Assembly: GCA_002162685.1 (NCBI GenBank)
Contig: MAAQ01000002.1
Location: 186,001 to 250,000 of the forward strand
DNA length: 64,000 nucleotides
Source: Flavobacteriales bacterium 33_180_T64
GTDB taxonomy: Bacteria > Bacteroidota > Bacteroidia > Flavobacteriales > Flavobacteriaceae
Direction of reading: 5' to 3'
Part shown: positions 1 through 64,000 of the stretch, piece after piece
Numbering within the stretch: the stretch's first letter is position 1
Layout: each line of letters begins with the position of its first letter
Position numbers and translations under genes: made by a program
Notes under the pieces: model-generated
The model's database searches: none
What the model was told of the DNA's origin: nothing
The model's input: the letters and a program-made list of their open reading frames with translations, nothing else

Positions 1-3000
1 TTGATATTGCTATTACTAGTGGAGATTTAGTTATTTCTGACGGTACTACAGATGATATTACTGTCGCTGTATATTTAAACACAAGCAATCTTACCGATAA
101 TGCAGTCTTATCATTCTTTGTTGATTCAGATGACAATGGTTTTACAGCAGATGCTGCTGGAAGTGCATTTAACTCAACATTTATATTAGGTGATTTTAAC
201 TCTAATGACTTTACTATTGATGTCGATGCGACTCTAATAGCGTTTAGCCAACAACCACCAGCAATTGTAGATATAAATTCTGCAATGGCTAACGTTATCG
301 TTCAAGCACAAGATGCAAATGGGAATTTAGATACCGATTATAATTTAGACATAGACATGACATCTTCTGGTACTTTATCAGTAAGTCCTATAACAGAAAC
401 ATCTGTATCTGGTACAGCTACGTTTAGTACTATTACGCATACCGCAGTAGGTACTGCTTTAGTATTAACAGCAGATGATAGTGTTTTCTCTACAGTGAAT
501 AGCACCACTTTTGATGTTGCTGTTTTACCAACAACAATTGCGCAACAAGATTTTGATGGCGGATTACCAAATTGGACCTATGCAAACGATGTTACGCTTT
601 TTGATAACACATGGGGAGGCGATGGTTACTATGGTCTTATTGATATCAGTTTGGCAGCACCAATTAACTTAGTAAGTATGTCTGCCAATATTCTTGGTGA
701 AAATGACTTAGATGACGAAGGCGCAAATGGAACTACAGGATTTGCAACAACAACTTTTGGAACCGTAGATGTTAGCCTTTATGAAGATGTTGATTTAACA
801 TTCGATTGGCAGGTAGTAGCCTATAACGCGTTAAGCGATGATGCAAGATACCAAGTCTTTTTTGACGGTGTAGGTCAAGGCATCGTATATTTAGTTGATG
901 GTGGCGGAGGAAACCCAGCTGATGGTAGTGGTACAGTTACTATTGATGTACCAAATGCGATCACTACTGTAAGTCTTGAAATACAAGTAAGAAATAACGG
1001 TTTGAGCGGATACTCTGGTTTTGATAATTTTGGAATTACTGGTTTCCTTCCTTCTGTTGTATATGAAGGAAATGACTCAAATGGTTTTGGTGGCCCTTTA
1101 GGCTTAGGAGACCTTGAAGTTGCAGCCTTTACTGGCACATCAGCCGATTTTACTTTAATAAAAGGTGCTGGTGATTTTAATGATCACATAGTACTTTATA
1201 TTGATAGTGAAGCAGGCGGTATTACAACTACCTCTGGTTTAACAGATACTGCTGATGCAGGTCGTAGAGCTGTTTCAGGATATGATGGCACTAACAGATC
1301 AACAATTAATTTCCCTCCTGGTTTTGGAGCAGATTTTGCAATCGCTTTAGACAATGGCTTTGCTGGATTATTTCAAATTGTTGAAGGTGGCAGTCACGTT
1401 TTCGTAGCAAATTTAGGATTAACACCTACAGGAGCAACACAGCCTACATATGATTTTAGTGCTGATTTTGCAGATATGAATACTACTGCAGGAGCAAGTA
1501 GTTTCAAATTTTTCGCAACCTATTTAAACTCTACAAATGCTTTTAGATCTAATGAATTTATTGGACGAAGTATTTACGATAGTAATGCTACAGCTAATCC
1601 AGGTTACACAACAGTAGACATGCAAACGTATTACCAAGCTTCAAGTCGTAAACAAGGTGGTGAAGCTCCTTCTACAGCTAGTGGATTATGGTCTAATGAT
1701 GCATCATGGACAAATGGAAATGCACCTTTAGTAGGTGATGAAATTACAATCAATAATGATGTAACCCAAGATGTAAACTTTAACACAAATAGTCTGAGTA
1801 TTGCTGGTGCTAATACATTAACAGTAAATGCTGGACAATCTTTACAAATGTCTGGTGGTATTTCTGGAACTGGTAATTTAAGCGTTAGCGGTGAATTGAG
1901 TTTTACTGAGGGTGGATTTACAGACTTAGAACCTGTTTATGCTTCTGGAGCTACATTAGAATATATCAATATTACTGGAACATATGTTCGTTTTAACGAA
2001 TGGAGCAACGGAACGAGTCTTGGTGCAGGAGTTCCAGATAATGTAATTATAGACAATGTCGCTTTAGATTTAACTAATGGAAGTCAACCAGTTTCAGTTG
2101 ATTTTTCTATTGGCTCGGACATTTCAATATTAAATAGTGGAAGCTTAACAATAGATTCAAACGAAAGTTTAACTTTAGGAGGTAATGTTAATATTACTGG
2201 CGCAGACTTATACTTAAACTCTATTGCTACAGAATATTCAAGCCTAATCGTTGGAGGAACTTCAAGTGGAGATGTAACGTATAGACGTCATATCAATACA
2301 CTTTCTGGAACTGGAACTACGACAGGAAATAATGATCTTGTTTCTGCTCCTGTAACTAACGCTAGTCAGATATTCTCTGTATTCAGAACAAACAATGCTA
2401 ACATTCCATCAGGAAATATTAGCGGAACATTATCATATTTATTTGGCCCATTTGACAATGTTACAAATGCTTATACCAACTTTACAGCTGCAAATGATAG
2501 CGACATATTAACTGCAGGAACAGGATATCGTACAGCATCAACAGATACATCTACATTTACATTTATTGGTGATGTCGAAACTGGCACTGTTACTGCTAAT
2601 ATTGCAATTGGAGCAGGTAGTGAATGGAATTTAATTGGTAACCCTTACCCATCGTATATTAATAGCGGTGATTTCTTAACTGAAAATGCTGCATTCTTAG
2701 ATGAAAATGCTATTGGAATATATGGTTATGATGGTTCAGCTGATAATGGATGGACAATCATTAACTTTAACAATGCAAATACAGCAGCAAATATTGCTCC
2801 TGGACAAGGTTTTATGGTTGCAGCTGAAGGCACATCAACATTAAACTTTACACCAGCTATGAGAAATATTTCTGGAACTGATGATTTTATTGTTGGAAGA
2901 GTAGAAAACAATGAGTATTTAAGACTTCAAATTGAAAATGGAGATTCTAATTACCATACCGATTTCTATTTTAACGATAACTCAACTCAAGCTCTAGATC

Positions 3001-3596
3001 CAGGTTATGATGCTGCTCTTTTTAACAGTTTCTTACCTGAATTTTATGTGTATTCTCATTTAGTATCTAACAATACTGGTCGCTCAATGGCAATACAGTC
3101 ATTAAGTTCAACAGATTTAAGTAATGTAACGATTCCTCTAGGTGTTAATGCTGATATGGGAGAGCAAATTACATTTAGTATTGTAGAATCTTCATTACCA
3201 AACACCATAGATGTTTATTTAGATGATACTATTGCAAATACTTCTACATTATTAACTAATGCCGATTATGTTTTTACACCAAATGTTAACTTATCTGGAA
3301 CAGGACGTTTCTTCTTAAGATATACTGAAGATGCATTATCAACATCAGAGAACAGTTTAAACAACTTAGATATTTACGCATCTAAAGAAGCAAAAGAAAT
3401 CGTAATTAACGGTCAACTTTTAGAAAACACTGTTTTAAATTTATATGATATTCAAGGACGTTTGGTTATGACATCTAAACTTGATAACTCGCTTTTAGAA
3501 AATCGTATTGATGTTGCTAACGTAACTTCTGGTATATATATCGTATCACTAGAAAATAATACTCAAAAGAAATCTCAAAAAGTTATTATTGAATAG
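1..3596 (+). CDS. Large T9SS-secreted surface protein, 3' part (5' end outside window)
   Basis: The frame is open from base 3, with no stop before the methionine at 285, so 1197 residues are visible and the true start lies upstream. The product is rich in Ser, Thr, Gly, Asn and Asp with many beta-strand-like repeats, as in exported adhesin or multidomain surface proteins. A middle segment (about base 1670 to 1930) reads GLWSNDASWTNGNAPLVGDE and then short NITINN/LTVNAG-type strands, typical of parallel beta-helix or G8-like regions. The last 75 residues fit a type A T9SS sorting domain: LYDIQGRLV, then NVTSGIYIVSL, then a basic end KKSQKVIIE. The protein is therefore expected to cross the outer membrane by the type IX system and be anchored or released. 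No catalytic motif was recognised. The next gene follows 73 bases later on the same strand. Confidence 0.9.
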   Translation, partial: DIAITSGDLVISDGTTDDITVAVYLNTSNLTDNAVLSFFVDSDDNGFTADAAGSAFNSTFILGDFNSNDFTIDVDATLIAFSQQPPAIVDINSAMANVIVQAQDANGNLDTDYNLDIDMTSSGTLSVSPITETSVSGTATFSTITHTAVGTALVLTADDSVFSTVNSTTFDVAVLPTTIAQQDFDGGLPNWTYANDVTLFDNTWGGDGYYGLIDISLAAPINLVSMSANILGENDLDDEGANGTTGFATTTFGTVDVSLYEDVDLTFDWQVVAYNALSDDARYQVFFDGVGQGIVYLVDGGGGNPADGSGTVTIDVPNAITTVSLEIQVRNNGLSGYSGFDNFGITGFLPSVVYEGNDSNGFGGPLGLGDLEVAAFTGTSADFTLIKGAGDFNDHIVLYIDSEAGGITTTSGLTDTADAGRRAVSGYDGTNRSTINFPPGFGADFAIALDNGFAGLFQIVEGGSHVFVANLGLTPTGATQPTYDFSADFADMNTTAGASSFKFFATYLNSTNAFRSNEFIGRSIYDSNATANPGYTTVDMQTYYQASSRKQGGEAPSTASGLWSNDASWTNGNAPLVGDEITINNDVTQDVNFNTNSLSIAGANTLTVNAGQSLQMSGGISGTGNLSVSGELSFTEGGFTDLEPVYASGATLEYINITGTYVRFNEWSNGTSLGAGVPDNVIIDNVALDLTNGSQPVSVDFSIGSDISILNSGSLTIDSNESLTLGGNVNITGADLYLNSIATEYSSLIVGGTSSGDVTYRRHINTLSGTGTTTGNNDLVSAPVTNASQIFSVFRTNNANIPSGNISGTLSYLFGPFDNVTNAYTNFTAANDSDILTAGTGYRTASTDTSTFTFIGDVETGTVTANIAIGAGSEWNLIGNPYPSYINSGDFLTENAAFLDENAIGIYGYDGSADNGWTIINFNNANTAANIAPGQGFMVAAEGTSTLNFTPAMRNISGTDDFIVGRVENNEYLRLQIENGDSNYHTDFYFNDNSTQALDPGYDAALFNSFLPEFYVYSHLVSNNTGRSMAIQSLSSTDLSNVTIPLGVNADMGEQITFSIVESSLPNTIDVYLDDTIANTSTLLTNADYVFTPNVNLSGTGRFFLRYTEDALSTSENSLNNLDIYASKEAKEIVINGQLLENTVLNLYDIQGRLVMTSKLDNSLLENRIDVANVTSGIYIVSLENNTQKKSQKVIIE

Positions 3597-3646
3597 TATT
3601 AAATCAAATTAAACACATTAACAGAAGTAAATAACAATATTTTATT

Positions 3647-3654
3647 TATTTTTG
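3647..3654 (+). promoter_or_regulatory. Possible -7 promoter element before the peptide gene
   Basis: TATTTTTG matches the Bacteroidota -7 consensus TAnnTTTG exactly. It lies 15 bases before the ATG of the 53-residue peptide, so a transcript would have a leader of only about 9 bases. I found no clear TTTG at the -33 position, which weakens the call. If real, the peptide, kinase and nucleotidyltransferase are transcribed separately from the upstream surface-protein gene. Confidence 0.35.
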
Positions 3655-3669
3655 GCCAATACCCTATAT

Positions 3670-3831
3670 ATGAAAAGAAATACCCCTCAAAACCAAATTA
3701 CACGTAAAGAAGCCATGAAGAAAATGGGTAAGTACGCTGCACTTACTGCTGTAGGTACATTTCTTATCCTAAATCCTAAGAAAGCTCATGCAGCTTCTCC
3801 ACCAGATCCAGGAGGAAATCCTTTTGACTAA
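3670..3831 (+). CDS. 53-residue secreted peptide with Tat-like leader; candidate substrate of the downstream kinase
   Basis: A short frame from ATG at 3670 to TAA at 3829. Residues 11-20 (TRKEAMKKMG) resemble the n-region of a Tat-type signal with an R-K pair. Residues 22-34 are hydrophobic. AHA at 39-41 is a good signal peptidase I site, leaving a 12-residue tail, ASPPDPGGNPFD, with one serine (Ser43). The stop is 8 bases before the start of a PqqD/HPr-kinase fusion, so the genes are probably cotranscribed. PqqD domains are known to bind leader peptides of ribosomally made, modified peptides, and HPr-kinase-like enzymes phosphorylate serine in some lasso-peptide clusters. A precursor role is therefore plausible but inferred. 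The alternative is a conserved exported mini-protein with no modification. Confidence 0.72.
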   Translation: MKRNTPQNQITRKEAMKKMGKYAALTAVGTFLILNPKKAHAASPPDPGGNPFD

Positions 3832-3839
3832 TTTCTAAA

Positions 3840-4979
3840 TTGATTTTGAAAACGGATTTAGCTCCGGATTATAGTCATATCCTAGACGAAACTATAGTAT
3901 TATGGTTTAAAAAGTCTAATAGGTATGTTTTAGTTTCCGAAGACCTTTACACGCTTATTAACTTATTTCTAAATTTAGAAAGCAAGCCTTCTTTTATCAA
4001 TACTATAAAAGAAGCTTTAGGCATTGAAGATCACAAATGCGAAGCAATTTATAATGAGATTTCAAACTTCTTAGAAGATGCCAACACTGTAGTTACAAAA
4101 GACACTACAAAAGTGAGCTTACTTAAAATCCCAATTACAGATATTCAAAAATTATATCGCATTAATGATAAGATTATTAAACTACATTTTGAATCGTCTT
4201 TAATTGAAAGTTTAATTCACCCACAAATTGCTCATCATCAAATAGAAAATACAATACATTGTGATATTGCATTTGATATTTTTAAAACGGATGATGATTT
4301 ACACTTGTTCAAAAACAAGAACCATGTAGGCACCTACAAATCAAAAACGTTTCACCTTTTACAAGGGCGATTTGCATTAGAACTCGCAAATGCAATTCAC
4401 AATACAAAAATAGAAAATTGGATTGCCACATTTCATGCCTCTACTGTAACAAATGAAAAAGAAGCAATTATGATTATTGGTGATTCTGGCAATGGCAAAA
4501 GCACATTATCAACATTACTTATGGCTAGCGGCTTAGATTTGCTTGCAGACGACTTTACTCCGCTATATAACGATTTAAATCTGTACCGCTACCCAGCAGC
4601 TATATCTGTAAAAAAGGGCGCTTTCAAAGTTTTAGAATCTCATATTGATAATTTTGAAACATTAGAAGTTTATGAAAATGGCCCAAAAAAAGTAAATCTA
4701 AAATATGTCCCTCCAGTTTATAGTTCAGAAAATTTAAAACCAGATTTCCCTTGTAAAAAAATTGTATACGTAAAATTTAACCGTGACCAAAAATCTGAAT
4801 TAAAAGAAGTTTCTGCTGAAAAAATACTAGAAACTTTAATTCCAGATTCATGGATATCGCCTAATGAAGACCATGCGCTTCAATTTTTGAATTGGTTAAA
4901 AGACATAAGATGCTATGAGCTTAATTATAGTGACAATGACTTTGCCATTTCAAGATTTAATACACTATTTAATTCATAA
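3840..4979 (+). CDS. PqqD-like domain fused to HPr-kinase-like P-loop kinase
   Basis: 379 residues. Residues 1-85 look like a PqqD-type winged-helix peptide-binding domain (DETIVLWFKKSNRYVLVSED, then helices with LDA/LEDAN-like spacing). Residues 195-380 look like an HprK catalytic fold: FHAS at 198-201, the P-loop GDSGNGKST at 214-222 and LLADDFTPL at 234-242, which corresponds to the DD segment of serine kinases. There is no sugar-phosphotransferase HPr substrate gene nearby. The gene starts 8 bases after the 53-residue peptide and is followed 53 bases later by a nucleotidyltransferase gene. HprK-like kinases paired with PqqD and with this nucleotidyltransferase family are known from lasso-peptide and HPr-rel-A type loci. 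I infer that the enzyme phosphorylates a peptide, most likely the one encoded just upstream; the substrate is not shown by sequence alone. Confidence 0.82.
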   Translation: MILKTDLAPDYSHILDETIVLWFKKSNRYVLVSEDLYTLINLFLNLESKPSFINTIKEALGIEDHKCEAIYNEISNFLEDANTVVTKDTTKVSLLKIPITDIQKLYRINDKIIKLHFESSLIESLIHPQIAHHQIENTIHCDIAFDIFKTDDDLHLFKNKNHVGTYKSKTFHLLQGRFALELANAIHNTKIENWIATFHASTVTNEKEAIMIIGDSGNGKSTLSTLLMASGLDLLADDFTPLYNDLNLYRYPAAISVKKGAFKVLESHIDNFETLEVYENGPKKVNLKYVPPVYSSENLKPDFPCKKIVYVKFNRDQKSELKEVSAEKILETLIPDSWISPNEDHALQFLNWLKDIRCYELNYSDNDFAISRFNTLFNS

Positions 4980-5032
4980 ATCTGAGGATAGCCATTTCTT
5001 TGGTTATTTTTGAACTATAATTCGTCTAAAAT

Positions 5033-6103
5033 TTGTCTTCAGTAAAAAACACATACAAAGATACCTTACTATTGATAGCAGATATCTTGAGTTTTGAAAA
5101 CCCTCACCATGATTTAAAACAAAAAATCGTTTCAACTCAGATAGACTGGGAACAATTTGTAACTGTGGCTAGTGACCACCTCGTCTTAACGACATCTTAC
5201 TGCAGATTAAAAAGTAAAGAATTACTACAATATCTTCCTAAAGATTTAGAAGTTTACCTAAAAGAAATTACTTTAATTAATAGAAACCGAAACCTTACAT
5301 TAATTAAAGATATTAAACTAATTGCAACAATTTTTAACACACATAATATTAACCATGTGTTTTTAAAAGGCTCAGCTTTTCTCATTGGAAACTACTATAA
5401 AGATGTTGGAGAACGCATGATTGGAGATATTGATATCTTGATAGAAGAAAATAAGATTTTAAAAGCTTATGATTTATTATTAAATCAAGGGTACTCAAAA
5501 TTACCATCAGGACTAAAATCTACATTTTTCGACCATAAACATCTTGATAGATTAACTTTAAATGAAGGCTTGTGTGCTATTGAACTTCATAAATATGTAC
5601 TCAACAAACCCTTCGACAAATTACTTTTAAGTTCCGTTATTTTGGATGAAAAGCAATTTATTGATACCATTGCTATTCCTGGTCCTAATCACTTATATAC
5701 GCACAACATACTCAACTTTCAAATTAATGATAAAGCACACTACTATTCTAAAATAAGCATGCGCTCTGTTTATGATACTTTAATTTTATTGAAGGCATTT
5801 CCTAAATTATTAAAAACAAGTCATCACAAATACTTAAACTCTTATCTCTCTCTTCATTCTATTTTTTTAAAAGAGTTCAACACTATTAAACTCGACCTCT
5901 CAAAAATTAAAAGATTTGAAACGCGATTAAAGTCATCAAAACTGAATTCTTTCCATAAGAAAAAATTAGAAATCTATGCTTTATTAAATGTTATCCCATC
6001 TCGGTTAAACCTCTATTTTACAAACAAAAATTATAGATCAGCTATTCATAAAGAGAGGGGTCGAATTTTTAAAGAATTAAAATCGAATTTTTTAAAGAAT
6101 TAA
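5033..6103 (+). CDS. Nucleotidyltransferase family protein (NTP_transf_5 type)
   Basis: 356 residues. HVFLKGSAFL at 108-117 and GDIDILI at 131-137 form the nucleotidyltransferase core, with Asp132 and Asp134 as probable metal ligands. The arrangement fits the uncharacterised nucleotidyltransferase family PF14907. The frame opens after a TAA at 5027-5029 and the only plausible early start is TTG at 5033; the next in-frame ATG lies beyond the conserved N-terminal helices. The C-terminal 130 residues are helical and rich in Lys, Leu and Ser. It is the third gene of the peptide-kinase cassette. In lasso-peptide clusters the same family sits beside HprK-like kinases, so a role in modifying the phosphorylated peptide is plausible. 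The nucleotide and acceptor are unknown. Confidence 0.8.
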   Translation: MSSVKNTYKDTLLLIADILSFENPHHDLKQKIVSTQIDWEQFVTVASDHLVLTTSYCRLKSKELLQYLPKDLEVYLKEITLINRNRNLTLIKDIKLIATIFNTHNINHVFLKGSAFLIGNYYKDVGERMIGDIDILIEENKILKAYDLLLNQGYSKLPSGLKSTFFDHKHLDRLTLNEGLCAIELHKYVLNKPFDKLLLSSVILDEKQFIDTIAIPGPNHLYTHNILNFQINDKAHYYSKISMRSVYDTLILLKAFPKLLKTSHHKYLNSYLSLHSIFLKEFNTIKLDLSKIKRFETRLKSSKLNSFHKKKLEIYALLNVIPSRLNLYFTNKNYRSAIHKERGRIFKELKSNFLKN

Positions 6104-6129
6104 TATAAAATATAAAACTTTAGTCTTTA

Positions 6130-6161
6130 TTTGTTATTTTATTATTCAAAGTATATCTTTG
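6130..6161 (+). promoter_or_regulatory. Bacteroidota-type promoter of the beta-barrel protein gene, with overlapping palindrome
   Basis: TTTG at 6130-6133 and TATCTTTG at 6154-6161 are separated by 20 bases, matching the Bacteroidota consensus TTTG-N19/20-TAnnTTTG. The predicted start of transcription is near 6168, 16 bases before the ATG at 6184. A perfect 7-base inverted repeat, TTCAAAG-TATAT-CTTTGAA (6145-6163), covers the -7 box and could be an operator or just chance. Confidence 0.62.
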
Positions 6162-6183
6162 AATTAACTCAGATACTATAAAC

Positions 6184-6768
6184 ATGAAAAAAACCATTTT
6201 ATTATTAACATTAATTTCGCTTTTAAGTTTTAACAGTTATTCGCAATCGATGACTAAAAAACAATCTAGAGATCATCAATCTTGGTTTCTTAGCGTTGGA
6301 GTTAATGCCGTAGGAAGTTTAGGAACTCAAAATCCAGTAGAAAAATTAGAAGAATTTGAATTTAGCCGTCCTTTTGCAATTGCCATTCAGCACAAATGGA
6401 CAGAACACCTTTCTATTGAACAAGATTTTACCATGAATCAATTTAAGGTTGGTTCTACTATTGACAATGGTGTCGTTACTGAAAAGTTAAATTACTATTC
6501 AACAAACACCTATTTAAAATATTACTTTTCTGATTATTTACTAAAAAATGTAAATTGGCTTGACATGTATGCAGGTGGTGGTTTAGGTGTATTTTCTATA
6601 GATGAATTTAACACCTCTGCAAATCTTGTATTAGGAGGAACAATATGGATAAACCCTAATATTGGTGTACGATTACAAAGTGTTGGTAAATTTGCTTTTA
6701 ATCAAAAAGATAATCGCTATGACAATAATCACTTCCAATATATGCTACAAGCTGTATTCAAGTTGTAA
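6184..6768 (+). CDS. Outer-membrane beta-barrel protein
   Basis: 194 residues beginning with a clear signal peptide (MKKTILLLTLISLLSFNSYS, cleaved near SYS-QS). The rest alternates polar and hydrophobic residues with aromatic girdles (SWFLSVGVNAVGSLG, SIEQDFTMNQFKVGS, YSTNTYLKYYFSDY, LDMYAGGGLGVFSI) and ends in a strand with a C-terminal Leu (HFQYMLQAVFKL). That is the pattern of small 8-stranded outer-membrane barrels of the OMP_b-brl type. It has its own promoter at 6130-6161, so it may not belong to the preceding peptide cassette. Its stop directly abuts the stop of the convergent peptidase gene. No enzyme motif is visible, and a structural or porin-like role is only a family-level guess. 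Confidence 0.8.
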   Translation: MKKTILLLTLISLLSFNSYSQSMTKKQSRDHQSWFLSVGVNAVGSLGTQNPVEKLEEFEFSRPFAIAIQHKWTEHLSIEQDFTMNQFKVGSTIDNGVVTEKLNYYSTNTYLKYYFSDYLLKNVNWLDMYAGGGLGVFSIDEFNTSANLVLGGTIWINPNIGVRLQSVGKFAFNQKDNRYDNNHFQYMLQAVFKL

Positions 6769-7626
6769 TTAATAATTAGCAAAATTAAAATTTAACATTT
6801 CCCTAGTTTTATTATAAATTCTAGGGAATTGTCTTTTAAAGTCATGAGGTGTTTCAATAAAAGTTTCAACAATGACTGCTACAAATTCAAATTGATTGGT
6901 AAACGCATACGCTCTAAAATATTTAGATTCAATTAGTTTTTGCCTCAATTCCTCTTCAGCAGTAAGTAAATCTGTAAGTTCGCCAAAGGCACTTTTAAAT
7001 ATTAAAGAGCTTATATCTCTACTTTTCAAACTATTTATATGAATGGCATGTGTAAACTCATGAATACCTAAGTTCAAATTATCATTTTCATCATCATATC
7101 CAATTAAAAAATCTTCCCAAGAAAGCACTAATACTTTTAGCTTTGGATTTAATTCACCTTTATGTTCAGCATCATTTGATTGAGAATAAAAAGAATTTGG
7201 GTATATTATAATTCTCTCAATTAAATCTATCCTATAGTTTCTAAAACCAAATGTTAGCATTGTTGAAGTTGCAGCAATTAAAACTTTCATTTCATTAGTA
7301 ACTACCAAACCCTCCCTTCCTAAGAAAGACTTTGCATCAATAAATGAGGCAACTCGGTGATTAAATATATCTTTTTGAGTGGTATTTAACCTTTTATAAA
7401 AACTAAACTGATTCCTTAAAATTCGTTTTTCTTTATCTCCTAGCTTTTTTTTATAAAGATAAAAGTGCACAAAGAAAGGCCGCTTATTCTTGATGGCGTA
7501 TTGCTGCTCAAAAAACACATAAAACCGTGATATAACAACAGCTGCTATACCAGTAAAAAAAACGACTAATAATATAATACGAAGTGTGGGCGAGAATTCT
7601 TGTGTTTCAATTAAAGCTAATATCAT
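6769..7626 (-). CDS. MtfA-like zinc-dependent peptidase (M90 family), first paralogue
   Basis: 285 residues. A membrane segment lies at 13-35, followed by a cytosolic-type domain. The HEFTH motif at 189-193 is the HExxH zinc site, and a downstream FEFVAVIVETFIETP segment supplies the likely third ligand, as in MtfA (Peptidase_M90, PF06167). In enterobacteria MtfA binds the repressor Mlc and has aminopeptidase activity; whether that applies here is unknown. A second, better-conserved copy is at 51309-52076. It converges with the beta-barrel gene with no bases between the two stops. Upstream lies the 92-base repeat region, without a recognisable promoter. Confidence 0.85.
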   Translation of the reverse strand: MILALIETQEFSPTLRIILLVVFFTGIAAVVISRFYVFFEQQYAIKNKRPFFVHFYLYKKKLGDKEKRILRNQFSFYKRLNTTQKDIFNHRVASFIDAKSFLGREGLVVTNEMKVLIAATSTMLTFGFRNYRIDLIERIIIYPNSFYSQSNDAEHKGELNPKLKVLVLSWEDFLIGYDDENDNLNLGIHEFTHAIHINSLKSRDISSLIFKSAFGELTDLLTAEEELRQKLIESKYFRAYAFTNQFEFVAVIVETFIETPHDFKRQFPRIYNKTREMLNFNFANY

Positions 7627-7720
7627 TTTTTAAAAATACTAAAAAAGAAAATCCTAAATGTCAATTAATAAACTTAATCACACTCTCAATTTCTGTCTGT
7701 AGAAACAAAAACACTATAAT

Positions 7721-7948
7721 TATAAATTCAAGCAAGCTTCATCTAAATCTCTTTGATTGACGACCTTGTCGTCTTCCTCAATGCTCCGCCTTGAAAATAG
7801 AAAATCTCTGCTTATAAATTCAAGCAAGCTTGATTTAAATCTCTTTGATTGACGACCTTGTCGTCTTCCTCAATGCTCCGCCTTGAAAATAGAAAATCTC
7901 TGCTTATAAATTCAAGCAAGCTTGATTTAACACAGAGATTTTCTATTT
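7721..7948. repeat. 92-base tandem repeat (2.3 copies) ending in an inverted copy of its own edge
   Basis: Copy 1 is 7721-7812, copy 2 is 7813-7904 and a partial copy 3 is 7905-7930. The full copies differ by only a few bases near the start of the unit. Each full copy contains GACGA-CCTTG-TCGTC. Copies 2 and 3 also contain TCAAGC-AA-GCTTGA. After the partial copy, 7933-7948 is a perfect 16-base reverse complement of 7887-7902, so the right end can fold back on itself. On the minus strand each full unit reads as a short open tail ending DEACLNL or NQACLNL before a stop, suggesting a decayed and duplicated 3' coding end. It fills most of the 7627-7953 gap beside tRNA-Arg; I see no intact gene there. 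Confidence 0.85.
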
Positions 7949-7953
7949 ATTCG

Positions 7954-8027
7954 TGACCTCGAGAGGATTCGAACCTCCAACCCTCAGAGCCGAAATCTGA
8001 TATTCTATCCAGTTGAACTACGAGGCC
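7954..8027 (-). tRNA. tRNA-Arg, anticodon TCG
   Basis: Read on the minus strand, 74 bases fold as a cloverleaf. The acceptor stem is GGCCTCG against CGAGGTC with discriminator A. The anticodon stem TCAGA/TCTGA encloses the loop TTTCGGC with anticodon TCG. The T arm contains GGTTCGAATCC. The CCA end is not encoded. It lies just downstream of yqeY on the same strand, 15 bases from its stop, and next to the repeat region, whose fold-back end could act as a transcript end. Confidence 0.95.
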
Positions 8028-8042
8028 ATTAATTTCAGTAAT

Positions 8043-8492
8043 TTATAACAATTTTGCTTTTACAATTGTAGAAATAGTTTTTCCATCAGCTTGACCTGCT
8101 AATTCTTTATTAACGATTCCCATAACTTTTCCCATATCTTTCATTCCTTCAGCACCAATACTCTCAATAGTCATTACAACTACTTTTTCTATCTCTTCTT
8201 CAGTTAATGCTTCTGGTAAAAACTGACTAATGACCTCAGCTTGATCTATTTCTGGTAATGCTAAATCTTTTCTATCTTGTTCTAAATATATTGCAGCACT
8301 ATCTTTACGTTGTTTTACTAACTTTTGAAGTATTTTAAGCTCTTCTTCTTCCGTTAATTCTTCTCCACCACCAGTAGATGTCCTAGCTAATAATATAGCA
8401 GATTTCACCGCTCTAAGTGCTTCTAAAGCTATTTGATCTTTTCCTTTCATTGCTGCTTTCATTGCAGTCATTACATCATTTTGTAAACTCAT
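8043..8492 (-). CDS. GatB/YqeY domain-containing protein
   Basis: 149 residues, the full length of the YqeY family. It starts with MSLQNDVMTAMKAAMKGKDQ, has the family segment ALRAVKSAILLA near residues 24-35, a conserved QRKDSAAIYLEQDRKDLA helix, and ends in the tail-domain pattern GMKDMGKVMGIVNKEL. YqeY resembles the C-terminal tRNA-binding part of the GatB amidotransferase subunit; its own function is not well established. It lies between ftsZ and tRNA-Arg on the same strand but is separated from ftsZ by a strong terminator, so it probably has its own promoter. I found no exact consensus for one in 8493-8570. Confidence 0.92.
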   Translation of the reverse strand: MSLQNDVMTAMKAAMKGKDQIALEALRAVKSAILLARTSTGGGEELTEEEELKILQKLVKQRKDSAAIYLEQDRKDLALPEIDQAEVISQFLPEALTEEEIEKVVVMTIESIGAEGMKDMGKVMGIVNKELAGQADGKTISTIVKAKLL

Positions 8493-8570
8493 AATATGTG
8501 AATTAATTTAAAACACGAAGATATGAAAAAAGTCAGTGTTTTTATAGAAGAATGTAGCATTGCATTAGTC

Positions 8571-8610
8571 TATAAAAAACCCGAAAAGTCTATCTCAACT
8601 TTTCGGGTTT
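8571..8610 (-). terminator. Rho-independent terminator after ftsZ
   Basis: AAACCCGAAAAGT (8577-8589) and ACTTTTCGGGTTT (8598-8610) form a perfect 13-base stem with an 8-base loop. On the minus strand the stem is followed by a T-rich run (TTTTTTATAG counting the stem end). It lies 34 bases after the ftsZ stop and ends the division and cell-wall gene cluster. Confidence 0.9.
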
Positions 8611-8643
8611 AACAAAGTGTGAAACACTAAACTAAATTTGCTA

Positions 8644-10584
8644 TTAATCTACGTTGTCGTGTAAAAATGAATTATTACTTCTTAATTGAATATCATCGTT
8701 GTCATCTGTAGTCACCGATGTTCTAGAAGCGTTGGTTTCTGATGAATGCTGTGCATCCTCTAAATTCACACCTTGCCTTTTGTATGCAGGTTCTTTTTCA
8801 ATTTCATCTATTTTAGCTGTATTGAATTTGTAATTGAAATCTTTCATCTTGCGACGTCTCTCATCTGCTCTTTCTTTTAGCAATTCTGAAATAGGACTAT
8901 TCATTGGATCAATATCCTCTCCAACTTCACTTTCGCTTACTTCAGATTCAATAATTTTTTTCTCAAATACAATTTCCTCTTCAACCTCTGGTTGCACTTT
9001 TACCTTGGCCCCTTTATCATTCATAGCAGATTCATAAGTCATAAAATCATCTAAAGCATAACGTTTTTCACCTTCTTCATTAGCTTCAGTTACAGGAACA
9101 ACCTCAATATGCTCATTAACTTCCATATCCTTCACCTCTTCATCTAAAGCAAAAATTGTTTTCTCTTCTGTGATATCTTCTACAACCTCTTCTTCTGAAG
9201 CACCAAAAGATAATGGCAAGTCAAAAGTTAATGTGATTTGCTCTTCTTCAATATCTTCTACAACGGCTTCCTTTACTTCTTGAACTGGAGTAATAATGAA
9301 ATCATCTTCTACAAGCTTATGATCTAAAACCTCATCATAAACGACATTAATATTTTTTATTATATCTGTCGTTGCTATTAAATTAGTTTCTAAATTATCT
9401 GTAACTTCATTAATGTCATCTTCATCAGCCATCAATGTATGAACAACAACTTCTGGTGTATTATCTTCTTCTATTTCAAGAATAATGTCTGGTGTGATAA
9501 TGGCAGGATCACTCTCTTTTACATATACATCATCATTTCTATCATCTTCTAAAGCATGAACGACTTTCTTCTGTTCAGTATTAGAAATTTCATACTGTTG
9601 ATCTATATCAAAACCTGTCGCAATGATCGTTACAGAAATAGATTCTTGTAAGGATTCGTCTTCACCAACACCCATAATAATGTTAGCACCATGACCCGCT
9701 TCTGTTTGGATATGATCATTAATTTCTCCTATTTCATCAATAGTTATTTCTTGAGAACCTGAAACGATAAGCAACAGTACGTTTTTAGCTCCTGTAATTT
9801 TATTATCATTTAGTAATGGAGAATCTAAAGCACTCATAATCGCTTCTTGTGCTCTGGTTTTCCCAGAAGCTGTAGAAGACCCCATAATTGCTGTTCCACT
9901 ATTACTTAATACGGTTTTTGCATCACGTAAATCAATATTTTGTGTGTAATGGTGTGTAATTACTTCTGCTATTCCTCTTGAAGCCGTAGACAAGACCTCG
10001 TCTGCTTTTGAGAAACCAGCTTTAAAACCTAAATTACCATAAACTTCACGTAGTTTATTATTATTAATAACCACTAAAGAATCGACATGTGCACGAAGGG
10101 TTTCAACACCTACTTGAGCCTGTTCATTTCTTGTTTTACCTTCAAATTGAAAAGGCATTGTCACAATACCAACAGTTAAAATATCTAATTCTTTGGCAAG
10201 TTTCGCTATAACTGGGGCAGCACCTGTTCCTGTTCCTCCACCCATTCCTGCTGTGATAAATACCATTTTAGTATTGGTATCTAACATACGACGCAAATCT
10301 TCTAAACTTTCTACAGCTGCCTGTTCTCCTACTTCTGGGTTTGCGCCTGCACCTAAACCTTCAGTTAAATTAACTCCTAATTGGATTTTGTTCGGGACAC
10401 CACTGTTTTGTAGTGCTTGGGCATCAGTGTTACATATTACGAAATCAACACCTTTAATCCCTTGTAAAAACATGTGATTAATTGCGTTACTTCCTCCTCC
10501 ACCAACTCCAATCACCTTAATGACGTTTGATTGGTTTTTTGGTAAATCAAATGCAATGTTGCCTAACTCATTGTTGTTGCTCAT
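8644..10584 (-). CDS. ftsZ: Cell division protein FtsZ
   Basis: 646 residues. The tubulin-like GTPase core covers about 15-335, with GVGGGGSNAI at 26-35 and the tubulin signature GGGTGTG at 115-121. It polymerises with GTP into the division ring. The remaining 310 residues are a long, acidic, low-complexity linker rich in Glu, Val and Asp, ending in a short conserved tail (IQLRSNNSFLHDNVD) that is the likely FtsA-binding peptide. This extension is usual for Bacteroidota FtsZ, which is much longer than the roughly 380 residues of E. coli, so I do not regard it as a fusion. It is the last gene of the cluster, 82 bases after ftsA, and is followed by a strong terminator. Confidence 0.98.
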   Translation of the reverse strand: MSNNNELGNIAFDLPKNQSNVIKVIGVGGGGSNAINHMFLQGIKGVDFVICNTDAQALQNSGVPNKIQLGVNLTEGLGAGANPEVGEQAAVESLEDLRRMLDTNTKMVFITAGMGGGTGTGAAPVIAKLAKELDILTVGIVTMPFQFEGKTRNEQAQVGVETLRAHVDSLVVINNNKLREVYGNLGFKAGFSKADEVLSTASRGIAEVITHHYTQNIDLRDAKTVLSNSGTAIMGSSTASGKTRAQEAIMSALDSPLLNDNKITGAKNVLLLIVSGSQEITIDEIGEINDHIQTEAGHGANIIMGVGEDESLQESISVTIIATGFDIDQQYEISNTEQKKVVHALEDDRNDDVYVKESDPAIITPDIILEIEEDNTPEVVVHTLMADEDDINEVTDNLETNLIATTDIIKNINVVYDEVLDHKLVEDDFIITPVQEVKEAVVEDIEEEQITLTFDLPLSFGASEEEVVEDITEEKTIFALDEEVKDMEVNEHIEVVPVTEANEEGEKRYALDDFMTYESAMNDKGAKVKVQPEVEEEIVFEKKIIESEVSESEVGEDIDPMNSPISELLKERADERRRKMKDFNYKFNTAKIDEIEKEPAYKRQGVNLEDAQHSSETNASRTSVTTDDNDDIQLRSNNSFLHDNVD

Positions 10585-10625
10585 AAAATTTCTTTTACTC
10601 TATTTATACTCTTATTTCCCCAAAT

Positions 10626-10654
10626 ATTTTCGACAGTCCTACCCAATCGAAAAT
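10626..10654 (-). promoter_or_regulatory. Stem-loop in the ftsA-ftsZ gap
   Basis: ATTTTCGA (10626-10633) and TCGAAAAT (10647-10654) are perfect 8-base arms around a 13-base loop. There is no T-run after the stem on the minus strand, so it is a poor terminator. It could be an mRNA processing or stability element that raises ftsZ output relative to ftsA. Next to it, minus-strand AATATTTG differs from the TAnnTTTG -7 box at one base, so a weak ftsZ promoter here is also possible. Confidence 0.3.
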
Positions 10655-10666
10655 GTATGAAATTAT

Positions 10667-11992
10667 TTATTCTGCGTTATCTAAAAAATCTTTAACGCGT
10701 TCTGTTAACTTATCTAAAAAGGATTTACGGTCCTTTTTTGGTTGCTGAATTATATCTTCTTCATGCGATACATTTTCTTCAGAATTTGTTTCAACCATTT
10801 GTTCAACTTCTTTCTCTGCACATTTTCGTTCTTGACGTTTTAATCCGTCCATTACTAAACCAACAGCTGTTGCAAACAAAGGGCTAGCAATATCGTCATC
10901 ACTATCTCCTGCTAAGTGTTCGTTTGGATATCCAATTCTAGTATCCATTCCTGTAATATATTCAACTAACTGTTTTAAATGTTTTAATTGGCTTCCACCT
11001 CCTGTTAACACGATACCTGCAATCAATTTCTTCTTTTGCTCTTCGTGACCATAATTTTTAATCTCGACATATACTTGTTCTACAATTTCGACTACGCGTG
11101 CATGAATAATCTTAGATAGATTTTTGAGTGTTATCTCTTTAGGTTCACGACCACGCAATCCAGGAATAGAAACAATCTCATTATCTTTATTTTCTCCTGG
11201 CCAAGCAGAACCAAATTTTATTTTAAGCAACTCTGCTTGTTTTTCAATAATAGAGCAGCCTTCTTTAATATCTTCAGTTACTACATTTCCTCCAAAAGGA
11301 ATTACAGCAGTATGACGAATAATTCCATCTTTAAAAACCGCTAAATCTGTAGTTCCTCCACCAATATCAATCAATGCAACTCCTGCTTCTTTTTCTTCTT
11401 GACTTAACACTGCATTTGCAGATGCTAAAGGCTCTAAGGTTATCCCTTCTAATTCTAAACCAGAACTCTTCACACAACGACCAATATTTCTAATCGAAGA
11501 TACTTGACCTACAACAACATGAAAATTAGCTTCAAGTCGTCCTCCATACATTCCAATAGGCTCTTTAATTTCTGCTTGGCCATCAATTTTATACTCTTGA
11601 GGTAACACATGAATAATTTCTTCCCCAGGAAGCATTACTAATTTATGTACTTGATTGATTAAAAGATCTATATCCTCTTCATCAATAACCACTTCCGAAT
11701 TAGCTCTAGTGATATAGTCACTATGCTGCAAACTTCTAATATGCTGTCCAGCAATACCAACAGTTACGTCTTCAATTTTCAATCCAGCCTCAGCTTCAGC
11801 TTCTTGAACTGCTTGTTGAATAGACTGAATTGTTTGCGTAATATTATTAACAACACCTCTATGTACTCCTAAACTTTTGGATTTTCCAATTCCTAAAATT
11901 TCGGCCTTGCCATATTCATTCTTTCTACCAATCATTGCCACAATCTTTGTGGTTCCAATATCGAGTCCTACTGAAATTTTATTATTTTCCAT
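10667..11992 (-). CDS. ftsA: Cell division protein FtsA
   Basis: 441 residues of the actin/Hsp70 ATPase fold. VGLDIGTTKIVAMIG at 8-22 is the phosphate-1 motif, ALIDIGGGTTDLAVF at 206-220 is phosphate-2, and GIVLTGGGSQL near 330 is the adenosine motif. The SHS2 (1C) subdomain occupies roughly 85-165. The C-terminus SFLDKLTERVKDFLDNAE is an amphipathic helix of the kind that tethers FtsA to the inner membrane. FtsA anchors FtsZ filaments and recruits later division proteins. It starts 3 bases after ftsQ ends and is followed by an 82-base gap with a stem-loop before ftsZ. Confidence 0.97.
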   Translation of the reverse strand: MENNKISVGLDIGTTKIVAMIGRKNEYGKAEILGIGKSKSLGVHRGVVNNITQTIQSIQQAVQEAEAEAGLKIEDVTVGIAGQHIRSLQHSDYITRANSEVVIDEEDIDLLINQVHKLVMLPGEEIIHVLPQEYKIDGQAEIKEPIGMYGGRLEANFHVVVGQVSSIRNIGRCVKSSGLELEGITLEPLASANAVLSQEEKEAGVALIDIGGGTTDLAVFKDGIIRHTAVIPFGGNVVTEDIKEGCSIIEKQAELLKIKFGSAWPGENKDNEIVSIPGLRGREPKEITLKNLSKIIHARVVEIVEQVYVEIKNYGHEEQKKKLIAGIVLTGGGSQLKHLKQLVEYITGMDTRIGYPNEHLAGDSDDDIASPLFATAVGLVMDGLKRQERKCAEKEVEQMVETNSEENVSHEEDIIQQPKKDRKSFLDKLTERVKDFLDNAE

Positions 11993-11995
11993 TAC

Positions 11996-12715
11996 TTACT
12001 TTTTGGTGCAAATCACTTGCTTATCAAATTTTAAATTAACTAGCTTATAATTATCTAGTATTTTATCTTCTAGTGCTTTCTTGTAGAAAGCTTTCAAATT
12101 ATTTATTTTTTTATCTAATAATTTTAATGTCCCTAAATGGATCTTAAAATCATGAGATCTAAATTTTAAATCGATAGTTTTATTCTGGTTTTGATGAATC
12201 TCAACAACATGTTTCATCAAAAATTCATCATCTCGAATTTTTTTAGCAATAGCATACACATTTGCTAAATCATTCTTCTCAATATAACCAGTAACAAGTG
12301 GCACACGTGCAGTATAATTTGTTGATAAAGGCATAAACGAGCCAGTCTCATCAACGTAATAAGATGCATTTGTGCTTACTCTTGCAATAGGTTTTTTCTG
12401 TTCAATTTCAGCAGTGATTAAGCCATCAACACTCATAAACACTTGTGCTTGCTTAATCATTGGATTAGAGTTTAGGGCAGATTCTAATTCATTCAAATCT
12501 ATAATATCTTTAGGCTTATTTGTAACACTCTCTTGATTTTGTATTAACAATTTACTAACAGTCTCATGTGTAACGAAAAGATTGTCATCTCCAACAAATT
12601 TTATATTTGGAGAATCAACTCTTCTAGCCGAATTTCTAACTGATGAAAACGCATACAAAAAAACGACTAAAACTAGCAGCAATACAACTTTTATGTAGCT
12701 ATAATTAACTCGCAA
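11996..12715 (-). CDS. ftsQ: Cell division protein FtsQ
   Basis: 239 residues with one N-terminal membrane segment (about 8-24, VVLLLVLVVFLYAF) and a periplasmic domain. A POTRA-like part follows (NIKFVGDDNLFVTHETV), then a beta domain (KPIARVSTNASYYVDETG). Sequence similarity to E. coli FtsQ is low, as is normal in Bacteroidota, so the call rests on topology, size and position between murC and ftsA. FtsQ links the cytoplasmic ring to FtsB/FtsL and the septal synthase. Its start overlaps the end of murC by 11 bases, suggesting translational coupling. Confidence 0.9.
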   Translation of the reverse strand: MRVNYSYIKVVLLLVLVVFLYAFSSVRNSARRVDSPNIKFVGDDNLFVTHETVSKLLIQNQESVTNKPKDIIDLNELESALNSNPMIKQAQVFMSVDGLITAEIEQKKPIARVSTNASYYVDETGSFMPLSTNYTARVPLVTGYIEKNDLANVYAIAKKIRDDEFLMKHVVEIHQNQNKTIDLKFRSHDFKIHLGTLKLLDKKINNLKAFYKKALEDKILDNYKLVNLKFDKQVICTKK

Positions 12716-14057
12716 TACTCAATGCTTTTTTAATGTGTTTAACTTCTTCTCCAATATCTCCAGCTCCAATAGTTAAAATTACTGATGCATTTGATAAACT
12801 TATCGTTTGAATCAATTCTGACTTTTGAACTAATTGCTTATTATCATTTCTAATTTTATCTAATAACCATTGTGAGTTGACCCCTTCAATTGGTAATTCT
12901 CTGGCAGGATAGATATCTAATAAAATCACCTCATCAAACTTTGATAAGCTATCTGCAAATTCATTAGCAAAATCTTTTGTTCTACTAAATAGATGTGGTT
13001 GAAAAATAGCCAGTACTTTTTTATCTGGATACATTTCTCTCACTGCTTGATGGACAGCCTTAATTTCTTCCGGATGATGAGCATAATCGTCTATATACAC
13101 TAAGTCATCAGTTTTAATCTGGTAGGTAAAACGTCTTTTCACACCTTTATATGATGCTAAAGCTTTGGCGAGCTGCGGTTGAGGGAGACCGTATTCAACA
13201 GACATCGCCAAGGCTATTAATGCATTCGACAGATTATGTCTACCAGGTAGGTTAAATTTGAAATTTTCTAGTAGCGCATTTGGTGTTTTCACATCAAACA
13301 CATAACTACCATTTATTATTTTTATATTTTTTACTGAATAATCTGAATCATCTTCAATACCATAGGAAATACCCTTAATTGGTAATCCGTTTTTTACGAA
13401 CAGTTTTCCGTTAGGTTTTATTTTTTCAGAAAAATCTACAAAAGACTTTTCTAATTCGGAAGCATCACCATAGATATCTAAGTGATCTGCATCCATTGAT
13501 GTAATGCAAGCAAAATCTGGTGACAAGGCTAAAAATGAACGATCAAATTCATCTGCTTCTACAACAGTTACATCTGTTCCCTTTAAGATGAGATTAGAAT
13601 TATAATTTTCACTAATTCCACCCAAAAAAGCTGTAACGGCTACATTACATTCATTTAACAAATGACCTAAAATACTTGTTGTTGTTGTTTTTCCATGGGT
13701 TCCAGCAACAGCCAGACAAAATGTTTGTTTAGTAATTTCACCTAAGACTTGCGAGCGTTTCATAACCTGAAAACCGTTAGAATTAAAATAATTAAACTCT
13801 TTATGTGTATTTGGAATTGCAGGCGTATATACAATAAGAGTTGTTTCTACATTTAAAAAACGATTATCAATGTGCTTAATACCATCTTCAAAATGAATCA
13901 AAACACCTAGATCTTCTAAGGCATTTGTAATATCTGTTTTTGTTTTATCATATCCACCTACATTTAATCCTTTGGCCACAAAATAGCGAGCCAAAGCACT
14001 CATACCAATGCCTCCAATACCTATAAAATAAACGTTATTTGCTTGTTTTAAATTCAT
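12705..14057 (-). CDS. murC: UDP-N-acetylmuramate--L-alanine ligase
   Basis: 450 residues, typical for Mur[15 protein letters not shown] at 10-23 is the UDP-MurNAc-binding Rossmann motif, [10 protein letters not shown] at 118-127 is the ATP P-loop, and DDYAHHPEE is the Mur-ligase C-domain motif. The enzyme adds L-alanine to UDP-MurNAc, the first peptide step of peptidoglycan precursor synthesis in the cytoplasm. It overlaps murG by 4 bases (ATGA type) and ftsQ by 11 bases. Confidence 0.97.
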
Positions 14058-15151
14058 TTACTTTTTAAAAGTTTTTCTACTTCGTCTACTATATCTTTTG
14101 TAGCATTTACTAATGCTAATTGCTTTATATTTTGTCCTAATTCTTCCCTTTTTTCTAAAGAGAGCATTAACTCAGTAAAATGATTTTCAAATTCTGAATC
14201 TAACTCATTTTCTTTTATCAAAATTGCAGCATTCTTATCAGTAATTGCTTTTGCATTTTTGGTTTGATGATCTTCAGCCACATTAGGTGACGGAATAAAA
14301 ATTACTGGTTTACCAACAATACAAAGTTCAGAAACTGAACTTGCTCCAGCTCTTGAGATAATAACATCTGCAGCAGCATAAGCCATATCCATGTTATTCA
14401 AAAATGCATGAACTTGTACATTCTCTAATGCATTATACTGCTTGTATTGATTGTAATATAGTTTTCCACACTGCCAAATCAACTGAATATTTTGTGATTG
14501 AAAATACTCAAGTTCATTCTCGATTAATTGGTTAACTCGTCTTGCGCCTAGGCTACCACCTAAAATTAAAAGTGTATGCTTACTATGAATTAATGTAAAC
14601 GCGTCTTTACCTTCAATATGCTTATTTTCAATATCTAATAAATCTTCACGAATAGGATTACCAGTTAATACGATTTTTTCTTTTGGGAAATAAGCTTCTA
14701 AACCTTCGTATGCAACACATATTCTATTCACCTTTTTAGCTAATAGTTTATTGGTTATTCCTGGATAAGAGTTTTGCTCTTGAATTAAACTAGGCACTCC
14801 TTTTGATATTGCCATCTTAAGTAAAGGGCCACTTGCAAATCCACCTGTACCAATCACTACATTTGGCTGAAATGTTTTTATAATCTTACGAGAACGCAGC
14901 AAACTAATTAATAATTTAAATGGGAATGTAAGATTTTTTAAAGTCAACTTACGTTGAATCCCTGAGATCCAAAGTCCTTCGATTTCATAACCAGCTTGAG
15001 GTACTTTTTCCATTTCCATACGATCTAGAGCTCCAACAAATAAAAACTTAGCATCTGGAAATCGAGATTTCAATTCATTTGCAATAGCAATTGCAGGATA
15101 AATATGTCCTCCTGTTCCGCCTCCAGATAATATGATTTTATAGTTACTCAT
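14054..15151 (-). CDS. murG: Lipid II synthase MurG (GlcNAc transferase)
   Basis: 365 residues, the normal MurG length. [11 protein letters not shown] at 10-20 is the N-terminal glycine loop that holds the lipid-linked acceptor. GTGGFASGP near 100 is the second loop. [13 protein letters not shown] in the C-terminal half is the UDP-GlcNAc-binding region of family GT28. The enzyme acts at the inner face of the membrane, converting lipid I to lipid II. It shares one base with the end of ftsW and overlaps murC by 4 bases. Confidence 0.97.
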
Positions 15152-16344
15152 TAAATCGTTTCACTTAAAATTTCTAATGGATTATCTTCATTTATCTCTT
15201 GCTCTTTTATTTGTTCTCTTTTAGCACTCACACTCAATATGATACCTATGGCTAAACAAGTCATCCAAATAGAAGTTCCTCCGCTACTAATCAAAGGCAA
15301 AGTTTGACCAGTTACTGGAAATAGCTCTACAGCAACAGCCATATTAATGAGTGCCTGAAATATAATTGGTAAACCAACACCTAAAACAAGTAACTTTCCA
15401 AAAACAGTATCTGATTTTTGTGATACAATCACAATTCTAAATAACAACCAAGAATATAGAACCAAAAGAAACAATCCTCCTAAAAGTCCATATTCTTCAA
15501 TAATAATAGCAAAAATAAAATCTGAAGATGATTGTGGTAAAAAATTCTTTTGTTGACTTTTTCCAGGACCTCGACCAAATATATCACCAGAAGCAATAGC
15601 AATTTTTGCCTTCTCAATTTGATAATCTGCTTCGGTATCTTCTCCATTAGCAAAGTTTTCAACGCGACTTATCCAGGTATCAACTCGATTAGGCATTGCA
15701 TCGGGAAAAGCTTTAGCGACTAACACAAACAAGATTAAAGCAACAATCCCTGTTCCAATGACTACTGCAAGATATTTCACTGGATAACCTCCAATAAAAG
15801 CCAGCATCATTACCATTAAAAACATGATAGCAGTTGTAGAGAAATTAGCTGGTAATATAAGTACTAGTATAAAAAATACGGGAACCCATAGTGGCAATAG
15901 TGTTTCCACAAACATCACTTTTCTATCCTGAATTTTAGACAAATAGCGTGCAACATAAACCATTAAAACAACAGCCGCTAACGTAGAGGTTTGAAAAGAC
16001 ATTCCTACAAACGGAATTTGTATCCACCGACTTGCGTTTGCGCCATCAATTGTTGTGCCTTGAAGCATTGTTACGATAAGCAAAACAGTAACAATTGGGA
16101 TCATTACCATTGACAATCCTCTAAAATATCGGTATGGAATTTTATGAACACCATACATAATAGCAAATCCTAAAAAGAGATGCATAAAATGTTTTACAAA
16201 AAAACTAAAGGTATTTCCCGAACCTCCAACATAAGCTAAATTACTTGCTGCACTATACACAGGTAGGAATGAGAAAATTGCCAACAAAGCTGCAATTGCC
16301 CAAATTAATCGATCTCCCTTTATGTTATTAAATAGTACTTGCAC
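15151..16344 (-). CDS. ftsW: Lipid II-polymerising SEDS protein FtsW
   Basis: 397 residues with about ten hydrophobic helices. The SEDS signature [17 protein letters not shown] (342-358) is intact, as is the segment [11 protein letters not shown] near 100 in the first long loop. FtsW is the septal glycan polymerase and works with the FtsI transpeptidase encoded upstream. Its place among murD, murG and ftsI supports FtsW rather than RodA. The gene follows murD after 9 bases. The C-terminus is a short acidic cytoplasmic tail. Confidence 0.96.
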
Positions 16345-16353
16345 GTTTTTATT

Positions 16354-17685
16354 TTACAAATTTCTTACTGCATTTTTAAATTGACGACCTCTATCTTCAT
16401 AATTCTCAAAGAGATCAAAACTTGCACACGCTGGTGACAACAATACATTTTCACCCGCTTCAGCAATTTTATAGGCAATTTTAACAGCTTCATTCATATA
16501 CTGTGTTTCGACAATGACATCAACCATATTTCCAAAATTCCTCATCAATTTCTCATTGTCAACACCTAAGCAAATAATTGCTTTTACTTTTTCATTTACA
16601 AACTGAAACAACTCTTGATAATCATTTCCTTTATCTGTACCACCAACGATCCAAACTGTTTGTGCATCCATGCTCTCTAATGCATAATATGTTGCATTTA
16701 CATTAGTTGCTTTAGAATCATTAATGTATTGTACTTTATTAATTTTTAGCACATTCTCTAAACGATGCTCAACCCCTTGAAAGTTTTCTAGACTCTCTCT
16801 AATAGTCTGCTTTCTAATTTTCAACAAATGCGCTACAGTTGATGCAGCCATTGCATTTTTAATATTATGTTTACCTTCTAATGCTAAATTTTTTGTTGGC
16901 ATAATTATTTGGTTATTATCTATTGTTATTTTAATATTCTCTTTATCTAAATACGCTCCATTTTCAATCATTTTAGTTAATGAAAATGGCAATAATGTGG
17001 ATTGAATTGGGTGCACTTCCAACCATTTTAAAATCACTTCATCATCTGCATCATAAATGAAATAATCATTCTTAGTTTGATTTTTAGCAATTCTAAACTT
17101 TGAAGCGATATAATTTTCAAACTGATAATCATATCGATCTAAGTGATCTGGTGTGATATTGGTTAAAACCGCAATATGTGGTTTAAAATCAATAATATCG
17201 TCCAACTGAAAACTGCTAATCTCTAGCACATAGTTTGAATAATTATGCTCCAAAATTTGTTTCGCAAAACTATCTCCAATATTACCTGCCAAACCAACAT
17301 TCAACTGCTGCTTTAACAAATGATGTGTTAAACTAGCTGTGGTTGTTTTACCATTGCTCCCTGTAATTCCAACAGTAATTGCATTAGTGAAATTTGAAGC
17401 GAATTCAATTTCAGAAACGATAACAATTCCCTGTTCTCTAATTTGTTTTACTAGAGTTACTGTATCTGGAATCCCTGGACTTTTCATGACAATATCAGCA
17501 TTCAGAATCTTTTTTTCTGTATGCTCACTATCCTCAAATTCAATCTCATTATGTATAAGAACTTCTTTATATTTTTCTTTAATCTTACCTATATCAGAAA
17601 CAAAAACTTGGAAGCCTTTTGCTTTCCCTAAAAGCGCTGTTCCAATACCGCTTTCTCCTCCTCCAAGAATCACTAACCTTTTCAT
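16354..17685 (-). CDS. murD: UDP-N-acetylmuramoylalanine--D-glutamate ligase
   Basis: 443 residues. RLVILGGGESGIGTA at 3-17 is the N-terminal nucleotide-sugar-binding loop, ITGSNGKTTTAS at 107-118 the P-loop, and NITPDHLDRY the central-domain metal and carbamyl-lysine region. The C-domain contains VEHRLENV and NDSKATN. It adds D-glutamate to UDP-MurNAc-L-Ala. It is immediately adjacent to mraY with no gap, consistent with one polycistronic message. Confidence 0.97.
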   Translation of the reverse strand: MKRLVILGGGESGIGTALLGKAKGFQVFVSDIGKIKEKYKEVLIHNEIEFEDSEHTEKKILNADIVMKSPGIPDTVTLVKQIREQGIVIVSEIEFASNFTNAITVGITGSNGKTTTASLTHHLLKQQLNVGLAGNIGDSFAKQILEHNYSNYVLEISSFQLDDIIDFKPHIAVLTNITPDHLDRYDYQFENYIASKFRIAKNQTKNDYFIYDADDEVILKWLEVHPIQSTLLPFSLTKMIENGAYLDKENIKITIDNNQIIMPTKNLALEGKHNIKNAMAASTVAHLLKIRKQTIRESLENFQGVEHRLENVLKINKVQYINDSKATNVNATYYALESMDAQTVWIVGGTDKGNDYQELFQFVNEKVKAIICLGVDNEKLMRNFGNMVDVIVETQYMNEAVKIAYKIAEAGENVLLSPACASFDLFENYEDRGRQFKNAVRNL

Positions 17686-18927
17686 CTATCTAATTTTCAA
17701 TGTCACGATTGATATGATTGCTAAAAGGATTCCTACAATCCAAAACCGTGTAACAATTTTACTTTCATGGTATCCAGACTTCTGATAATGATGATGCAAA
17801 GGCGCCATTTTAAAAACGCGTCGACCTTCACCAAATTTTTTCTTTGTGTACTTGAAATAACTAACCTGCATCATAACAGATAGATTTTCAGCTAAAAAGA
17901 TTCCACACAATACAGGAATAAGCCATTCTTTACGTACAGCTATTGCGATTACAGCGATAATACCGCCAATTGTTAAACTTCCTGTATCACCCATAAAAAC
18001 TTGTGCTGGATATGCATTGTACCACAAAAAACCAATGAGAGCACCTACGAACGCAGCGATGTAAATTGTAATTTCCTCAACTCTGGGTATGTACATGATA
18101 TCCAGATAATCAGAAAAAATGATATTACCAGAAACCCATGCAAAAAGCCCCAATGTTAACACTATAATTGCAGAGGTTCCTGCTGCTAAACCATCTATTC
18201 CATCTGTTAAATTTGCACCATTAGATACTGCTGTAATAATAAATATGGCTGCTAATATGAAAACAATCCAAGCATACTTTCCTAAACTAGGACTAATCCA
18301 TGTTATCAAATTGGCATAATCAAATTCATTTCCTTTAACAAAAGGAATCGTTGTTTTTGTTGACTTTTCTTCAACTTTAAAAAGTTGAGATGGAGAAGCA
18401 TCTGGATGCTCTGCTAAAAGCACTGTTTGTTGTTCCTGAGGCAATTTTTCTTTAATGGTTACGTCATCATGAAAATACATTGTAGCGCCAACAATAATCC
18501 CTAAACCAACTTGACCAAGAACTTTAAAACGTCCTTTTAAACCTTCTTTATTATTCTTAAATTTTTTGATATAATCATCTATAAACCCTATCGTTCCCAT
18601 CCAAATTGTAGTCACAATAAGAAGGATGATATAGATGTTTTCAAGCTTAGCTAATAATAACACAGGAATAAGTGTCGCTAAAATGATAATAATTCCTCCC
18701 ATGGTTGGTGTTCCTGCTTTTTCAACCTGACCTTCAAGCCCAAGATCTCTTATTGTTTCACCAACTTGTTTTTTTTGTAAAAAACGAATGATTCGTTTAC
18801 CAAAAATTGTAGAAATTAAAAGCGACAGAATTATTGCAATGGCAGCTCTAAATGTTAGAAACCCAAATAGTGATGCTCCAGGAAACTGGAACTCATTTTC
18901 TAAATATTCAAATAAGTAGTATAACAT
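17686..18927 (-). CDS. mraY: Phospho-MurNAc-pentapeptide transferase MraY
   Basis: 413 residues with about ten membrane helices. [10 protein letters not shown] near 70 and the catalytic-region [20 protein letters not shown] (about 115-134) are diagnostic, as are [12 protein letters not shown] and PLHHHYQ ([12 protein letters not shown]). It makes lipid I from UDP-MurNAc-pentapeptide and undecaprenyl phosphate. It is about 50 residues longer than E. coli MraY because of a charged loop at about 155-205, a common feature of Bacteroidota MraY. It lies one base after murE. Confidence 0.97.
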
Positions 18928-18928
18928 A

Positions 18929-20392
18929 TTATTTTTCTAACTGCGTTAAAAATTCTTCAACAATTTTGTAATCATCAAAATCGAAACGTTGTCCATTAAT
19001 TTCTTGATAATTCTCATGTCCTTTTCCCGCTATTAAAATAATATCATTGGAATTCGCCAACTGACATGCTGTTTTAATGGCTTGTTTACGGTTAACTATG
19101 GACATTGTTTTTTTAAAATTTTGTGGCTCAACCCCCTTTTCGATATCTTCAATTATGATCTCTGGTATTTCACTTCTAGGATTATCACTTGTAAAGATGA
19201 CCTTTGTACTTAAAGTTGAGGCAATATGCCCCATTTTTGGGCGCTTCATTTTATCTCGATCTCCTCCACATCCCACAACAGTAATTAACTCTTCATTATT
19301 TGTTCGAATGCTATTTATCGTTTCTAATACATTCTTGAGCGCATCTGGCGTGTGAGCATAATCGACAATGGCTGTTATCTTTTTACTAGAAATAAGATAT
19401 TGAAAACGTCCACTAACACTTTCCAATTCACTAATCAATCTTAGAATTTCTACTTTTTCAAGACCCAATAATTCTGCAACACCAAAAATTGCAGTAACAT
19501 TATAAGCATTAAAATTTCCTATAAGTTTCGTCCATAATTCACTTTCATTAAGCTTTAATAGTAATCCACTAAACTCATTCTCTAAAATTTGTGCTTTATA
19601 ATCAGCATAAGTTTTAAGTGCATAAGTATATTTTTTAGCTTGTGTATTTTGAAGCATTATTAAGCCATTTTTATCATCAATATTGACTAAAGCAAATGCA
19701 TGTTTAGGCAAATGATCAAAAAACAATTTCTTAACATCACGATATTCAGCAAACGTTTTATGATAGTCTAAATGGTCATGTGTTATATTGGTGAAAATTC
19801 CTCCTTCAAAATGTAAGCCTTCAGTTCTATTTTGATGAACTCCATGTGAACTCACTTCCATAAAGCAGAACTCAACCCCCTCATCATTCATCAACTTTAA
19901 ATAGTTATTAATTGTTAAAGAATCTGGAGTTGTATGCGTGGCTTTATATTCGGTATTATCAACCATAATTTTAACTGTTGACAACAACCCAACTTTATAG
20001 CCTGCTTTTTTAAACAACTGATATAGTAAAGTAACAATAGTTGTTTTTCCATTGGTACCTGTTACACCAACCAATCGTAAGTTTTCTGAAGGATTACCAT
20101 AAAAATTAGAAGCCATAAACGCCAAAGCTTGACTAGCACTTTCTACTTCAATATAAGTAATCCCATCTTTTAATTGAGACGGAAGCTTTTCACAAACAAC
20201 AGCAATTACTCCTTTATCAATAGCCATCTCAATAAACTGATGTCCATCGATTATCGTTCCTTTAATAGCAATAAAAACGTCACCAATAGATACTTGTCGA
20301 GAATCAAAATGTATCCTATTTACATCTAGACTTGTACTGCCTACAACAGCATTAATGGTAACCTTATATAATATATCTTTTAGTTGCATCAT
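18929..20392 (-). CDS. murE: UDP-MurNAc-L-Ala-D-Glu--meso-diaminopimelate ligase
   Basis: 487 residues. [16 protein letters not shown] at 30-45 is the MurE N-domain, [10 protein letters not shown] at 109-118 the P-loop, and SDNPRSE around 401-407 contains DNPR. That motif marks enzymes selecting meso-diaminopimelate rather than lysine, so the peptidoglycan is expected to be of the mDAP type. Its start shares one base with the end of ftsI. No murF gene is present, so the D-Ala-D-Ala-adding enzyme is encoded elsewhere, as is common in this phylum. Confidence 0.97.
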
Positions 20393-22395
20393 TAAAGCCC
20401 TATGACAACGATTTGATTTGGTTTCACTTTATTTCCTTTATTAATTGATTGTGACTTTACAGTACCAACCCCTTTTATTTTAACTTTAAGCCCTATATTT
20501 TCTAACAAAGCCAATGCATCCATTGTTGGCAAACCAACCACATTAGGCATTATTGTTTTATACTTTTGAGCAGTTTCATAGTACAACTCAAACTCATCAT
20601 CAACTTTATTATCAACCACCTCTAAAGACTCGATCTCGTCAATTAAAGGTGTTTCTGTATATATTTTTTGAGCTATTCTTTTAAAAACTGGACCAGACAC
20701 ATCTGCACCATAATACCCCACTTTAGTGCTCGGCCTATGAATCACTACAATGCAAGAATACTTAGGGTTATCTGCTGGAAAGTAGCCGGCAAAAGATGAG
20801 ATGTATCTCGGGTTTTTCTCCCAATCTTTCATCCAATACTCTATTCTGGCTGTTCCTGTTTTTCCTGCCATAGAGAAATTCTCAGAATACATTCTTTTTC
20901 CTGTCCCACGAATAATTACGTTTTTTAAAATTTCTCGAATTTCATTTAAGGTCTTATCTGAACATATTTTTTGATTAATCACTTCTTTATTAAAAACCTC
21001 AATTTCCCTATCAAATTCTTTAACCGCTTTGATAAACCTTGGTTTTATCATTTCACCATTGTTTGCTATGCCATTATAAAACGCTAGTGTTTGTAAAGGC
21101 GTTATTTCTAACCCATAACCATAAGCCATTGACGGCAAGGCATTTTTACTCCATTTATCATCACCTGGCTCAGGAATATCAGGCTCTCCTTCACCTATGA
21201 TAGACACACCTAAAGTTTCATGAAGTTTCCAGCTTTTAAGCCTATTAACAAACCTCTTCGGTTGCTTTGAATAATTATCATCTATAAGTGTAGCTAAACC
21301 AATATTTGATGACACTTCTAAAGCGCGAGCGGCAGAAATTTTACCATATCCTCCATGATGCGAATCATGAATATTATACTTATAAAATCGTTTTACACCA
21401 TTTTTAGTATCTACGATTGTTGACGTGTCAATGACTTTATCTTCTAAAGCAGCCATTAAAGCCATTACTTTAAATGTAGAGCCAGGCTCATGACTTTCTC
21501 CAACTGCATAGTTGAGGCGTTCGTAATACTTTCCATTTTTGTTTCTCCCCAAATTCGAGATTGCTTTAATCTCTCCTGTTTTAACATCCATCACTACAGC
21601 ACACCCATGTTCTGCTTCATATTTCTCTAATTGGCCTAATAAAGAATGATGTGCTATATCTTGAATATTTACATCAATAGTAGTATAAACATCATAACCA
21701 TCTTGAGGTTCAACCTGGTTATAATCTACAATAGGTTTCCATTGGCCATTCCCTATTTTTTGTTTTAATCTTTTACCATTAGTTCCTCGCAAATATTTTA
21801 TCCCAAATGCACCATCAATCCCTGGTCTAGTTACTTTTCCGTCTGCATCAATTTTCTCATAACCAATAGTACGTTCAGCAATTCCACCCATTGGATGCTC
21901 ACGTCTTGTTGTTTGCTCTACAATGAGTCCTCCTCTTATTGCGCCAAGATTTAACATCGGAAAATTTCGAATTCTTATATAATTTGAATAACTAATATTT
22001 CGAGCTAAAAGAAAATAACGATTCCTATTAGCACGTGCTTTTTCTATACTATTCTGATGATAGCTAGATGACTTACCTGTATATTTTGACAATGAATCTG
22101 ATAAAGGCTTTATGAGCTCATTAAAAATTTCCTGCTTAGGTTGAATTACATCTAAACGAATATCATATTTAGGGATTGAGGTCGCCAACAAACTACCATC
22201 GGCAGAATACACATTACCTCTATTTGCAGGAATTTCTATATTTTTAACAATGCGTTCTTCGGCAAGACTTCTATATTGATCTCCTTGAATAAACTGAATA
22301 CTACAAAGCTTAAACACCACAGCAAGCGCGAAGACAAACATACTGCCAGCTACGAAATACAATCTGTTTAATATGTTAGTTTCGGTTATTGCCAC
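20392..22395 (-). CDS. ftsI: Septal peptidoglycan transpeptidase FtsI (PBP) with C-terminal PASTA domain
   Basis: 667 residues. One membrane helix is at about 12-33, a dimerisation domain at about 55-200, and a transpeptidase domain with all three active-site motifs: Ser306-TFK309, SSN at 362-364 and KTG at 512-514. A single PASTA domain covers about 612-667 (MPNVVGLPTMDALALLENIG). The enzyme cross-links septal peptidoglycan with FtsW. It follows ftsL after 4 bases and shares one base with murE. Confidence 0.95.
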   Translation of the reverse strand: MAITETNILNRLYFVAGSMFVFALAVVFKLCSIQFIQGDQYRSLAEERIVKNIEIPANRGNVYSADGSLLATSIPKYDIRLDVIQPKQEIFNELIKPLSDSLSKYTGKSSSYHQNSIEKARANRNRYFLLARNISYSNYIRIRNFPMLNLGAIRGGLIVEQTTRREHPMGGIAERTIGYEKIDADGKVTRPGIDGAFGIKYLRGTNGKRLKQKIGNGQWKPIVDYNQVEPQDGYDVYTTIDVNIQDIAHHSLLGQLEKYEAEHGCAVVMDVKTGEIKAISNLGRNKNGKYYERLNYAVGESHEPGSTFKVMALMAALEDKVIDTSTIVDTKNGVKRFYKYNIHDSHHGGYGKISAARALEVSSNIGLATLIDDNYSKQPKRFVNRLKSWKLHETLGVSIIGEGEPDIPEPGDDKWSKNALPSMAYGYGLEITPLQTLAFYNGIANNGEMIKPRFIKAVKEFDREIEVFNKEVINQKICSDKTLNEIREILKNVIIRGTGKRMYSENFSMAGKTGTARIEYWMKDWEKNPRYISSFAGYFPADNPKYSCIVVIHRPSTKVGYYGADVSGPVFKRIAQKIYTETPLIDEIESLEVVDNKVDDEFELYYETAQKYKTIMPNVVGLPTMDALALLENIGLKVKIKGVGTVKSQSINKGNKVKPNQIVVIGL

Positions 22396-22399
22396 GTTA

Positions 22400-22717
22400 T
22401 CAATTCAGTGATTTAACTTTTATTTTTTTTGGTGGAATCTCAGATATTTTAATTCCTTTTACTGCTAGTTTATTTATAATTGACGATTCCATTTTAAGTC
22501 TCATCAATTTTGATCTCCCGTCAACAAATGCCGACCTGAATTCTTTTACTTCATTTTTTAGTCTTGCAATCTCATATACTTTTTGATCTGCACTGTGTGA
22601 ACTTGCAATCATTATTATTGCTAATACAGATATAAAAATGATGATCCTCCAGTTTTTAAAAGAGTCATCACTCACTAAAAACTTACCTCTTAATATGCCG
22701 TAAATATTCTTTTTCAT
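22400..22717 (-). CDS. ftsL: FtsL-like division protein
   Basis: 105 residues with a short basic cytoplasmic part, one membrane helix (about 24-42, WRIIIFISVLAIIMIAS) and a periplasmic heptad-like coiled coil (YEIARLKNEVKEFRSAFVDG). Sequence similarity in this family is weak, so the assignment rests on topology, size and position between rsmH and ftsI, where ftsL always lies. It would form the FtsQ-FtsL-FtsB complex that activates FtsWI. Its ATG overlaps the rsmH stop by 4 bases. Confidence 0.85.
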   Translation of the reverse strand: MKKNIYGILRGKFLVSDDSFKNWRIIIFISVLAIIMIASSHSADQKVYEIARLKNEVKEFRSAFVDGRSKLMRLKMESSIINKLAVKGIKISEIPPKKIKVKSLN

Positions 22718-23619
22718 AATTTCTCAGCAATACGAAGTTTTGCACTTCGTGCTCTATTATTATGAGCTATTTCTTCTTTTGATGGAACAATTAAGCCGCC
22801 AACTTTTTTAAGTGGAACTTCAAAATTTCCAAAAACATCACGCTCTGGTTCTCCTTCAAACAATCCATTTCTTATAAAACGTTTTACCAATCTATCTTCC
22901 AAAGAATGATAAGATATCATACTCAACCTTCCGTCTTTCACTAGCACCTCAGGTGTTTGTTGCAAAAACTCCTTTAATGCCTCAATCTCCTGATTTACTT
23001 CAATTCTAATCGCTTGATAGATTTGAGCTAGCACCTTATTCTCTTTTTTATGATTAAGAAATTTTTTGAGTGTCACTTTTAACTGCTCACTCGTTTTAAT
23101 TTCACCATTTTTTCTTTCTTCAACAATTGCTTTAGCCATTGCAGAAGCTTGTCTCAATTCTCCATACCGAAACAAAACTTCTTTGATTTGCTCTTCATCA
23201 TATTCATTTACAACATGATACGCAGACAAACTATCATCTTGATTCATCCTCATATCCAAATCAGCTTCAAAACGTGTTGAAAACCCGCGTTCCGCGACAT
23301 CAAACTGATGAGAAGACACGCCAAAATCTGCCAAAACTCCATCAACTTGTTTTACTCCATAAAACCTTAAAAAACGTTTTATGTATCTAAAGTTTTCATT
23401 AATCAATGCAAATCGATCATCATCAATTGCATTTAAAAGCGCATCTTTATCTTGATCAAAAGCAAATAACTTTCCTTCCGCCCCTAAACGCTTTAATATT
23501 TCTTTACTATGACCACCACCACCAAAGGTTGCGTCAACGTAAATCCCGTCAGGTTTAATATTCAAACCATCAACGGTTTCTTTTAATAAAACTGGATTAT
23601 GATATTCCATCGCCTTCAT
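22714..23619 (-). CDS. rsmH: 16S rRNA (cytosine(1402)-N4)-methyltransferase
   Basis: 301 residues. VDATFGGGGHSKEIL at 28-42 is the S-adenosylmethionine-binding motif of RsmH, and LADFGVSSHQFD and SYHSLEDRLVKRF are diagnostic. The enzyme methylates N4 of C1402 in the ribosomal P site. Two close starts exist: the first ATG overlaps mraZ by 23 bases, and a second three codons later overlaps it by 14 bases. Either gives a complete protein. It overlaps ftsL by 4 bases. Confidence 0.97.
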   Translation of the reverse strand: MKAMEYHNPVLLKETVDGLNIKPDGIYVDATFGGGGHSKEILKRLGAEGKLFAFDQDKDALLNAIDDDRFALINENFRYIKRFLRFYGVKQVDGVLADFGVSSHQFDVAERGFSTRFEADLDMRMNQDDSLSAYHVVNEYDEEQIKEVLFRYGELRQASAMAKAIVEERKNGEIKTSEQLKVTLKKFLNHKKENKVLAQIYQAIRIEVNQEIEALKEFLQQTPEVLVKDGRLSMISYHSLEDRLVKRFIRNGLFEGEPERDVFGNFEVPLKKVGGLIVPSKEEIAHNNRARSAKLRIAEKL

Positions 23620-24064
23620 CTTGTCCCATCACTTCTTCAGCTAAATCCGCAAAGTCCCCTGTTGCATCATCAATAGCTTGTTCATATTTATCTTTATCCC
23701 AAATTTCAATAATATTTATTGCCGAAGCCACCACGATATCTTTGGTAATCCCTGAAAAAGCTACAAGATCTTTAGGTATTAGTAATCGGCCAGCAGCATC
23801 AACTTCAACTTGTTTTAAACCAGCTGTAAATCGACGAATAAAATCATTATTCTTCTTCTTAAATCGATTAAGCTTATTCACTTTTTGCATCAACACTTCC
23901 CATTCACTCATAGGATATAGTTCTAAACACGGTTGAAAAACCGCTCGTTTTAAAACAAAACCATTTTGCAACATAGACAACAACTGCTTCTTTATTGCAG
24001 CAGGAAGCATTAGCCTTCCTTTTGCATCCACTTTACACTCGTATGTTCCAATTAAAGGGTTCAA
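23597..24064 (-). CDS. mraZ: Transcriptional regulator MraZ
   Basis: 155 residues with two AbrB-like half domains, each with the DxxxGR motif: DAKGRLMLP at 13-21 and DAAGRLLIP at 89-97. MraZ oligomers bind short direct repeats upstream of mraZ and repress the cluster. The start must be TTG at 24062-24064, because no ATG lies in frame before the stop upstream and the protein then begins MNPLIGTYECKVDAKG, the expected N-terminus. Three 10-base-spaced boxes lie 55-81 bases upstream (24119-24145). It is the first gene of the dcw cluster. Confidence 0.96.
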   Translation of the reverse strand: MNPLIGTYECKVDAKGRLMLPAAIKKQLLSMLQNGFVLKRAVFQPCLELYPMSEWEVLMQKVNKLNRFKKKNNDFIRRFTAGLKQVEVDAAGRLLIPKDLVAFSGITKDIVVASAINIIEIWDKDKYEQAIDDATGDFADLAEEVMGQDEGDGIS

Positions 24065-24098
24065 TATGATTGATTTAGTAACAGTAACGATTAAGATT

Positions 24099-24106
24099 CA
24101 AATATA
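24099..24106 (-). promoter_or_regulatory. -7 promoter element of mraZ and the dcw cluster
   Basis: On the minus strand the bases read TATATTTG, an exact match to TAnnTTTG. The predicted transcription start is near 24092, giving a 28-base leader before the TTG start of mraZ. A canonical -33 TTTG is not evident; that position is occupied by the repeated GTGG boxes. Confidence 0.55.
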
Positions 24107-24118
24107 TTGAAAAATATA

Positions 24119-24145
24119 CCACTATTTACCACTTCACCCCACTTT
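24119..24145 (-). promoter_or_regulatory. Probable MraZ operator: three direct repeats with 10-base period
   Basis: On the minus strand the segment contains AAAGTGG (24139-24145), GAAGTGG (24129-24135) and ATAGTGG (24119-24125), each separated by 3 bases, so the period is exactly 10. Known MraZ sites are direct repeats with a TGGG or AAAGTG core spaced by about one helical turn upstream of mraZ. The boxes sit over and upstream of the expected -33 region, suited to autorepression. Confidence 0.68.
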
Positions 24146-24327
24146 TGTTAATAAATTTATATTTTAGCATTAAATACGGGCTGAAAACGCAAATAACATT
24201 CAACACAAAACCCTCTATTTCAGCACTCTAAAATTTTGTTTCAGAAACCCAATTCTATTGTTAACATCTTAAGTTAAACTCTAATCTGTAGACTTAAATA
24301 ATATGTGAATGTTTTAACGGAAATACT

Positions 24328-24335
24328 TATATTTG
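24328..24335 (+). promoter_or_regulatory. -7 promoter element of the alpha/beta hydrolase gene
   Basis: TATATTTG matches TAnnTTTG exactly, 28 bases before the ATG at 24363, for a leader of about 21 bases. The -33 box is poor (TGTG near 24304). Together with the mraZ promoter it occupies the 298-base divergent gap 24065-24362, in which I see no gene. Confidence 0.5.
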
Positions 24336-24362
24336 TTTTTGACGAAAATCACTAACTAATAC

Positions 24363-25127
24363 ATGGCGCATCGTTTAAAGAAAGAGAAAGACTACAGGTA
24401 TATTGAAGTTGGAGAGGGCACACCAATAATTGTGCTTCATGGATTGATGGGTGGATTAAGTAATTTTGATGCTGTCACAGATTATTTTAGCGGAAAAGGC
24501 TATAAAGTTTTAATTCCTGAACTTCCTATTTACACCATGTCTTTACTCAAGACTAATGTAAAAAGTTTTGCGAAATATTTATATGACTTTATAGAATTCA
24601 AGGGCTTTGACGAGGTTATTTTGCTTGGAAATTCACTTGGCGGACACATTGGCCTTTACCATACAAAATTGTATCCAAAGAAAGTAAAAGCACTTATTAT
24701 TACTGGAAGCTCTGGTTTATATGAAAGCGCTATGGGTGGCGGATACACTAAACGTGGTGATTACGAGGTTATTAAGAAAAAAGCTCAAGAAGTATTCTAT
24801 GATCCTGATGTAGCAACAAAAGACATTGTTGACGAAGTTTATGAAACTGTAAATGACAGGCATAAGCTTATAAAAACACTTGCTATTGCTAAAAGTGCTA
24901 TTAGACACAATATGGCTAAGGATTTACCTAAAATGAAACTACCTATTTGCATTATTTGGGGGAAAAATGACACTGTCACACCTCCTGAAGTTGCAATAGA
25001 ATTTAATGAACTTTTACCAGAATCAGAATTATTCTGGATAGACAAATGTGGCCACGCAGCTATGATGGAACATCCTAATGAGTTCAACCAAATTATGAAC
25101 AATTGGTTGGCCAATAAAAAGTTATAG
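24363..25127 (+). CDS. Alpha/beta hydrolase
   Basis: 254 residues with an alpha/beta hydrolase fold. The oxyanion region is VLHGLMGG at 24-31, the nucleophile elbow GNSLGG at 89-94 (Ser91), the acid IWGKNDTVTPP and the histidine DKCGHAAMMEHP near 234. There is no signal peptide, so it is cytoplasmic. The substrate cannot be read from the sequence. It is divergent from mraZ and 30 bases before engB, with which it probably forms an operon, a common pairing in Flavobacteriaceae. Confidence 0.88.
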   Translation: MAHRLKKEKDYRYIEVGEGTPIIVLHGLMGGLSNFDAVTDYFSGKGYKVLIPELPIYTMSLLKTNVKSFAKYLYDFIEFKGFDEVILLGNSLGGHIGLYHTKLYPKKVKALIITGSSGLYESAMGGGYTKRGDYEVIKKKAQEVFYDPDVATKDIVDEVYETVNDRHKLIKTLAIAKSAIRHNMAKDLPKMKLPICIIWGKNDTVTPPEVAIEFNELLPESELFWIDKCGHAAMMEHPNEFNQIMNNWLANKKL

Positions 25128-25157
25128 TTCTATAAACTACTAATCTCAAGAACTATT

Positions 25158-25766
25158 ATGATTATAAAAACTGCCGAATTTATATTAAGCAATTCTGATG
25201 TGGACAAATGTCCAAACAATCAGATACCAGAATATGCATTCATTGGACGGAGTAATGTAGGAAAGTCCTCATTAATAAATATGCTAACAAACCATAAAAA
25301 CTTAGCTAAAACATCTGGAAGACCTGGGAAAACCCAGCTCATAAATCATTTTATGATTAACAAAGAATGGTTTTTAGTTGATTTACCTGGATACGGATAT
25401 GCAAAAGTCTCTAAAACTGCAAAACGGAAATTTCAGAAATTTATTACTAACTATTTTGAAAAACGGCGACAATTAGTCTCTGCTTTTGTTTTAGTAGACA
25501 TAAGACATGAGCCTCAAAAAATAGATTTAGAATTCATGGAATATCTAGGTGTAAGCCAGATTCCTTTTTCTATTATTTTCACAAAAGCCGATAAACTAAA
25601 ACCAATGGCAATAGATCGAAATGTAGAAGCCTATTGCGAAGTACTTCTTAAAACATGGGAAGAAGTACCAAACTATTTTGTAACATCATCATCTAAAGCT
25701 ATTGGTAGAAATGAAGTTTTACAATTTATTTCGGATACTAATACTGAAATAGAAGCGATGCGATAA
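25158..25766 (+). CDS. engB: Ribosome biogenesis GTPase EngB/YsxC
   Basis: 202 residues, full length. Switch and nucleotide motifs are complete: G1 GRSNVGKSS at 30-38, G3 DLPGYG, and G4 TKAD. The N-terminal segment AEFILSNSDVDKCP is typical. EngB is an essential GTPase for late assembly of the large ribosomal subunit in other bacteria. It converges with the permease gene; only one base separates the two stops. Confidence 0.96.
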   Translation: MIIKTAEFILSNSDVDKCPNNQIPEYAFIGRSNVGKSSLINMLTNHKNLAKTSGRPGKTQLINHFMINKEWFLVDLPGYGYAKVSKTAKRKFQKFITNYFEKRRQLVSAFVLVDIRHEPQKIDLEFMEYLGVSQIPFSIIFTKADKLKPMAIDRNVEAYCEVLLKTWEEVPNYFVTSSSKAIGRNEVLQFISDTNTEIEAMR

Positions 25767-25767
25767 T

Positions 25768-26862
25768 TTATGATTTCACATCTAATGCATCTCTCAATGC
25801 ATTACCTATTAACATAAAAGCCATTACTAAAACCATAATACATAAGCCAGGAATCATAGCTAAATAAGGTTTACCCAAAATTATATAATTGTAATGATCT
25901 TTTATCATTGCTCCCCAACTTGCCATTGGAGGCTGTGCTCCAATACCTAAAAAGCTCAACCCACTTTCAATTAAAATCGCTCCAGCAAAATTGGCTGCAG
26001 AAATCACAATAATTGGAGCCATTATATTAGGCAAAATGTGCTTAGTAATAATTCTATAATCATTAAACCCTAAAGCTCTAGCAGCAGTTACATATTGCAT
26101 TTCTTTTGCACTAATAATTTGCCCTCTTACAACTCTAGCCACCTCAACCCACATAGTTAAGCCAACTGCAATAAAGACCTGCCAGAAACCTTTCCCTAAA
26201 GCTAAAGTAATTGCAATAACTAAGAGCAGCGTTGGTATAGACCAAGTGACATTAATAATCCACATGATAATCGCATCAACTTTCCCTCCGTAGTATCCAG
26301 CGACACTTCCCATAAAAACGCCAATTATTAAGGATATAAATACAGCAATAAACCCAATAGAAAAAGATATTCTAGAACCTATTAAAATCCTGCTTAATAA
26401 GTCTCGACCGTATTTATCTGTTCCGAATAGGAATGTTTTTTGTTTGACATATGGCTTATAATCTGGACTTGGAAAAACACTTAATTCAATAGATTTAGAG
26501 GCACCAATTAATCCATCAGAAGCATATTCTGTATACACTAATTTAGTGTTTTCTATAAAATATTTAGAAATAGGAATCTCTAAATCGCTATTCTCATTAC
26601 CAAACAATACGCTAGAAAAAATATTTTGATTGTTTTTTATTTCAGATGGAATACAAAGCATTTGCACTTCAAATCCAGGCCTCTGCGAATGTATTGACAA
26701 ATGCATTTGATTTGCATTTTTTGAATCATCAGGAGCAATAACATAAGCAAATAGAGACATCAATCCAATACTTACAATAAGCCAAAAACTCAAAACGCCC
26801 CAAAAGTTCTTTTTGAACTTTCGGAGCGCTAATTGGGATAATGAGTCACTTGTTTTATTCAT
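25768..26862 (-). CDS. ABC transporter permease, OppC/DppC type
   Basis: 364 residues. The N-terminal part has a membrane helix (about 22-42) with the OppC-type N-domain. About 165-355 is a binding-protein-dependent permease domain with the EAA motif in AARALGFNDYRIITKHILPN. LFGTDKYGRDLLSR is a strong marker of OppC/DppC proteins. An insert of about 90 residues between the first helix and the FGTDKYGRD motif is rich in polar residues, as in Bacteroidota homologues. No OppB, ATPase or binding-protein gene is beside it, so its partners must be elsewhere. It starts one base after the Prc gene ends and is likely cotranscribed with it. Confidence 0.9.
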   Translation of the reverse strand: MNKTSDSLSQLALRKFKKNFWGVLSFWLIVSIGLMSLFAYVIAPDDSKNANQMHLSIHSQRPGFEVQMLCIPSEIKNNQNIFSSVLFGNENSDLEIPISKYFIENTKLVYTEYASDGLIGASKSIELSVFPSPDYKPYVKQKTFLFGTDKYGRDLLSRILIGSRISFSIGFIAVFISLIIGVFMGSVAGYYGGKVDAIIMWIINVTWSIPTLLLVIAITLALGKGFWQVFIAVGLTMWVEVARVVRGQIISAKEMQYVTAARALGFNDYRIITKHILPNIMAPIIVISAANFAGAILIESGLSFLGIGAQPPMASWGAMIKDHYNYIILGKPYLAMIPGLCIMVLVMAFMLIGNALRDALDVKS

Positions 26863-26863
26863 T

Positions 26864-29032
26864 TTAATTTTTTACAGATGTCGCTACTTTTTTAATATCA
26901 TAAGTCATTTTAAGATCGTTTAATACATTAAGTGCTTCTTCAATATAAACATCTTTACTTAAATTTACGTGCCAGCGATTACGTTTGTCTCTTAAAACGG
27001 AATCTTTATCCATCTTTCTAACCTCATAAGGCAATGATTGAAAGGTCAAGTTCGTTTTATAATCTGATAATTTATTAAAACGCTTAGACTCTTCTTCGTT
27101 ACGATCTAAGGCTTTTTTATATTCGTCATAATTAAGTGAATACACTTCTCTATCTCTAATTTTTTTAACCCATTGCGCATTAGCATCAATTAATTTTAAT
27201 TGTTCATTATTTGCCATACGTTCTTTACTCTTTGCTATTGTTGTCTCATAATCATAATAACTTTCCCAAACGTTAAAATCTACAGGATCAATTTTATCCC
27301 ATTCTAAAGGATTTTCTTGATCTTTTTCTCCTATATCTATATAGCTATAACGGTCTGGAACGACTACATCACTCTTTACACCTTCTAACTGAGTTGAACC
27401 ACCATTAATTCTATAGAATTTTTGAGTTGTAAACTTCAAAGCTCCCATATCCCCATTACTATTTTGCCTTACCATTCTGTTCAAGTCTAATACATTTTGT
27501 ACCGTCCCTTTTCCGTAAGTTTGCTTGCTACCAATAACAATAGCCCTTTTATAATCTTGCATTGCAGCGGCTAAAATTTCTGATGCTGATGCCGATAATT
27601 CATTTACTAAAATCACTAGAGGACCATCCCAAACAATAGAATTATCTCTATCTTTTAATATTTCTTTTGGTTCACCTGCAGTTTTCACTTGTACAATTGG
27701 ACCGTTTTCAATAAACAATCCTCCCATATCTACAACAGTTTGCAACGATCCACCTCCATTATTTCTTAAATCGAGAACCAAACCTTCAACACCTTCTTCT
27801 TTTAATCTTTCAATTTCTAGTTTGATATCGGAAGCCGCATTTCGCTTGTTATAATCTTCAAAATCTACATAAAACTTTGGTAAGTTTATCACACCAAATT
27901 TCTTATTATCCTTGATAACAGTAGAAGACTTTGCATAGGTTTCTTCTAATTCTACAATATCTCTAGTAATTGTAATATCCTCAATAGTACCATCTACCTT
28001 TTTCAAAGTCAAAGTCACATCTGTACCTTTTGGACCTTTTATAAACTTGATAGCATCATCTAAACGCATTCCAACAACATTAACAGCATCTTCTTCATCT
28101 TCTTGACGTACTTTCATGATCTGATCTCCTACTTCTAACTCATTTTGCCTCCAAGCTGGACCACCACTTATAATTTCATTTACAATTATAGCATCCATTT
28201 TTTTCTGAAGCCTTGCTCCAATACCTTCAAAATTACCAGACATAGCTACATCAAAACGATCTTTATCTTCAGGAGCAAAATAGAATGTATGTGGATCAAA
28301 CTCTTCTACTATTGCATTAATATAAACAGCAAACCAGTCTTTACGTTGTCTATCATCTATAAAATCATAAAGTTCATCTAGAGATTTCTCTGTGGTTTCT
28401 CTTGCTTCTTTCTCTAATGCTTTTTCAGATTTATTAGCTACGGAAGTTGCCTTTAATTCTGAAAATTCTTGTTCAGGTAAATTTTGCTTTTTAGCAGCTT
28501 CTTGATCGCTGAATAAATCATCATAATTAGCAATTGTAGAAAACTTAAGTTGTTTTCTCCAACGCTCTTTCATTTCTTTTTTAGAAGTTGCGTATTCTAA
28601 TTTTTCGTAGTCTGTAGAAAATGCTTCTGCTTGGGAAAAATCAAAAGATTCTGACAACACGTCTTTATATACATCTTTAGATTCTCCTATTCTTTTGAGT
28701 AAACGCTCATGAGTTAAATTAAAGAATGAAATATCATAAGCTTTAATTTGATCATCCAACTCATGCTCATAAGCCCTAAATTCTTCAATATCGGAAGCGT
28801 AAAAATAGCGCTTAAACGGATCTAGTTGCTCTAAATAGTCGTTAAAAACTTCTTCAGAAAAACTATCATTAATATCTTGTGGACTAAAATGTCCTTGTTC
28901 TAAAACATAAGTAATTAATTGTATTAACAGCTTATCTTTATTTGGGTCTTCAAATTTCTTAGTCGTAAAACTGCATGAGGCAAAAGCTAAAAGCAACACC
29001 AATAGCAACAGTTTATAATTCCTCTTCATCAT
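26864..29032 (-). CDS. prc: Carboxy-terminal processing (tail-specific) protease, lipoprotein-type N-terminus
   Basis: I chose the start at MMKRNYKLLLL rather than the longer frame (29062), because the signal peptide then runs directly to the lipobox AFASC, implying an outer-membrane-facing or periplasmic lipoprotein. The protein is about 722 residues. A PDZ domain (GNFEGIGARLQKK, VGDQIMKV) is followed by the S41 protease core, with the serine segment ELSASASEILAAAMQDY and the lysine in QTYGKGTVQN. A C-terminal Prc-type domain follows. It degrades or trims periplasmic proteins from their C-termini. It is paired with the downstream OppC-like permease. Confidence 0.93.
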   Translation of the reverse strand: MMKRNYKLLLLVLLLAFASCSFTTKKFEDPNKDKLLIQLITYVLEQGHFSPQDINDSFSEEVFNDYLEQLDPFKRYFYASDIEEFRAYEHELDDQIKAYDISFFNLTHERLLKRIGESKDVYKDVLSESFDFSQAEAFSTDYEKLEYATSKKEMKERWRKQLKFSTIANYDDLFSDQEAAKKQNLPEQEFSELKATSVANKSEKALEKEARETTEKSLDELYDFIDDRQRKDWFAVYINAIVEEFDPHTFYFAPEDKDRFDVAMSGNFEGIGARLQKKMDAIIVNEIISGGPAWRQNELEVGDQIMKVRQEDEEDAVNVVGMRLDDAIKFIKGPKGTDVTLTLKKVDGTIEDITITRDIVELEETYAKSSTVIKDNKKFGVINLPKFYVDFEDYNKRNAASDIKLEIERLKEEGVEGLVLDLRNNGGGSLQTVVDMGGLFIENGPIVQVKTAGEPKEILKDRDNSIVWDGPLVILVNELSASASEILAAAMQDYKRAIVIGSKQTYGKGTVQNVLDLNRMVRQNSNGDMGALKFTTQKFYRINGGSTQLEGVKSDVVVPDRYSYIDIGEKDQENPLEWDKIDPVDFNVWESYYDYETTIAKSKERMANNEQLKLIDANAQWVKKIRDREVYSLNYDEYKKALDRNEEESKRFNKLSDYKTNLTFQSLPYEVRKMDKDSVLRDKRNRWHVNLSKDVYIEEALNVLNDLKMTYDIKKVATSVKN

Positions 29033-29209
29033 ATGTATTATCTTTTTTGTTATAAAATGCATTTAACAAGAAATTAGTTTTTAGTCATGTAAAATCATGC
29101 TAATTTTTATAATTTCTACTAAAGTAACTGAAAAAATCATGCCATTAAAACCATGTGCTACTAATTTTTTGTTAAACCTCTATTTATAGGATATTCAAGC
29201 CTGTTTACT

Positions 29210-29217
29210 TATTTTTG
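29210..29217 (+). promoter_or_regulatory. -7 promoter element before surE
   Basis: TATTTTTG matches TAnnTTTG and lies 25 bases before the surE ATG, giving a leader of about 19 bases. There is no well-placed TTTG at -33. It lies in the 210-base divergent gap between the protease and surE, where I see no gene. Confidence 0.4.
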
Positions 29218-29242
29218 TATTTGAACAAAACAATCTCATTTT

Positions 29243-30022
29243 ATGTCAAAAAAGCCTCTTATTTTAATTACCAACGATGACGGAATTACAGCTCCTGGCA
29301 TTAGAGCTTTAATTGCTATTATGAAAACAATAGGAGAGGTCGTTGTTGTCGCCCCAGATAGTCCTCAAAGCGGAATGGGTCATGCCATCACAATTAACTC
29401 TACGCTCCATATTGAAAAAGTAGCTATTGATGATGGCAAACAAGAAGAATATAGTTGCTCTGGAACTCCTGCCGACTGTATAAAACTAGGCATAAAACAA
29501 ATCTTAAAGCGCCGACCTGATTTATGTGTTTCTGGAATTAATCATGGCTCAAATTCGTCAATAAATGTCATCTACTCAGGCACTATGAGCGCAGCTATAG
29601 AAGCAGGTATTGAAGGCATTCCTGCAATTGGGTTTTCGCTATGTGATTATAATTGGAGTGCTAATTTTGAGCATTGTAAATCTTATGTCAAAACTATTGC
29701 TGAAAATGTTTTAGAACACGGCTTAGATCATGGCACAGTGTTAAATGTTAACTTCCCTAATTTAGAAAAGAAAGCAATTAAAGGTATTAAAATTTGCAGA
29801 CAAGCCAAAGCAAACTGGGAAGAAGAATTTGACAAACGTCAAAGCCCTAGTGGTAGAGATTATTTCTGGCTAACAGGAAAGTTTGTTAACCTAGACCATG
29901 GAGAAGACACTGATGAATGGGCTTTAGCAAACAGTTATGTATCTGTTGTACCTATTCAATTTGACTTAACCGCACACCATAGTATTCAAAACTTAAACAC
30001 TTGGAATTTTAATGAAGAATAA
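29243..30022 (+). CDS. surE: 5'/3'-nucleotidase SurE
   Basis: 259 residues. LITNDDGITAPGI at 8-20 carries the metal-binding Asp pair. SPQSGMGHAIT, SGTPADCIKLGI and SGINHGSNSSINVIYSGTMS are all SurE signatures. It is a cytoplasmic metal-dependent phosphatase acting on nucleoside monophosphates. The stop overlaps the following small membrane-protein gene by 11 bases. Downstream lies lpxB, a frequent neighbour in Flavobacteriaceae. Confidence 0.96.
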   Translation: MSKKPLILITNDDGITAPGIRALIAIMKTIGEVVVVAPDSPQSGMGHAITINSTLHIEKVAIDDGKQEEYSCSGTPADCIKLGIKQILKRRPDLCVSGINHGSNSSINVIYSGTMSAAIEAGIEGIPAIGFSLCDYNWSANFEHCKSYVKTIAENVLEHGLDHGTVLNVNFPNLEKKAIKGIKICRQAKANWEEEFDKRQSPSGRDYFWLTGKFVNLDHGEDTDEWALANSYVSVVPIQFDLTAHHSIQNLNTWNFNEE

Positions 30023-30296
30023 AGACATAATTATAGGTATAATAGTGGGTTTGATTGCAAGCTCTATTGGATTGCTTTTAGTACTTTTATTTTTTGGAAA
30101 AGGGAATTCAGTGTCTCATTCGTTACATGTTGCTATCAACAATAACGTATTTGCTAAATTGGTTAGCATGGGAGCCCTATTAAATCTAGCTGCTTTTTTC
30201 CTGTTTATTAAAACAAAAAAAGACGCTAAAGCGAAAGGTGTACTAATTGCCACAGTTGTAGTTGCTATTATAACCATAATAGTTAAATTTGTTTAA
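30012..30296 (+). CDS. Small membrane protein between surE and lpxB
   Basis: 94 residues with three hydrophobic stretches: about 6-28 (IIIGIIVGLIASSIGLLLVL), 45-65 and 76-93 (VLIATVVVAIITIIVKFV). Short basic linkers such as KTKKDAKAKG put the ends in predictable orientation. It overlaps surE by 11 bases, which supports translation from the same message. I recognise no family with a known role; conservation of the position in related genomes would support it as a real gene. Confidence 0.75.
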   Translation: MKNKDIIIGIIVGLIASSIGLLLVLLFFGKGNSVSHSLHVAINNNVFAKLVSMGALLNLAAFFLFIKTKKDAKAKGVLIATVVVAIITIIVKFV

Positions 30297-30353
30297 AAGA
30301 AGCCCACTTATTAGTTCTAATTTTATGATCTAATCTGCGAAATTTTTAAATTA

Positions 30354-31460
30354 ATGAAATATTACATCATTGCTGGCGAAGCCTCTGGAGATCTACATGG
30401 TTCCAATTTAATGAAAGCATTACTCAAAGAAGATGTAAATGCAAACATTAGATTTTGGGGAGGTGATTTAATGCAATCTGTTGGTGGCACTTTAGTAAAG
30501 CATTACAAAGAGCGCCAATTCATGGGTTTTGCTGAAGTTATTTTCAACCTAAGAAAAATCTTAGGTCTTATTAAGTTTTGTAAAACAGATGTTCAAAATT
30601 TTAAACCAGATGTTATTATTTTTATAGATAATTCAGGATTTAATCTTCGCATCGCTAAATGGGCAAAAGAGCAAAATTACCCTACGCATTATTATATTTC
30701 ACCACAAGTTTGGGCATCAAGAGCAAGTCGTGTTGAAAAAATTAAGCGTGATGTTGATGCGATGTATGTCATTCTTCCTTTTGAAAAGAAATTTTACGAC
30801 ACATATAATTATAAGGTTAATTTTGTAGGTCACCCCTTAATTGATGCTATAGCAGATAGAGAGCAAGTTGACGAATATACTTTTAGAAGAGATCACAACC
30901 TTAGTGACAAACCAATTATTGCACTGTTGCCTGGAAGCAGAAAACAAGAAATCACTAAAATGTTAAGTGTCATGTTAAGCTTGGTTAATGATTTTGAAGA
31001 CTATCAATTCGTTATTGCTGGTGCTCCCAGTCAAGATTATAGCTTTTATAAAACATTTATCAAACAAGATAATGTTGCCTTTATATCTAATAAAACTTAC
31101 GACTTACTAAGTGTGTCTACTTCAGCACTAGTGACTTCTGGAACAGCGACTTTAGAAACTGCTTTATTTAAAGTTCCTCAAGTCGTTTGTTATAAAGCAA
31201 ATAATATCTCTTACCAAATTGCTAAACGTATTATCACTTTAAAATTTATTTCACTTGTAAACTTAATTATGGATCGCGAAGTCGTAACAGAATTGATTCA
31301 AGGAGATTTAAATAAAAAACGTCTTAAACAAGAACTCATTAAAATTCTTGATGAAAACGAACGCGTTAAATTCTTTATAGATTATTATGATCTAGAGAAA
31401 AAGCTAGGTGGTAAAGGCGCTAGTGAGAATGCTGCAAAGTTAATTTATAAAAGCATTTAA
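30354..31460 (+). CDS. lpxB: Lipid-A-disaccharide synthase
   Basis: 368 residues. YYIIAGEASGDLHGS at 3-17 is the N-terminal signature, PTHYYISPQVWASR is strongly LpxB-specific, and VGHPLID and LPGSRKQEI are the UDP-sugar-binding segments. The enzyme condenses UDP-2,3-diacylglucosamine with lipid X at the inner membrane. It follows the small membrane protein after 57 bases. It converges with the next gene, the stops being 4 bases apart. Confidence 0.97.
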   Translation: MKYYIIAGEASGDLHGSNLMKALLKEDVNANIRFWGGDLMQSVGGTLVKHYKERQFMGFAEVIFNLRKILGLIKFCKTDVQNFKPDVIIFIDNSGFNLRIAKWAKEQNYPTHYYISPQVWASRASRVEKIKRDVDAMYVILPFEKKFYDTYNYKVNFVGHPLIDAIADREQVDEYTFRRDHNLSDKPIIALLPGSRKQEITKMLSVMLSLVNDFEDYQFVIAGAPSQDYSFYKTFIKQDNVAFISNKTYDLLSVSTSALVTSGTATLETALFKVPQVVCYKANNISYQIAKRIITLKFISLVNLIMDREVVTELIQGDLNKKRLKQELIKILDENERVKFFIDYYDLEKKLGGKGASENAAKLIYKSI

Positions 31461-31464
31461 CACC

Positions 31465-31806
31465 TTAAAACGGGAAACAAGACCAATTAGCAACAACTTC
31501 TTGAGGTCGTAATGTTTCAATAAATTCATATAAAGGTAAAACCACAATTATCACAGATAATATGCCCAAAAACATTTTAGTTAGCAAGGATGGTTTTATT
31601 AAAACTGGAATTTCATTATTAAAATCCAATGTGTAATTATTTAAGTTTAATTTATCATTGAAATTCAAGATCTTCTCTACAGAACTACCTTTTTGCTGTT
31701 TTATTTTTATTATGAACCAATTCAAAAACAAAATAAAACTTATTCCTGCAACAAAATAAAAAATTATTAAATCATCAAAATCAGAATATAATACCATTTT
31801 AATCAT
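31465..31806 (-). CDS. Hypothetical two-helix membrane protein
   Basis: 113 residues with two membrane helices: about 13-33 (IFYFVAGISFILFLNWFIIK) and about 75-95 (FLGILSVIIVVLPLYEFI). The soluble loop between them is KQQKGSSVEKILNFNDKLNL. A second ATG three codons in is equally possible. It has no motif I recognise. It is divergent from the NlpC/P60 lipoprotein gene and convergent with lpxB. Codon use looks like its neighbours. Confidence 0.65.
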   Translation of the reverse strand: MIKMVLYSDFDDLIIFYFVAGISFILFLNWFIIKIKQQKGSSVEKILNFNDKLNLNNYTLDFNNEIPVLIKPSLLTKMFLGILSVIIVVLPLYEFIETLRPQEVVANWSCFPF

Positions 31807-31855
31807 AATGTGAATTTACGAAAAAGTTATGCTATTTTTTGCTATTTTCGAACTA

Positions 31856-32377
31856 ATGAAAAAAATCATTCTACTTCTTGCTTTAAGTATTTGTTTTGCA
31901 AATTGCAAATCCTCGAAACGTGTTGTTACTAAAAAAAATAGAACGACTAAAACCACAAAAAAAAGATCCACTTATTCAACAACAGTATCATCTAAAGAGA
32001 TCGAAAACATCATAGATTATGCTAAAACGTTTAAAGGCACTAAATACAAATATGGAGGTACAACAAAAAAAGGGATGGATTGTTCAGGCTTAGTTGTTGT
32101 TGCTTTTAAAAAAGAAGCGATTTTGCTACCTAGAACAACAACCGATTTATCAAAGCGTGGCAAATGGATAGATGTTCAAAAAGTTAAAGCTGGTGATTTA
32201 TTATTTTTTGCCACTAAAAAGAATAGCCGAAAAATTAACCATGTTGGAATTGTCACCAAAAGCCGGCCTGGTCATGTAGAATTTATACATTCTACTACTA
32301 GCCGAGGCGTTATTACGTCTAATTTATCTGAACGCTATTGGTACTTAGCTTATGTTCAAGCTAGACGAATGCTATAG
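31856..32377 (+). CDS. NlpC/P60 (C40) peptidase lipoprotein
   Basis: I placed the start at ATG 31856 instead of 31829, because MKKIILLLALSICFANC is then a lipoprotein signal with Cys17. The protein is 173 residues. The C40 core has MDCSGLVVVAF (Cys76), INHVGIVTK (His129) and EFIHSTT (His145). It is a cell-wall endopeptidase of the gamma-D-glutamyl-mDAP type, fitting the mDAP peptidoglycan predicted from MurE. A Lys/Thr-rich linker (about 20-45) separates the anchor from the catalytic domain. A near-consensus -7 box lies about 15 bases before the start. Confidence 0.9.
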   Translation: MKKIILLLALSICFANCKSSKRVVTKKNRTTKTTKKRSTYSTTVSSKEIENIIDYAKTFKGTKYKYGGTTKKGMDCSGLVVVAFKKEAILLPRTTTDLSKRGKWIDVQKVKAGDLLFFATKKNSRKINHVGIVTKSRPGHVEFIHSTTSRGVITSNLSERYWYLAYVQARRML

Positions 32378-32418
32378 CCTATTTACTCTAAATGTAGATT
32401 ATTTACTATATTTAGAAA

Positions 32419-34470
32419 ATGAAACCCCTTAATTTTGTAATTATAAAGCTAAGTGTCTGTTTAATTATAGGCATACTTATTTCACATAGTTATCACCCAA
32501 CTCTAATTGTTTCACTTTATAGCGTTTTGTTTGTTTTTGCTGTATTGATAGTTTTTTATTTCGCATCAAAAAATAATTTTAAAAAATCCATTTGGTTTGG
32601 ACTTACTGCTTATTTATTTACAAGTTGTCTGGGAATAGTAACTTACAATCTTCATGAGCAGAAAAATTTCCCAAAGCATTATTCACATCTTATAGATACA
32701 GAGACGGTGAAAATGCATGCGCTTCATTTTAGTATAAAAGAACGTCTTAAATCTACTTATTACCATGACAAGTATGTTATAAACCTCATAAAAATAGATG
32801 AGCAAGATGTCATAGGTAAAGTGTTATTAAATATTAAAAAAGATAGTTTACAAACACTTTATAAGATTGATGACCGCCTTTTTACTTATTCAGACATTAG
32901 AGAACTTAACTCACCATTAAACCCAAATCAATTTGATTACAAAACTTATTTAGAAAAACAATACATCTACCATCAAATGGTAATCAATCAAAATTCAATG
33001 ATCAAATTAAACGCTCAAAAACAGACCATATTTGGTTTTGCAGAGCGCATACGCAACACAATAAACGAAAAATTAAGCCTCTATCATTTTGAGCCTGAAG
33101 AATTAGTCATTATAAACGCACTCATTCTAGGCCAACGTCAAGACATGGATCGTCAGATTTATGAAGATTATGCTAACGCAGGCGCCATTCACATATTAGC
33201 GGTCTCTGGATTACATGTTGGGATTATTCTTTTGCTTTTAAATTTTATTTTAAAACCTATTGAATATGTAAAACAAGGAAAAACCATTAAAGTTATAATC
33301 ATTATTTTGCTATTATGGAGTTTTGCAATTATTGCTGGATTATCTGCTTCAGTAACCAGAGCTGTCACAATGTTTAGTGTTGTTTCTATTGCCATGCATT
33401 TAAAACGACAAGGAAACATATACAATACATTATCAATTTCGGCATTTATATTACTCTTATGCAAACCTATGTTTCTCTTTGATGTCGGTTTTCAAATGAG
33501 TTATTTAGCTGTAATTGCCATAGTTTCTATTCAACCTAAACTTTATAAATTATGGTCACCTAAATGGAAGATCGTTAATTATTTCTGGCAGATTTTCACG
33601 GTAACTATAGCTGCGCAATTAGGTGTAATTCCCATTAGCTTATACTACTTTCATCAATTCCCTGGATTATTTTTTGTTTCTAACTTAGCAATCATTCCAT
33701 TTTTAGGATTGATTTTAGGTTTCGGAATTTTTATTATTTTACTAGCATTATTAAATATACTTCCAGAAGGCATTGCGCATTTATATGGAAATAGTATAAG
33801 CTTAATGAATGCAATCGTTACTTGGGTATCAAAACAAGAGCAGTTTCTGTTTCAGAATATCTCCTTTGATTTACCTCATGTTGTTGCGTGTTATATTGTG
33901 ATTATCGCATTATTTCTATTGTATAAAAAAGCGACCTTCAAGCGTATCGCTTTTCTTCTAGTTTCTATCCTATTCATTCAAGGCATTGGGATCTATTATA
34001 ATTACAGAAATGCGAATAACACTTTTATTATCTTCCATAAAAGCAGGTATAGTTTAATTGGTCAAAAAACGAATTTTGAACTTAAAGTGTTTGACAACTT
34101 AGATAGTATAGCGACTATGAAAGATAAAGTGATTACTAATTTTAGTGTCGGAAATTTTGTAGATACTATAAAAAGAGAGCGCTTGAAATCAGTATATAGT
34201 TTTCATAATAAAACCATATTAATTATTGACAGTCTTGGCATTTACAATGTGAAAAAGTTTCAACCAGACTATATTGTATTACGAAATTCGCCAAGACTAA
34301 ATTTAGACCGTTTAATCGATTCTATACATCCAAAATTTATTATAGCAGATGGCAGTAATTATAAATCTTATGTAAAACGTTGGGAGGAGACTTGTAAAAA
34401 AAGGAAACTCCCATTTCACCAAACTAGCAAAAAGGGAGCTTTTATCATTAAGGAAGCAAATTATCCTTGA
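32419..34470 (+). CDS. ComEC/Rec2-type DNA uptake channel protein
   Basis: 683 residues. N-terminal helices and a DUF4131-like soluble part (20-200) are followed by the Competence domain, with AGAIHILAVSGLHVGIILLL near 256-275 and RAVTMFSVVSIAMHLKRQG. About ten membrane helices in all. The C-terminal 170 residues take the place of the metallo-beta-lactamase domain found in many ComEC proteins, but no HxHxDH motif is present, so metal-dependent nuclease activity is unlikely. ComEC imports single-stranded DNA in naturally competent bacteria. Its last 10 bases overlap the convergent thioredoxin gene. Confidence 0.9.
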   Translation: MKPLNFVIIKLSVCLIIGILISHSYHPTLIVSLYSVLFVFAVLIVFYFASKNNFKKSIWFGLTAYLFTSCLGIVTYNLHEQKNFPKHYSHLIDTETVKMHALHFSIKERLKSTYYHDKYVINLIKIDEQDVIGKVLLNIKKDSLQTLYKIDDRLFTYSDIRELNSPLNPNQFDYKTYLEKQYIYHQMVINQNSMIKLNAQKQTIFGFAERIRNTINEKLSLYHFEPEELVIINALILGQRQDMDRQIYEDYANAGAIHILAVSGLHVGIILLLLNFILKPIEYVKQGKTIKVIIIILLLWSFAIIAGLSASVTRAVTMFSVVSIAMHLKRQGNIYNTLSISAFILLLCKPMFLFDVGFQMSYLAVIAIVSIQPKLYKLWSPKWKIVNYFWQIFTVTIAAQLGVIPISLYYFHQFPGLFFVSNLAIIPFLGLILGFGIFIILLALLNILPEGIAHLYGNSISLMNAIVTWVSKQEQFLFQNISFDLPHVVACYIVIIALFLLYKKATFKRIAFLLVSILFIQGIGIYYNYRNANNTFIIFHKSRYSLIGQKTNFELKVFDNLDSIATMKDKVITNFSVGNFVDTIKRERLKSVYSFHNKTILIIDSLGIYNVKKFQPDYIVLRNSPRLNLDRLIDSIHPKFIIADGSNYKSYVKRWEETCKKRKLPFHQTSKKGAFIIKEANYP

Positions 34471-35015
34471 AATTCTGGTTTAAATGCATTGTAATACGCA
34501 TTAAATTCTTCTTGAGTTTTAATATCCTTATAATCATTGGTATGAAATAATTTCAAATACAACTCTATTTGTTGAGGTTTCATATACCCACTAATAGGTT
34601 GAATTTTTTCGCCCTTCTCATCAAAATAAACTATCGTTGGATAAGCTCTAACACCTAATATGCGAGACAATTCATGCACGCCATTTCTACGATTTTTTAA
34701 TGTTTCTTTATAATTAGGGTTTTTATATTCTTTACCTTGATAATTAACTATGGTATTGCCCTCTGCATTAAATTTTACAGCATAATAATTCTTGTTCACA
34801 TAATCTACAACATCTTTATTATGAAATGTATTTTTATCGAGCATTTTACAGGGTCCACACCAGTTTGTATAAACATCCATCATGATCTTTTTAGGCGTTT
34901 TCTTTTGAGCTTCGATAGCTTCTTCAAGAGTCATCCAATTTATTTCCTGTGATTGGGCAATAGCAGAAGTTGATACTATCAATGCTACTGCGAATAATAA
35001 AACTAGTTTTTTCAT
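34461..35015 (-). CDS. Periplasmic thioredoxin-family protein
   Basis: I chose the ATG at 35015 over the longer frame (35075), because MKKLVLLFAVALIVSTSAIA is a signal peptide at that start and the longer frame would run through a terminator hairpin. The protein is 184 residues. TNWCGPCKML with CGPC at 53-56 is the redox centre, and VRAYPTIVYFDEKGEK contains the cis-proline. The C-terminal 40 residues extend beyond the thioredoxin fold. It probably keeps exported disulfides reduced or isomerised. The target is unknown. Confidence 0.9.
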   Translation of the reverse strand: MKKLVLLFAVALIVSTSAIAQSQEINWMTLEEAIEAQKKTPKKIMMDVYTNWCGPCKMLDKNTFHNKDVVDYVNKNYYAVKFNAEGNTIVNYQGKEYKNPNYKETLKNRRNGVHELSRILGVRAYPTIVYFDEKGEKIQPISGYMKPQQIELYLKLFHTNDYKDIKTQEEFNAYYNAFKPEFQG

Positions 35016-35050
35016 AACAATATTTGTTGCAAAAGTTGTTCCGAACTTAC

Positions 35051-35078
35051 AAAAAATGCTCCAACTAGGGAGCATTTT
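35051..35078 (-). terminator. Terminator after the first POT transporter gene
   Basis: AAAATGCTCC (35053-35062) and GGAGCATTTT (35069-35078) form a 10-base stem with a 6-base loop. On the minus strand it is followed by TTTTTTG. It lies 26 bases after the stop at 35104 and would end the DPP IV-POT operon. Confidence 0.8.
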
Positions 35079-35103
35079 AGGTTATTTTAACGATTTTATT
35101 CGA

Positions 35104-36891
35104 TTATCGAACGCCATGCATTAGTTTTTTCAACAACGGATTTAGTATTACTGAAATAACACCAACACCAATTGGAATAAGAGTAAATATTAAAAAGAAA
35201 GTACTTATAGAATACTGTTCACTTATAGAATCAATCATTCCTCCCATTTTACCTGCAGCTTTTTGTCCTATAGCTATAGCTAAATACCAAATACCAAACA
35301 TAAATCCAATCATACGTCCAGGAACTAACTTACTCAAGTAAGACAAACCTACTGGAGAAATACATAGTTCTCCCATAGTATGAAACAAGAAAGCCACAAT
35401 TAAAAATATCATGCTTACCGAAGCTGTTTTAGCACCTTGAGGCACATCTCCAGTTCCATAAGATAAGAATGCAAAACCGAGACCCAATAATACTAACCCA
35501 ATTCCATATTTCATAGCAGCACTTGGATTATACTTACTTTCCCACCATTTAGAAAATAAAGGTGCTAATGTTATTATAAAGAAAGAATTGAGAATTCCAA
35601 ACCACGAAGCATCAACTTCATTTCCTTCTTGTGAAAATTTATCTATCAGTCTAAAAATTACTAAAATCCATAACCCAATAAATGCAATAGCAAGAACGGC
35701 ATTAGACATCCCTATTTTTTGATATGTTTTCTTAGATAAAAGTATAAGAACCCAAGTAATAATAACCAAAGGAACGGTAGTCAACAATAGGTCTACAATT
35801 TTAAATATCATTGCAGAGTTACCGACTAAACTTCTATCTGTATAATCTCTAGCAAACAAGGTCATTGACCCTAACGCTTGCTCGAAAAACGCAAAGAAGA
35901 ACACAGTAAACACACCAAATATGGAAACTGCTATAATACGATCTCTTACAATTGGCATATAACGCGAAATTCTAGTGACTAATAAAATTAAAAATAATAC
36001 CAACGCTGTAAGTATTACAACATTAGAACCACTCATATTACCGACCGTAAAAGGCAGTAAATTGGTGTTCTCAATCTTCTCTAATGGATCATTAAAAAGA
36101 TATAACAAACCACCAACAGAAGATAAAAGGATTAAGATTTTATCAAACATTGTAAATGGGTTCAATTTTTCTTCAGCAACTTTAGAAGTATCGTGTTCCT
36201 TTGGACTTTCCTCATTTATATTTTGAGGCAATTCTACTTCATGAACTCCAGATGGTTTTCCACCAATACTTCCAAAAAGATCTTTTGCTAACCAAAATTG
36301 AATCAAACCCAATAGCATGAATATTCCAGCTAATCCAAATCCATAACTCCAACCATAATTTTCTGCTAAATAGCCGCATAGCATCATTCCGAAGAAAGCA
36401 CCAGCATTTACACCCATATAATAAATGGTATAGGCTCCATCTTTTTTAGACTCTTTACCTTTGTACATGTCAGATATCATTGACGTCATATTTGGCTTAA
36501 AGAAACCAGTACCTATAATTAGTAGTCCTAATCCTAAGTAAAATGTCGTCGTCGTCTCCAAAGCCATGGCTGCATGACCTAAGGTCATAAGTAAACATCC
36601 TATAACAACAGCCACTCTATACCCAGTATAATTATCGGCAATCCAACCACCAAGAATTGGGGTAAGGTATAGCAACGAACCATAAGTACCAATGAGAGAC
36701 AAGGCATTTTCACTAGTCCATCCCCAACCAGCATTGCTATCTATTAATGGTGCAGTTAAAAATAAGATAAGAAGTATTCTCATTCCGTAGAATGAAAAAC
36801 GCTCCCACATTTCAGTGAAAAATATAACAAACAGACCAGCTGGATGCCCAATAACTTTGTCTTTAAATAGATTTTCGATATCTGTATTCAT
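35104..36891 (-). CDS. POT-family proton-dependent peptide transporter, longer paralogue
   Basis: 595 residues of the PTR2/POT major-facilitator family. The ExxER proton-coupling motif is E27-MW-E30-R31, and YYMGVNAGAFFGMMLCGYL is the PTR2 signature. About 14 helices are predicted. It has a polar loop at about 210-250 (GVHEVELPQNINEESPKEHD) and extra helices that explain its length compared with the 474-residue paralogue next door. It imports di- and tripeptides with protons. It is transcribed after the other POT gene, but a terminator hairpin (36911-36947) lies between them. Confidence 0.95.
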   Translation of the reverse strand: MNTDIENLFKDKVIGHPAGLFVIFFTEMWERFSFYGMRILLILFLTAPLIDSNAGWGWTSENALSLIGTYGSLLYLTPILGGWIADNYTGYRVAVVIGCLLMTLGHAAMALETTTTFYLGLGLLIIGTGFFKPNMTSMISDMYKGKESKKDGAYTIYYMGVNAGAFFGMMLCGYLAENYGWSYGFGLAGIFMLLGLIQFWLAKDLFGSIGGKPSGVHEVELPQNINEESPKEHDTSKVAEEKLNPFTMFDKILILLSSVGGLLYLFNDPLEKIENTNLLPFTVGNMSGSNVVILTALVLFLILLVTRISRYMPIVRDRIIAVSIFGVFTVFFFAFFEQALGSMTLFARDYTDRSLVGNSAMIFKIVDLLLTTVPLVIITWVLILLSKKTYQKIGMSNAVLAIAFIGLWILVIFRLIDKFSQEGNEVDASWFGILNSFFIITLAPLFSKWWESKYNPSAAMKYGIGLVLLGLGFAFLSYGTGDVPQGAKTASVSMIFLIVAFLFHTMGELCISPVGLSYLSKLVPGRMIGFMFGIWYLAIAIGQKAAGKMGGMIDSISEQYSISTFFLIFTLIPIGVGVISVILNPLLKKLMHGVR

Positions 36892-36910
36892 AGGAAGTAT
36901 ATTTAGTTAA

Positions 36911-36947
36911 AAAAGAAAAACCCTTACAAATTAGATTGTAAGGGTTT
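36911..36947 (-). terminator. Hairpin terminator between the two POT genes
   Basis: AAACCCTTACAA (36918-36929) and TTGTAAGGGTTT (36936-36947) form a perfect 12-base stem with a 6-base loop, followed on the minus strand by a T-rich run (TTTTTCTTTTTT counting the stem end). It lies 12 bases after the stop of the shorter POT gene, so the longer POT gene may be read at a reduced level or from its own start. Confidence 0.85.
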
Positions 36948-36959
36948 ATATATTAGTTT

Positions 36960-38384
36960 TTAATTGTCTGCTAATTCGAAACCTTCAGCTTCTTCATGAT
37001 GTGTACCTTGCACATTTTCTGCTCCATGAGTTAATCGTTTCAATGGTTTTAGTATTGCTAAAATTAAAATTCCAAATAGGGTACAGAATATTGCAATTCC
37101 AGTAAACACTTGAAACTCTCCCGCACCTTCAGACATCTCTCCTACAAATCCAGCGACTTTATTTCCTAAACCTGTAGCAGCAAAATATGCACCCATCATA
37201 AAAGAGGCATATTTAAGAGGCGCTAATTTTGTGATAAAAGACAACGCTACAGGAGACGCACATAATTCACCAATAGTATGAAATAAGTATGCTAACACTA
37301 ACCAGATCATTGCCGATTTTTCAACAACACTTTCTCCATCCATAACAACTTCAGTAGATGCTTTACTCATGAAGAAAAAGCCAAATGCCATGATAATAAC
37401 TCCTATTGCCATTTTAAATAATGACGAAGATTCTTTTCCTTTTTTTCCCCATCGGTACCAGAAACCTCCAATAGCTGTCCCTAATATAATAATGAAAAAT
37501 GCATTTATAGATTGAAAGATTGCTGCTGGTACTTCATTACCTATGAATGGTAAAGAGAATGACAATACTCTATTTGTCTTTTGTTCAGTATACAAACTCA
37601 TCAATCCGCCGGCTTGCTCAAAAGCCCCCCAAAATACAATGATAATTAAGAACGATAAGAACATTACTAACATTCTATCTTTCTCTACTTTATTTAATGG
37701 TTTCTTCATTAATTCTTTATCTGGAGAATCTTTACTTCCCATAAAGTCACCAACACCTGTAAGATGTTTTAATCCAAACATATACATGATTTGACCTAAA
37801 GCCATACCTATTCCTGCAAGTCCAAATCCATAATGCCAACCCCATTTTGCAGCTACAGCTCCAACGATTAAAGCACCAAGAAAAGCTCCTAAATTAATTC
37901 CAATATAAAATATATAAAATCCTCTATCCCTTCTATCATCTCCTTTTTTATACAATCCTCCTACCATTGTAGAGATATTTGGTTTTAAGAATCCTACACC
38001 TAATACAATTAAGGTTAATCCAGTAAAAAATGCCCATTGTGCATTAACTGCCAGAATACCATGACCAATACACAACAACAATCCTCCAAGCATTACAGCT
38101 TTTTTCTGACCTATAAACTTATCGGCTATCCAACCTCCTGGTATTGATGTTAAATACACAAACATTGTATATGTCCCATAAAATGATAATGTCTCTGCAT
38201 TTGACCAACCATAGCCTGATTGTGGGTCTCCCATTATGATTGGAGCTGCTAAAAACAAAGTTAAAATAGCTCGCATTCCGTAGTAAGAAAAACGCTCCCA
38301 CATTTCAACGAAAAATAAAACATATAAACCTATAGGGTGCCCAAAAATTTGTTTTTGATTATCCAAATGCGTTGTGTTTGACAT
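36960..38384 (-). CDS. POT-family proton-dependent peptide transporter, shorter paralogue
   Basis: 474 residues. E27-MW-E30-R31 gives the ExxER motif, and FYIFYIGINLGAFLGALIVG is the PTR2 signature. About 12 to 14 membrane helices are present, and the C-terminus has a short charged tail (GTHHEEAEGFELADN). It follows the DPP IV gene by 30 bases on the same strand, so peptides cut outside by the protease would be taken up here. The two paralogues share the N-terminal GHPxGLxxxFxxEMWERF block, so the pair probably arose by duplication. Confidence 0.95.
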   Translation of the reverse strand: MSNTTHLDNQKQIFGHPIGLYVLFFVEMWERFSYYGMRAILTLFLAAPIIMGDPQSGYGWSNAETLSFYGTYTMFVYLTSIPGGWIADKFIGQKKAVMLGGLLLCIGHGILAVNAQWAFFTGLTLIVLGVGFLKPNISTMVGGLYKKGDDRRDRGFYIFYIGINLGAFLGALIVGAVAAKWGWHYGFGLAGIGMALGQIMYMFGLKHLTGVGDFMGSKDSPDKELMKKPLNKVEKDRMLVMFLSFLIIIVFWGAFEQAGGLMSLYTEQKTNRVLSFSLPFIGNEVPAAIFQSINAFFIIILGTAIGGFWYRWGKKGKESSSLFKMAIGVIIMAFGFFFMSKASTEVVMDGESVVEKSAMIWLVLAYLFHTIGELCASPVALSFITKLAPLKYASFMMGAYFAATGLGNKVAGFVGEMSEGAGEFQVFTGIAIFCTLFGILILAILKPLKRLTHGAENVQGTHHEEAEGFELADN

Positions 38385-38414
38385 AAAAGTTATTTTTAAT
38401 TATTAGTTAGTTAT

Positions 38415-40640
38415 TTATCCTTTGACTTTAATTTGTTTTTCTTTTGCTTCCTCAGACATGTCTCGTTCTTCTCCTAAAGTATCATGTATGAAATTTGTCA
38501 TTTTCTTATATAAATGTAATCTTGTGTTTCCGCCATAAATACCATGATTTTTATCTGGATAAAGCATCCATTCAAATTGCTTATCGGCTTGTATTAAAGC
38601 TTCTACCATTCGCATCGTGTTTTGCACATGTACATTATCATCTCCTGTACCGTGAATAAGCAAGAAATCTCCTTTAAGCTTATCAACATGGTTAATTGGT
38701 GAATTCTCATCATAACCTGTAGGGTTTTCTTGAGGTGTTGTCATATAACGTTCTGTATAAATAGAATCATAAAATCTCCAGCTTGTTACAGGTGCAACTG
38801 CAATTGCCATAGAAAACGTATCATTCCCTTTAAAAAGAGCATTACTACTCATAAAACCACCATAACTCCATCCCCAAATTCCAATATTATTTTCATCTAT
38901 GTATGGTAATTTTGCCAATTTTTTAGCAGCAGCTATTTGGTCTTCAACTTCATATTTACCAAGTTCATTTTGAGTTACTTTTTTAAATGCTGCGCCTTTA
39001 AAACCTGTTCCTCTTCCATCAATACAAACCACGATATAACCTTCTTGTGCTAAATGCTGATACCAATAATCGTTAGCCCCATTCCATCTGTTTGCGACCT
39101 GTTGAGATCCAGGTCCAGAATATTGATACATGAATAATGGATAGGTTTTATTCTCATCAAAATTGGCAGGTTTAATCATCCACATGTTTAAATCGTTACC
39201 GTTAATATTTATAGTGCTAAATTCTTTTTGTGACGTTTTATAATTTGAAAGTTTTTGTGCTAATTTATCATTGTCTTTAATACTCTTAACTAAATCCCCT
39301 GTTTTAGAATTATTCAATGTGAATTCTGGTGGATTTGTAGCACTTGAAAAGGAGTTAATAAAGTAGGTGAAATCTGCACTAAAAGAAGCGGCATTAGTTC
39401 CTGTACTTTTTGTTAAACGCTTTTTCTTTTTTCCATTAAGTCCAATAGAATAAACACTTCGATTGATAGAACCATCTTCAGTTGATTGGTAGAAAATTCG
39501 TTTTGATTTTTCATTGTATCCATAGTAATTAGTCACTTCCCAATCCCCTAGAGTAACTTGGTTAATTAGTTTTCCAGTTTTATCATAATGATAAATATGA
39601 TTAAAGCCATCTTTCTCACTGGTCCAGATAAAACTATTATCCTTTAAAAATGTAAGGTTAAATGTCACATCAATATAAGCTTTATCTGTTTCTGCTAAAA
39701 CTAAATCTCCTTTTAAGCTTTCAGCATTAATCATCCACAAATCCAATTCATCTTGGTGTCTGTTCATATATTGAACACTCAACACATTAGCATCATTTGT
39801 CCATTTAACTCTTGGAATATAAAAATCATTATATGCTTTGCTAAGTTTTACCTCTCCTGATTTTTTTGAGCTTAGATTATAAATATGAAGCGATACTAAA
39901 GAGTTTGCCTCACCAGCTTTAGGATACTTAAATACGTCTTGTGTTTGATATAAATTTTGACCATAAACATCCATTGAAAACTCTGGAACATTGGCTTCAT
40001 CAAAACGAATAAATGCAATTTTATTACTATCATCGTTCCACTCAAAAGCTCTTACGAAGCTAAACTCCTCTTCATAAACCCAGTCTGTAATACCATTAAT
40101 AATTTTATTTTTCTCACCATCAAAAGTAATCTGTTCAGTACTACCTGTATTTAAATTTTTCACATACAGATTATTGTTTAAGCCATAAGCAATTTTTGTT
40201 CCGTCTGGTGAAAATGTAGGTTCTTGTATTTTTTCTTCGGAAACTAATGAAGTTTTATTAGATTTTGTATCGTAAATAAAAAATTTACCAAGTGATGAGC
40301 GTCTAAAAATAGCTTCAACTTCTGTTGCTAATAACACTTTAGTTTCGTCATTACTGAAAGTGTAATTTGTAAAATAATTGATCTCACTAATATCAGCAGA
40401 ATTCACTAATGTTTTAACCTTACTTAATGTCTTATAGTCATATATATCAATTTGAGAGGCTTTATTTTCAAAATTTAAAACCGAATATTGCTGTCCATTT
40501 TTCATAGAATGCAATGCATCCATTCGTTCGGTTCTAAAACTCCCATCCCATATTTCTTCTAGTGTTATTTGTTTATTTTGCGCTGAGGCTAAAGTGGTTA
40601 CAAAAAATACAAGAAGCGTAAAGGATTTCAATATGTTCAT
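38415..40640 (-). CDS. Dipeptidyl peptidase IV (S9 family)
   Basis: 741 residues with a signal peptide (MNILKSFTLLVFFVTTLASA). The N-terminal beta-propeller runs to about 480 and contains DWVYEEEF at 186-193, whose Glu pair binds the free N-terminus of substrates. The alpha/beta hydrolase domain has Ser592 in GWSYGG, Asp668 in HGTGDD and His699 in DKNHG. All DPP IV motifs are present, so it should cut Xaa-Pro or Xaa-Ala dipeptides in the periplasm. It is the first gene of an operon with two peptide transporters. Confidence 0.96.
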   Translation of the reverse strand: MNILKSFTLLVFFVTTLASAQNKQITLEEIWDGSFRTERMDALHSMKNGQQYSVLNFENKASQIDIYDYKTLSKVKTLVNSADISEINYFTNYTFSNDETKVLLATEVEAIFRRSSLGKFFIYDTKSNKTSLVSEEKIQEPTFSPDGTKIAYGLNNNLYVKNLNTGSTEQITFDGEKNKIINGITDWVYEEEFSFVRAFEWNDDSNKIAFIRFDEANVPEFSMDVYGQNLYQTQDVFKYPKAGEANSLVSLHIYNLSSKKSGEVKLSKAYNDFYIPRVKWTNDANVLSVQYMNRHQDELDLWMINAESLKGDLVLAETDKAYIDVTFNLTFLKDNSFIWTSEKDGFNHIYHYDKTGKLINQVTLGDWEVTNYYGYNEKSKRIFYQSTEDGSINRSVYSIGLNGKKKKRLTKSTGTNAASFSADFTYFINSFSSATNPPEFTLNNSKTGDLVKSIKDNDKLAQKLSNYKTSQKEFSTININGNDLNMWMIKPANFDENKTYPLFMYQYSGPGSQQVANRWNGANDYWYQHLAQEGYIVVCIDGRGTGFKGAAFKKVTQNELGKYEVEDQIAAAKKLAKLPYIDENNIGIWGWSYGGFMSSNALFKGNDTFSMAIAVAPVTSWRFYDSIYTERYMTTPQENPTGYDENSPINHVDKLKGDFLLIHGTGDDNVHVQNTMRMVEALIQADKQFEWMLYPDKNHGIYGGNTRLHLYKKMTNFIHDTLGEERDMSEEAKEKQIKVKG

Positions 40641-40819
40641 AAGGTTATTTATTTAATAAAATAATGTCAAGTTTACTAAAAATAATGCAAAAAACACTAA
40701 CTATTGACTGTTAAATACGCAATAATATGGTATTGCCTCAATAATAATACCAAGAATAGTATCTTTACAATTCGTATTCGCAAACAGTTTATTAGCCCAC
40801 GAATTTTAAATTTCAACTC

Positions 40820-42136
40820 ATGACTAAAACTATTACAGGCTTTTCAAAATTATCGAAATCAGAAAAAATCGATTGGCTTGTTAGCAATTATTTTCCCAAT
40901 TCTCAATCGGCTAAAACACTTTTAAAACAGTATTGGAATGCAGATAAAAAGCTACAACAGCTCCATGATGAATTTATAGAAAACACAATTACAAATTATT
41001 ATTTACCATTAGGTATTGCACCTAATTTTTTGATTAATAACAAAATATACGCAATCCCAATGGCAATTGAGGAGAGTTCAGTTGTTGCTGCGGCAAGTAA
41101 AGCTGCAAAGTTTTGGTTTGATCGCGGTGGATTTAAAACAACAGTAATCTCAACCCAAAAAATCGGACAAGTACATTTCATGTATCATGGCGATTCTGGG
41201 AAACTAAAAACATTTTTCACCAATTTAAAGGCTAAACTCATTGAAGAAGCAAAACCTATCACCAAGAATATGGAAAAACGTGGTGGTGGCATTTTAGATA
41301 TAGAACTAAGAGATAAAACCCAAGACATTAATGGCTACTATCAATTGCATGCCACTTTTGAAACTTTGGATGCCATGGGAGCAAATTTCATTAACTCCTG
41401 TTTAGAGCAATTTGCAAAAATACTGAAAGAAGACGCTCAACATTTTGATTTGTTTTCTTCAGAAGAAAAAGACATCCAAATCATTATGTCAATTCTTTCT
41501 AATTATGTTCCAGATTGTTTAGTACGAGCAGAAGTAAGTTGCAAGGTTGAAGAATTAACCGAAAATTCTAATATTTCGGCTCAAGAATTTGCTGAAAAAT
41601 TCATTCAGGCTGTTGCCATTGCTGAAGTCGAACCTTTTAGGGCCGTTACGCACAATAAAGGGATAATGAATGGTATTGACGCCGTTGTTTTAGCTACTGG
41701 AAATGATTTTAGAGCTGTAGAAGCTGGGGTTCATGCTTATGCATCAAGACACGGTAAATATCGCAGTTTAACGCATGCAAAGATTGAAGATGGCGTATTC
41801 ACATTTTGGATGGAAATCCCATTAGCCCTAGGCACTGTTGGTGGATTAACTAAACTTCACCCATTAGTTAAACTCGCTTTAGAACTCCTTGGAGAACCCT
41901 CAGCAAGAGAGCTTATGCAAATCGTTGCTGTTGCTGGTTTGGCTCAAAATTTTGGCGCTTTACGCTCATTAACTACAACAGGCATTCAAGAAGGACATAT
42001 GAAGATGCATTTGATGAATATTTTGAATCAGTTTGAAGCGACTTCCGGAGAAAAAATAAAACTTATAGAGCATTTTAAAAACAATACAGTAACACATAGT
42101 GCAGTTGTAGAGGAAATAGAAAAACTAAGACGTTAA
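40820..42136 (+). CDS. Hydroxymethylglutaryl-CoA reductase, class II type
   Basis: 438 residues. The catalytic residues expected for class II enzymes are visible: Glu in AIEESSVVAAAS (84/85), Lys in THNKGIMNGIDAVVLATGND with the Asp of GND, and His in IQEGHMKMHL near the C-terminus. GTVGGLTKLHP is a conserved cofactor-domain segment. Called degradative in databases, the class II form is used for mevalonate synthesis in some bacteria. It directly precedes a GHMP kinase with no gap, supporting a biosynthetic role in isoprenoid supply. Confidence 0.93.
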   Translation: MTKTITGFSKLSKSEKIDWLVSNYFPNSQSAKTLLKQYWNADKKLQQLHDEFIENTITNYYLPLGIAPNFLINNKIYAIPMAIEESSVVAAASKAAKFWFDRGGFKTTVISTQKIGQVHFMYHGDSGKLKTFFTNLKAKLIEEAKPITKNMEKRGGGILDIELRDKTQDINGYYQLHATFETLDAMGANFINSCLEQFAKILKEDAQHFDLFSSEEKDIQIIMSILSNYVPDCLVRAEVSCKVEELTENSNISAQEFAEKFIQAVAIAEVEPFRAVTHNKGIMNGIDAVVLATGNDFRAVEAGVHAYASRHGKYRSLTHAKIEDGVFTFWMEIPLALGTVGGLTKLHPLVKLALELLGEPSARELMQIVAVAGLAQNFGALRSLTTTGIQEGHMKMHLMNILNQFEATSGEKIKLIEHFKNNTVTHSAVVEEIEKLRR

Positions 42137-43060
42137 ATGAAAAAATTTTACAGTCACGGAAAATTATTACTCACAGGAGAATACCTTGTTCTTGATGGCT
42201 CAATTTCGCTTGCTGTCCCTTCTGTTTTCGGACAGTCATTAAATGTTGAAACAAGCAAAAACAATACACTACAATGGATTAGTTTAAACGAAACTAATAC
42301 TATTTGGTTTGAAACTGAATTTGATTTACAACATAGGAAGCTCCTAAAACGAAATCAGGATAACAGCGCTATTTCAGAACGATTATTACAAATATTAAAA
42401 GCCGCTCAGCATCTTAATCCTGAATTCTTAACTGATACTAAAGGTTATAAAATCACGACATCATTAGAGTTTCCTAAAAATTGGGGACTTGGCACATCAT
42501 CTACTTTAATCAATAACATTGCTAGTTGGGCAAATGTAAATCCCTATCAATTGCTAGAAGCAAGTTTTGGTGGAAGTGGCTACGATATCGCTTGTGCAAA
42601 AGCAAATGGAAGTTTAACTTATCAAGTGCTTAAAAACAACAAAAAAAGCATCAAAGAAATAACTTTTAATCCACCTTTTAAAGCGCACTTATATTTTGTA
42701 TACTTAAATCAAAAGCAAAATAGTCGTGATGGCATTGCTCAGTATAGAGCAAATACGTCAGACTTATCTCTAATAATTTCAAGAATTACTGATCTCACTA
42801 CTGAAATGATTAAATGTGATTCACTTAGTGCTTTTCAATCGTTAATGAATGAACACGAACAACTCATTTCAGGTATTATAAAACAAACACCTGTTAAAGC
42901 ACGTCTTTTTAATGATTTTAAAGGAAGTATTAAAAGCTTAGGAGCTTGGGGAGGTGATTTTGTCATGGTTGCTTCAAAAGACAACCCAACACCGTATTTT
43001 AAGACTAAAGGATATGAAATCATCCTTAGTTATTCTGAAATGGTTTTAAATACAAAATAA
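42137..43060 (+). CDS. GYDIA-family GHMP kinase
   Basis: 307 residues of the GHMP small-molecule kinase fold. FYSHGKLLLTGEYLVLDGS at 4-22 is the N-terminal motif. NWGLGTSSTLINN is the glycine-rich phosphate loop, in which TSS replaces the usual SSA. GGSGYDIACAKA gives the family its name. The C-terminal motif is SLGAWGGDFVMVAS. The likely substrates are mevalonate or phosphomevalonate, inferred from the HMG-CoA reductase directly upstream; the sequence alone does not say which. It is followed by a bidirectional terminator. Confidence 0.9.
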   Translation: MKKFYSHGKLLLTGEYLVLDGSISLAVPSVFGQSLNVETSKNNTLQWISLNETNTIWFETEFDLQHRKLLKRNQDNSAISERLLQILKAAQHLNPEFLTDTKGYKITTSLEFPKNWGLGTSSTLINNIASWANVNPYQLLEASFGGSGYDIACAKANGSLTYQVLKNNKKSIKEITFNPPFKAHLYFVYLNQKQNSRDGIAQYRANTSDLSLIISRITDLTTEMIKCDSLSAFQSLMNEHEQLISGIIKQTPVKARLFNDFKGSIKSLGAWGGDFVMVASKDNPTPYFKTKGYEIILSYSEMVLNTK

Positions 43061-43087
43061 AAAAGCCTCGCAAATTGCGAAGCTTTT
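43061..43087. terminator. Bidirectional terminator between the GHMP kinase and the PPIase
   Basis: AAAAGCCTCGCAA (43061-43073) and TTGCGAAGCTTTT (43075-43087) pair with one mismatch. A-rich sequence on the left gives a T-run on the minus strand, and TTTTCTTT follows on the plus strand, so it can stop both convergent genes. Confidence 0.85.
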
Positions 43088-43110
43088 CTTTATCTCTAAC
43101 TTTTTAATTA

Positions 43111-45270
43111 CTAGTAAAATCTAGCTCTATTATCTTCAATATCTGCAGTTTCTTTTAAAGCACTATAAACTTTAGCTTGGGCTGCACTTACTCGCGCTGT
43201 GCTTAATCGGTTAGCTAAAGCTTGGTAGTTATCTATCTTAGCAGCTTCATCGACCTTAGTCACAGCAACCATAAATACACCTCTATTACCATCGATTAAT
43301 CCAGAAGTTTCACCTTCATTTAAACCAAATGCGATTCCTACAACTTGAGGTTCTAAACCAGCTCCAGAGATTGTTGGATTTTTCATATTAACTACTTTTG
43401 CTGTATTTGCAGGTCTATTTTGATTTTTTGCAACCTCATCAACAGTTGTTCCTGAAATTTTCTCACGAATCATCTTTGCTTTCTTCTCTTTTCTAATTTC
43501 ATTTAGAACAGTTACTGAAGCATTCTCAGTATCAACTAATCCTTCTTTGCTAATTTTCGTGACTTGCACAACAGCATAACCACCATTTGGAATAGTAAAA
43601 CGTTTGTAGTCACCTACTTTTGTTCCTGCTTCAAAAGCCCAACGTACAATTGGTCTTTGACTTCCTACACCTGGAATATTCTCCTCTAAAACTTTAATAC
43701 CATTTACTGGCTTAACAACTAAATCGCGCTCTTTAGCCATCTCTTGAAAAGCGCCTTCTTGAAGTGCTATTTCAAATTTTGAAGCATTAGTAAATACGTT
43801 GTCTATTGTTTCTTCTGAAGGATCTATTGTTCTTGCAATAGTAGCAACTTTAACCACTTTAGAAGATCCTTTTTGATCTAATATTTCTATAATATGGAAA
43901 CCAAATTGTGTTTTTACAACATCAATATCTCCAACATTATTATGGAATTCAAAATCACTAAATGGCTTAACCATTTGAGTACTTGGATGGAAATCGTATT
44001 CACCACCTTTTTCAACACTTCCTTGATCTGACGATAATGCAGTTACTAATTCCGGGAATTTAGAACGATTAGCTCTCACTACAGTTAAAACACTATCTGC
44101 AGTTGCTTTAGCTTGCTCCTCAGTTTGAGTAACATCAGCTGCAGCTCTAGTTGACCCAATATGTGGAATTAAAATGTGACGTACTTTTGCTGAATCTGGA
44201 ATTTGTGCAACTGCAACCATTTTGGTTAACTTCATCATCCCATTATCTTTATAAGGACCATAAACATTATCAACATTCAAGTTAAATAACGTATCAGCAA
44301 CCGATGTTGGTAATACTGATTTTTTTACAAATGAATCTGTATAATTCAAATCAGAGCCTGCTGTATAATTCACATAGTTTGTAAGATCTATAGCTTTTAC
44401 TTGAGCAAACGGCTTTATTGTATCGTTTTTACCATTTTCAAATTCTACTATTCCATTTATAAACTTAGAAAAACTAGTTTTCAAGTTCTCTTCATCTTCA
44501 AGACTTGGCTCTTCTTTAAACTCAACAAAAACAATATCACGTGATGCTTCAACTTCAAATTGCTTTTTATTTTTATTAATATAAGCTTTAATATCTGCTT
44601 TAGTTACCTGAACTAAACTATCATTGATAGAAGCGTAAGGCACTTGTACATATTTAAAATCTCTAGTTGAATTTTCCAATAGAAAATCAACCTCGGCTTC
44701 ATTTAAAGTAGCATTAACTCCAGCTTTAACCATATTATAATAAGTACGCTCTTGAGCTCCTATTGCAATAGACTTTTCATTATTTACCCAATCATCATAG
44801 TTTAATTGGAAATTTCCAAGTAAAGCTCTTTCAGGATAAATTTCTTTTAAATTAGCAATAAACTCGGTTAGTTTATTTTCATCAAAAAGACCTGCTTCAT
44901 TTTGAAACTCTGTATAAGTTGTGAAATTTTGTTTTAATAACTCTTTCATTTGGTCCTGCTCAACACTTAAACCAAGCTCTTCAAATTGAGTATTCATAAC
45001 TGCACGACGCACTTCTTGATCATAAACTCTATTCATTACTTGTGTAGATGTAGCACTAGGCCCCATTTGCCTTTGCGTTGTTTCTACTCTACTCATGAAG
45101 TCTATTCTGTTAATGTTTCTTCCATTTACAGTTGCAACCACATCTTGTGATGCGCCAAATAAAGCATCACTATTTTTAAATAGGTCTGTAAGTACAAATG
45201 AAAATAACGCTAGTGCGATGATTAAAATCAAAAACAGTGAACGTTGTCTAATTTTATTTAAAACTGCCAT
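43111..45270 (-). CDS. Membrane-anchored peptidyl-prolyl cis-trans isomerase, PpiD/SurA type
   Basis: 719 residues. One N-terminal membrane helix (about 11-30, LFLILIIALALFSFVLTDLF) is followed by a SurA-like chaperone part that includes DVVATVNGRNINRIDFMSRV. A parvulin domain lies at about 350-455, with VRHILIPHIG and the segment FGFHIIEILDQ. A second, degenerate parvulin-like region may follow. It assists folding of proteins leaving the inner membrane. It is the last gene of the same-strand run that starts at coaX. The 173-base gap upstream contains only a trivial repeat, GATTGGAAGTT twice at 45376 and 45390. Confidence 0.92.
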   Translation of the reverse strand: MAVLNKIRQRSLFLILIIALALFSFVLTDLFKNSDALFGASQDVVATVNGRNINRIDFMSRVETTQRQMGPSATSTQVMNRVYDQEVRRAVMNTQFEELGLSVEQDQMKELLKQNFTTYTEFQNEAGLFDENKLTEFIANLKEIYPERALLGNFQLNYDDWVNNEKSIAIGAQERTYYNMVKAGVNATLNEAEVDFLLENSTRDFKYVQVPYASINDSLVQVTKADIKAYINKNKKQFEVEASRDIVFVEFKEEPSLEDEENLKTSFSKFINGIVEFENGKNDTIKPFAQVKAIDLTNYVNYTAGSDLNYTDSFVKKSVLPTSVADTLFNLNVDNVYGPYKDNGMMKLTKMVAVAQIPDSAKVRHILIPHIGSTRAAADVTQTEEQAKATADSVLTVVRANRSKFPELVTALSSDQGSVEKGGEYDFHPSTQMVKPFSDFEFHNNVGDIDVVKTQFGFHIIEILDQKGSSKVVKVATIARTIDPSEETIDNVFTNASKFEIALQEGAFQEMAKERDLVVKPVNGIKVLEENIPGVGSQRPIVRWAFEAGTKVGDYKRFTIPNGGYAVVQVTKISKEGLVDTENASVTVLNEIRKEKKAKMIREKISGTTVDEVAKNQNRPANTAKVVNMKNPTISGAGLEPQVVGIAFGLNEGETSGLIDGNRGVFMVAVTKVDEAAKIDNYQALANRLSTARVSAAQAKVYSALKETADIEDNRARFY

Positions 45271-45443
45271 TTTAATGTATAATTTATCGAATAATAAGTG
45301 GGCGAAAATACCATTTTCTATCTAATAATAAAAGTAGATTTATGTTTTTATTATCGATTTTTAACAGGTTTCATCGATTGGAAGTTAAAGATTGGAAGTT
45401 TTGAGCATGAAAGGCTTGAAAGATGTTAGATATTTTAACGCCT

Positions 45444-46733
45444 TTAGTCATCTTCTAAGATTTGAAGTGTCACCACGTCTATCTTAGTCGAAGAGACTTC
45501 TAATATGGTAAATTTAAAATTTCCAATAATAATTTGATCGTTTATTTGAGGGATTTCTTCAGTCTTGTCAACAATAAGTCCGCCAAGGGTTTCATAATTT
45601 TCTCCCTCAGGAAGATTGAGCTTATAGGTCTCATTAATATAATCGACTTCAAATCGTGCTGAAAACCTATAATTAGTGTCATTAGTTTTCTCTTCAATTA
45701 ATTCAACAATATCATGCTCATCTTCAATTTCACCAACTAATTCTTCAACGATATCTTCAATAGTCATAATACCTGCTGTGCCTCCATATTCATCAATAAC
45801 TACAGCCATGCTTTTACGTTTTTTAGTTAAGCTACTAAGCACATCTTTAACTAACATGGTCGCTGGAACATAAACGACTGGTTTGATTACAGATTTTATA
45901 GTTTGTGGTTTTTTAAACAACTCAAAAGAATGTACATAACCTAAGATGTCATCAATATTGTCATTATAAACTAAAATTTTTGACAATCCTGAATCTATAA
46001 ATAATGTACTAATATTTTTAATAGAATCATTAACCTCAACAGCTGTGATTTCAGTTCGTGGCACCATTACCTCCCGAGTTTTTACTTCGGAAAACTCAAG
46101 TGCATTTTGAAAAATCTGTATTTCACTATCAACCTCATCGTGTTCTTCTACAGATTCCATTTGTTCACTTATATAGTTTCCTAATTCTACTTTGGTCATA
46201 GCAAGTTGAACATCATCACCTTCCGTTTTAAAAAAACGTTTTAAGATCCTGTCAGAAATCCAAATAATAAAAGACGATATAAACCAAAAAAGCAGATAAA
46301 ACAAATACGCAGGAACCGCAAATACCTTTAGAGAAGAATTGGCATAGATTTGAAAAAAGACCTTAGGTAAAAATTCTGCTGTAATTAAAATAACAATTGT
46401 AGAAATGATGGTTTGGGTTAACAAACTTAAATCTGTAAGCAAATATGTGATAACCTGATATTCTGAAGGTAGTATTGACTGAAACCAACTCACTAAAACA
46501 TCTCCCATGACAAAACCATAAATAACCAATGCTATATTGTTACCAATAAGCATAGTGGCAATAAATTTTGATGGCTTTTCGGTAAGTCGTGTTAAAATTC
46601 TAGCAAGAAAATCGCCTTGTTTTTTTTCTATTTCGATATGAATCTTATTAGAAGATACATAAGCAATTTCCATTCCGGAGAAAAAAGCCGAAAGCAATAG
46701 CATAACAATAATGATAACAATGCTAGAGTCCAT
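45444..46733 (-). CDS. CNNM/CBS-domain membrane protein (HlyC/CorC family)
   Basis: 429 residues. An N-terminal CNNM domain (DUF21) has four membrane segments over about 1-170. A pair of CBS domains follows at about 200-330 (REVMVPRTEITAV, then KSMAVVIDEYGGTAGIMTIE), and a CorC/HlyC C-terminal domain at about 345-425. Such proteins are linked to magnesium or other cation export, and one paralogue (GldE) is associated with gliding in Flavobacteriaceae. Location next to lptC and a PPIase does not decide between these, so I leave the symbol blank. It starts 6 bases after the small membrane-protein gene ends. Confidence 0.93.
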   Translation of the reverse strand: MDSSIVIIIVMLLLSAFFSGMEIAYVSSNKIHIEIEKKQGDFLARILTRLTEKPSKFIATMLIGNNIALVIYGFVMGDVLVSWFQSILPSEYQVITYLLTDLSLLTQTIISTIVILITAEFLPKVFFQIYANSSLKVFAVPAYLFYLLFWFISSFIIWISDRILKRFFKTEGDDVQLAMTKVELGNYISEQMESVEEHDEVDSEIQIFQNALEFSEVKTREVMVPRTEITAVEVNDSIKNISTLFIDSGLSKILVYNDNIDDILGYVHSFELFKKPQTIKSVIKPVVYVPATMLVKDVLSSLTKKRKSMAVVIDEYGGTAGIMTIEDIVEELVGEIEDEHDIVELIEEKTNDTNYRFSARFEVDYINETYKLNLPEGENYETLGGLIVDKTEEIPQINDQIIIGNFKFTILEVSSTKIDVVTLQILEDD

Positions 46734-46739
46734 GACTGA

Positions 46740-46928
46740 TTACTTGTTTTTGTTATCGAATTTTTTTCTGAATTTTTTTCTAAAGAAAAACATGAAAATT
46801 GCTAAAGCGCCAAAAATGCAAGAAATGATAACTCTATTACTGTCTTCACCTATATTTGAGATTGCATCCCAAATAAAAAGCACAGCAAAAACTAAGTATA
46901 TATATTGAAAAAATTGAAGGATTTTCAT
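46740..46928 (-). CDS. Small two-helix membrane protein between lptC and the CNNM protein
   Basis: 62 residues with helices at about 6-24 (FFQYIYLVFAVLFIWDAI) and 33-49 (VIISCIFGALAIFMFFF), ending in a very basic tail (RKKFRKKFDNKNK). The basic tail is consistent with a cytoplasmic C-terminus. It fits exactly between lptC and the CNNM gene, 61 and 6 bases from its neighbours, on the same strand. An antisense frame of similar length overlaps it but lacks coding character. Function unknown. Confidence 0.72.
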   Translation of the reverse strand: MKILQFFQYIYLVFAVLFIWDAISNIGEDSNRVIISCIFGALAIFMFFFRKKFRKKFDNKNK

Positions 46929-46989
46929 TTGATAGTTTATTTATTTAATACAAAGATAAAGATGTTTTACAAACAATCTTTTTTCAATA

Positions 46990-47559
46990 TTAATCTTTTA
47001 GAATTCCTTCACCTCTACCTTCTAAAATTGTGTAGTTATTAAACTTTGTATCTGCATCAAAAATATCTCCATAACCATTTCTAGAAGATAAAGATTTTAA
47101 TTGTACAGGGTGATTACTAAACAACCATTCTCGTTTTTGGTCGTAATACATTTGTTCTGCAAACAAACTGTCTTTTTGAGGTGTAACCAGAATAACATTG
47201 CCTTGAAGATCTATTAAGTCGGTAGCATTATAGACAATTGCATAGTCAGCTATTACGATATTTTTTTGATTATTCTCATCATAAAGTGACAGCCGTACTC
47301 CATCTGGAAACTCTGAAAACGAAAACCCTCTATTAGAATAGTCTAGCATTTTCGGGCTTTCTAAAACAGCAATAACCCTTCCTATAGAGTCTTCGGCTTC
47401 AGTATATTTCAAATTGATTTTTCTTGCTTCACCAATAGGCCCGTTTTGAAGAACACCAATTTTTTGAACTTCTTTAAAGTTGTTTTTACATGAAAAAAAC
47501 ATAGTCACAACGATTGCTGTGACTATGTAAATATTAATATGTAAAAATTTTATTTTCAT
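46990..47559 (-). CDS. lptC: LPS export ABC transporter periplasmic protein LptC
   Basis: 189 residues. The N-terminal helix (HINIYIVTAIVVTMFFSC) ends in a lipobox-like Cys24, so it may be a lipoprotein rather than membrane-spanning. The body is a beta-jellyroll of LptC type (LLDYSNRGFSFSEFPDGVRL, then VYNATDLIDLQGNVILVTPQ). LptC passes lipopolysaccharide from LptBFG to LptA. It starts directly after the TPR gene with no gap. Confidence 0.88.
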   Translation of the reverse strand: MKIKFLHINIYIVTAIVVTMFFSCKNNFKEVQKIGVLQNGPIGEARKINLKYTEAEDSIGRVIAVLESPKMLDYSNRGFSFSEFPDGVRLSLYDENNQKNIVIADYAIVYNATDLIDLQGNVILVTPQKDSLFAEQMYYDQKREWLFSNHPVQLKSLSSRNGYGDIFDADTKFNNYTILEGRGEGILKD

Positions 47560-48942
47560 TTATAGGCTTGGAACTTTTACACTCCCTCCAATCCAACATC
47601 CAATGTTGATTGTTGTTCCTGCACAACTACATGTAAAAATTTCAGATTTAGTAGGTGCATTAGCATTATAAGATGTTGCGGCTTGTTGTGCAGCTTTCTT
47701 TAGACCTGGATCTACTCTTCCTGCTTTTAAAGCTTCTTGTGCTGCATACCAGAATACGGCTCTTTTATTAAATGCTGAATCTCCACAGTTTTTTGCACTC
47801 TTAGCATACATGGCTGCAATTTGTAAGTGAGGTGTTCCGTCTGATGGATTTAACTTTAAAGCTTCTCTGTAATAAGTCCTTGCCGAACCATAACTACCAC
47901 GTCTTTTAAAATCATTTGCAATCTTCTTCGCCATCCTTGCTTTTTTGATTGGATCTTCTTGTAAATCGTAAGATTGCTTTACATAAGCATCAGCTTCTTT
48001 CTTTTTACCTTGTTTACGTAAAACTGTAGATACAAAATACTTTGTATCTGCCGATGGTGCAGTTGCATCATAAGCTTTTACCAAATCAATATATAAAGGA
48101 TCATCTGTACATTCTTTGTTGTACATTCTACTTACTGCTCTTTTTAACCAAACGGCATCATTTTTATAGGTTGGAAAATCTTTTCTATATAAAGGAATTA
48201 AATTTTCGCAGTTTGCTAATTGTCCTAAATAGGTATCTAAACTACCTGCAATTTTACCATTAGCTTCTAACTTATCTTGATAGTACTTTTTATACTTAGC
48301 GTCTTTTTTACTTAAAGTCTGTCCGCCATCTTCTTTTTGAATTAAGGCATTTAAAGATTTAGCATACTTTTCATTTAAGTTTTCTAATTGCTCGTTTACA
48401 TCATCATATTTATCAAACACTTTTTGAATTTCAAACTTACCTGCTTTAAATAAATCTACAGTTTTAGTAAAATACACATATAGACCTTTGGTACTTGTAA
48501 AGTTTTCTAAATCTTCAGTATATACTTTATGAAACGCATCATACACTTGTAGGTCTTGAAGGCTTAAATCTTTTTGATTCTCATAGTCTAATAATGCTTT
48601 TTTCTCTAAAATTTTCCCCAATGAATATTTACTAGGATAGTATTCTCTAGCTTTATCTAAAAGTACTTTATAGTCATTTAAAAAGGCTACTTTTTCTGTC
48701 CCTGAAGACTTTTTAATTTTATGCTTTAAAATCCTCTCACCATATTGATATATTGCTCTATTAAATTTCGGACACTTGTTTCTAACTTTCATCCAAGGTT
48801 CGTAAGCTTCATCATATTTTTTACTCTTAACATAGTCATTCATCAATGTTAAGTTAAGCATACACTCTTCATCTTGCTGCGCAAAACTAAAGTTTGTTGC
48901 CATAAACAAAACTGCTATAATTAATGTAATTCTCGTTTTCAT
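47560..48942 (-). CDS. Exported TPR-repeat protein
   Basis: 460 residues with a signal peptide (MKTRITLIIAVLFMATNFSFAQ). Helical TPR-like repeats are visible, most clearly RRGSYGSARTYYREALKLNP followed by PHLQIAAMYAKSAKN near 355-390. The C-terminus carries several cysteines (IFTCSCAGTTINIGCWIGG), unusual for a TPR protein and perhaps disulfide-forming. It lies between an outer-membrane protein and lptC on the same strand and probably works at the envelope as a scaffold. No enzymatic motif was found. Confidence 0.88.
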   Translation of the reverse strand: MKTRITLIIAVLFMATNFSFAQQDEECMLNLTLMNDYVKSKKYDEAYEPWMKVRNKCPKFNRAIYQYGERILKHKIKKSSGTEKVAFLNDYKVLLDKAREYYPSKYSLGKILEKKALLDYENQKDLSLQDLQVYDAFHKVYTEDLENFTSTKGLYVYFTKTVDLFKAGKFEIQKVFDKYDDVNEQLENLNEKYAKSLNALIQKEDGGQTLSKKDAKYKKYYQDKLEANGKIAGSLDTYLGQLANCENLIPLYRKDFPTYKNDAVWLKRAVSRMYNKECTDDPLYIDLVKAYDATAPSADTKYFVSTVLRKQGKKKEADAYVKQSYDLQEDPIKKARMAKKIANDFKRRGSYGSARTYYREALKLNPSDGTPHLQIAAMYAKSAKNCGDSAFNKRAVFWYAAQEALKAGRVDPGLKKAAQQAATSYNANAPTKSEIFTCSCAGTTINIGCWIGGSVKVPSL

Positions 48943-48958
48943 CTTCTTTTATTTTACG

Positions 48959-50263
48959 TTAGTTATATTTTCTTTTTTCAAACCATCTATCGTTTAGTGA
49001 TAGACTTATGTTCATATTAAAAAAGTTTTCCTGTATTAAGTTCTGATCTGTTGTTCCTCGTCTTCCGAACTCAAAACCAATATTAGTATTTGAAAACACT
49101 TTTCCAACTGGTAACCCTACTCCAAAAGACATGCCAAACTCATTTACAGCCTCGTTATTAATTTCTAAACCAGTATTCTCAAAATGAAAACCAGCTCTAT
49201 AGGTAACTCGCTTCCAGTAATTTGAAAACGAAATATAATCTGGAATATAAAACCCACCAATAGATATATTTGAGGCGTTTACAAAATTAGCATTTTCTAT
49301 AGAAACTATAGGATTTGAAAACTCACTAGTGTTTTGTCTAGTATACTCAGCTCCTAAAAACCATTTCCTAGGTTTTCCTATCCCTGCTCCAAACGAAAAT
49401 CTAGATGGCAGTGTAAGATCGGTTTCATCTAAACCTTGAGAAGCTAATCCTGCATCAAATTCGTTAAGTACAAACTCTTCTCCTGTTAAACTATTGATAA
49501 CTACTGTAGCAAATGATCTTTCGTTAAGTGATGATAAATCACTCTTTGGTGAATATGTAACACCTGCTTGAAGTTCCAGTGTTTCATTAATCATAGATTT
49601 ATAAGTCAAACCAATGTTGAAATTTAGACCACTTAAATCTGAACGATTACTCTCTCTTGTTTGGTATTGAACAAGGTTTCCTTCTTCATCATACACAAAC
49701 TCTATAACACTATTTTGTATGTTCCCAAAATTATAATTAACATCGACACCTGCACTTAATTTATCCGTAATTCTATAACCTAAACCAAAAAAGGCTCTAT
49801 TAACTCCACCTTCACCTCGATATCTGTTTTGAATAACATCCTCTTCTCTATCTTCTAACTTATATCCAACCGAAGTATAAGGCACTAGACCAATACCAAA
49901 ACCAAACTTACCGACAGGTATAGACAATGCTAAGTAGTCAAAAGTTGTTGAATTTACCTTAGCCTCTCCTGAGTTCGCTTTTAAATTCAAACTATTATGG
50001 CTAGCTCCTATAGAAAATTTTACTGGACGATTTTCTTCGTTCCAAAGTTTAAGATTTGGTGCTACATGAGATGCAGGATTTCGTAAATTCACATGAATAC
50101 TATCAGTATAAATACTTAATCCACCCATACTTCTATTTTCAACCGTACCCTTAAACTTTAAACTTCCAATTCCGTAGAAAGAGTATGGCGAGGCAGTTCC
50201 TTCTTGCCCATACGACTGTATGGCAAAAAAAGCGACTAAAACTATAACAAGTTTTTTTATCAT
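48959..50263 (-). CDS. Outer-membrane beta-barrel protein (transporter-like)
   Basis: 434 residues with a signal peptide (MIKKLVIVLVAFFAIQSYGQ). About 14 alternating strands are visible, for example FGFGIGLVPYTSVGYKLED, RAFFGLGYRITDKLSAGVD and MSFGVGLPVGKVFSNTNIGF, ending in FNMNISLSLNDRWFEKRKYN. The N-terminal SPYSFYGIGSLKFKGTVENR segment and the length recall FadL/OmpP1-like porins, but I cannot confirm that family. It shares one base with the end of coaX and is followed by the TPR protein gene after 16 bases. Confidence 0.85.
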   Translation of the reverse strand: MIKKLVIVLVAFFAIQSYGQEGTASPYSFYGIGSLKFKGTVENRSMGGLSIYTDSIHVNLRNPASHVAPNLKLWNEENRPVKFSIGASHNSLNLKANSGEAKVNSTTFDYLALSIPVGKFGFGIGLVPYTSVGYKLEDREEDVIQNRYRGEGGVNRAFFGLGYRITDKLSAGVDVNYNFGNIQNSVIEFVYDEEGNLVQYQTRESNRSDLSGLNFNIGLTYKSMINETLELQAGVTYSPKSDLSSLNERSFATVVINSLTGEEFVLNEFDAGLASQGLDETDLTLPSRFSFGAGIGKPRKWFLGAEYTRQNTSEFSNPIVSIENANFVNASNISIGGFYIPDYISFSNYWKRVTYRAGFHFENTGLEINNEAVNEFGMSFGVGLPVGKVFSNTNIGFEFGRRGTTDQNLIQENFFNMNISLSLNDRWFEKRKYN

Positions 50264-50991
50264 TATTGTGAGTTATATTCTAAAATAAAATTCAAACCTT
50301 CTAAAAGAAAATTTGAATTGGCAAATATGCTATTTTTTAATTGGTTTGACAAGAGTTTGGTATCTCCTCCTGTTAAAATAACTGTTAAATCCGAATATTT
50401 TTTAACATATTCATCAATAACACCATCAATTTCTTTTAAAACTCCAAAAACAACACCTGAATGGATTGAGTTTTGAGTTGAATCTCCTAGGATATCTTGA
50501 GGCATTTTAGTATCCAATAAGGGCAAATTCGCTGTTAAGTTATTTAGTGTTTTGTAACGCAATCTAATTCCAGGAGAAATCGCTCCTCCTAAATATTCGT
50601 TTTCTGCATTTATAAAGTCATAAGTAATGCATGTTCCAGCATCAATTATTAAGGCATTATTATCTGGAAATTGTTCAACACATGCGCTTACTAAAGCAAT
50701 ACGATCAGCGCCTAATGTTTTTGGTGTTGCATATAAATTTCTGAAAGGTAATTTTAATTTGTACGATAACTCTAAGACTTTTATTTTTGTGCTTAGCATT
50801 TTAACTTGCGACTCCTTTAATTTCCCTACTGAAGACACTATGGCTTGACTAATATTTTCATGATTCTTAAGCACATCAGCCACGATAGTTTCAAAATCGG
50901 CAAGTTCACCTACAACCTTCTCTTTAAGCCTGCCTCTACTGTAAATTGCAAGCTTAATATGTGTATTACCTACGTCAACAATTAAATTCAT
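50263..50991 (-). CDS. coaX: Type III pantothenate kinase
   Basis: 242 residues of the ASKHA fold. LIVDVGNTHIKLAIY at 3-17 is the phosphate-1 motif with Asp6, TLGADRIALV near 93-102 is the pantothenate-binding segment, and IDAGTCITYDF is phosphate-2. It carries out the first step of coenzyme A synthesis. It is the first gene of the minus-strand run ending with the PPIase; the 190-base gap to its right holds only the tRNA-Phe promoter. I found no exact promoter consensus for it. Confidence 0.95.
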   Translation of the reverse strand: MNLIVDVGNTHIKLAIYSRGRLKEKVVGELADFETIVADVLKNHENISQAIVSSVGKLKESQVKMLSTKIKVLELSYKLKLPFRNLYATPKTLGADRIALVSACVEQFPDNNALIIDAGTCITYDFINAENEYLGGAISPGIRLRYKTLNNLTANLPLLDTKMPQDILGDSTQNSIHSGVVFGVLKEIDGVIDEYVKKYSDLTVILTGGDTKLLSNQLKNSIFANSNFLLEGLNFILEYNSQ

Positions 50992-51130
50992 AAGTACTAT
51001 AAAACGTTAAAACTACAAAACGAGAACTCATTTTCAGTTAATAATTAACCAAATTATAACATTTATTTACATTGAAATCAATGATTTGAGGCAGGAATTA
51101 AATAATAAGTTTAAATTTTTATTATTTCTT

Positions 51131-51161
51131 TTTGTGAATATTAAAAATGGGACTATATTTG
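51131..51161 (+). promoter_or_regulatory. Bacteroidota-type promoter of tRNA-Phe
   Basis: TTTG at 51131-51134 and TATATTTG at 51154-51161, with 19 bases between, match the consensus at both boxes. The tRNA begins at 51183, about 15 bases after the predicted transcription start. Confidence 0.8.
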
Positions 51162-51182
51162 CACTCGCATTTTTATGCAACT

Positions 51183-51255
51183 GGTGCCTTAGCTCAGTTG
51201 GTAGAGCAAAGGACTGAAAATCCTTGTGTCCCTGGTTCGATTCCTGGAGGCACCA
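51183..51255 (+). tRNA. tRNA-Phe, anticodon GAA
   Basis: 73 bases with a complete cloverleaf. The acceptor stem GGTGCCT pairs with AGGCACC and has discriminator A. The anticodon stem AAGGA/TCCTT encloses CTGAAAA with anticodon GAA. The T arm contains GGTTCGATTCC. It has a consensus promoter upstream and a perfect terminator 5 bases after its 3' end, so it is a single-gene transcription unit. Confidence 0.97.
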
Positions 51256-51260
51256 CCATC

Positions 51261-51290
51261 AAAAACCCGATTCAATTGAATCGGGTTTTT
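51261..51290. terminator. Perfect palindromic terminator between tRNA-Phe and the MtfA gene
   Basis: AAAAACCCGATTCAA and TTGAATCGGGTTTTT are exact inverted arms of 15 bases with no loop bases beyond the pairing limit. T-runs occur on both strands, so it can end both the tRNA and the convergent peptidase transcript. Confidence 0.92.
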
Positions 51291-51308
51291 TGGTTTTATA
51301 CATAATTA

Positions 51309-52076
51309 TCAAAGCTTTACACCAAAACAGTCAGCCAACATCTTATACAACTCAGGATGTTTCTTTTTCATTTGTTTTGGCTTTTCAAAAAAATACTCAG
51401 ACGCTACAGCTAAAAATTCAGCCTGCTTAGTTCCTCCATAAGTTCTAATATCAGATTTGTCTCTATTAATAGCTTCCATTTCGTCATGAACTAATTTTAA
51501 CCAAGGAATCGTATATGCTTTTTGCATTAATACCTCAGGAATTCCATCAATTTTGCCATCCATTTTATCTATTAGATGTACAAATTCGTGAATCGCTGTA
51601 TTCCGACCATCATTATCATTTTTAAATCCATGATATAATGCTTTCTTTGATAATATCATTTGACGTTCTAAACGACCACTACCGACAACTCCAGCAATTT
51701 TTCTAGATTTACTTTTATCAGAAAACTCAAAATCTTCATTAAAATAATCTGGGTATAATAAAATCCCACTAACCGTTGGATAATACCATTCCTTAAACGC
51801 AAAAACAGGGATAACAGCACTTGAAGCAATAAGAATTTCATCTAACTCCTTAAGTTCAAATCCAACACTATCAATATAAACTTCGCTTAGAAACTGCATC
51901 ATTCTATTTTGAAAACGCACCTGCTCATTTGTATCAAGGTTTTTATAAAACTCAACCTCTTTCAATAAAACATCATGCCAATGCGAAGGAAATTGTTTTG
52001 CTTTTCTTGAATTCATTTTATAAAATGCATACCCAACAAAAGCAATAAGACCTATAAAGAGTATAAAATACAGCAT
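51309..52076 (-). CDS. MtfA-like zinc-dependent peptidase (M90 family), second paralogue
   Basis: 255 residues, near the usual MtfA length of about 265. One N-terminal membrane helix (3-19) is followed by the MtfA domain: FPSHWHDVLLKEVEFYKNLD, LYPDYFNEDF, then HEFVHLID with HEFVH at 163-167 as the zinc site, and AEFLAVASEYFFEKP with the further Glu ligand. Compared with the first paralogue at 6769-7626, this one has the more typical motif context. The role in this phylum is unknown. It shares a terminator with tRNA-Phe. Confidence 0.9.
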   Translation of the reverse strand: MLYFILFIGLIAFVGYAFYKMNSRKAKQFPSHWHDVLLKEVEFYKNLDTNEQVRFQNRMMQFLSEVYIDSVGFELKELDEILIASSAVIPVFAFKEWYYPTVSGILLYPDYFNEDFEFSDKSKSRKIAGVVGSGRLERQMILSKKALYHGFKNDNDGRNTAIHEFVHLIDKMDGKIDGIPEVLMQKAYTIPWLKLVHDEMEAINRDKSDIRTYGGTKQAEFLAVASEYFFEKPKQMKKKHPELYKMLADCFGVKL

Positions 52077-52412
52077 GTAAGTGAAAATTAATTTGGAGAC
52101 AAATTTTACATATTATCAATCGATTAAATAAAAATAACTTATTTTGCTGTAAAACAGTAGTTATCGAACTCTATTTTGATGACATTATAAATCCAATCAA
52201 AAAACTTTGAGCTTCCGCTAACATTAAAAACATAAAAACTTATCTCCTTGAAAAAGCAGAAAAGTAATTAAATAAAATCTAACTTGTTGTCAGAAATCAA
52301 ATTTCAGCACATGGTATTTTAGATTATTAACTATTTATAAGTGCCAATGAATTTTTGAAACAGAACTTTAATTAGCTTTCAATTCTTCTAAAAAAAAGAA
52401 AACAAATAATAT
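52077..52412. other. 336-base gap before the purine-catabolism operon; no gene seen
   Basis: This divergent gap must hold the operon promoter. No exact TTTG-N19/20-TAnnTTTG was found; the nearest -7 candidate is AATTTTTG at 52350-52357, one mismatch from consensus and 55 bases before the start codon. A small inverted repeat, CTGT-AAA-ACAG, lies at 52147-52157. No open frame of coding character and no RNA gene are visible. Confidence 0.5.
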
Positions 52413-52886
52413 ATGAGTACAAAAGAACAATTCATGAAAGAAGCTGTAACTGCTGCTTTAAAAGGAATGAATAATAATGAAGGTGGCCCCTTTGGTTGCG
52501 TTGTCGTTAAAGACGGAGAAATCATTGGAAGAGGAAACAATAAAGTAACTTCAACCAATGATCCAACAGCGCACGCTGAAGTAACAGCAATAAGAGATGC
52601 TTGTAAAAACTTAAGTTCATTTCAATTAGATGGATGTGAAATTTACACCTCTTGCGAACCTTGCCCTATGTGCTTAGGTGCAATTTATTGGGCTCGACCT
52701 GACAAGGTTTACTACGGAAGCAATCAAGCTGATGCTGCTAATATAGGTTTTGACGACGAGTTTATTTATAAAGAAATCCCATTACCTTATGCAGAAAGAA
52801 GCATTCCGTTTGAGCAGCTTGCTCGCGAGATTGCTTTAGAGCCATTTCAAGAATGGTCAAAAAAAGAAGATAAAACTGAATACTAG
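52413..52886 (+). CDS. Guanine deaminase (CDA-fold nucleoside deaminase family)
   Basis: 157 residues of the cytidine/deoxycytidylate deaminase fold. The zinc site is PTAHAEVTAI, with His54 and catalytic Glu56, plus SCEPCPMCLGA with Cys84 and Cys87. The C-terminal part EIPLPYAERSIPFEQL fits the GuaD subgroup. Guanine to xanthine is the likely reaction, supported by the xanthine dehydrogenase genes that start 3 bases downstream. Other members of the fold act on tRNA adenosine (TadA), but the operon context argues against that. It is the first gene of the purine-catabolism operon. Confidence 0.9.
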   Translation: MSTKEQFMKEAVTAALKGMNNNEGGPFGCVVVKDGEIIGRGNNKVTSTNDPTAHAEVTAIRDACKNLSSFQLDGCEIYTSCEPCPMCLGAIYWARPDKVYYGSNQADAANIGFDDEFIYKEIPLPYAERSIPFEQLAREIALEPFQEWSKKEDKTEY

Positions 52887-52889
52887 TTA

Positions 52890-54305
52890 ATGATAACCTT
52901 TATTCTAAATAATAAAACCATTAAAACTCCTGAGCATTCTGGGATGACCTTACTAGACTTTGTAAGATATGAACAACGTCTTACAGGCACCAAAATTGGA
53001 TGTCGCGAAGGGGATTGTGGTGCATGTACTGTTTTAGTCGGTTCTTTAAATAATCATGAAACTATAGATTACCAAAGCATTACCTCCTGTATTTCTCCTT
53101 TAGGAAACGCACATGGCAAGCACATCGTAACTGTTGAAGGTGCAAATCTTCAAAACAAACTAACTACTGTTCAAGAAGCGATGAAAGCTAATTATGCTAC
53201 GCAATGCGGATTTTGCACACCTGGATTTGTAGTTTCCTTAACAGGCTTTGCGTTATCAAGTTCTGAAAAAAATCAAAAGAATGCACTAGATGCTATTAGT
53301 GGAAATATCTGTAGATGTACAGGTTACAAAGCCATAGAAAAAGCCACTCATCAAGTCGTTGAAAAATTAGAAAACCATAACAATCTAATATCTTTTGATT
53401 GGTTAATAAATAACGAATTTATACCTCAATATTTTAAAACTATTCCGAAACGATTAAAAGATTTAGAATTAAAAAGCAGCAATCAACCTGAAGGAAAATT
53501 TGTCGCTGGCGGAACCGATTTATATGTTCAACAAGCAGATCATCTCATAGATAAAGCTGTGCATCTTATAAGTATAAAAGATGATTTAAAAGGCATTACT
53601 ATTGAAAACAATCATTGTACAATTGGCGCAAACTCAACGGTATCTGATTTATGGAATCATAGAACATTAAATACTATTTTTAAAAACTTAAAAAAACATT
53701 TAAAGTTAGTTTCTTCAGAACAAATTAGAAATATGGCATCACTTGGAGGGAACATAGTGAACGCCTCACCTATTGGCGATATGACTATTTTCTTTTTAGC
53801 ATTGAATAGCACGATCTCTATTATAAATAAAGATAAAAAAGAACGCTCGATTCCGTTAAAAGCCTTTTATCAAGGTTACAAAACTTATGATTTAAAAGAA
53901 GGAGAACTTCTAAAAACTATAAGTTTCAAACGCCCGATGGCACACGCTTATTTCAATTTCGAAAAAGTCAGTAAACGGACACATTTAGATATTGCTAGTG
54001 TAAACTCTGCAATTTATATGACTATTGAAAATAATTTCATTTCTGAAGCCCATGTATCTATAGGTGGAGTTGCTGCAATTCCGAAGTATTTACATAATAC
54101 TTCAAAATTCTTAACAGGAAAAAACTTGTCTTCGGAAACGATAATCGAAGCAAATAATGTGCTTCAAAACGAAATCTCTCCTATAAGTGATGTTCGGGGC
54201 ACAAATGGCTATAAGCGTTTACTTGGAAGGCAATTATTTTTTGCGCATTTTATCGAATTATTTCCAGAGCAATTCACCCTAAACGATTTTGCACAACATG
54301 CATAA
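52890..54305 (+). CDS. xdhA: Xanthine dehydrogenase small subunit (FeS and FAD)
   Basis: 471 residues. The N-terminal [2Fe-2S] ferredoxin part has GCREGDCGACTVL (Cys38, 43, 46) and Cys67; the second cluster has QCGFCTPGF (Cys106, 109) and CRCTGY (Cys141, 143). An FAD-binding domain follows at about 185-460, with FVAGGTDLYVQ and NMASLGGNIVNASPIGDM. It passes electrons from the molybdenum subunit to NAD. Its stop overlaps the start of the large subunit by 8 bases, so translation is coupled. Confidence 0.95.
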   Translation: MITFILNNKTIKTPEHSGMTLLDFVRYEQRLTGTKIGCREGDCGACTVLVGSLNNHETIDYQSITSCISPLGNAHGKHIVTVEGANLQNKLTTVQEAMKANYATQCGFCTPGFVVSLTGFALSSSEKNQKNALDAISGNICRCTGYKAIEKATHQVVEKLENHNNLISFDWLINNEFIPQYFKTIPKRLKDLELKSSNQPEGKFVAGGTDLYVQQADHLIDKAVHLISIKDDLKGITIENNHCTIGANSTVSDLWNHRTLNTIFKNLKKHLKLVSSEQIRNMASLGGNIVNASPIGDMTIFFLALNSTISIINKDKKERSIPLKAFYQGYKTYDLKEGELLKTISFKRPMAHAYFNFEKVSKRTHLDIASVNSAIYMTIENNFISEAHVSIGGVAAIPKYLHNTSKFLTGKNLSSETIIEANNVLQNEISPISDVRGTNGYKRLLGRQLFFAHFIELFPEQFTLNDFAQHA

Positions 54306-56631
54306 ACACAAATCAAATAACGCCTTAGATTCTAAATTAGATGCAGTTTCAGCTGCTTTAAAACAAAGTATTAAAAACTTAGATTCCTATACGCATGTTC
54401 GTGGTGAATCCCTATATGTTGATGATGTTAATGTAAGACAAGGCACATTTCACGCTGTAGTTTTTGATTCCCCAAAAGCACATGGAAAAATAACACATAT
54501 CGATTATTCAAAAGCAGAAGCATTAGAAGGTGTTGAACGTATTTTTACCTATAAAGATATTCCAGGAAAAAATGAGATTGGAGGCATCATACCTGATGAA
54601 CCTTTATTTGCTGAACATGATGTTCATTTTTGGGGAATGCCAATTGCTTTAATCGTCGCTAAGACAGAATTTATTGCTAGAAAAGCACGACATTTAATAG
54701 ACATTGAAATAGAAAACCTGCCGGTAATAACTACTGCAAAAGACGCTAAATCTAAAGGTAGTTTTATTAATGCACCACGTTCATTTAGTTTAGGCGACAC
54801 AGAAAAAGAATTCGATAATTGCGCCTATATTTTTGAAGGTGAAACCTTCTCAAATGGACAAGAGCATTTATACATAGAAACACAAGGCGCATACGCCGAA
54901 CCTCTAGAAAACGGAAACATAAAAATCACCTCATCAACTCAAGGACCAACAGCTGTTCAAAAAACAATAGCTAATGTTTTAGGTATCCCTATGCATAAAA
55001 TTGAAGTTGATGTCACACGTTTAGGTGGTGGATTTGGTGGTAAAGAAGATCAAGCGACACCTTGGGCAGTAATGACTGCTTTGGCAACCTATCACCTCAA
55101 TCAATCTGTAAAATTGATATTAAATCGTCATGACGATTTACGAATGACAGGAAAGCGTCATCCTTATGAAAGCACTTATAAAATTGGCTTATCTAAAGAT
55201 TTAAAAATTCTGGCTTACGATGTTGAATTTCTTCAAAACTCAGGTGCAGCAGCTGATTTATCACCTGCAATAGCTGAACGCACATTATTTCATGCTACGA
55301 ACAGTTATTACATTCCTAATGTAAAAACCACCGTTTTAAGTTGTAAAACGAACTTACCACCTAATACTGCATTTAGAGGTTTTGGCGGACCACAAGGTAT
55401 GTTTGTTATTGAATCTGCGATTGCTAAAGCTGCTCATGAAATCGGTGTATCACCAAGGCAAATTCAAGAAGTCAACTTATTAGATGAAAACGACATGTTT
55501 TCATATGGTCAAATCGCTAAAAAAGTAGAAGCAAAAAACACATGGAACTCTGCAAAATCTATTTTTAATATTAACGCCTTAGAACTAGAGATAAACGATT
55601 TTAATAAAAACAATTCAAGTTTCAAAAAAGGCCTAGCTTTAATGCCAATTACCTTTGGTATTTCATTTACTAATACACCTATGAATCACGCTCGTGCTTT
55701 GGTTCATATTTATCTGGATGGCAGTATTGGTATTAGTACAGCTGCTGTAGAAATGGGACAAGGTGTCAACACCAAAATGATGCAAATTGCCGCACAGGTT
55801 TTTTCAGTTTCTTTAAATAAAATTAAAATTGAAACAACAAATACAACTCGTGTTGCAAACACATCTCCTTCTGCTGCAAGTTCTACAGCAGATTTAAACG
55901 GAAAGGCAACCTTAATGGCTTGTAACTCCTTATTAGAACGGTTGAAAAAGGTTGCTTCAGAGGAATTAAATATTTCAGAAAAACATATTGAATTGAAGGA
56001 TGAATATGTTTATGCAAATCATAAAAAATCAAAATTATCTTGGACTGAACTCATCAGTAAAACTATGTTAAAGCGCATCGCTCTTACTGAAAACGCGCAT
56101 TATGCGACACCAGAAATTCACTTCGATAAAACGAAAGAAAAAGGACATCCGTTTGCCTATCATGTTTATGGAACAGCAATTATTATAACTACTATAGATT
56201 GTACACGTGGCACCTATGAATTTGATACTGTTAAAATTATACATGATTACGGAAAAAGCATGAGTGAAGGCATTGACCTAGGACAAGTTGAAGGTGCCTT
56301 AGTTCAAGGCATTGGTTGGATGACTATGGAAGAAATTGCTTATAATGATGATGGTCGTTTGCTCTCAAATGCTTTATCAACATATAAAGTTCCTGATATT
56401 TTTTCAGTACCTAAAAACATTGAAGTGATTCCTGTAGAGACGCAAGGTCATGACTTAGCTATCTTAAAATCTAAAGCTGTTGGTGAGCCTCCTTTGATGT
56501 ATGGTATTGGTGCTTATTTTGCACTTCAAAATGCCATTAAAGCGTTTAATCCAAATCATGATTTGAAATTCCATGCACCAATGACTCCTGAAAAAGTTTT
56601 AATGAGTTTATATGAAAATAGTCTTAAATAA
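54298..56631 (+). CDS. xdhB: Xanthine dehydrogenase molybdopterin-binding subunit
   Basis: I chose ATG 54298 over an upstream TTG at 54289, since the ATG overlaps the xdhA stop by 8 bases. The protein is 777 residues. Molybdopterin-binding motifs are VTRLGGGFGGKEDQ, NTAFRGFGGPQGMFVIE and EMGQGVNTKMMQIAAQVF. The segment KAVGEPPLMYGIG near the C-terminus holds the catalytic Glu. It oxidises hypoxanthine and xanthine to urate. No xdhC-type maturation gene is in the operon, so it must be elsewhere. Confidence 0.95.
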   Translation: MHKHKSNNALDSKLDAVSAALKQSIKNLDSYTHVRGESLYVDDVNVRQGTFHAVVFDSPKAHGKITHIDYSKAEALEGVERIFTYKDIPGKNEIGGIIPDEPLFAEHDVHFWGMPIALIVAKTEFIARKARHLIDIEIENLPVITTAKDAKSKGSFINAPRSFSLGDTEKEFDNCAYIFEGETFSNGQEHLYIETQGAYAEPLENGNIKITSSTQGPTAVQKTIANVLGIPMHKIEVDVTRLGGGFGGKEDQATPWAVMTALATYHLNQSVKLILNRHDDLRMTGKRHPYESTYKIGLSKDLKILAYDVEFLQNSGAAADLSPAIAERTLFHATNSYYIPNVKTTVLSCKTNLPPNTAFRGFGGPQGMFVIESAIAKAAHEIGVSPRQIQEVNLLDENDMFSYGQIAKKVEAKNTWNSAKSIFNINALELEINDFNKNNSSFKKGLALMPITFGISFTNTPMNHARALVHIYLDGSIGISTAAVEMGQGVNTKMMQIAAQVFSVSLNKIKIETTNTTRVANTSPSAASSTADLNGKATLMACNSLLERLKKVASEELNISEKHIELKDEYVYANHKKSKLSWTELISKTMLKRIALTENAHYATPEIHFDKTKEKGHPFAYHVYGTAIIITTIDCTRGTYEFDTVKIIHDYGKSMSEGIDLGQVEGALVQGIGWMTMEEIAYNDDGRLLSNALSTYKVPDIFSVPKNIEVIPVETQGHDLAILKSKAVGEPPLMYGIGAYFALQNAIKAFNPNHDLKFHAPMTPEKVLMSLYENSLK

Positions 56632-56637
56632 ATCGCA

Positions 56638-57207
56638 ATGAGCACTTTGATAAACGAAACCATTTTTGATGAATTCCCTGAATTAGAAAGTGAAAGACTT
56701 TACTTTAGAGCTTATAAAAAGAGTGATGCTCAAACTCTTTTAAACCTTAGAAGTCATAAAGATGTTTCTAAACATATGGACACAAAAATCCCAAAGCATA
56801 TTGAAGACTCTGAAAAGAAAATTGAAACCTATATTAATGCTTTCAATGAAAACAAAGGTATTACTTGGGCAATTACAGAAAAAACGAACAATACACATAT
56901 AGGTGATTTTGGTATTTGGCGAATTGACAAACAAAACGCTCGTGGTGAGATTGGATACATTTTACATCCTGATTATTGGGGAAAAGCTTATATGAAAGAA
57001 ACGATGGATACGATAATTCATTTTGCTTTTAACAGTCTAAATCTTCATGGACTTGATGCGAATGTTAATGTAGAAAACATGAATTCTAAGAAATTGTTAT
57101 TAAAATATGGTTTCAAATTAGAAGCTTACTTTAGAGAAAATTACTATTTTGATGGTCATTTTTTAGATAGTGAAATTTATTGCCTACTGAAATCAGATAT
57201 CACATAA
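56638..57207 (+). CDS. GNAT-family N-acetyltransferase
   Basis: 189 residues of the RimJ/RimL-like GNAT type. The N-terminal ESERLYFRAYKKSDAQTLLN block is followed by the acetyl-CoA-binding region RGEIGYILHPDYWGKAYMKE. The strand-helix LNLHGLDANVNVENMNSKKL and the final GFKLEAYFRENYYFDGHFLD complete the fold. It sits inside the purine operon, 6 bases after xdhB and 11 before allantoinase, with no obvious link to that pathway. Ribosomal-protein, antibiotic or small-amine acetylation are all possible; I cannot choose between them. Confidence 0.88.
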   Translation: MSTLINETIFDEFPELESERLYFRAYKKSDAQTLLNLRSHKDVSKHMDTKIPKHIEDSEKKIETYINAFNENKGITWAITEKTNNTHIGDFGIWRIDKQNARGEIGYILHPDYWGKAYMKETMDTIIHFAFNSLNLHGLDANVNVENMNSKKLLLKYGFKLEAYFRENYYFDGHFLDSEIYCLLKSDIT

Positions 57208-57218
57208 TTAGTTAGCCT

Positions 57219-58559
57219 ATGACAGAATTTTTAATACATAGTAAACGTTGCTTTATTAACGAAGAATTTTTTGAAGCAACTCTACATATTAGAAATGATA
57301 AAATTCTTACTACATATAGAGGTTTAAAAACACGGGAGTCGCTTCCTCTTTTAGATTATGGGAACCTCATTGTTATGTCTGGAATTATAGATGTTCACGT
57401 TCATATTAATGAGCCAGGGCGTGAAGACTGGGAGGGTTTCGATACTGCTACAAAAGCAGCAGCTATTGGAGGAGTCACTACACTTATTGAAATGCCACTA
57501 AATGCAAATCCAGTTACAACAGATATAAAAGCATTCCAACTAAAACAAGAGGCTTCAAAAAACAAACTTCATGTAAATTGCGGATTTTATGGTGGCATTA
57601 TTCCAACAAACAAAAATGACATTGAAGACTTAATAAATGAAGGTGTATTTGGCATCAAAGGTTTTTTAACACACTCGGGAATTGATGAATTTCCTAATGT
57701 CTCAAAAACAGATTTAGAAGCCATTGCTCCCATTCTAAAAAAACACAATATTCCATTACTACTACATTGCGAATTGAGTGATGATAACGTTCCTGAAGTA
57801 ACAAACCCAAAAAGCTACCAAGATTATTTACAATCACGACCTCATCATTGGGAAACCAATGCTATTGATTTAGCTTTAGACATTCAAAAACGATATGACA
57901 TAAAAGTACACATAGTACATCTTTCGGCTTCAGAAGGCATAGAACGAATTAAGAAACACCAACAAAAAACCAATAAGCTTACAGTTGAAACATGTCCTCA
58001 TTATTTATATTTTAATGCAGAAACCATTCCTGATGAGTCTCCTATTTACAAATGTGCTCCTCCAATTAGAGAGAGTATTAATAATGATAAGCTCTGGAGT
58101 TTCTTATTAAATGATGGTTTTAACTTTTTAGCATCAGATCATTCTCCTGCACCTCCAAAGCGCAAACAATTAGAAAGTGGTGATTTTTTTAAAGCTTGGG
58201 GTGGGATTTCAGGATTACAATTTACACTACCAATACTGTTCACCGAAGGAAAAAAAAGAGGATTATCTACAGAAAAACTAATCCTATTACTCACAAAAAA
58301 ACCAGCAGAGTTTTTAGAACTTGATTATAAAAAAGGTGATTTAATAGCTGGGTTTGATGCCGATATAACTGTTTGGGATGATTCTCATGAATTTACAATT
58401 TCAGAAGAATCAATTCGACATAAGCATAAAGCAACCCCATATTTAAACGAAACTGTTTTTGGAAAAGTAATTCATACATTTGTTAATGGTGTTCAAGTGG
58501 TTAAAAATTCAGAATTTAAAACACTTCAACAAGGACAATTATTATTAAAAAATAGATGA
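57219..58559 (+). CDS. allB: Allantoinase
   Basis: 446 residues of the cyclic amidohydrolase family. Metal ligands are visible: IIDVHVHINEPGRED (His60, His62), GIKGFLTHSG with the probable carboxylated Lys147, LLHCELS, HIVHLSASEG and SDHSPAPPKRK. It opens the ring of allantoin to allantoate. The distinction from dihydroorotase is supported by the operon, where allantoicase overlaps its stop by 4 bases and urate-oxidising enzymes follow. Confidence 0.95.
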   Translation: MTEFLIHSKRCFINEEFFEATLHIRNDKILTTYRGLKTRESLPLLDYGNLIVMSGIIDVHVHINEPGREDWEGFDTATKAAAIGGVTTLIEMPLNANPVTTDIKAFQLKQEASKNKLHVNCGFYGGIIPTNKNDIEDLINEGVFGIKGFLTHSGIDEFPNVSKTDLEAIAPILKKHNIPLLLHCELSDDNVPEVTNPKSYQDYLQSRPHHWETNAIDLALDIQKRYDIKVHIVHLSASEGIERIKKHQQKTNKLTVETCPHYLYFNAETIPDESPIYKCAPPIRESINNDKLWSFLLNDGFNFLASDHSPAPPKRKQLESGDFFKAWGGISGLQFTLPILFTEGKKRGLSTEKLILLLTKKPAEFLELDYKKGDLIAGFDADITVWDDSHEFTISEESIRHKHKATPYLNETVFGKVIHTFVNGVQVVKNSEFKTLQQGQLLLKNR

Positions 58560-59554
58560 TAGAAAAAAAATTAAAACAATATACAGACCTTGCTTCAGAG
58601 AAAATTGGTGGACAAGTACTCTACGCTACTGACGATTTTTTTGCCGAAAAAGAAAATCTTATTAAAGAAGGACGAGGCATATTCATTACAGATAAATATA
58701 CCGATCGTGGAAAATGGATGGACGGTTGGGAATCAAGACGCAAAAGAACTTCAGGACATGATTGGGTCGTTTTAAAACTCGGTGCAGAAGGAAAAATCAG
58801 AGGTTTTGATATTGACACCAATCACTTTTTAGGAAATCATCCTCCTTTTGCTTCTGTTGAAGCCATACATTTAGATAATGATATTTCAGATTGGAGTAAC
58901 ACAGACGATTTATCTTGGGATAGAATTTTACCTAAATCACCTTTAGATCCAGGAAGTCAGCATTTTTTTGAAATCGATTCAGATAATGTTTACACTCATG
59001 TTCGTCTTCATATTTATCCAGATGGTGGTGTTGCTCGATTTAGAGTTTATGGTGATGTTTACAAAGATTGGTCTAAAGTAAATCCACAAGAGGTTATGGA
59101 TTTAGCTTTAGTAAACAACTGCGGAAAAGCATTGCATTGCAACGATATGTTTTTTAGTGTTATGGATAATCTTATTTCTCCAACGACAGGAAAAAACATG
59201 GGAGATGGCTGGGAAACCAAACGTAATCGAACACCTAATAATGAAGATTTTGTAATTTTAAAATTAGGCCATCAAGGCATAGTTCACAAAGTCATAATAG
59301 ACACCAAACATTTTAAAGGCAACTATCCCGATTCTTGTGCCATTGATAGTTGCAATTGTGATAATGACGATGTCATTTTAAGCAATAATCATAAATGGGA
59401 ACCATTATTACCACAACAAAAATTAGAAGCAGACACAGAGCATCATTTCGAAAAAGAGGTTTTACAAACACAACGAGCTGTCACACATGTTAAGCTGAAA
59501 ATATATCCAGATGGTGGTATTAGTCGATTACGCATTCTTGGAACTATTAAATAA
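58556..59554 (+). CDS. alc: Allantoicase
   Basis: 332 residues formed by two homologous beta-sandwich repeats, as in known allantoicases. Repeat 1 has WMDGWESRRKRTSGHDWVVL and FDIDTNHFLGNHP; repeat 2 has MGDGWETKRNRTPNNEDFVI and IIDTKHFKGNYPDSC. Each repeat ends in a VRLHIYPDGG or VKLKIYPDGG strand followed by ARFRVYG or SRLRILG. It splits allantoate to ureidoglycolate and urea. It overlaps allB by 4 bases and precedes puuD by 5 bases. Confidence 0.95.
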   Translation: MIEKKLKQYTDLASEKIGGQVLYATDDFFAEKENLIKEGRGIFITDKYTDRGKWMDGWESRRKRTSGHDWVVLKLGAEGKIRGFDIDTNHFLGNHPPFASVEAIHLDNDISDWSNTDDLSWDRILPKSPLDPGSQHFFEIDSDNVYTHVRLHIYPDGGVARFRVYGDVYKDWSKVNPQEVMDLALVNNCGKALHCNDMFFSVMDNLISPTTGKNMGDGWETKRNRTPNNEDFVILKLGHQGIVHKVIIDTKHFKGNYPDSCAIDSCNCDNDDVILSNNHKWEPLLPQQKLEADTEHHFEKEVLQTQRAVTHVKLKIYPDGGISRLRILGTIK

Positions 59555-59559
59555 ATTAA

Positions 59560-60963
59560 ATGATTGAAGTAATCTTACTCATAGCTTGGCTTGTTATTTT
59601 TTCAGTAATCGTTGCTGCAACTTACAAATTACAACACTCAATTACAGCACTAAAATCTGTTGGAAAAGAGGATAGAGCTGAATCACTTCAAACATCACAA
59701 AATTGGTTTTATGCCTTAATTGTTGTTGCTTCAGTTTCTGGAATTGGGATTTTGTATCTATTCTTAAAAGGAACAATCTACGAAAGTCATTTTTTTGAGT
59801 GGCTAAATTTATCCGTACGATTAATTCACATTACCTTTGGTATCGCTTGGATTGGAGCATCTTTTTATTTTGTGTTTTTAGAAAATGCTCTTAATAGAAC
59901 TGAAGACGTTAGAGATGAATTGGCTGGAAATCTTTGGGCTGTTCATGGTGGCGGATTTTACTATGTTGAAAAATACAAACTCGCTCCTAAAAAGATCCCA
60001 AAGCATTTACATTGGTTTAAATATGAAGCCTATTTTACTTGGATTTCTGGATTCTGTTTATTATCTATAGTCTACTATTTTAATGCGACATCCTATTTAA
60101 TCGACCCAGAAGTTTTAGACCTTTTACCTTCTACAGCAATAGCAATTAGCATAAGTTCGCTAGTTATTGGTTGGATTATATACGACCAAATTTGCAAACG
60201 ACTAAGCGACAATAAAGTGGTTTTCACTATAGCTATTACAGTATTAATTTTCTTTTTTGCTTGGTTTTATGCACAGGTTTTTAGCGGACGAGCCGCATAC
60301 ATTCACTTTGGTGCATTACTAGGTACATTTATGGCTGCCAATGTGTTTTTTATAATTATACCGGGTCAAAAACGAATGGTTGCTGCAGCAAAAAAGGGAT
60401 TACAACCCAATCCTGCCGATGGAAAAGCAGCATTTATACGCTCGTATACTAATAACTATTTTACACTTCCAGTATTATTTGTGATGATTAGCAATCATTT
60501 TCCAAGTACTTTTGGAAATAATTTTCAATGGCTTATTCTTATTGGAATCACATTAGGAACAGCAGGAATAAAACACTACTTAAATATCCGTGAAAAAGGA
60601 CAACTTTCGGTTTGGGTTATGCCAATTTCTGTAGTTATTTTATTTGGCATGGCATTTATGACCGCTCCAACACCGCCAAAATATGAAGACTGTAAAGAGG
60701 CTGTTACATTTTCTGAAGTACAAACCATTATAAATAATAGATGTACGGTTTGTCATTCTTCAAACCCTACAGATGCAGTTTGGAAAGTTGCACCAAATGG
60801 TGTGAAATATGATACCGCAGAACAAATTTATAATTTAAAAGATAAAATATTTCAACGTGTGGTTGTGAGTAAAAATATGCCCTTTAATAATAATCAAACT
60901 GGAATTACACAAGAAGAACGCGATATGATTAATTGTTGGATTAATCAAGGTGCACCAAAATAA
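59560..60963 (+). CDS. puuD: Membrane urate oxidase PuuD with C-terminal cytochrome c domain
   Basis: 467 residues. Residues 1-370 are about eight to nine membrane helices of the urate-oxidase N-domain (RLIHITFGIAWIGASFYFVF, LAGNLWAVHGGGFYYVEKYK, YIHFGALLGTFMAANVFFII). Residues 380-467 are a cytochrome c domain with the heme motif CTVCH at 395-399 and Met440 (SKNMPF) as the probable axial ligand. PuuD-type enzymes oxidise urate to 5-hydroxyisourate and pass electrons to the respiratory chain, unlike cofactor-free uricase. Its place between allantoicase and the UraD-UraH gene supports this. No soluble uricase gene is in the operon. Confidence 0.93.
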   Translation: MIEVILLIAWLVIFSVIVAATYKLQHSITALKSVGKEDRAESLQTSQNWFYALIVVASVSGIGILYLFLKGTIYESHFFEWLNLSVRLIHITFGIAWIGASFYFVFLENALNRTEDVRDELAGNLWAVHGGGFYYVEKYKLAPKKIPKHLHWFKYEAYFTWISGFCLLSIVYYFNATSYLIDPEVLDLLPSTAIAISISSLVIGWIIYDQICKRLSDNKVVFTIAITVLIFFFAWFYAQVFSGRAAYIHFGALLGTFMAANVFFIIIPGQKRMVAAAKKGLQPNPADGKAAFIRSYTNNYFTLPVLFVMISNHFPSTFGNNFQWLILIGITLGTAGIKHYLNIREKGQLSVWVMPISVVILFGMAFMTAPTPPKYEDCKEAVTFSEVQTIINNRCTVCHSSNPTDAVWKVAPNGVKYDTAEQIYNLKDKIFQRVVVSKNMPFNNNQTGITQEERDMINCWINQGAPK

Positions 60964-60968
60964 AGATT

Positions 60969-61838
60969 ATGATAACACTAAACCAACTCAATTCACTTTC
61001 AGGCCAAGAAGCATTTTCTAAATTAGAACAATGTTGTGTCTCTAAAACTTGGATTAACCAAATGCTTGAAAGCAGACCTTTTCTTTCTGAAAATGAAATA
61101 ATTAAAACAGCAGCTTCTATTTGGTATAACAACTGTACTATAGAAGATTTTAAAGCTGCTTTTACTGGTCATCCTAAAATAGGAAATATAGACAGCTTAA
61201 AAGAAAAATTTGCTCATACAGCCGAATGGGCAGGAAATGAACAATCTAAAATTGCTGAAGCCAACATAAAAACCATTGATGACTTAGCAACAGCTAACCA
61301 AGAATACGAAAACAAATTTGGTTATATTTTTATTGTAAGTGCCAGTGGAAAATCGGCCGAAGACATGTTAACAATCATTAATACAAGATTACTACATAAT
61401 CCTGAAGATGAAATTTATGTCGCTATGAATGAGCAGCATAAAATTACTGTAATTCGCTTAGCAAAACTCATTGAAAATATATCGAACAAAGTAGATTTAA
61501 GCAGTCACCTCACAACACATGCTTTAGATACATCCATTGGAATACCTGCTAAATTCATGCGTATCACCCTAAAAGGGTTACGCAACAACCAATGGAAACC
61601 TATGAGTGTTGGCATTACCAATAGCGATGGTCGAATTGCAGATGTTTTACCTCCAGGACGGTTACTAATTCCCGGAACTTACACGATGACTTTCGACACA
61701 GAAAACTATTACAAGAAAAACAATCAAACGGGTTTTTATCCAGAAGTGTCTATTCAATTTGAAGTTACAGATAACAGCCATTATCACATTCCTTTATTGA
61801 TTAATCCGTTTGGATATTCGACCTACAGAGGAAGTTAA
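60969..61838 (+). CDS. UraD-UraH fusion: OHCU decarboxylase / 5-hydroxyisourate hydrolase
   Basis: 289 residues. Residues 1-165 are an OHCU decarboxylase, with the catalytic-region FTGHPKIG (His68) and TAEWAGNEQS. Residues 175-289 are a transthyretin-like hydroxyisourate hydrolase, with LTTHALDTSIGIPA at 181-194 and the diagnostic C-terminus YRGS at 286-289. The reaction order is hydrolase first and decarboxylase second, while the protein order is reversed, as in plant allantoin synthase. Together they turn the product of PuuD into S-allantoin. It follows puuD after 5 bases. Confidence 0.93.
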   Translation: MITLNQLNSLSGQEAFSKLEQCCVSKTWINQMLESRPFLSENEIIKTAASIWYNNCTIEDFKAAFTGHPKIGNIDSLKEKFAHTAEWAGNEQSKIAEANIKTIDDLATANQEYENKFGYIFIVSASGKSAEDMLTIINTRLLHNPEDEIYVAMNEQHKITVIRLAKLIENISNKVDLSSHLTTHALDTSIGIPAKFMRITLKGLRNNQWKPMSVGITNSDGRIADVLPPGRLLIPGTYTMTFDTENYYKKNNQTGFYPEVSIQFEVTDNSHYHIPLLINPFGYSTYRGS

Positions 61839-61891
61839 AACAATAGCTTTAACATCTAGTAGTCTATCCTTTTCACCTAATACCTAATAAA

Positions 61892-63325
61892 ATGAATTTA
61901 AGCATATCTGAGAATAAAAAAGAAAGCATATTTAGTGATTTAAGAAACGCTAATCAAGCATTTAATAAAATTTACAAAGGCGATAGAGAAGACAGGCAGC
62001 CCATTCATACTGTTTATGGAGGTGCTAATTTATTCAAATCGAATACTACAGATATTTTAGGGAATATTGCGTTAAAGTCATTGTTGCATTATGCGCCTAA
62101 TTTTATTGAATTTGGTAAGGCATTTAAATTAAAAGGAAGCAAAAAATTACCATCAAAAAATAAAAAGCAACAAAAACTTATAGAAGAGTTAGAGGCTTTA
62201 TCTATTGATGAATTAAAAAATCATCCTGCTGGATTTTCGTATATCATCTACCAAAAGGTAATTGCTAAATTAAAAACAGAAGGCGTTGAAGATTTTAGAA
62301 TAGATTTTGAAGATGGCTTTGGTAACCGTTCTGACAAGGAAGAAGACGAAACAGCAGTCACTGCAGCAACTCAAGTTGCAAAAGGGATGAAAGACAAAAC
62401 AATATCTCCTTTTATTGGTATTAGAATCAAACCATTTACTGAAGAACTCAAAGAACGTGGTTTACGAACACTCGATATTTTTTTAAGTACATTACTTAGA
62501 GTAACAAATGGAAAATTACCCGATAACTTTGTGGTAATGTTACCAAAAGTGACTATTAAAGAACAGGTGACTGCATTAATTTCCTTTTTCGAAATTATTG
62601 AAGAACAATTCAATTTAGAGCCTGGAATCCTAAAAATGGAAATGATGGTTGAAACCACACAAGCTATCATTTCAGAAAAAGGTATAAATCCATTACGTGA
62701 ATTTATTACAACAAGCAAAGGACGTTGTACTGGCATGCACTTTGGCACTTATGACTATACAGCATCAAATAATATCACAGCACGTTATCAAGAAATGGAT
62801 CACGATGTTTGTGATTTCGCACATTATATGACCAAAGTCGCTTTAGCTCATACTGGCGTTTGGCTCTCCGATGGCGCAACCAACACCATGCCAATTGGTC
62901 CTCATCGTGGTGATTTAACAAAAACTCAAGAACAAGAAAACAAAGATGTGGTACATCGCGCTTGGAGAAAAGGATATGGTCATATTCGTCATTCGTTATA
63001 TAAAGGATTATATCAAGGTTGGGATTTAAATCCTGCACAATTACCAATGCGTTATACCGCTGTTTATGCTTTCTTTTTGGAAAGTTATGATGATGCCGTT
63101 TTACGTTTAAAAACCTTTGTTGAAAAAGCCGCTCAAGCAACGTTAATTGGTGATACATTTGATGATGCGGCAACTGGACAAGGTCTTTTAAACTACTTTT
63201 TAAAAGCACTTAATAGTGGCGCAATTACTATTGATGAAGTGCTAGCAACTGGCTTAACATTAGATGAAATTAGAACACGTTCGTTTGCCAAAATACTAAA
63301 GGATAGACGTGAAAAATTGAAGTAA
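61892..63325 (+). CDS. DUF6986-type aldolase/malate-synthase-like protein
   Basis: 477 residues, resembling the CitE/HpcH TIM-barrel superfamily. RIDFEDGFG near 136-144 and LKMEMMVETTQAI near 252 look like the acidic metal-binding positions. GMHFGTYDYTASNN and YQGWDLNPAQLPMRYTAVYA resemble the end strands of malate-synthase-like lyases. Databases name relatives phosphoenolpyruvate kinase or DUF6986, without biochemical support that I know of. It ends the purine operon, 53 bases after the UraD-UraH gene. The operon makes ureidoglycolate and hence glyoxylate, so condensation of glyoxylate with an acyl-CoA is a reasonable hypothesis; ureidoglycolate cleavage is another. Confidence 0.82.
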   Translation: MNLSISENKKESIFSDLRNANQAFNKIYKGDREDRQPIHTVYGGANLFKSNTTDILGNIALKSLLHYAPNFIEFGKAFKLKGSKKLPSKNKKQQKLIEELEALSIDELKNHPAGFSYIIYQKVIAKLKTEGVEDFRIDFEDGFGNRSDKEEDETAVTAATQVAKGMKDKTISPFIGIRIKPFTEELKERGLRTLDIFLSTLLRVTNGKLPDNFVVMLPKVTIKEQVTALISFFEIIEEQFNLEPGILKMEMMVETTQAIISEKGINPLREFITTSKGRCTGMHFGTYDYTASNNITARYQEMDHDVCDFAHYMTKVALAHTGVWLSDGATNTMPIGPHRGDLTKTQEQENKDVVHRAWRKGYGHIRHSLYKGLYQGWDLNPAQLPMRYTAVYAFFLESYDDAVLRLKTFVEKAAQATLIGDTFDDAATGQGLLNYFLKALNSGAITIDEVLATGLTLDEIRTRSFAKILKDRREKLK

Positions 63326-63355
63326 CAGATGTTGTGTCAAGTACAGAATGATAAA

Positions 63356-63844
63356 TCAATCAAGTTTAACTAAATCTTCTTTTTTTATAATTGAATAATG
63401 AGAGATATCATAATGTGCAATAATTTCATATAATAAAGATTCTCGCACAACCAAAATCAAATGCTCTTTATCATTTAATATATATTGAGGTATAATCATT
63501 TTAGCTGAAGCATGTAAACCGGTATTCTTAAGTTCTAATTTTCCTAATTCGTCAATAATCAAGTATCGGTTTTCTTTATTTGAAGTTAGAGATATTACAA
63601 AATCGTTAGCCTTTTCGAAAGCAGATTTTAGAAATCGAAATGGTCCAACTTGTATAATGTCATTTATATTCTCAGTCTCTACTTCAAGAGAAAATATCCC
63701 TTTCGATTTTATTTTTAAAAAATAACGTTTCCCTTTCTCATTATCTGGACATAATACCCCATCAACATCTGTTCTATTTTTAGTCCATTCTAACAATGTC
63801 GTTGTTTTCCCTGTCCTAATAGCTTCTGAAAGAATGTATATCAT
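63356..63844 (-). CDS. P-loop nucleoside-triphosphatase, THEP1-like
   Basis: 162 residues, similar in layout to the THEP1/NTPase_1 family. A P-loop-like EAIRTGKTT lies at 7-15, LIIDELGKLEL near 95-105 is Walker B with the family's DEIG/DELG segment, and ILVVRESLLYEI follows. The first P-loop position is Glu instead of Gly, a deviation from GxxxxGKT. Such enzymes hydrolyse nucleoside triphosphates; a role in cofactor handling is unproven. Its ATG overlaps the stop of the gene to its right (ATGA), so the two are translated together. It converges with the purine operon; 30 bases separate the stops. Confidence 0.8.
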   Translation of the reverse strand: MIYILSEAIRTGKTTTLLEWTKNRTDVDGVLCPDNEKGKRYFLKIKSKGIFSLEVETENINDIIQVGPFRFLKSAFEKANDFVISLTSNKENRYLIIDELGKLELKNTGLHASAKMIIPQYILNDKEHLILVVRESLLYEIIAHYDISHYSIIKKEDLVKLD

Positions 63845-64000
63845 TCCGAAGAGGTCTTAAAATGAATGCAATTAGAAATACTATTCGCCATAAAATATTT
63901 AAAACGGGTATAGCCTTTTAAATGTTTAGTTTCTTTCCAAGTGAATGAAATTATCTGCCTGAAATACGGAAATAAATCCATCGCATTAGCAATATCTTCT
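63841..64000 (-). CDS. C-terminal end of an unidentified gene (runs off right edge)
   Basis: The frame is open from the window edge to a TGA at 63841-63843, giving about 52 residues. It includes FPYFRQIISFTWKETKHLKG and ends FKYFMANSISNCIHFKTSSE. The stop overlaps the NTPase start by 4 bases, which argues for a real coding region in the same operon. I do not recognise the family from this fragment. Confidence 0.65.
   Translation of the reverse strand, partial: EDIANAMDLFPYFRQIISFTWKETKHLKGYTRFKYFMANSISNCIHFKTSSE

Follow-up and report, generated by a model that had tools for sequence, protein, structure and literature searches.

A gene set of marine Flavobacteriaceae that looks like an undescribed route to a modified peptide for surface proteins

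The stretch of DNA analysed here (the window, 64,000 nucleotides) carries a short peptide gene followed by genes for a kinase and a nucleotidyltransferase, a set that looks like an undescribed route to a modified peptide for surface proteins. Directly established are the peptide family, its serine, the conservation of catalytic residues, the gene order, and the co-occurrence of the peptide with the kinase and with a module found in a protein of the type IX secretion system (T9SS). Beyond these, we see about an even chance that this is a compact RiPP-like set, in which a phospho- or phosphoglyco-peptide, made under the guidance of its leader, would be exported and act together with surface proteins of the T9SS. 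The genes and their parts, in window positions, are the following.

1..3596, + strand: large T9SS-secreted surface protein, whose 5' end precedes the window; PF18962 at 37.7 bits (cut-off 27)
~2115-3593, + strand: system-specific module of the T9SS protein; module match of 595 bits at G000:C9:188115-189593
~3414-3590, + strand: Por_Secre_tail sorting domain; match at G000:C9:189414-189590
3670..3831, + strand: precursor-like peptide, 53 aa, start ATG; conserved family under purifying selection
3796..3798, + strand: codon of Ser43, a near-invariant serine and proposed modification site
3840..4979, + strand: HprK-related kinase, TTG start; N-terminal domain with the RRE/PqqD element order
~3870-4082 (residues 11-81), + strand: this N-terminal RRE/PqqD-order domain of the kinase, from a predicted model
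5033..6103, + strand: NTP_transf_5 (PF14907) nucleotidyltransferase; PF14907 match, with Asp132, Asp134 and Glu184 conserved in the alignment
6184..6768, + strand: small protein resembling an outer-membrane beta-barrel, generally last in the set; OMP_b-brl at 18.7 bits, below the cut-off of 28.7

Read in the whole genome, the open frame of the upstream T9SS gene amounts to 1516 aa. The coordinates and the PF14907 match confirm the layout proposed in a first-pass annotation of the window, namely a 53-codon gene, a gap of 8 bases (the first TTG of the kinase frame lies at 3840), a kinase frame with an intact P-loop (GDSGNGKST) and an NTP_transf_5 gene. A second TTG, at 3846, agrees with the kinase starts in near relatives. 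The T9SS partner and the barrel-like gene were missing from that account. The barrel-like gene is usually the last member of the gene order; of 64 named loci with both kinase and nucleotidyltransferase, 63 have a relative of it.

The short frame is coding and belongs to a real and strongly selected peptide family, since the window peptide differs from a relative (L197) by 21 synonymous and 2 non-synonymous changes, and since pN is lower than pS in 698 of 741 pairs, a comparison restricted to the 39 copies that are 53 codons long. The peptide consists of a signal-peptide-like leader (residues 1-41, ending in AHA), conserved across the family, followed by A-Ser43-PPDPGGNPFD. The serine stands at a fixed spacing from the leader in 47/48 and 83/83 copies of two overlapping sets (in the second, 82 by pattern and L212 by eye). 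In the 48-copy alignment its entropy is 0.15 bit versus 2.39 at the position directly before it, the neighbours being variable, and the P, G and F/W positions of the tail are fairly conserved, not hypervariable. The disrupted copies of G151, G295 and G197-C15 were left out of the 48-copy set, and L140, in which a single disrupted copy gives two frames, out of the peptide alignment; alignment A5 is a selection of 40 peptides, trimmed in some cases. A short precursor, a conserved leader and associated modifying enzymes, as expected of a RiPP, are all present.

The peptide is probably exported. The leader would then act as an export signal too, and a cut near A-x-A would leave a modified peptide of ~10-15 residues outside the inner membrane. 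Strict twin-arginine (Tat) export is unsupported in the flavobacteria, where 44 of 48 copies have K at the second motif position, three have N and one has T. A fixed cleavage site was likewise rejected: A-x-A is not universal (AQS, AQT and AQV occur in Winogradskyella), whereas the spacing between serine and leader is.

Among 397 Flavobacteriaceae genomes, the peptide was strong in 40 and the kinase in 36: 35 have both, 5 the peptide only, 1 the kinase only and 356 neither. These genomes are related, so that chance tests on the counts are descriptive only. Psychroserpens and Winogradskyella are among the marine genera that have the system. Conservation of the 53-residue family beside the kinase had been chosen beforehand as the point on which the first-pass annotation would stand or fall, and 35 of the 36 kinase genomes do carry the peptide. 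In three of the five kinase-less genomes the peptide is altered or disrupted: the copy of G283 is devoid of the serine, and those of G295 and G315 are disrupted (the module has no match in G295 and is a fragment in G315). The G283 copy also has no ATG, GTG or TTG before its leader, a feature that is not peculiar to it, since the second copy of G275 shares it. In G275 itself (82% complete), which has no kinase match, an intact peptide (L137) follows a T9SS gene; G136 (84% complete) has an intact peptide that follows a FolD-like gene instead, and matches neither kinase nor module. The kinase of G040 (one contig) is split over two frames and its peptide is intact, and G151 has a kinase and a sole peptide frame with a stop where the leader ends. 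The cases of G040, G136, G151 and G275, and the missing or fragmentary modules of G295 and G315, count against the proposed reading.

The first-pass annotation coupled the peptide to the kinase. Both occur together in 35 genomes, but the upstream T9SS-secreted protein accompanies the peptide more tightly than the kinase does. A T9SS gene lies upstream in 79 of 83 named copies (40 of 45 in a second count), and still does where the kinase is not adjacent (14/17 and 14/16). The part of the cargo that tracks the peptide is the module, ~430 aa located just before the sorting domain, and not the generic sorting tail, which is carried by ~85 proteins of this genome. The partner resembles T9SS type A cargo (Por_Secre_tail) in having PF18962, which exceeded its cut-off in 8 of 10 other partners scanned, but it adds the peptide-tied module, which the majority of the remaining T9SS cargoes in its genome do not have. 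In a profile search, the module scored above 200 bits in 20/20 system-bearing and 0/47 system-free genomes, the first figure being partly circular as the profile was built from neighbours of the peptide. It is present as well in G480 and G475, two genomes from other families that carry the peptide and had no part in building the profile. Alignment A6 contains 32 of 37 modules. Modules outnumber peptides, the genome of the window having three high-scoring modules and one peptide, which also speaks against the proposed reading.

The question arises as to what the peptide does beside such a cargo. We give even weight for and against the proposal that its product binds or joins the module before the sorting domain of this one class of surface proteins, the small barrel protein assisting at the outer membrane. 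A secreted phosphopeptide or phosphoglycopeptide that acts free of the cargo, as a signal, an antimicrobial or a metallophore, with a T9SS gene merely co-expressed at the surface or in surface growth, is possible though doubtful: the leader and tail architecture resembles RiPP precursors and the tailoring enzymes are of lasso type, but arms-race peptides are expected to be hypervariable and this tail is fairly conserved, no peptide exporter or immunity family was recognised by eye among the recurring neighbour families (a polysaccharide-flippase-like gene recurs in 4/55 and 8/78 loci), and the pairing with one T9SS module is tight even at unlinked copies. One could also imagine the modified peptide being joined to the C-terminus of the mature cargo upon cleavage of the sorting domain, replacing or supplementing the usual lipopolysaccharide anchor. 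The sorting tail of the cargo, the side-by-side position of the two genes and the sugar-nucleotide-enzyme-like genes near some loci speak for this anchor, which we nevertheless hold to be unlikely, as it is the module and not the generic tail that tracks the peptide.

A small hydrophobic peptide next to an NTP_transf enzyme recalls some toxin-antitoxin layouts. However, a toxin-antitoxin or defence unit, with a hydrophobic small toxin neutralised by the modifying enzyme, appears highly improbable in view of the dispersal of intact peptides without an adjacent kinase, of the link to T9SS cargo, and of PADLOC, which gave no match at E 0.01 for the three proteins (peptide, kinase and nucleotidyltransferase); on this last ground a defence system was rejected.

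The window kinase is weakly HprK-like (Hpr_kinase_C at 19.6 bits, cut-off 33.3). HprK_rel_A (TIGR04352) is the NCBIfam model with the widest reach, matching all 34 kinases (best E 1.4e-23), yet it excludes the window kinase (E 5.5e-18), whose 65.1 bits fall short of the curated cut-off of 200. His199, Lys220, Asp237 and Asp238 are invariant in the 34 aligned kinases (alignment A3, made without L107, a split kinase) and align with solved HprK structures (1ko7, 3tqf). The kinase of a lasso-type cluster (L275) is detected by hhalign with a probability of 97.2 (E 3.4e-11). A His-Lys-Asp-Asp set is reported as essential in lasso kinases in a review (PMC9266682), BsfK is described as phosphorylating Ser3 of its core, an RRE protein strongly enhancing the activity (PMC10368454), and PsmK/PsmN are described as placing a phosphate and a hexose on Ser (PMC9266682, PMC8498205). 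The invariance of the four residues and these two serine precedents count in support of the proposed reading, and we consider it likely, by analogy, that the kinase phosphorylates the near-invariant serine at its fixed distance from the leader. This would be the strongest step of the mechanism.

The weakest point of the layout first proposed is the PqqD-like N-terminus of the kinase, which may be an RRE-like domain, here fused to the kinase, that would bind the conserved leader. In the predicted model, strands at 11-15, 18-23 and 28-33 are followed by helices at 34-45, 49-60 and 64-81 (block pLDDT 93-96); this is the order of an RRE, described as three strands then three helices (PMC12710340), and of PqqD. 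Sequence comparison does not make a PqqD identity convincing: PF05402 exceeded its cut-off in 0/20 genomes and is absent among the 25 Pfam families shown (of 69) for the 34 kinases, hhalign against a true PqqD gave a probability of only 0.4, and 27 of 2000 shuffles matched or beat the score of the real pair. The RRE assignment therefore depends on the predicted fold. Of the PqqD-like/HPr-kinase-like fusion first suggested, the weak HprK likeness and an RRE-like predicted fold survive, while PqqD itself goes unseen by sequence models.

For the nucleotidyltransferase, PF14907 matches the window protein at 103.5 bits (gathering cut-off 31.2) and 30/30 aligned homologues at E 0.001; the search for relatives of solved structure gave a single unrelated match (E 0.32). 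It is related to the nucleotidyltransferase of the lasso-type cluster (hhalign probability 98.4). Both enzymes thus have homologues in a Paenibacillus lasso-type cluster, which bears out the lasso-type affinity originally claimed for them. By analogy with pseudomycoidin, the PF14907 enzyme may go on to extend the phosphoserine, with a sugar or a nucleotide as the likeliest addition, a moderately supported step that we would call evenly balanced. Phosphorylation, nucleotidylation or glycosylation of the peptide are what we infer from these likenesses, and the first-pass interpretation is, overall, partly supported.

Several known systems invite comparison. The lasso peptides pseudomycoidin (PsmK and PsmN) and paeninodin (PadeK) likewise associate an HprK-related H-K-D-D kinase, a nucleotidyltransferase and a short leader peptide, and there as here one conserved Ser is the target, proposed in our case. 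In contrast, the recurring neighbour families, named by eye, showed us neither a lasso cyclase (Asn synthase) nor a leader protease, lasso ABC exporter or radical-SAM enzyme, the serine comes directly after the leader instead of being C-terminal, and the leader resembles a secretion signal in a set that includes T9SS cargo and a barrel protein. The Bradymonas lasso system BsfA/BsfK/BsfB1, as described in PMC10368454, is similar in that a leader-dependent, RRE-enhanced kinase modifies a serine close to where the core begins, and in having a nucleotidyltransferase gene (bsfN), but its RRE is a separate protein, and cyclase and protease are present. The DUF2282-family precursors described in PMC12710340 also combine a Sec signal peptide with an RRE protein; their partner proteins are different. 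Literature searches returned no paper joining HPr kinase, or precursor peptide and kinase, with type IX secretion, and none on the leader motif or PF14907, and nothing resembling the whole system came up; the main text of a study of RiPP mining in Bacteroidales (PMC10352776) does not mention HPr, nucleotidyltransferase or type IX, and no kinase terms were found in PMC7470986. Were our reading true, lasso-type kinases and nucleotidyltransferases would act outside lasso peptides, on peptides leaving via an ordinary secretion signal, and type IX secretion would gain an unsuspected peptide partner in marine genera. For testing, the system offers Ser43 as a defined residue and the cargo module as a defined partner.

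The arrangement, first proposed as a system of Flavobacteriia, is apparently not limited to them. Some alphaproteobacterial kinase and nucleotidyltransferase pairs adjoin a similar Ser-bearing peptide, a parallel that supports the modified-peptide reading; its leader follows the pattern R-[RK]-x2-[IL]-x3-G-[KR]-[FY]-A, its serine lies in A-x-A-x-Ser, and the four intact leaders carry RR. On a Streptomyces plasmid (L281), a PF14907-like gene is unaccompanied by a kinase of this type over the 10 kb that were read, and pairing of the two enzymes as a general rule was rejected on this account. The same plasmid favours another substrate for the enzymes, a polysaccharide or an HPr-like protein, the peptide being a mere small membrane or secreted member of the operon. 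HprK_rel_A-type kinases do occur outside RiPPs, and sugar-nucleotide-like or exopolysaccharide-like genes lie near some copies. We find such a substrate very unlikely, given that the peptide accompanies the kinase in 35 of 36 genomes and is altered or disrupted in three of the five that lack a kinase match, that its serine and spacing are conserved, and that a similar peptide adjoins the alphaproteobacterial pairs. Returning to a modified peptide for surface proteins, we tentatively suggest, with somewhat more doubt than belief, a cross-phylum class of secreted, leader-guided phosphoglycopeptides with neither ring nor lasso, each dedicated to a large surface protein as its partner. In Flavobacteriales they would equip the T9SS cargo module, one kinase serving several peptides and cargoes, and in Alphaproteobacteria the similar peptides lie beside the enzyme pairs. 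One alphaproteobacterial set adjoins a gene for a giant Ig-like protein and polysaccharide-export genes.

The first-pass annotation had proposed that a 53-codon gene, a PqqD-like kinase and an NTP_transf_5 nucleotidyltransferase together make a modified peptide. All three frames were found where it had placed them, and the idea passed its own test, that of finding the peptide conserved beside the kinase in relatives. Of what the analysis adds, the point with the best support is that the peptide goes with one class of surface proteins secreted by the type IX system (T9SS).

Features of the window discussed here
1-3596 (+), T9SS-secreted surface protein with a Por_Secre_tail sorting domain
3670-3831 (+), peptide, MKRNTPQNQITRKEAMKKMGKYAALTAVGTFLILNPKKAHAASPPDPGGNPFD
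3840-4979 (+), kinase
5033-6103 (+), PF14907 (NTP_transf_5) nucleotidyltransferase
6184-6768 (+), barrel-like gene
6769-14057 (other strand), what we take to be zinc-peptidase-like, YqeY-like, FtsZ, FtsA, FtsQ-like and MurC-like genes

The FtsZ/FtsA/MurC-like neighbourhood downstream is common to many related loci.

Among 397 Flavobacteriaceae genomes, the peptide profile matched 43 at E<=0.01, 40 of them strongly (the weak matches, G152, G355 and G372, have E of 0.004-0.01), and the kinase profile matched 37, 36 strongly, with G246 marginal; both were strong in 35. The window's own genome has one copy of the peptide, and the codons of the family are under strongly purifying selection. Only G048 has a kinase without a peptide, and its kinase match starts at base 30 of the contig. 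The reverse situation, a peptide without a kinase match, occurs in G136, G275, G283, G295 and G315. Of these, G295 has stops in its peptide and G315 a frameshift; the G283 copy, the only one of 48 without the serine, has a tyrosine instead, and neither it nor one of the two G275 copies has an ATG, GTG or TTG ahead of the leader. G136 (84% complete) and G275 (82% complete) each keep one intact peptide. Two genomes run counter to a peptide-kinase association: G151 has the kinase but its peptide stops at the end of the leader, and in G040 the kinase is broken across two frames. Copy number also varies: G320 and G586, related genomes of one genus, have six peptides apiece, and the single kinase of G320 is located away from them. 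Lutibacter agarilyticus (L264, 1347-10072) has three peptides, one full kinase plus kinase fragments, and two module-bearing T9SS genes, and is a duplicated, partly decayed form of the cassette.

The leader follows the consensus I-[TS]-R-K-E-A-[IL]-x-K-M-G-K-Y-A-A-L-T-A-x-G-T-F-x-I-L-N-P-K-K-A-Q-A; then come x-Ser and a short tail rich in P and G, in most cases with F or W close to the end. Over 48 copies the column entropy is 0.15 bit at the serine, 2.39 at the residue before it and 1.05 at the residue after. In a set that shares some genomes with these copies, 83 peptides from 78 loci (the closest relatives, being the best of 422 matching stretches), the serine lies seven residues past the leader proline in all 83, 82 by pattern and one (L212) by eye. 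This spacing is constant although the likely cleavage motif varies, which suggests that the position of the serine is read relative to the leader, as would be expected if modification is guided by the leader and precedes cleavage. Ser43 is likely to be modified. A second leader form, IGxYGKY with a three-residue insertion, marks part of the family (for example L112, L117-L120, L125 and the second copy of L129); G255 has one peptide of each form and one kinase.

Gene order and a shared module link the peptide to T9SS proteins. The 78 loci were retrieved with the peptide alone as query, and a partner was called where a gene no more than 1 kb upstream, in the same orientation, matched a T9SS-tail or module profile. 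Such a gene lies upstream of 79 of the 83 peptides, with the module above 200 bits in 76; the exceptions are L216, the second peptide of the L239 pair, L252 (contig end) and L212, where the gene is 2.6 kb off. A kinase match follows within 400 bp in 66 of the 83, and 14 of the 17 peptides without one still have the T9SS gene. In Flavobacteriaceae genomes, counted by eye, the T9SS gene or its tail-bearing fragment precedes 40 of 45 assessable peptides (three contig ends and both frames of L140 being set aside; L114 and L142 are short fragments); the misses are L104, L127, L136, L141 and the second peptide of L097. For the peptides there that are not beside a kinase, the figure is 14 of 16, all six of G320 included. 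Por_Secre_tail matches over the cut-off number 85 in the window's genome, a few per cent of genes if about 3,300 are assumed.

The partners have about 430 residues in common, N-terminal to the sorting tail. The profile of this module exceeds 200 bits in 20/20 system-bearing genomes versus 0/20 system-free ones (maximum 168), and in none of 27 further peptide-free genomes (maximum 180), six of which come from outside the order and eight of which have a weak HprK-like match. In this second set it exceeds 200 bits in G048, G480, G475, G586, G275 and G283, was not matched in G136 and G295, which have the peptide without a kinase match, and appears as a fragment in G315. More remote relatives of the module, with lower scores, are common in system-free genomes. 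In G480, a genome of another family, the gap between module match and peptide match is 36 bases. The window's genome has three modules to one peptide; since modules can outnumber peptides in this way, a single peptide may serve several cargoes.

The enzymes travel together: among 65 kinase-bearing loci, the nucleotidyltransferase is present in 64 and accompanied by the barrel gene in 63. By a mechanical call, the first start codon is TTG in 60 of the 65 kinase frames longer than 300 aa in the 78-locus set. The window has TTG at 3840 (kinase) and 5033 (nucleotidyltransferase), and ATG for the peptide. Such starts possibly hold the enzymes below the level of the peptide. Genes that we take to be sugar-nucleotide epimerase/dehydratase-like lie near the cassette in 11/55 loci (including L146, which has no peptide) and 28/78 loci, and a flippase-like gene in 4/55 and 8/78. 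These genes may provide or transport a sugar, or may be neighbours of no special significance.

His199, Lys220, Asp237 and Asp238, which align with HprK structures, are kept by all 34 aligned kinases; the nucleotidyltransferases keep Asp132, Asp134 and Glu184, and PF14907 matched 30/30 of those aligned. PqqD sequence models miss the PqqD-like N-terminus claimed for the kinase. In the predicted structure (mean pLDDT 93.2), three strands and then three helices span residues 11-81, the order that PMC12710340 describes for a RiPP recognition element (RRE). A plasmid search with the nucleotidyltransferase led to a lasso-type cluster that carries no annotation in its record:

L275, 5956-10892, Paenibacillus cellulosilyticus plasmid NZ_CP054613.1: PF14907 nucleotidyltransferase, Asn-synthase cyclase, short precursor ending in Ser, HprK-like kinase, PqqD

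Both tailoring enzymes of this cluster, kinase and nucleotidyltransferase, are homologues of the window's (probabilities 97.2 and 98.4). Two reviews (PMC9266682, PMC8498205) describe the phosphorylation of a serine of a lasso peptide by PsmK and the addition of one or two hexoses by PsmN, and one of the reviews allows for a host enzyme that adds the sugar following nucleotidylation; PMC10368454 describes BsfK as phosphorylating Ser3 of its core, enhanced by an RRE protein. The nucleotidyltransferase is also found alone, since a Streptomyces anulatus plasmid (L281, 4872-6104) has a PF14907-like gene and no such kinase within the 10 kb read. In the open-access literature searched, which lacks most subscription journals, no paper unites these elements.

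In wider samples (246 genomes of the order, 277 of the phylum), the peptide occurs mainly in Flavobacteriaceae, plus G475 and G480 from other families of the order, with G564 marginal. In the phylum sample it accompanies 4/4 strong kinases, the window's genome counted, and is absent with six weak HprK-like matches. We also read five alphaproteobacterial loci among 23 plasmid records with the kinase/PF14907 pair. Four contain a small intact frame, annotated as a gene in two, with RR-x2-[IL]-x3-G-[KR]-F-A and A-[IV]-A-[KA]-Ser; in the fifth (L279) the frame begins alike then breaks, and the kinase frame is short. These frames were chosen by a leader-like pattern that also gave unrelated frames. 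With the flavobacterial profile the four intact frames reach 6.8-18.7 bits, a match that spans the leader only, the A-x-A-x-Ser likeness being judged by eye. None of 1000 shuffles per peptide reached those scores, hydrophobic pattern kept or not, a comparison that selection by pattern favours and in which L277 and L280 clear the shuffles by a narrow margin. The alphaproteobacterial peptide has matches on 79 plasmid records, of which Sinorhizobium accounts for 64. L282 and L283 have similar peptides and no kinase match within the 12 kb read, which for L282 holds no PF14907-type match either:

L282, about 5959-6261, Sinorhizobium meliloti plasmid: alphaproteobacterial-type peptide near UDP-galactopyranose mutase and glycosyltransferase genes

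On a Leisingera aquaemixtae plasmid (L277, 1-5948), Ser-peptide, kinase and nucleotidyltransferase adjoin polysaccharide export genes and, on the other strand, a gene for a giant Ig-like protein, a possible parallel to the T9SS cargo link.
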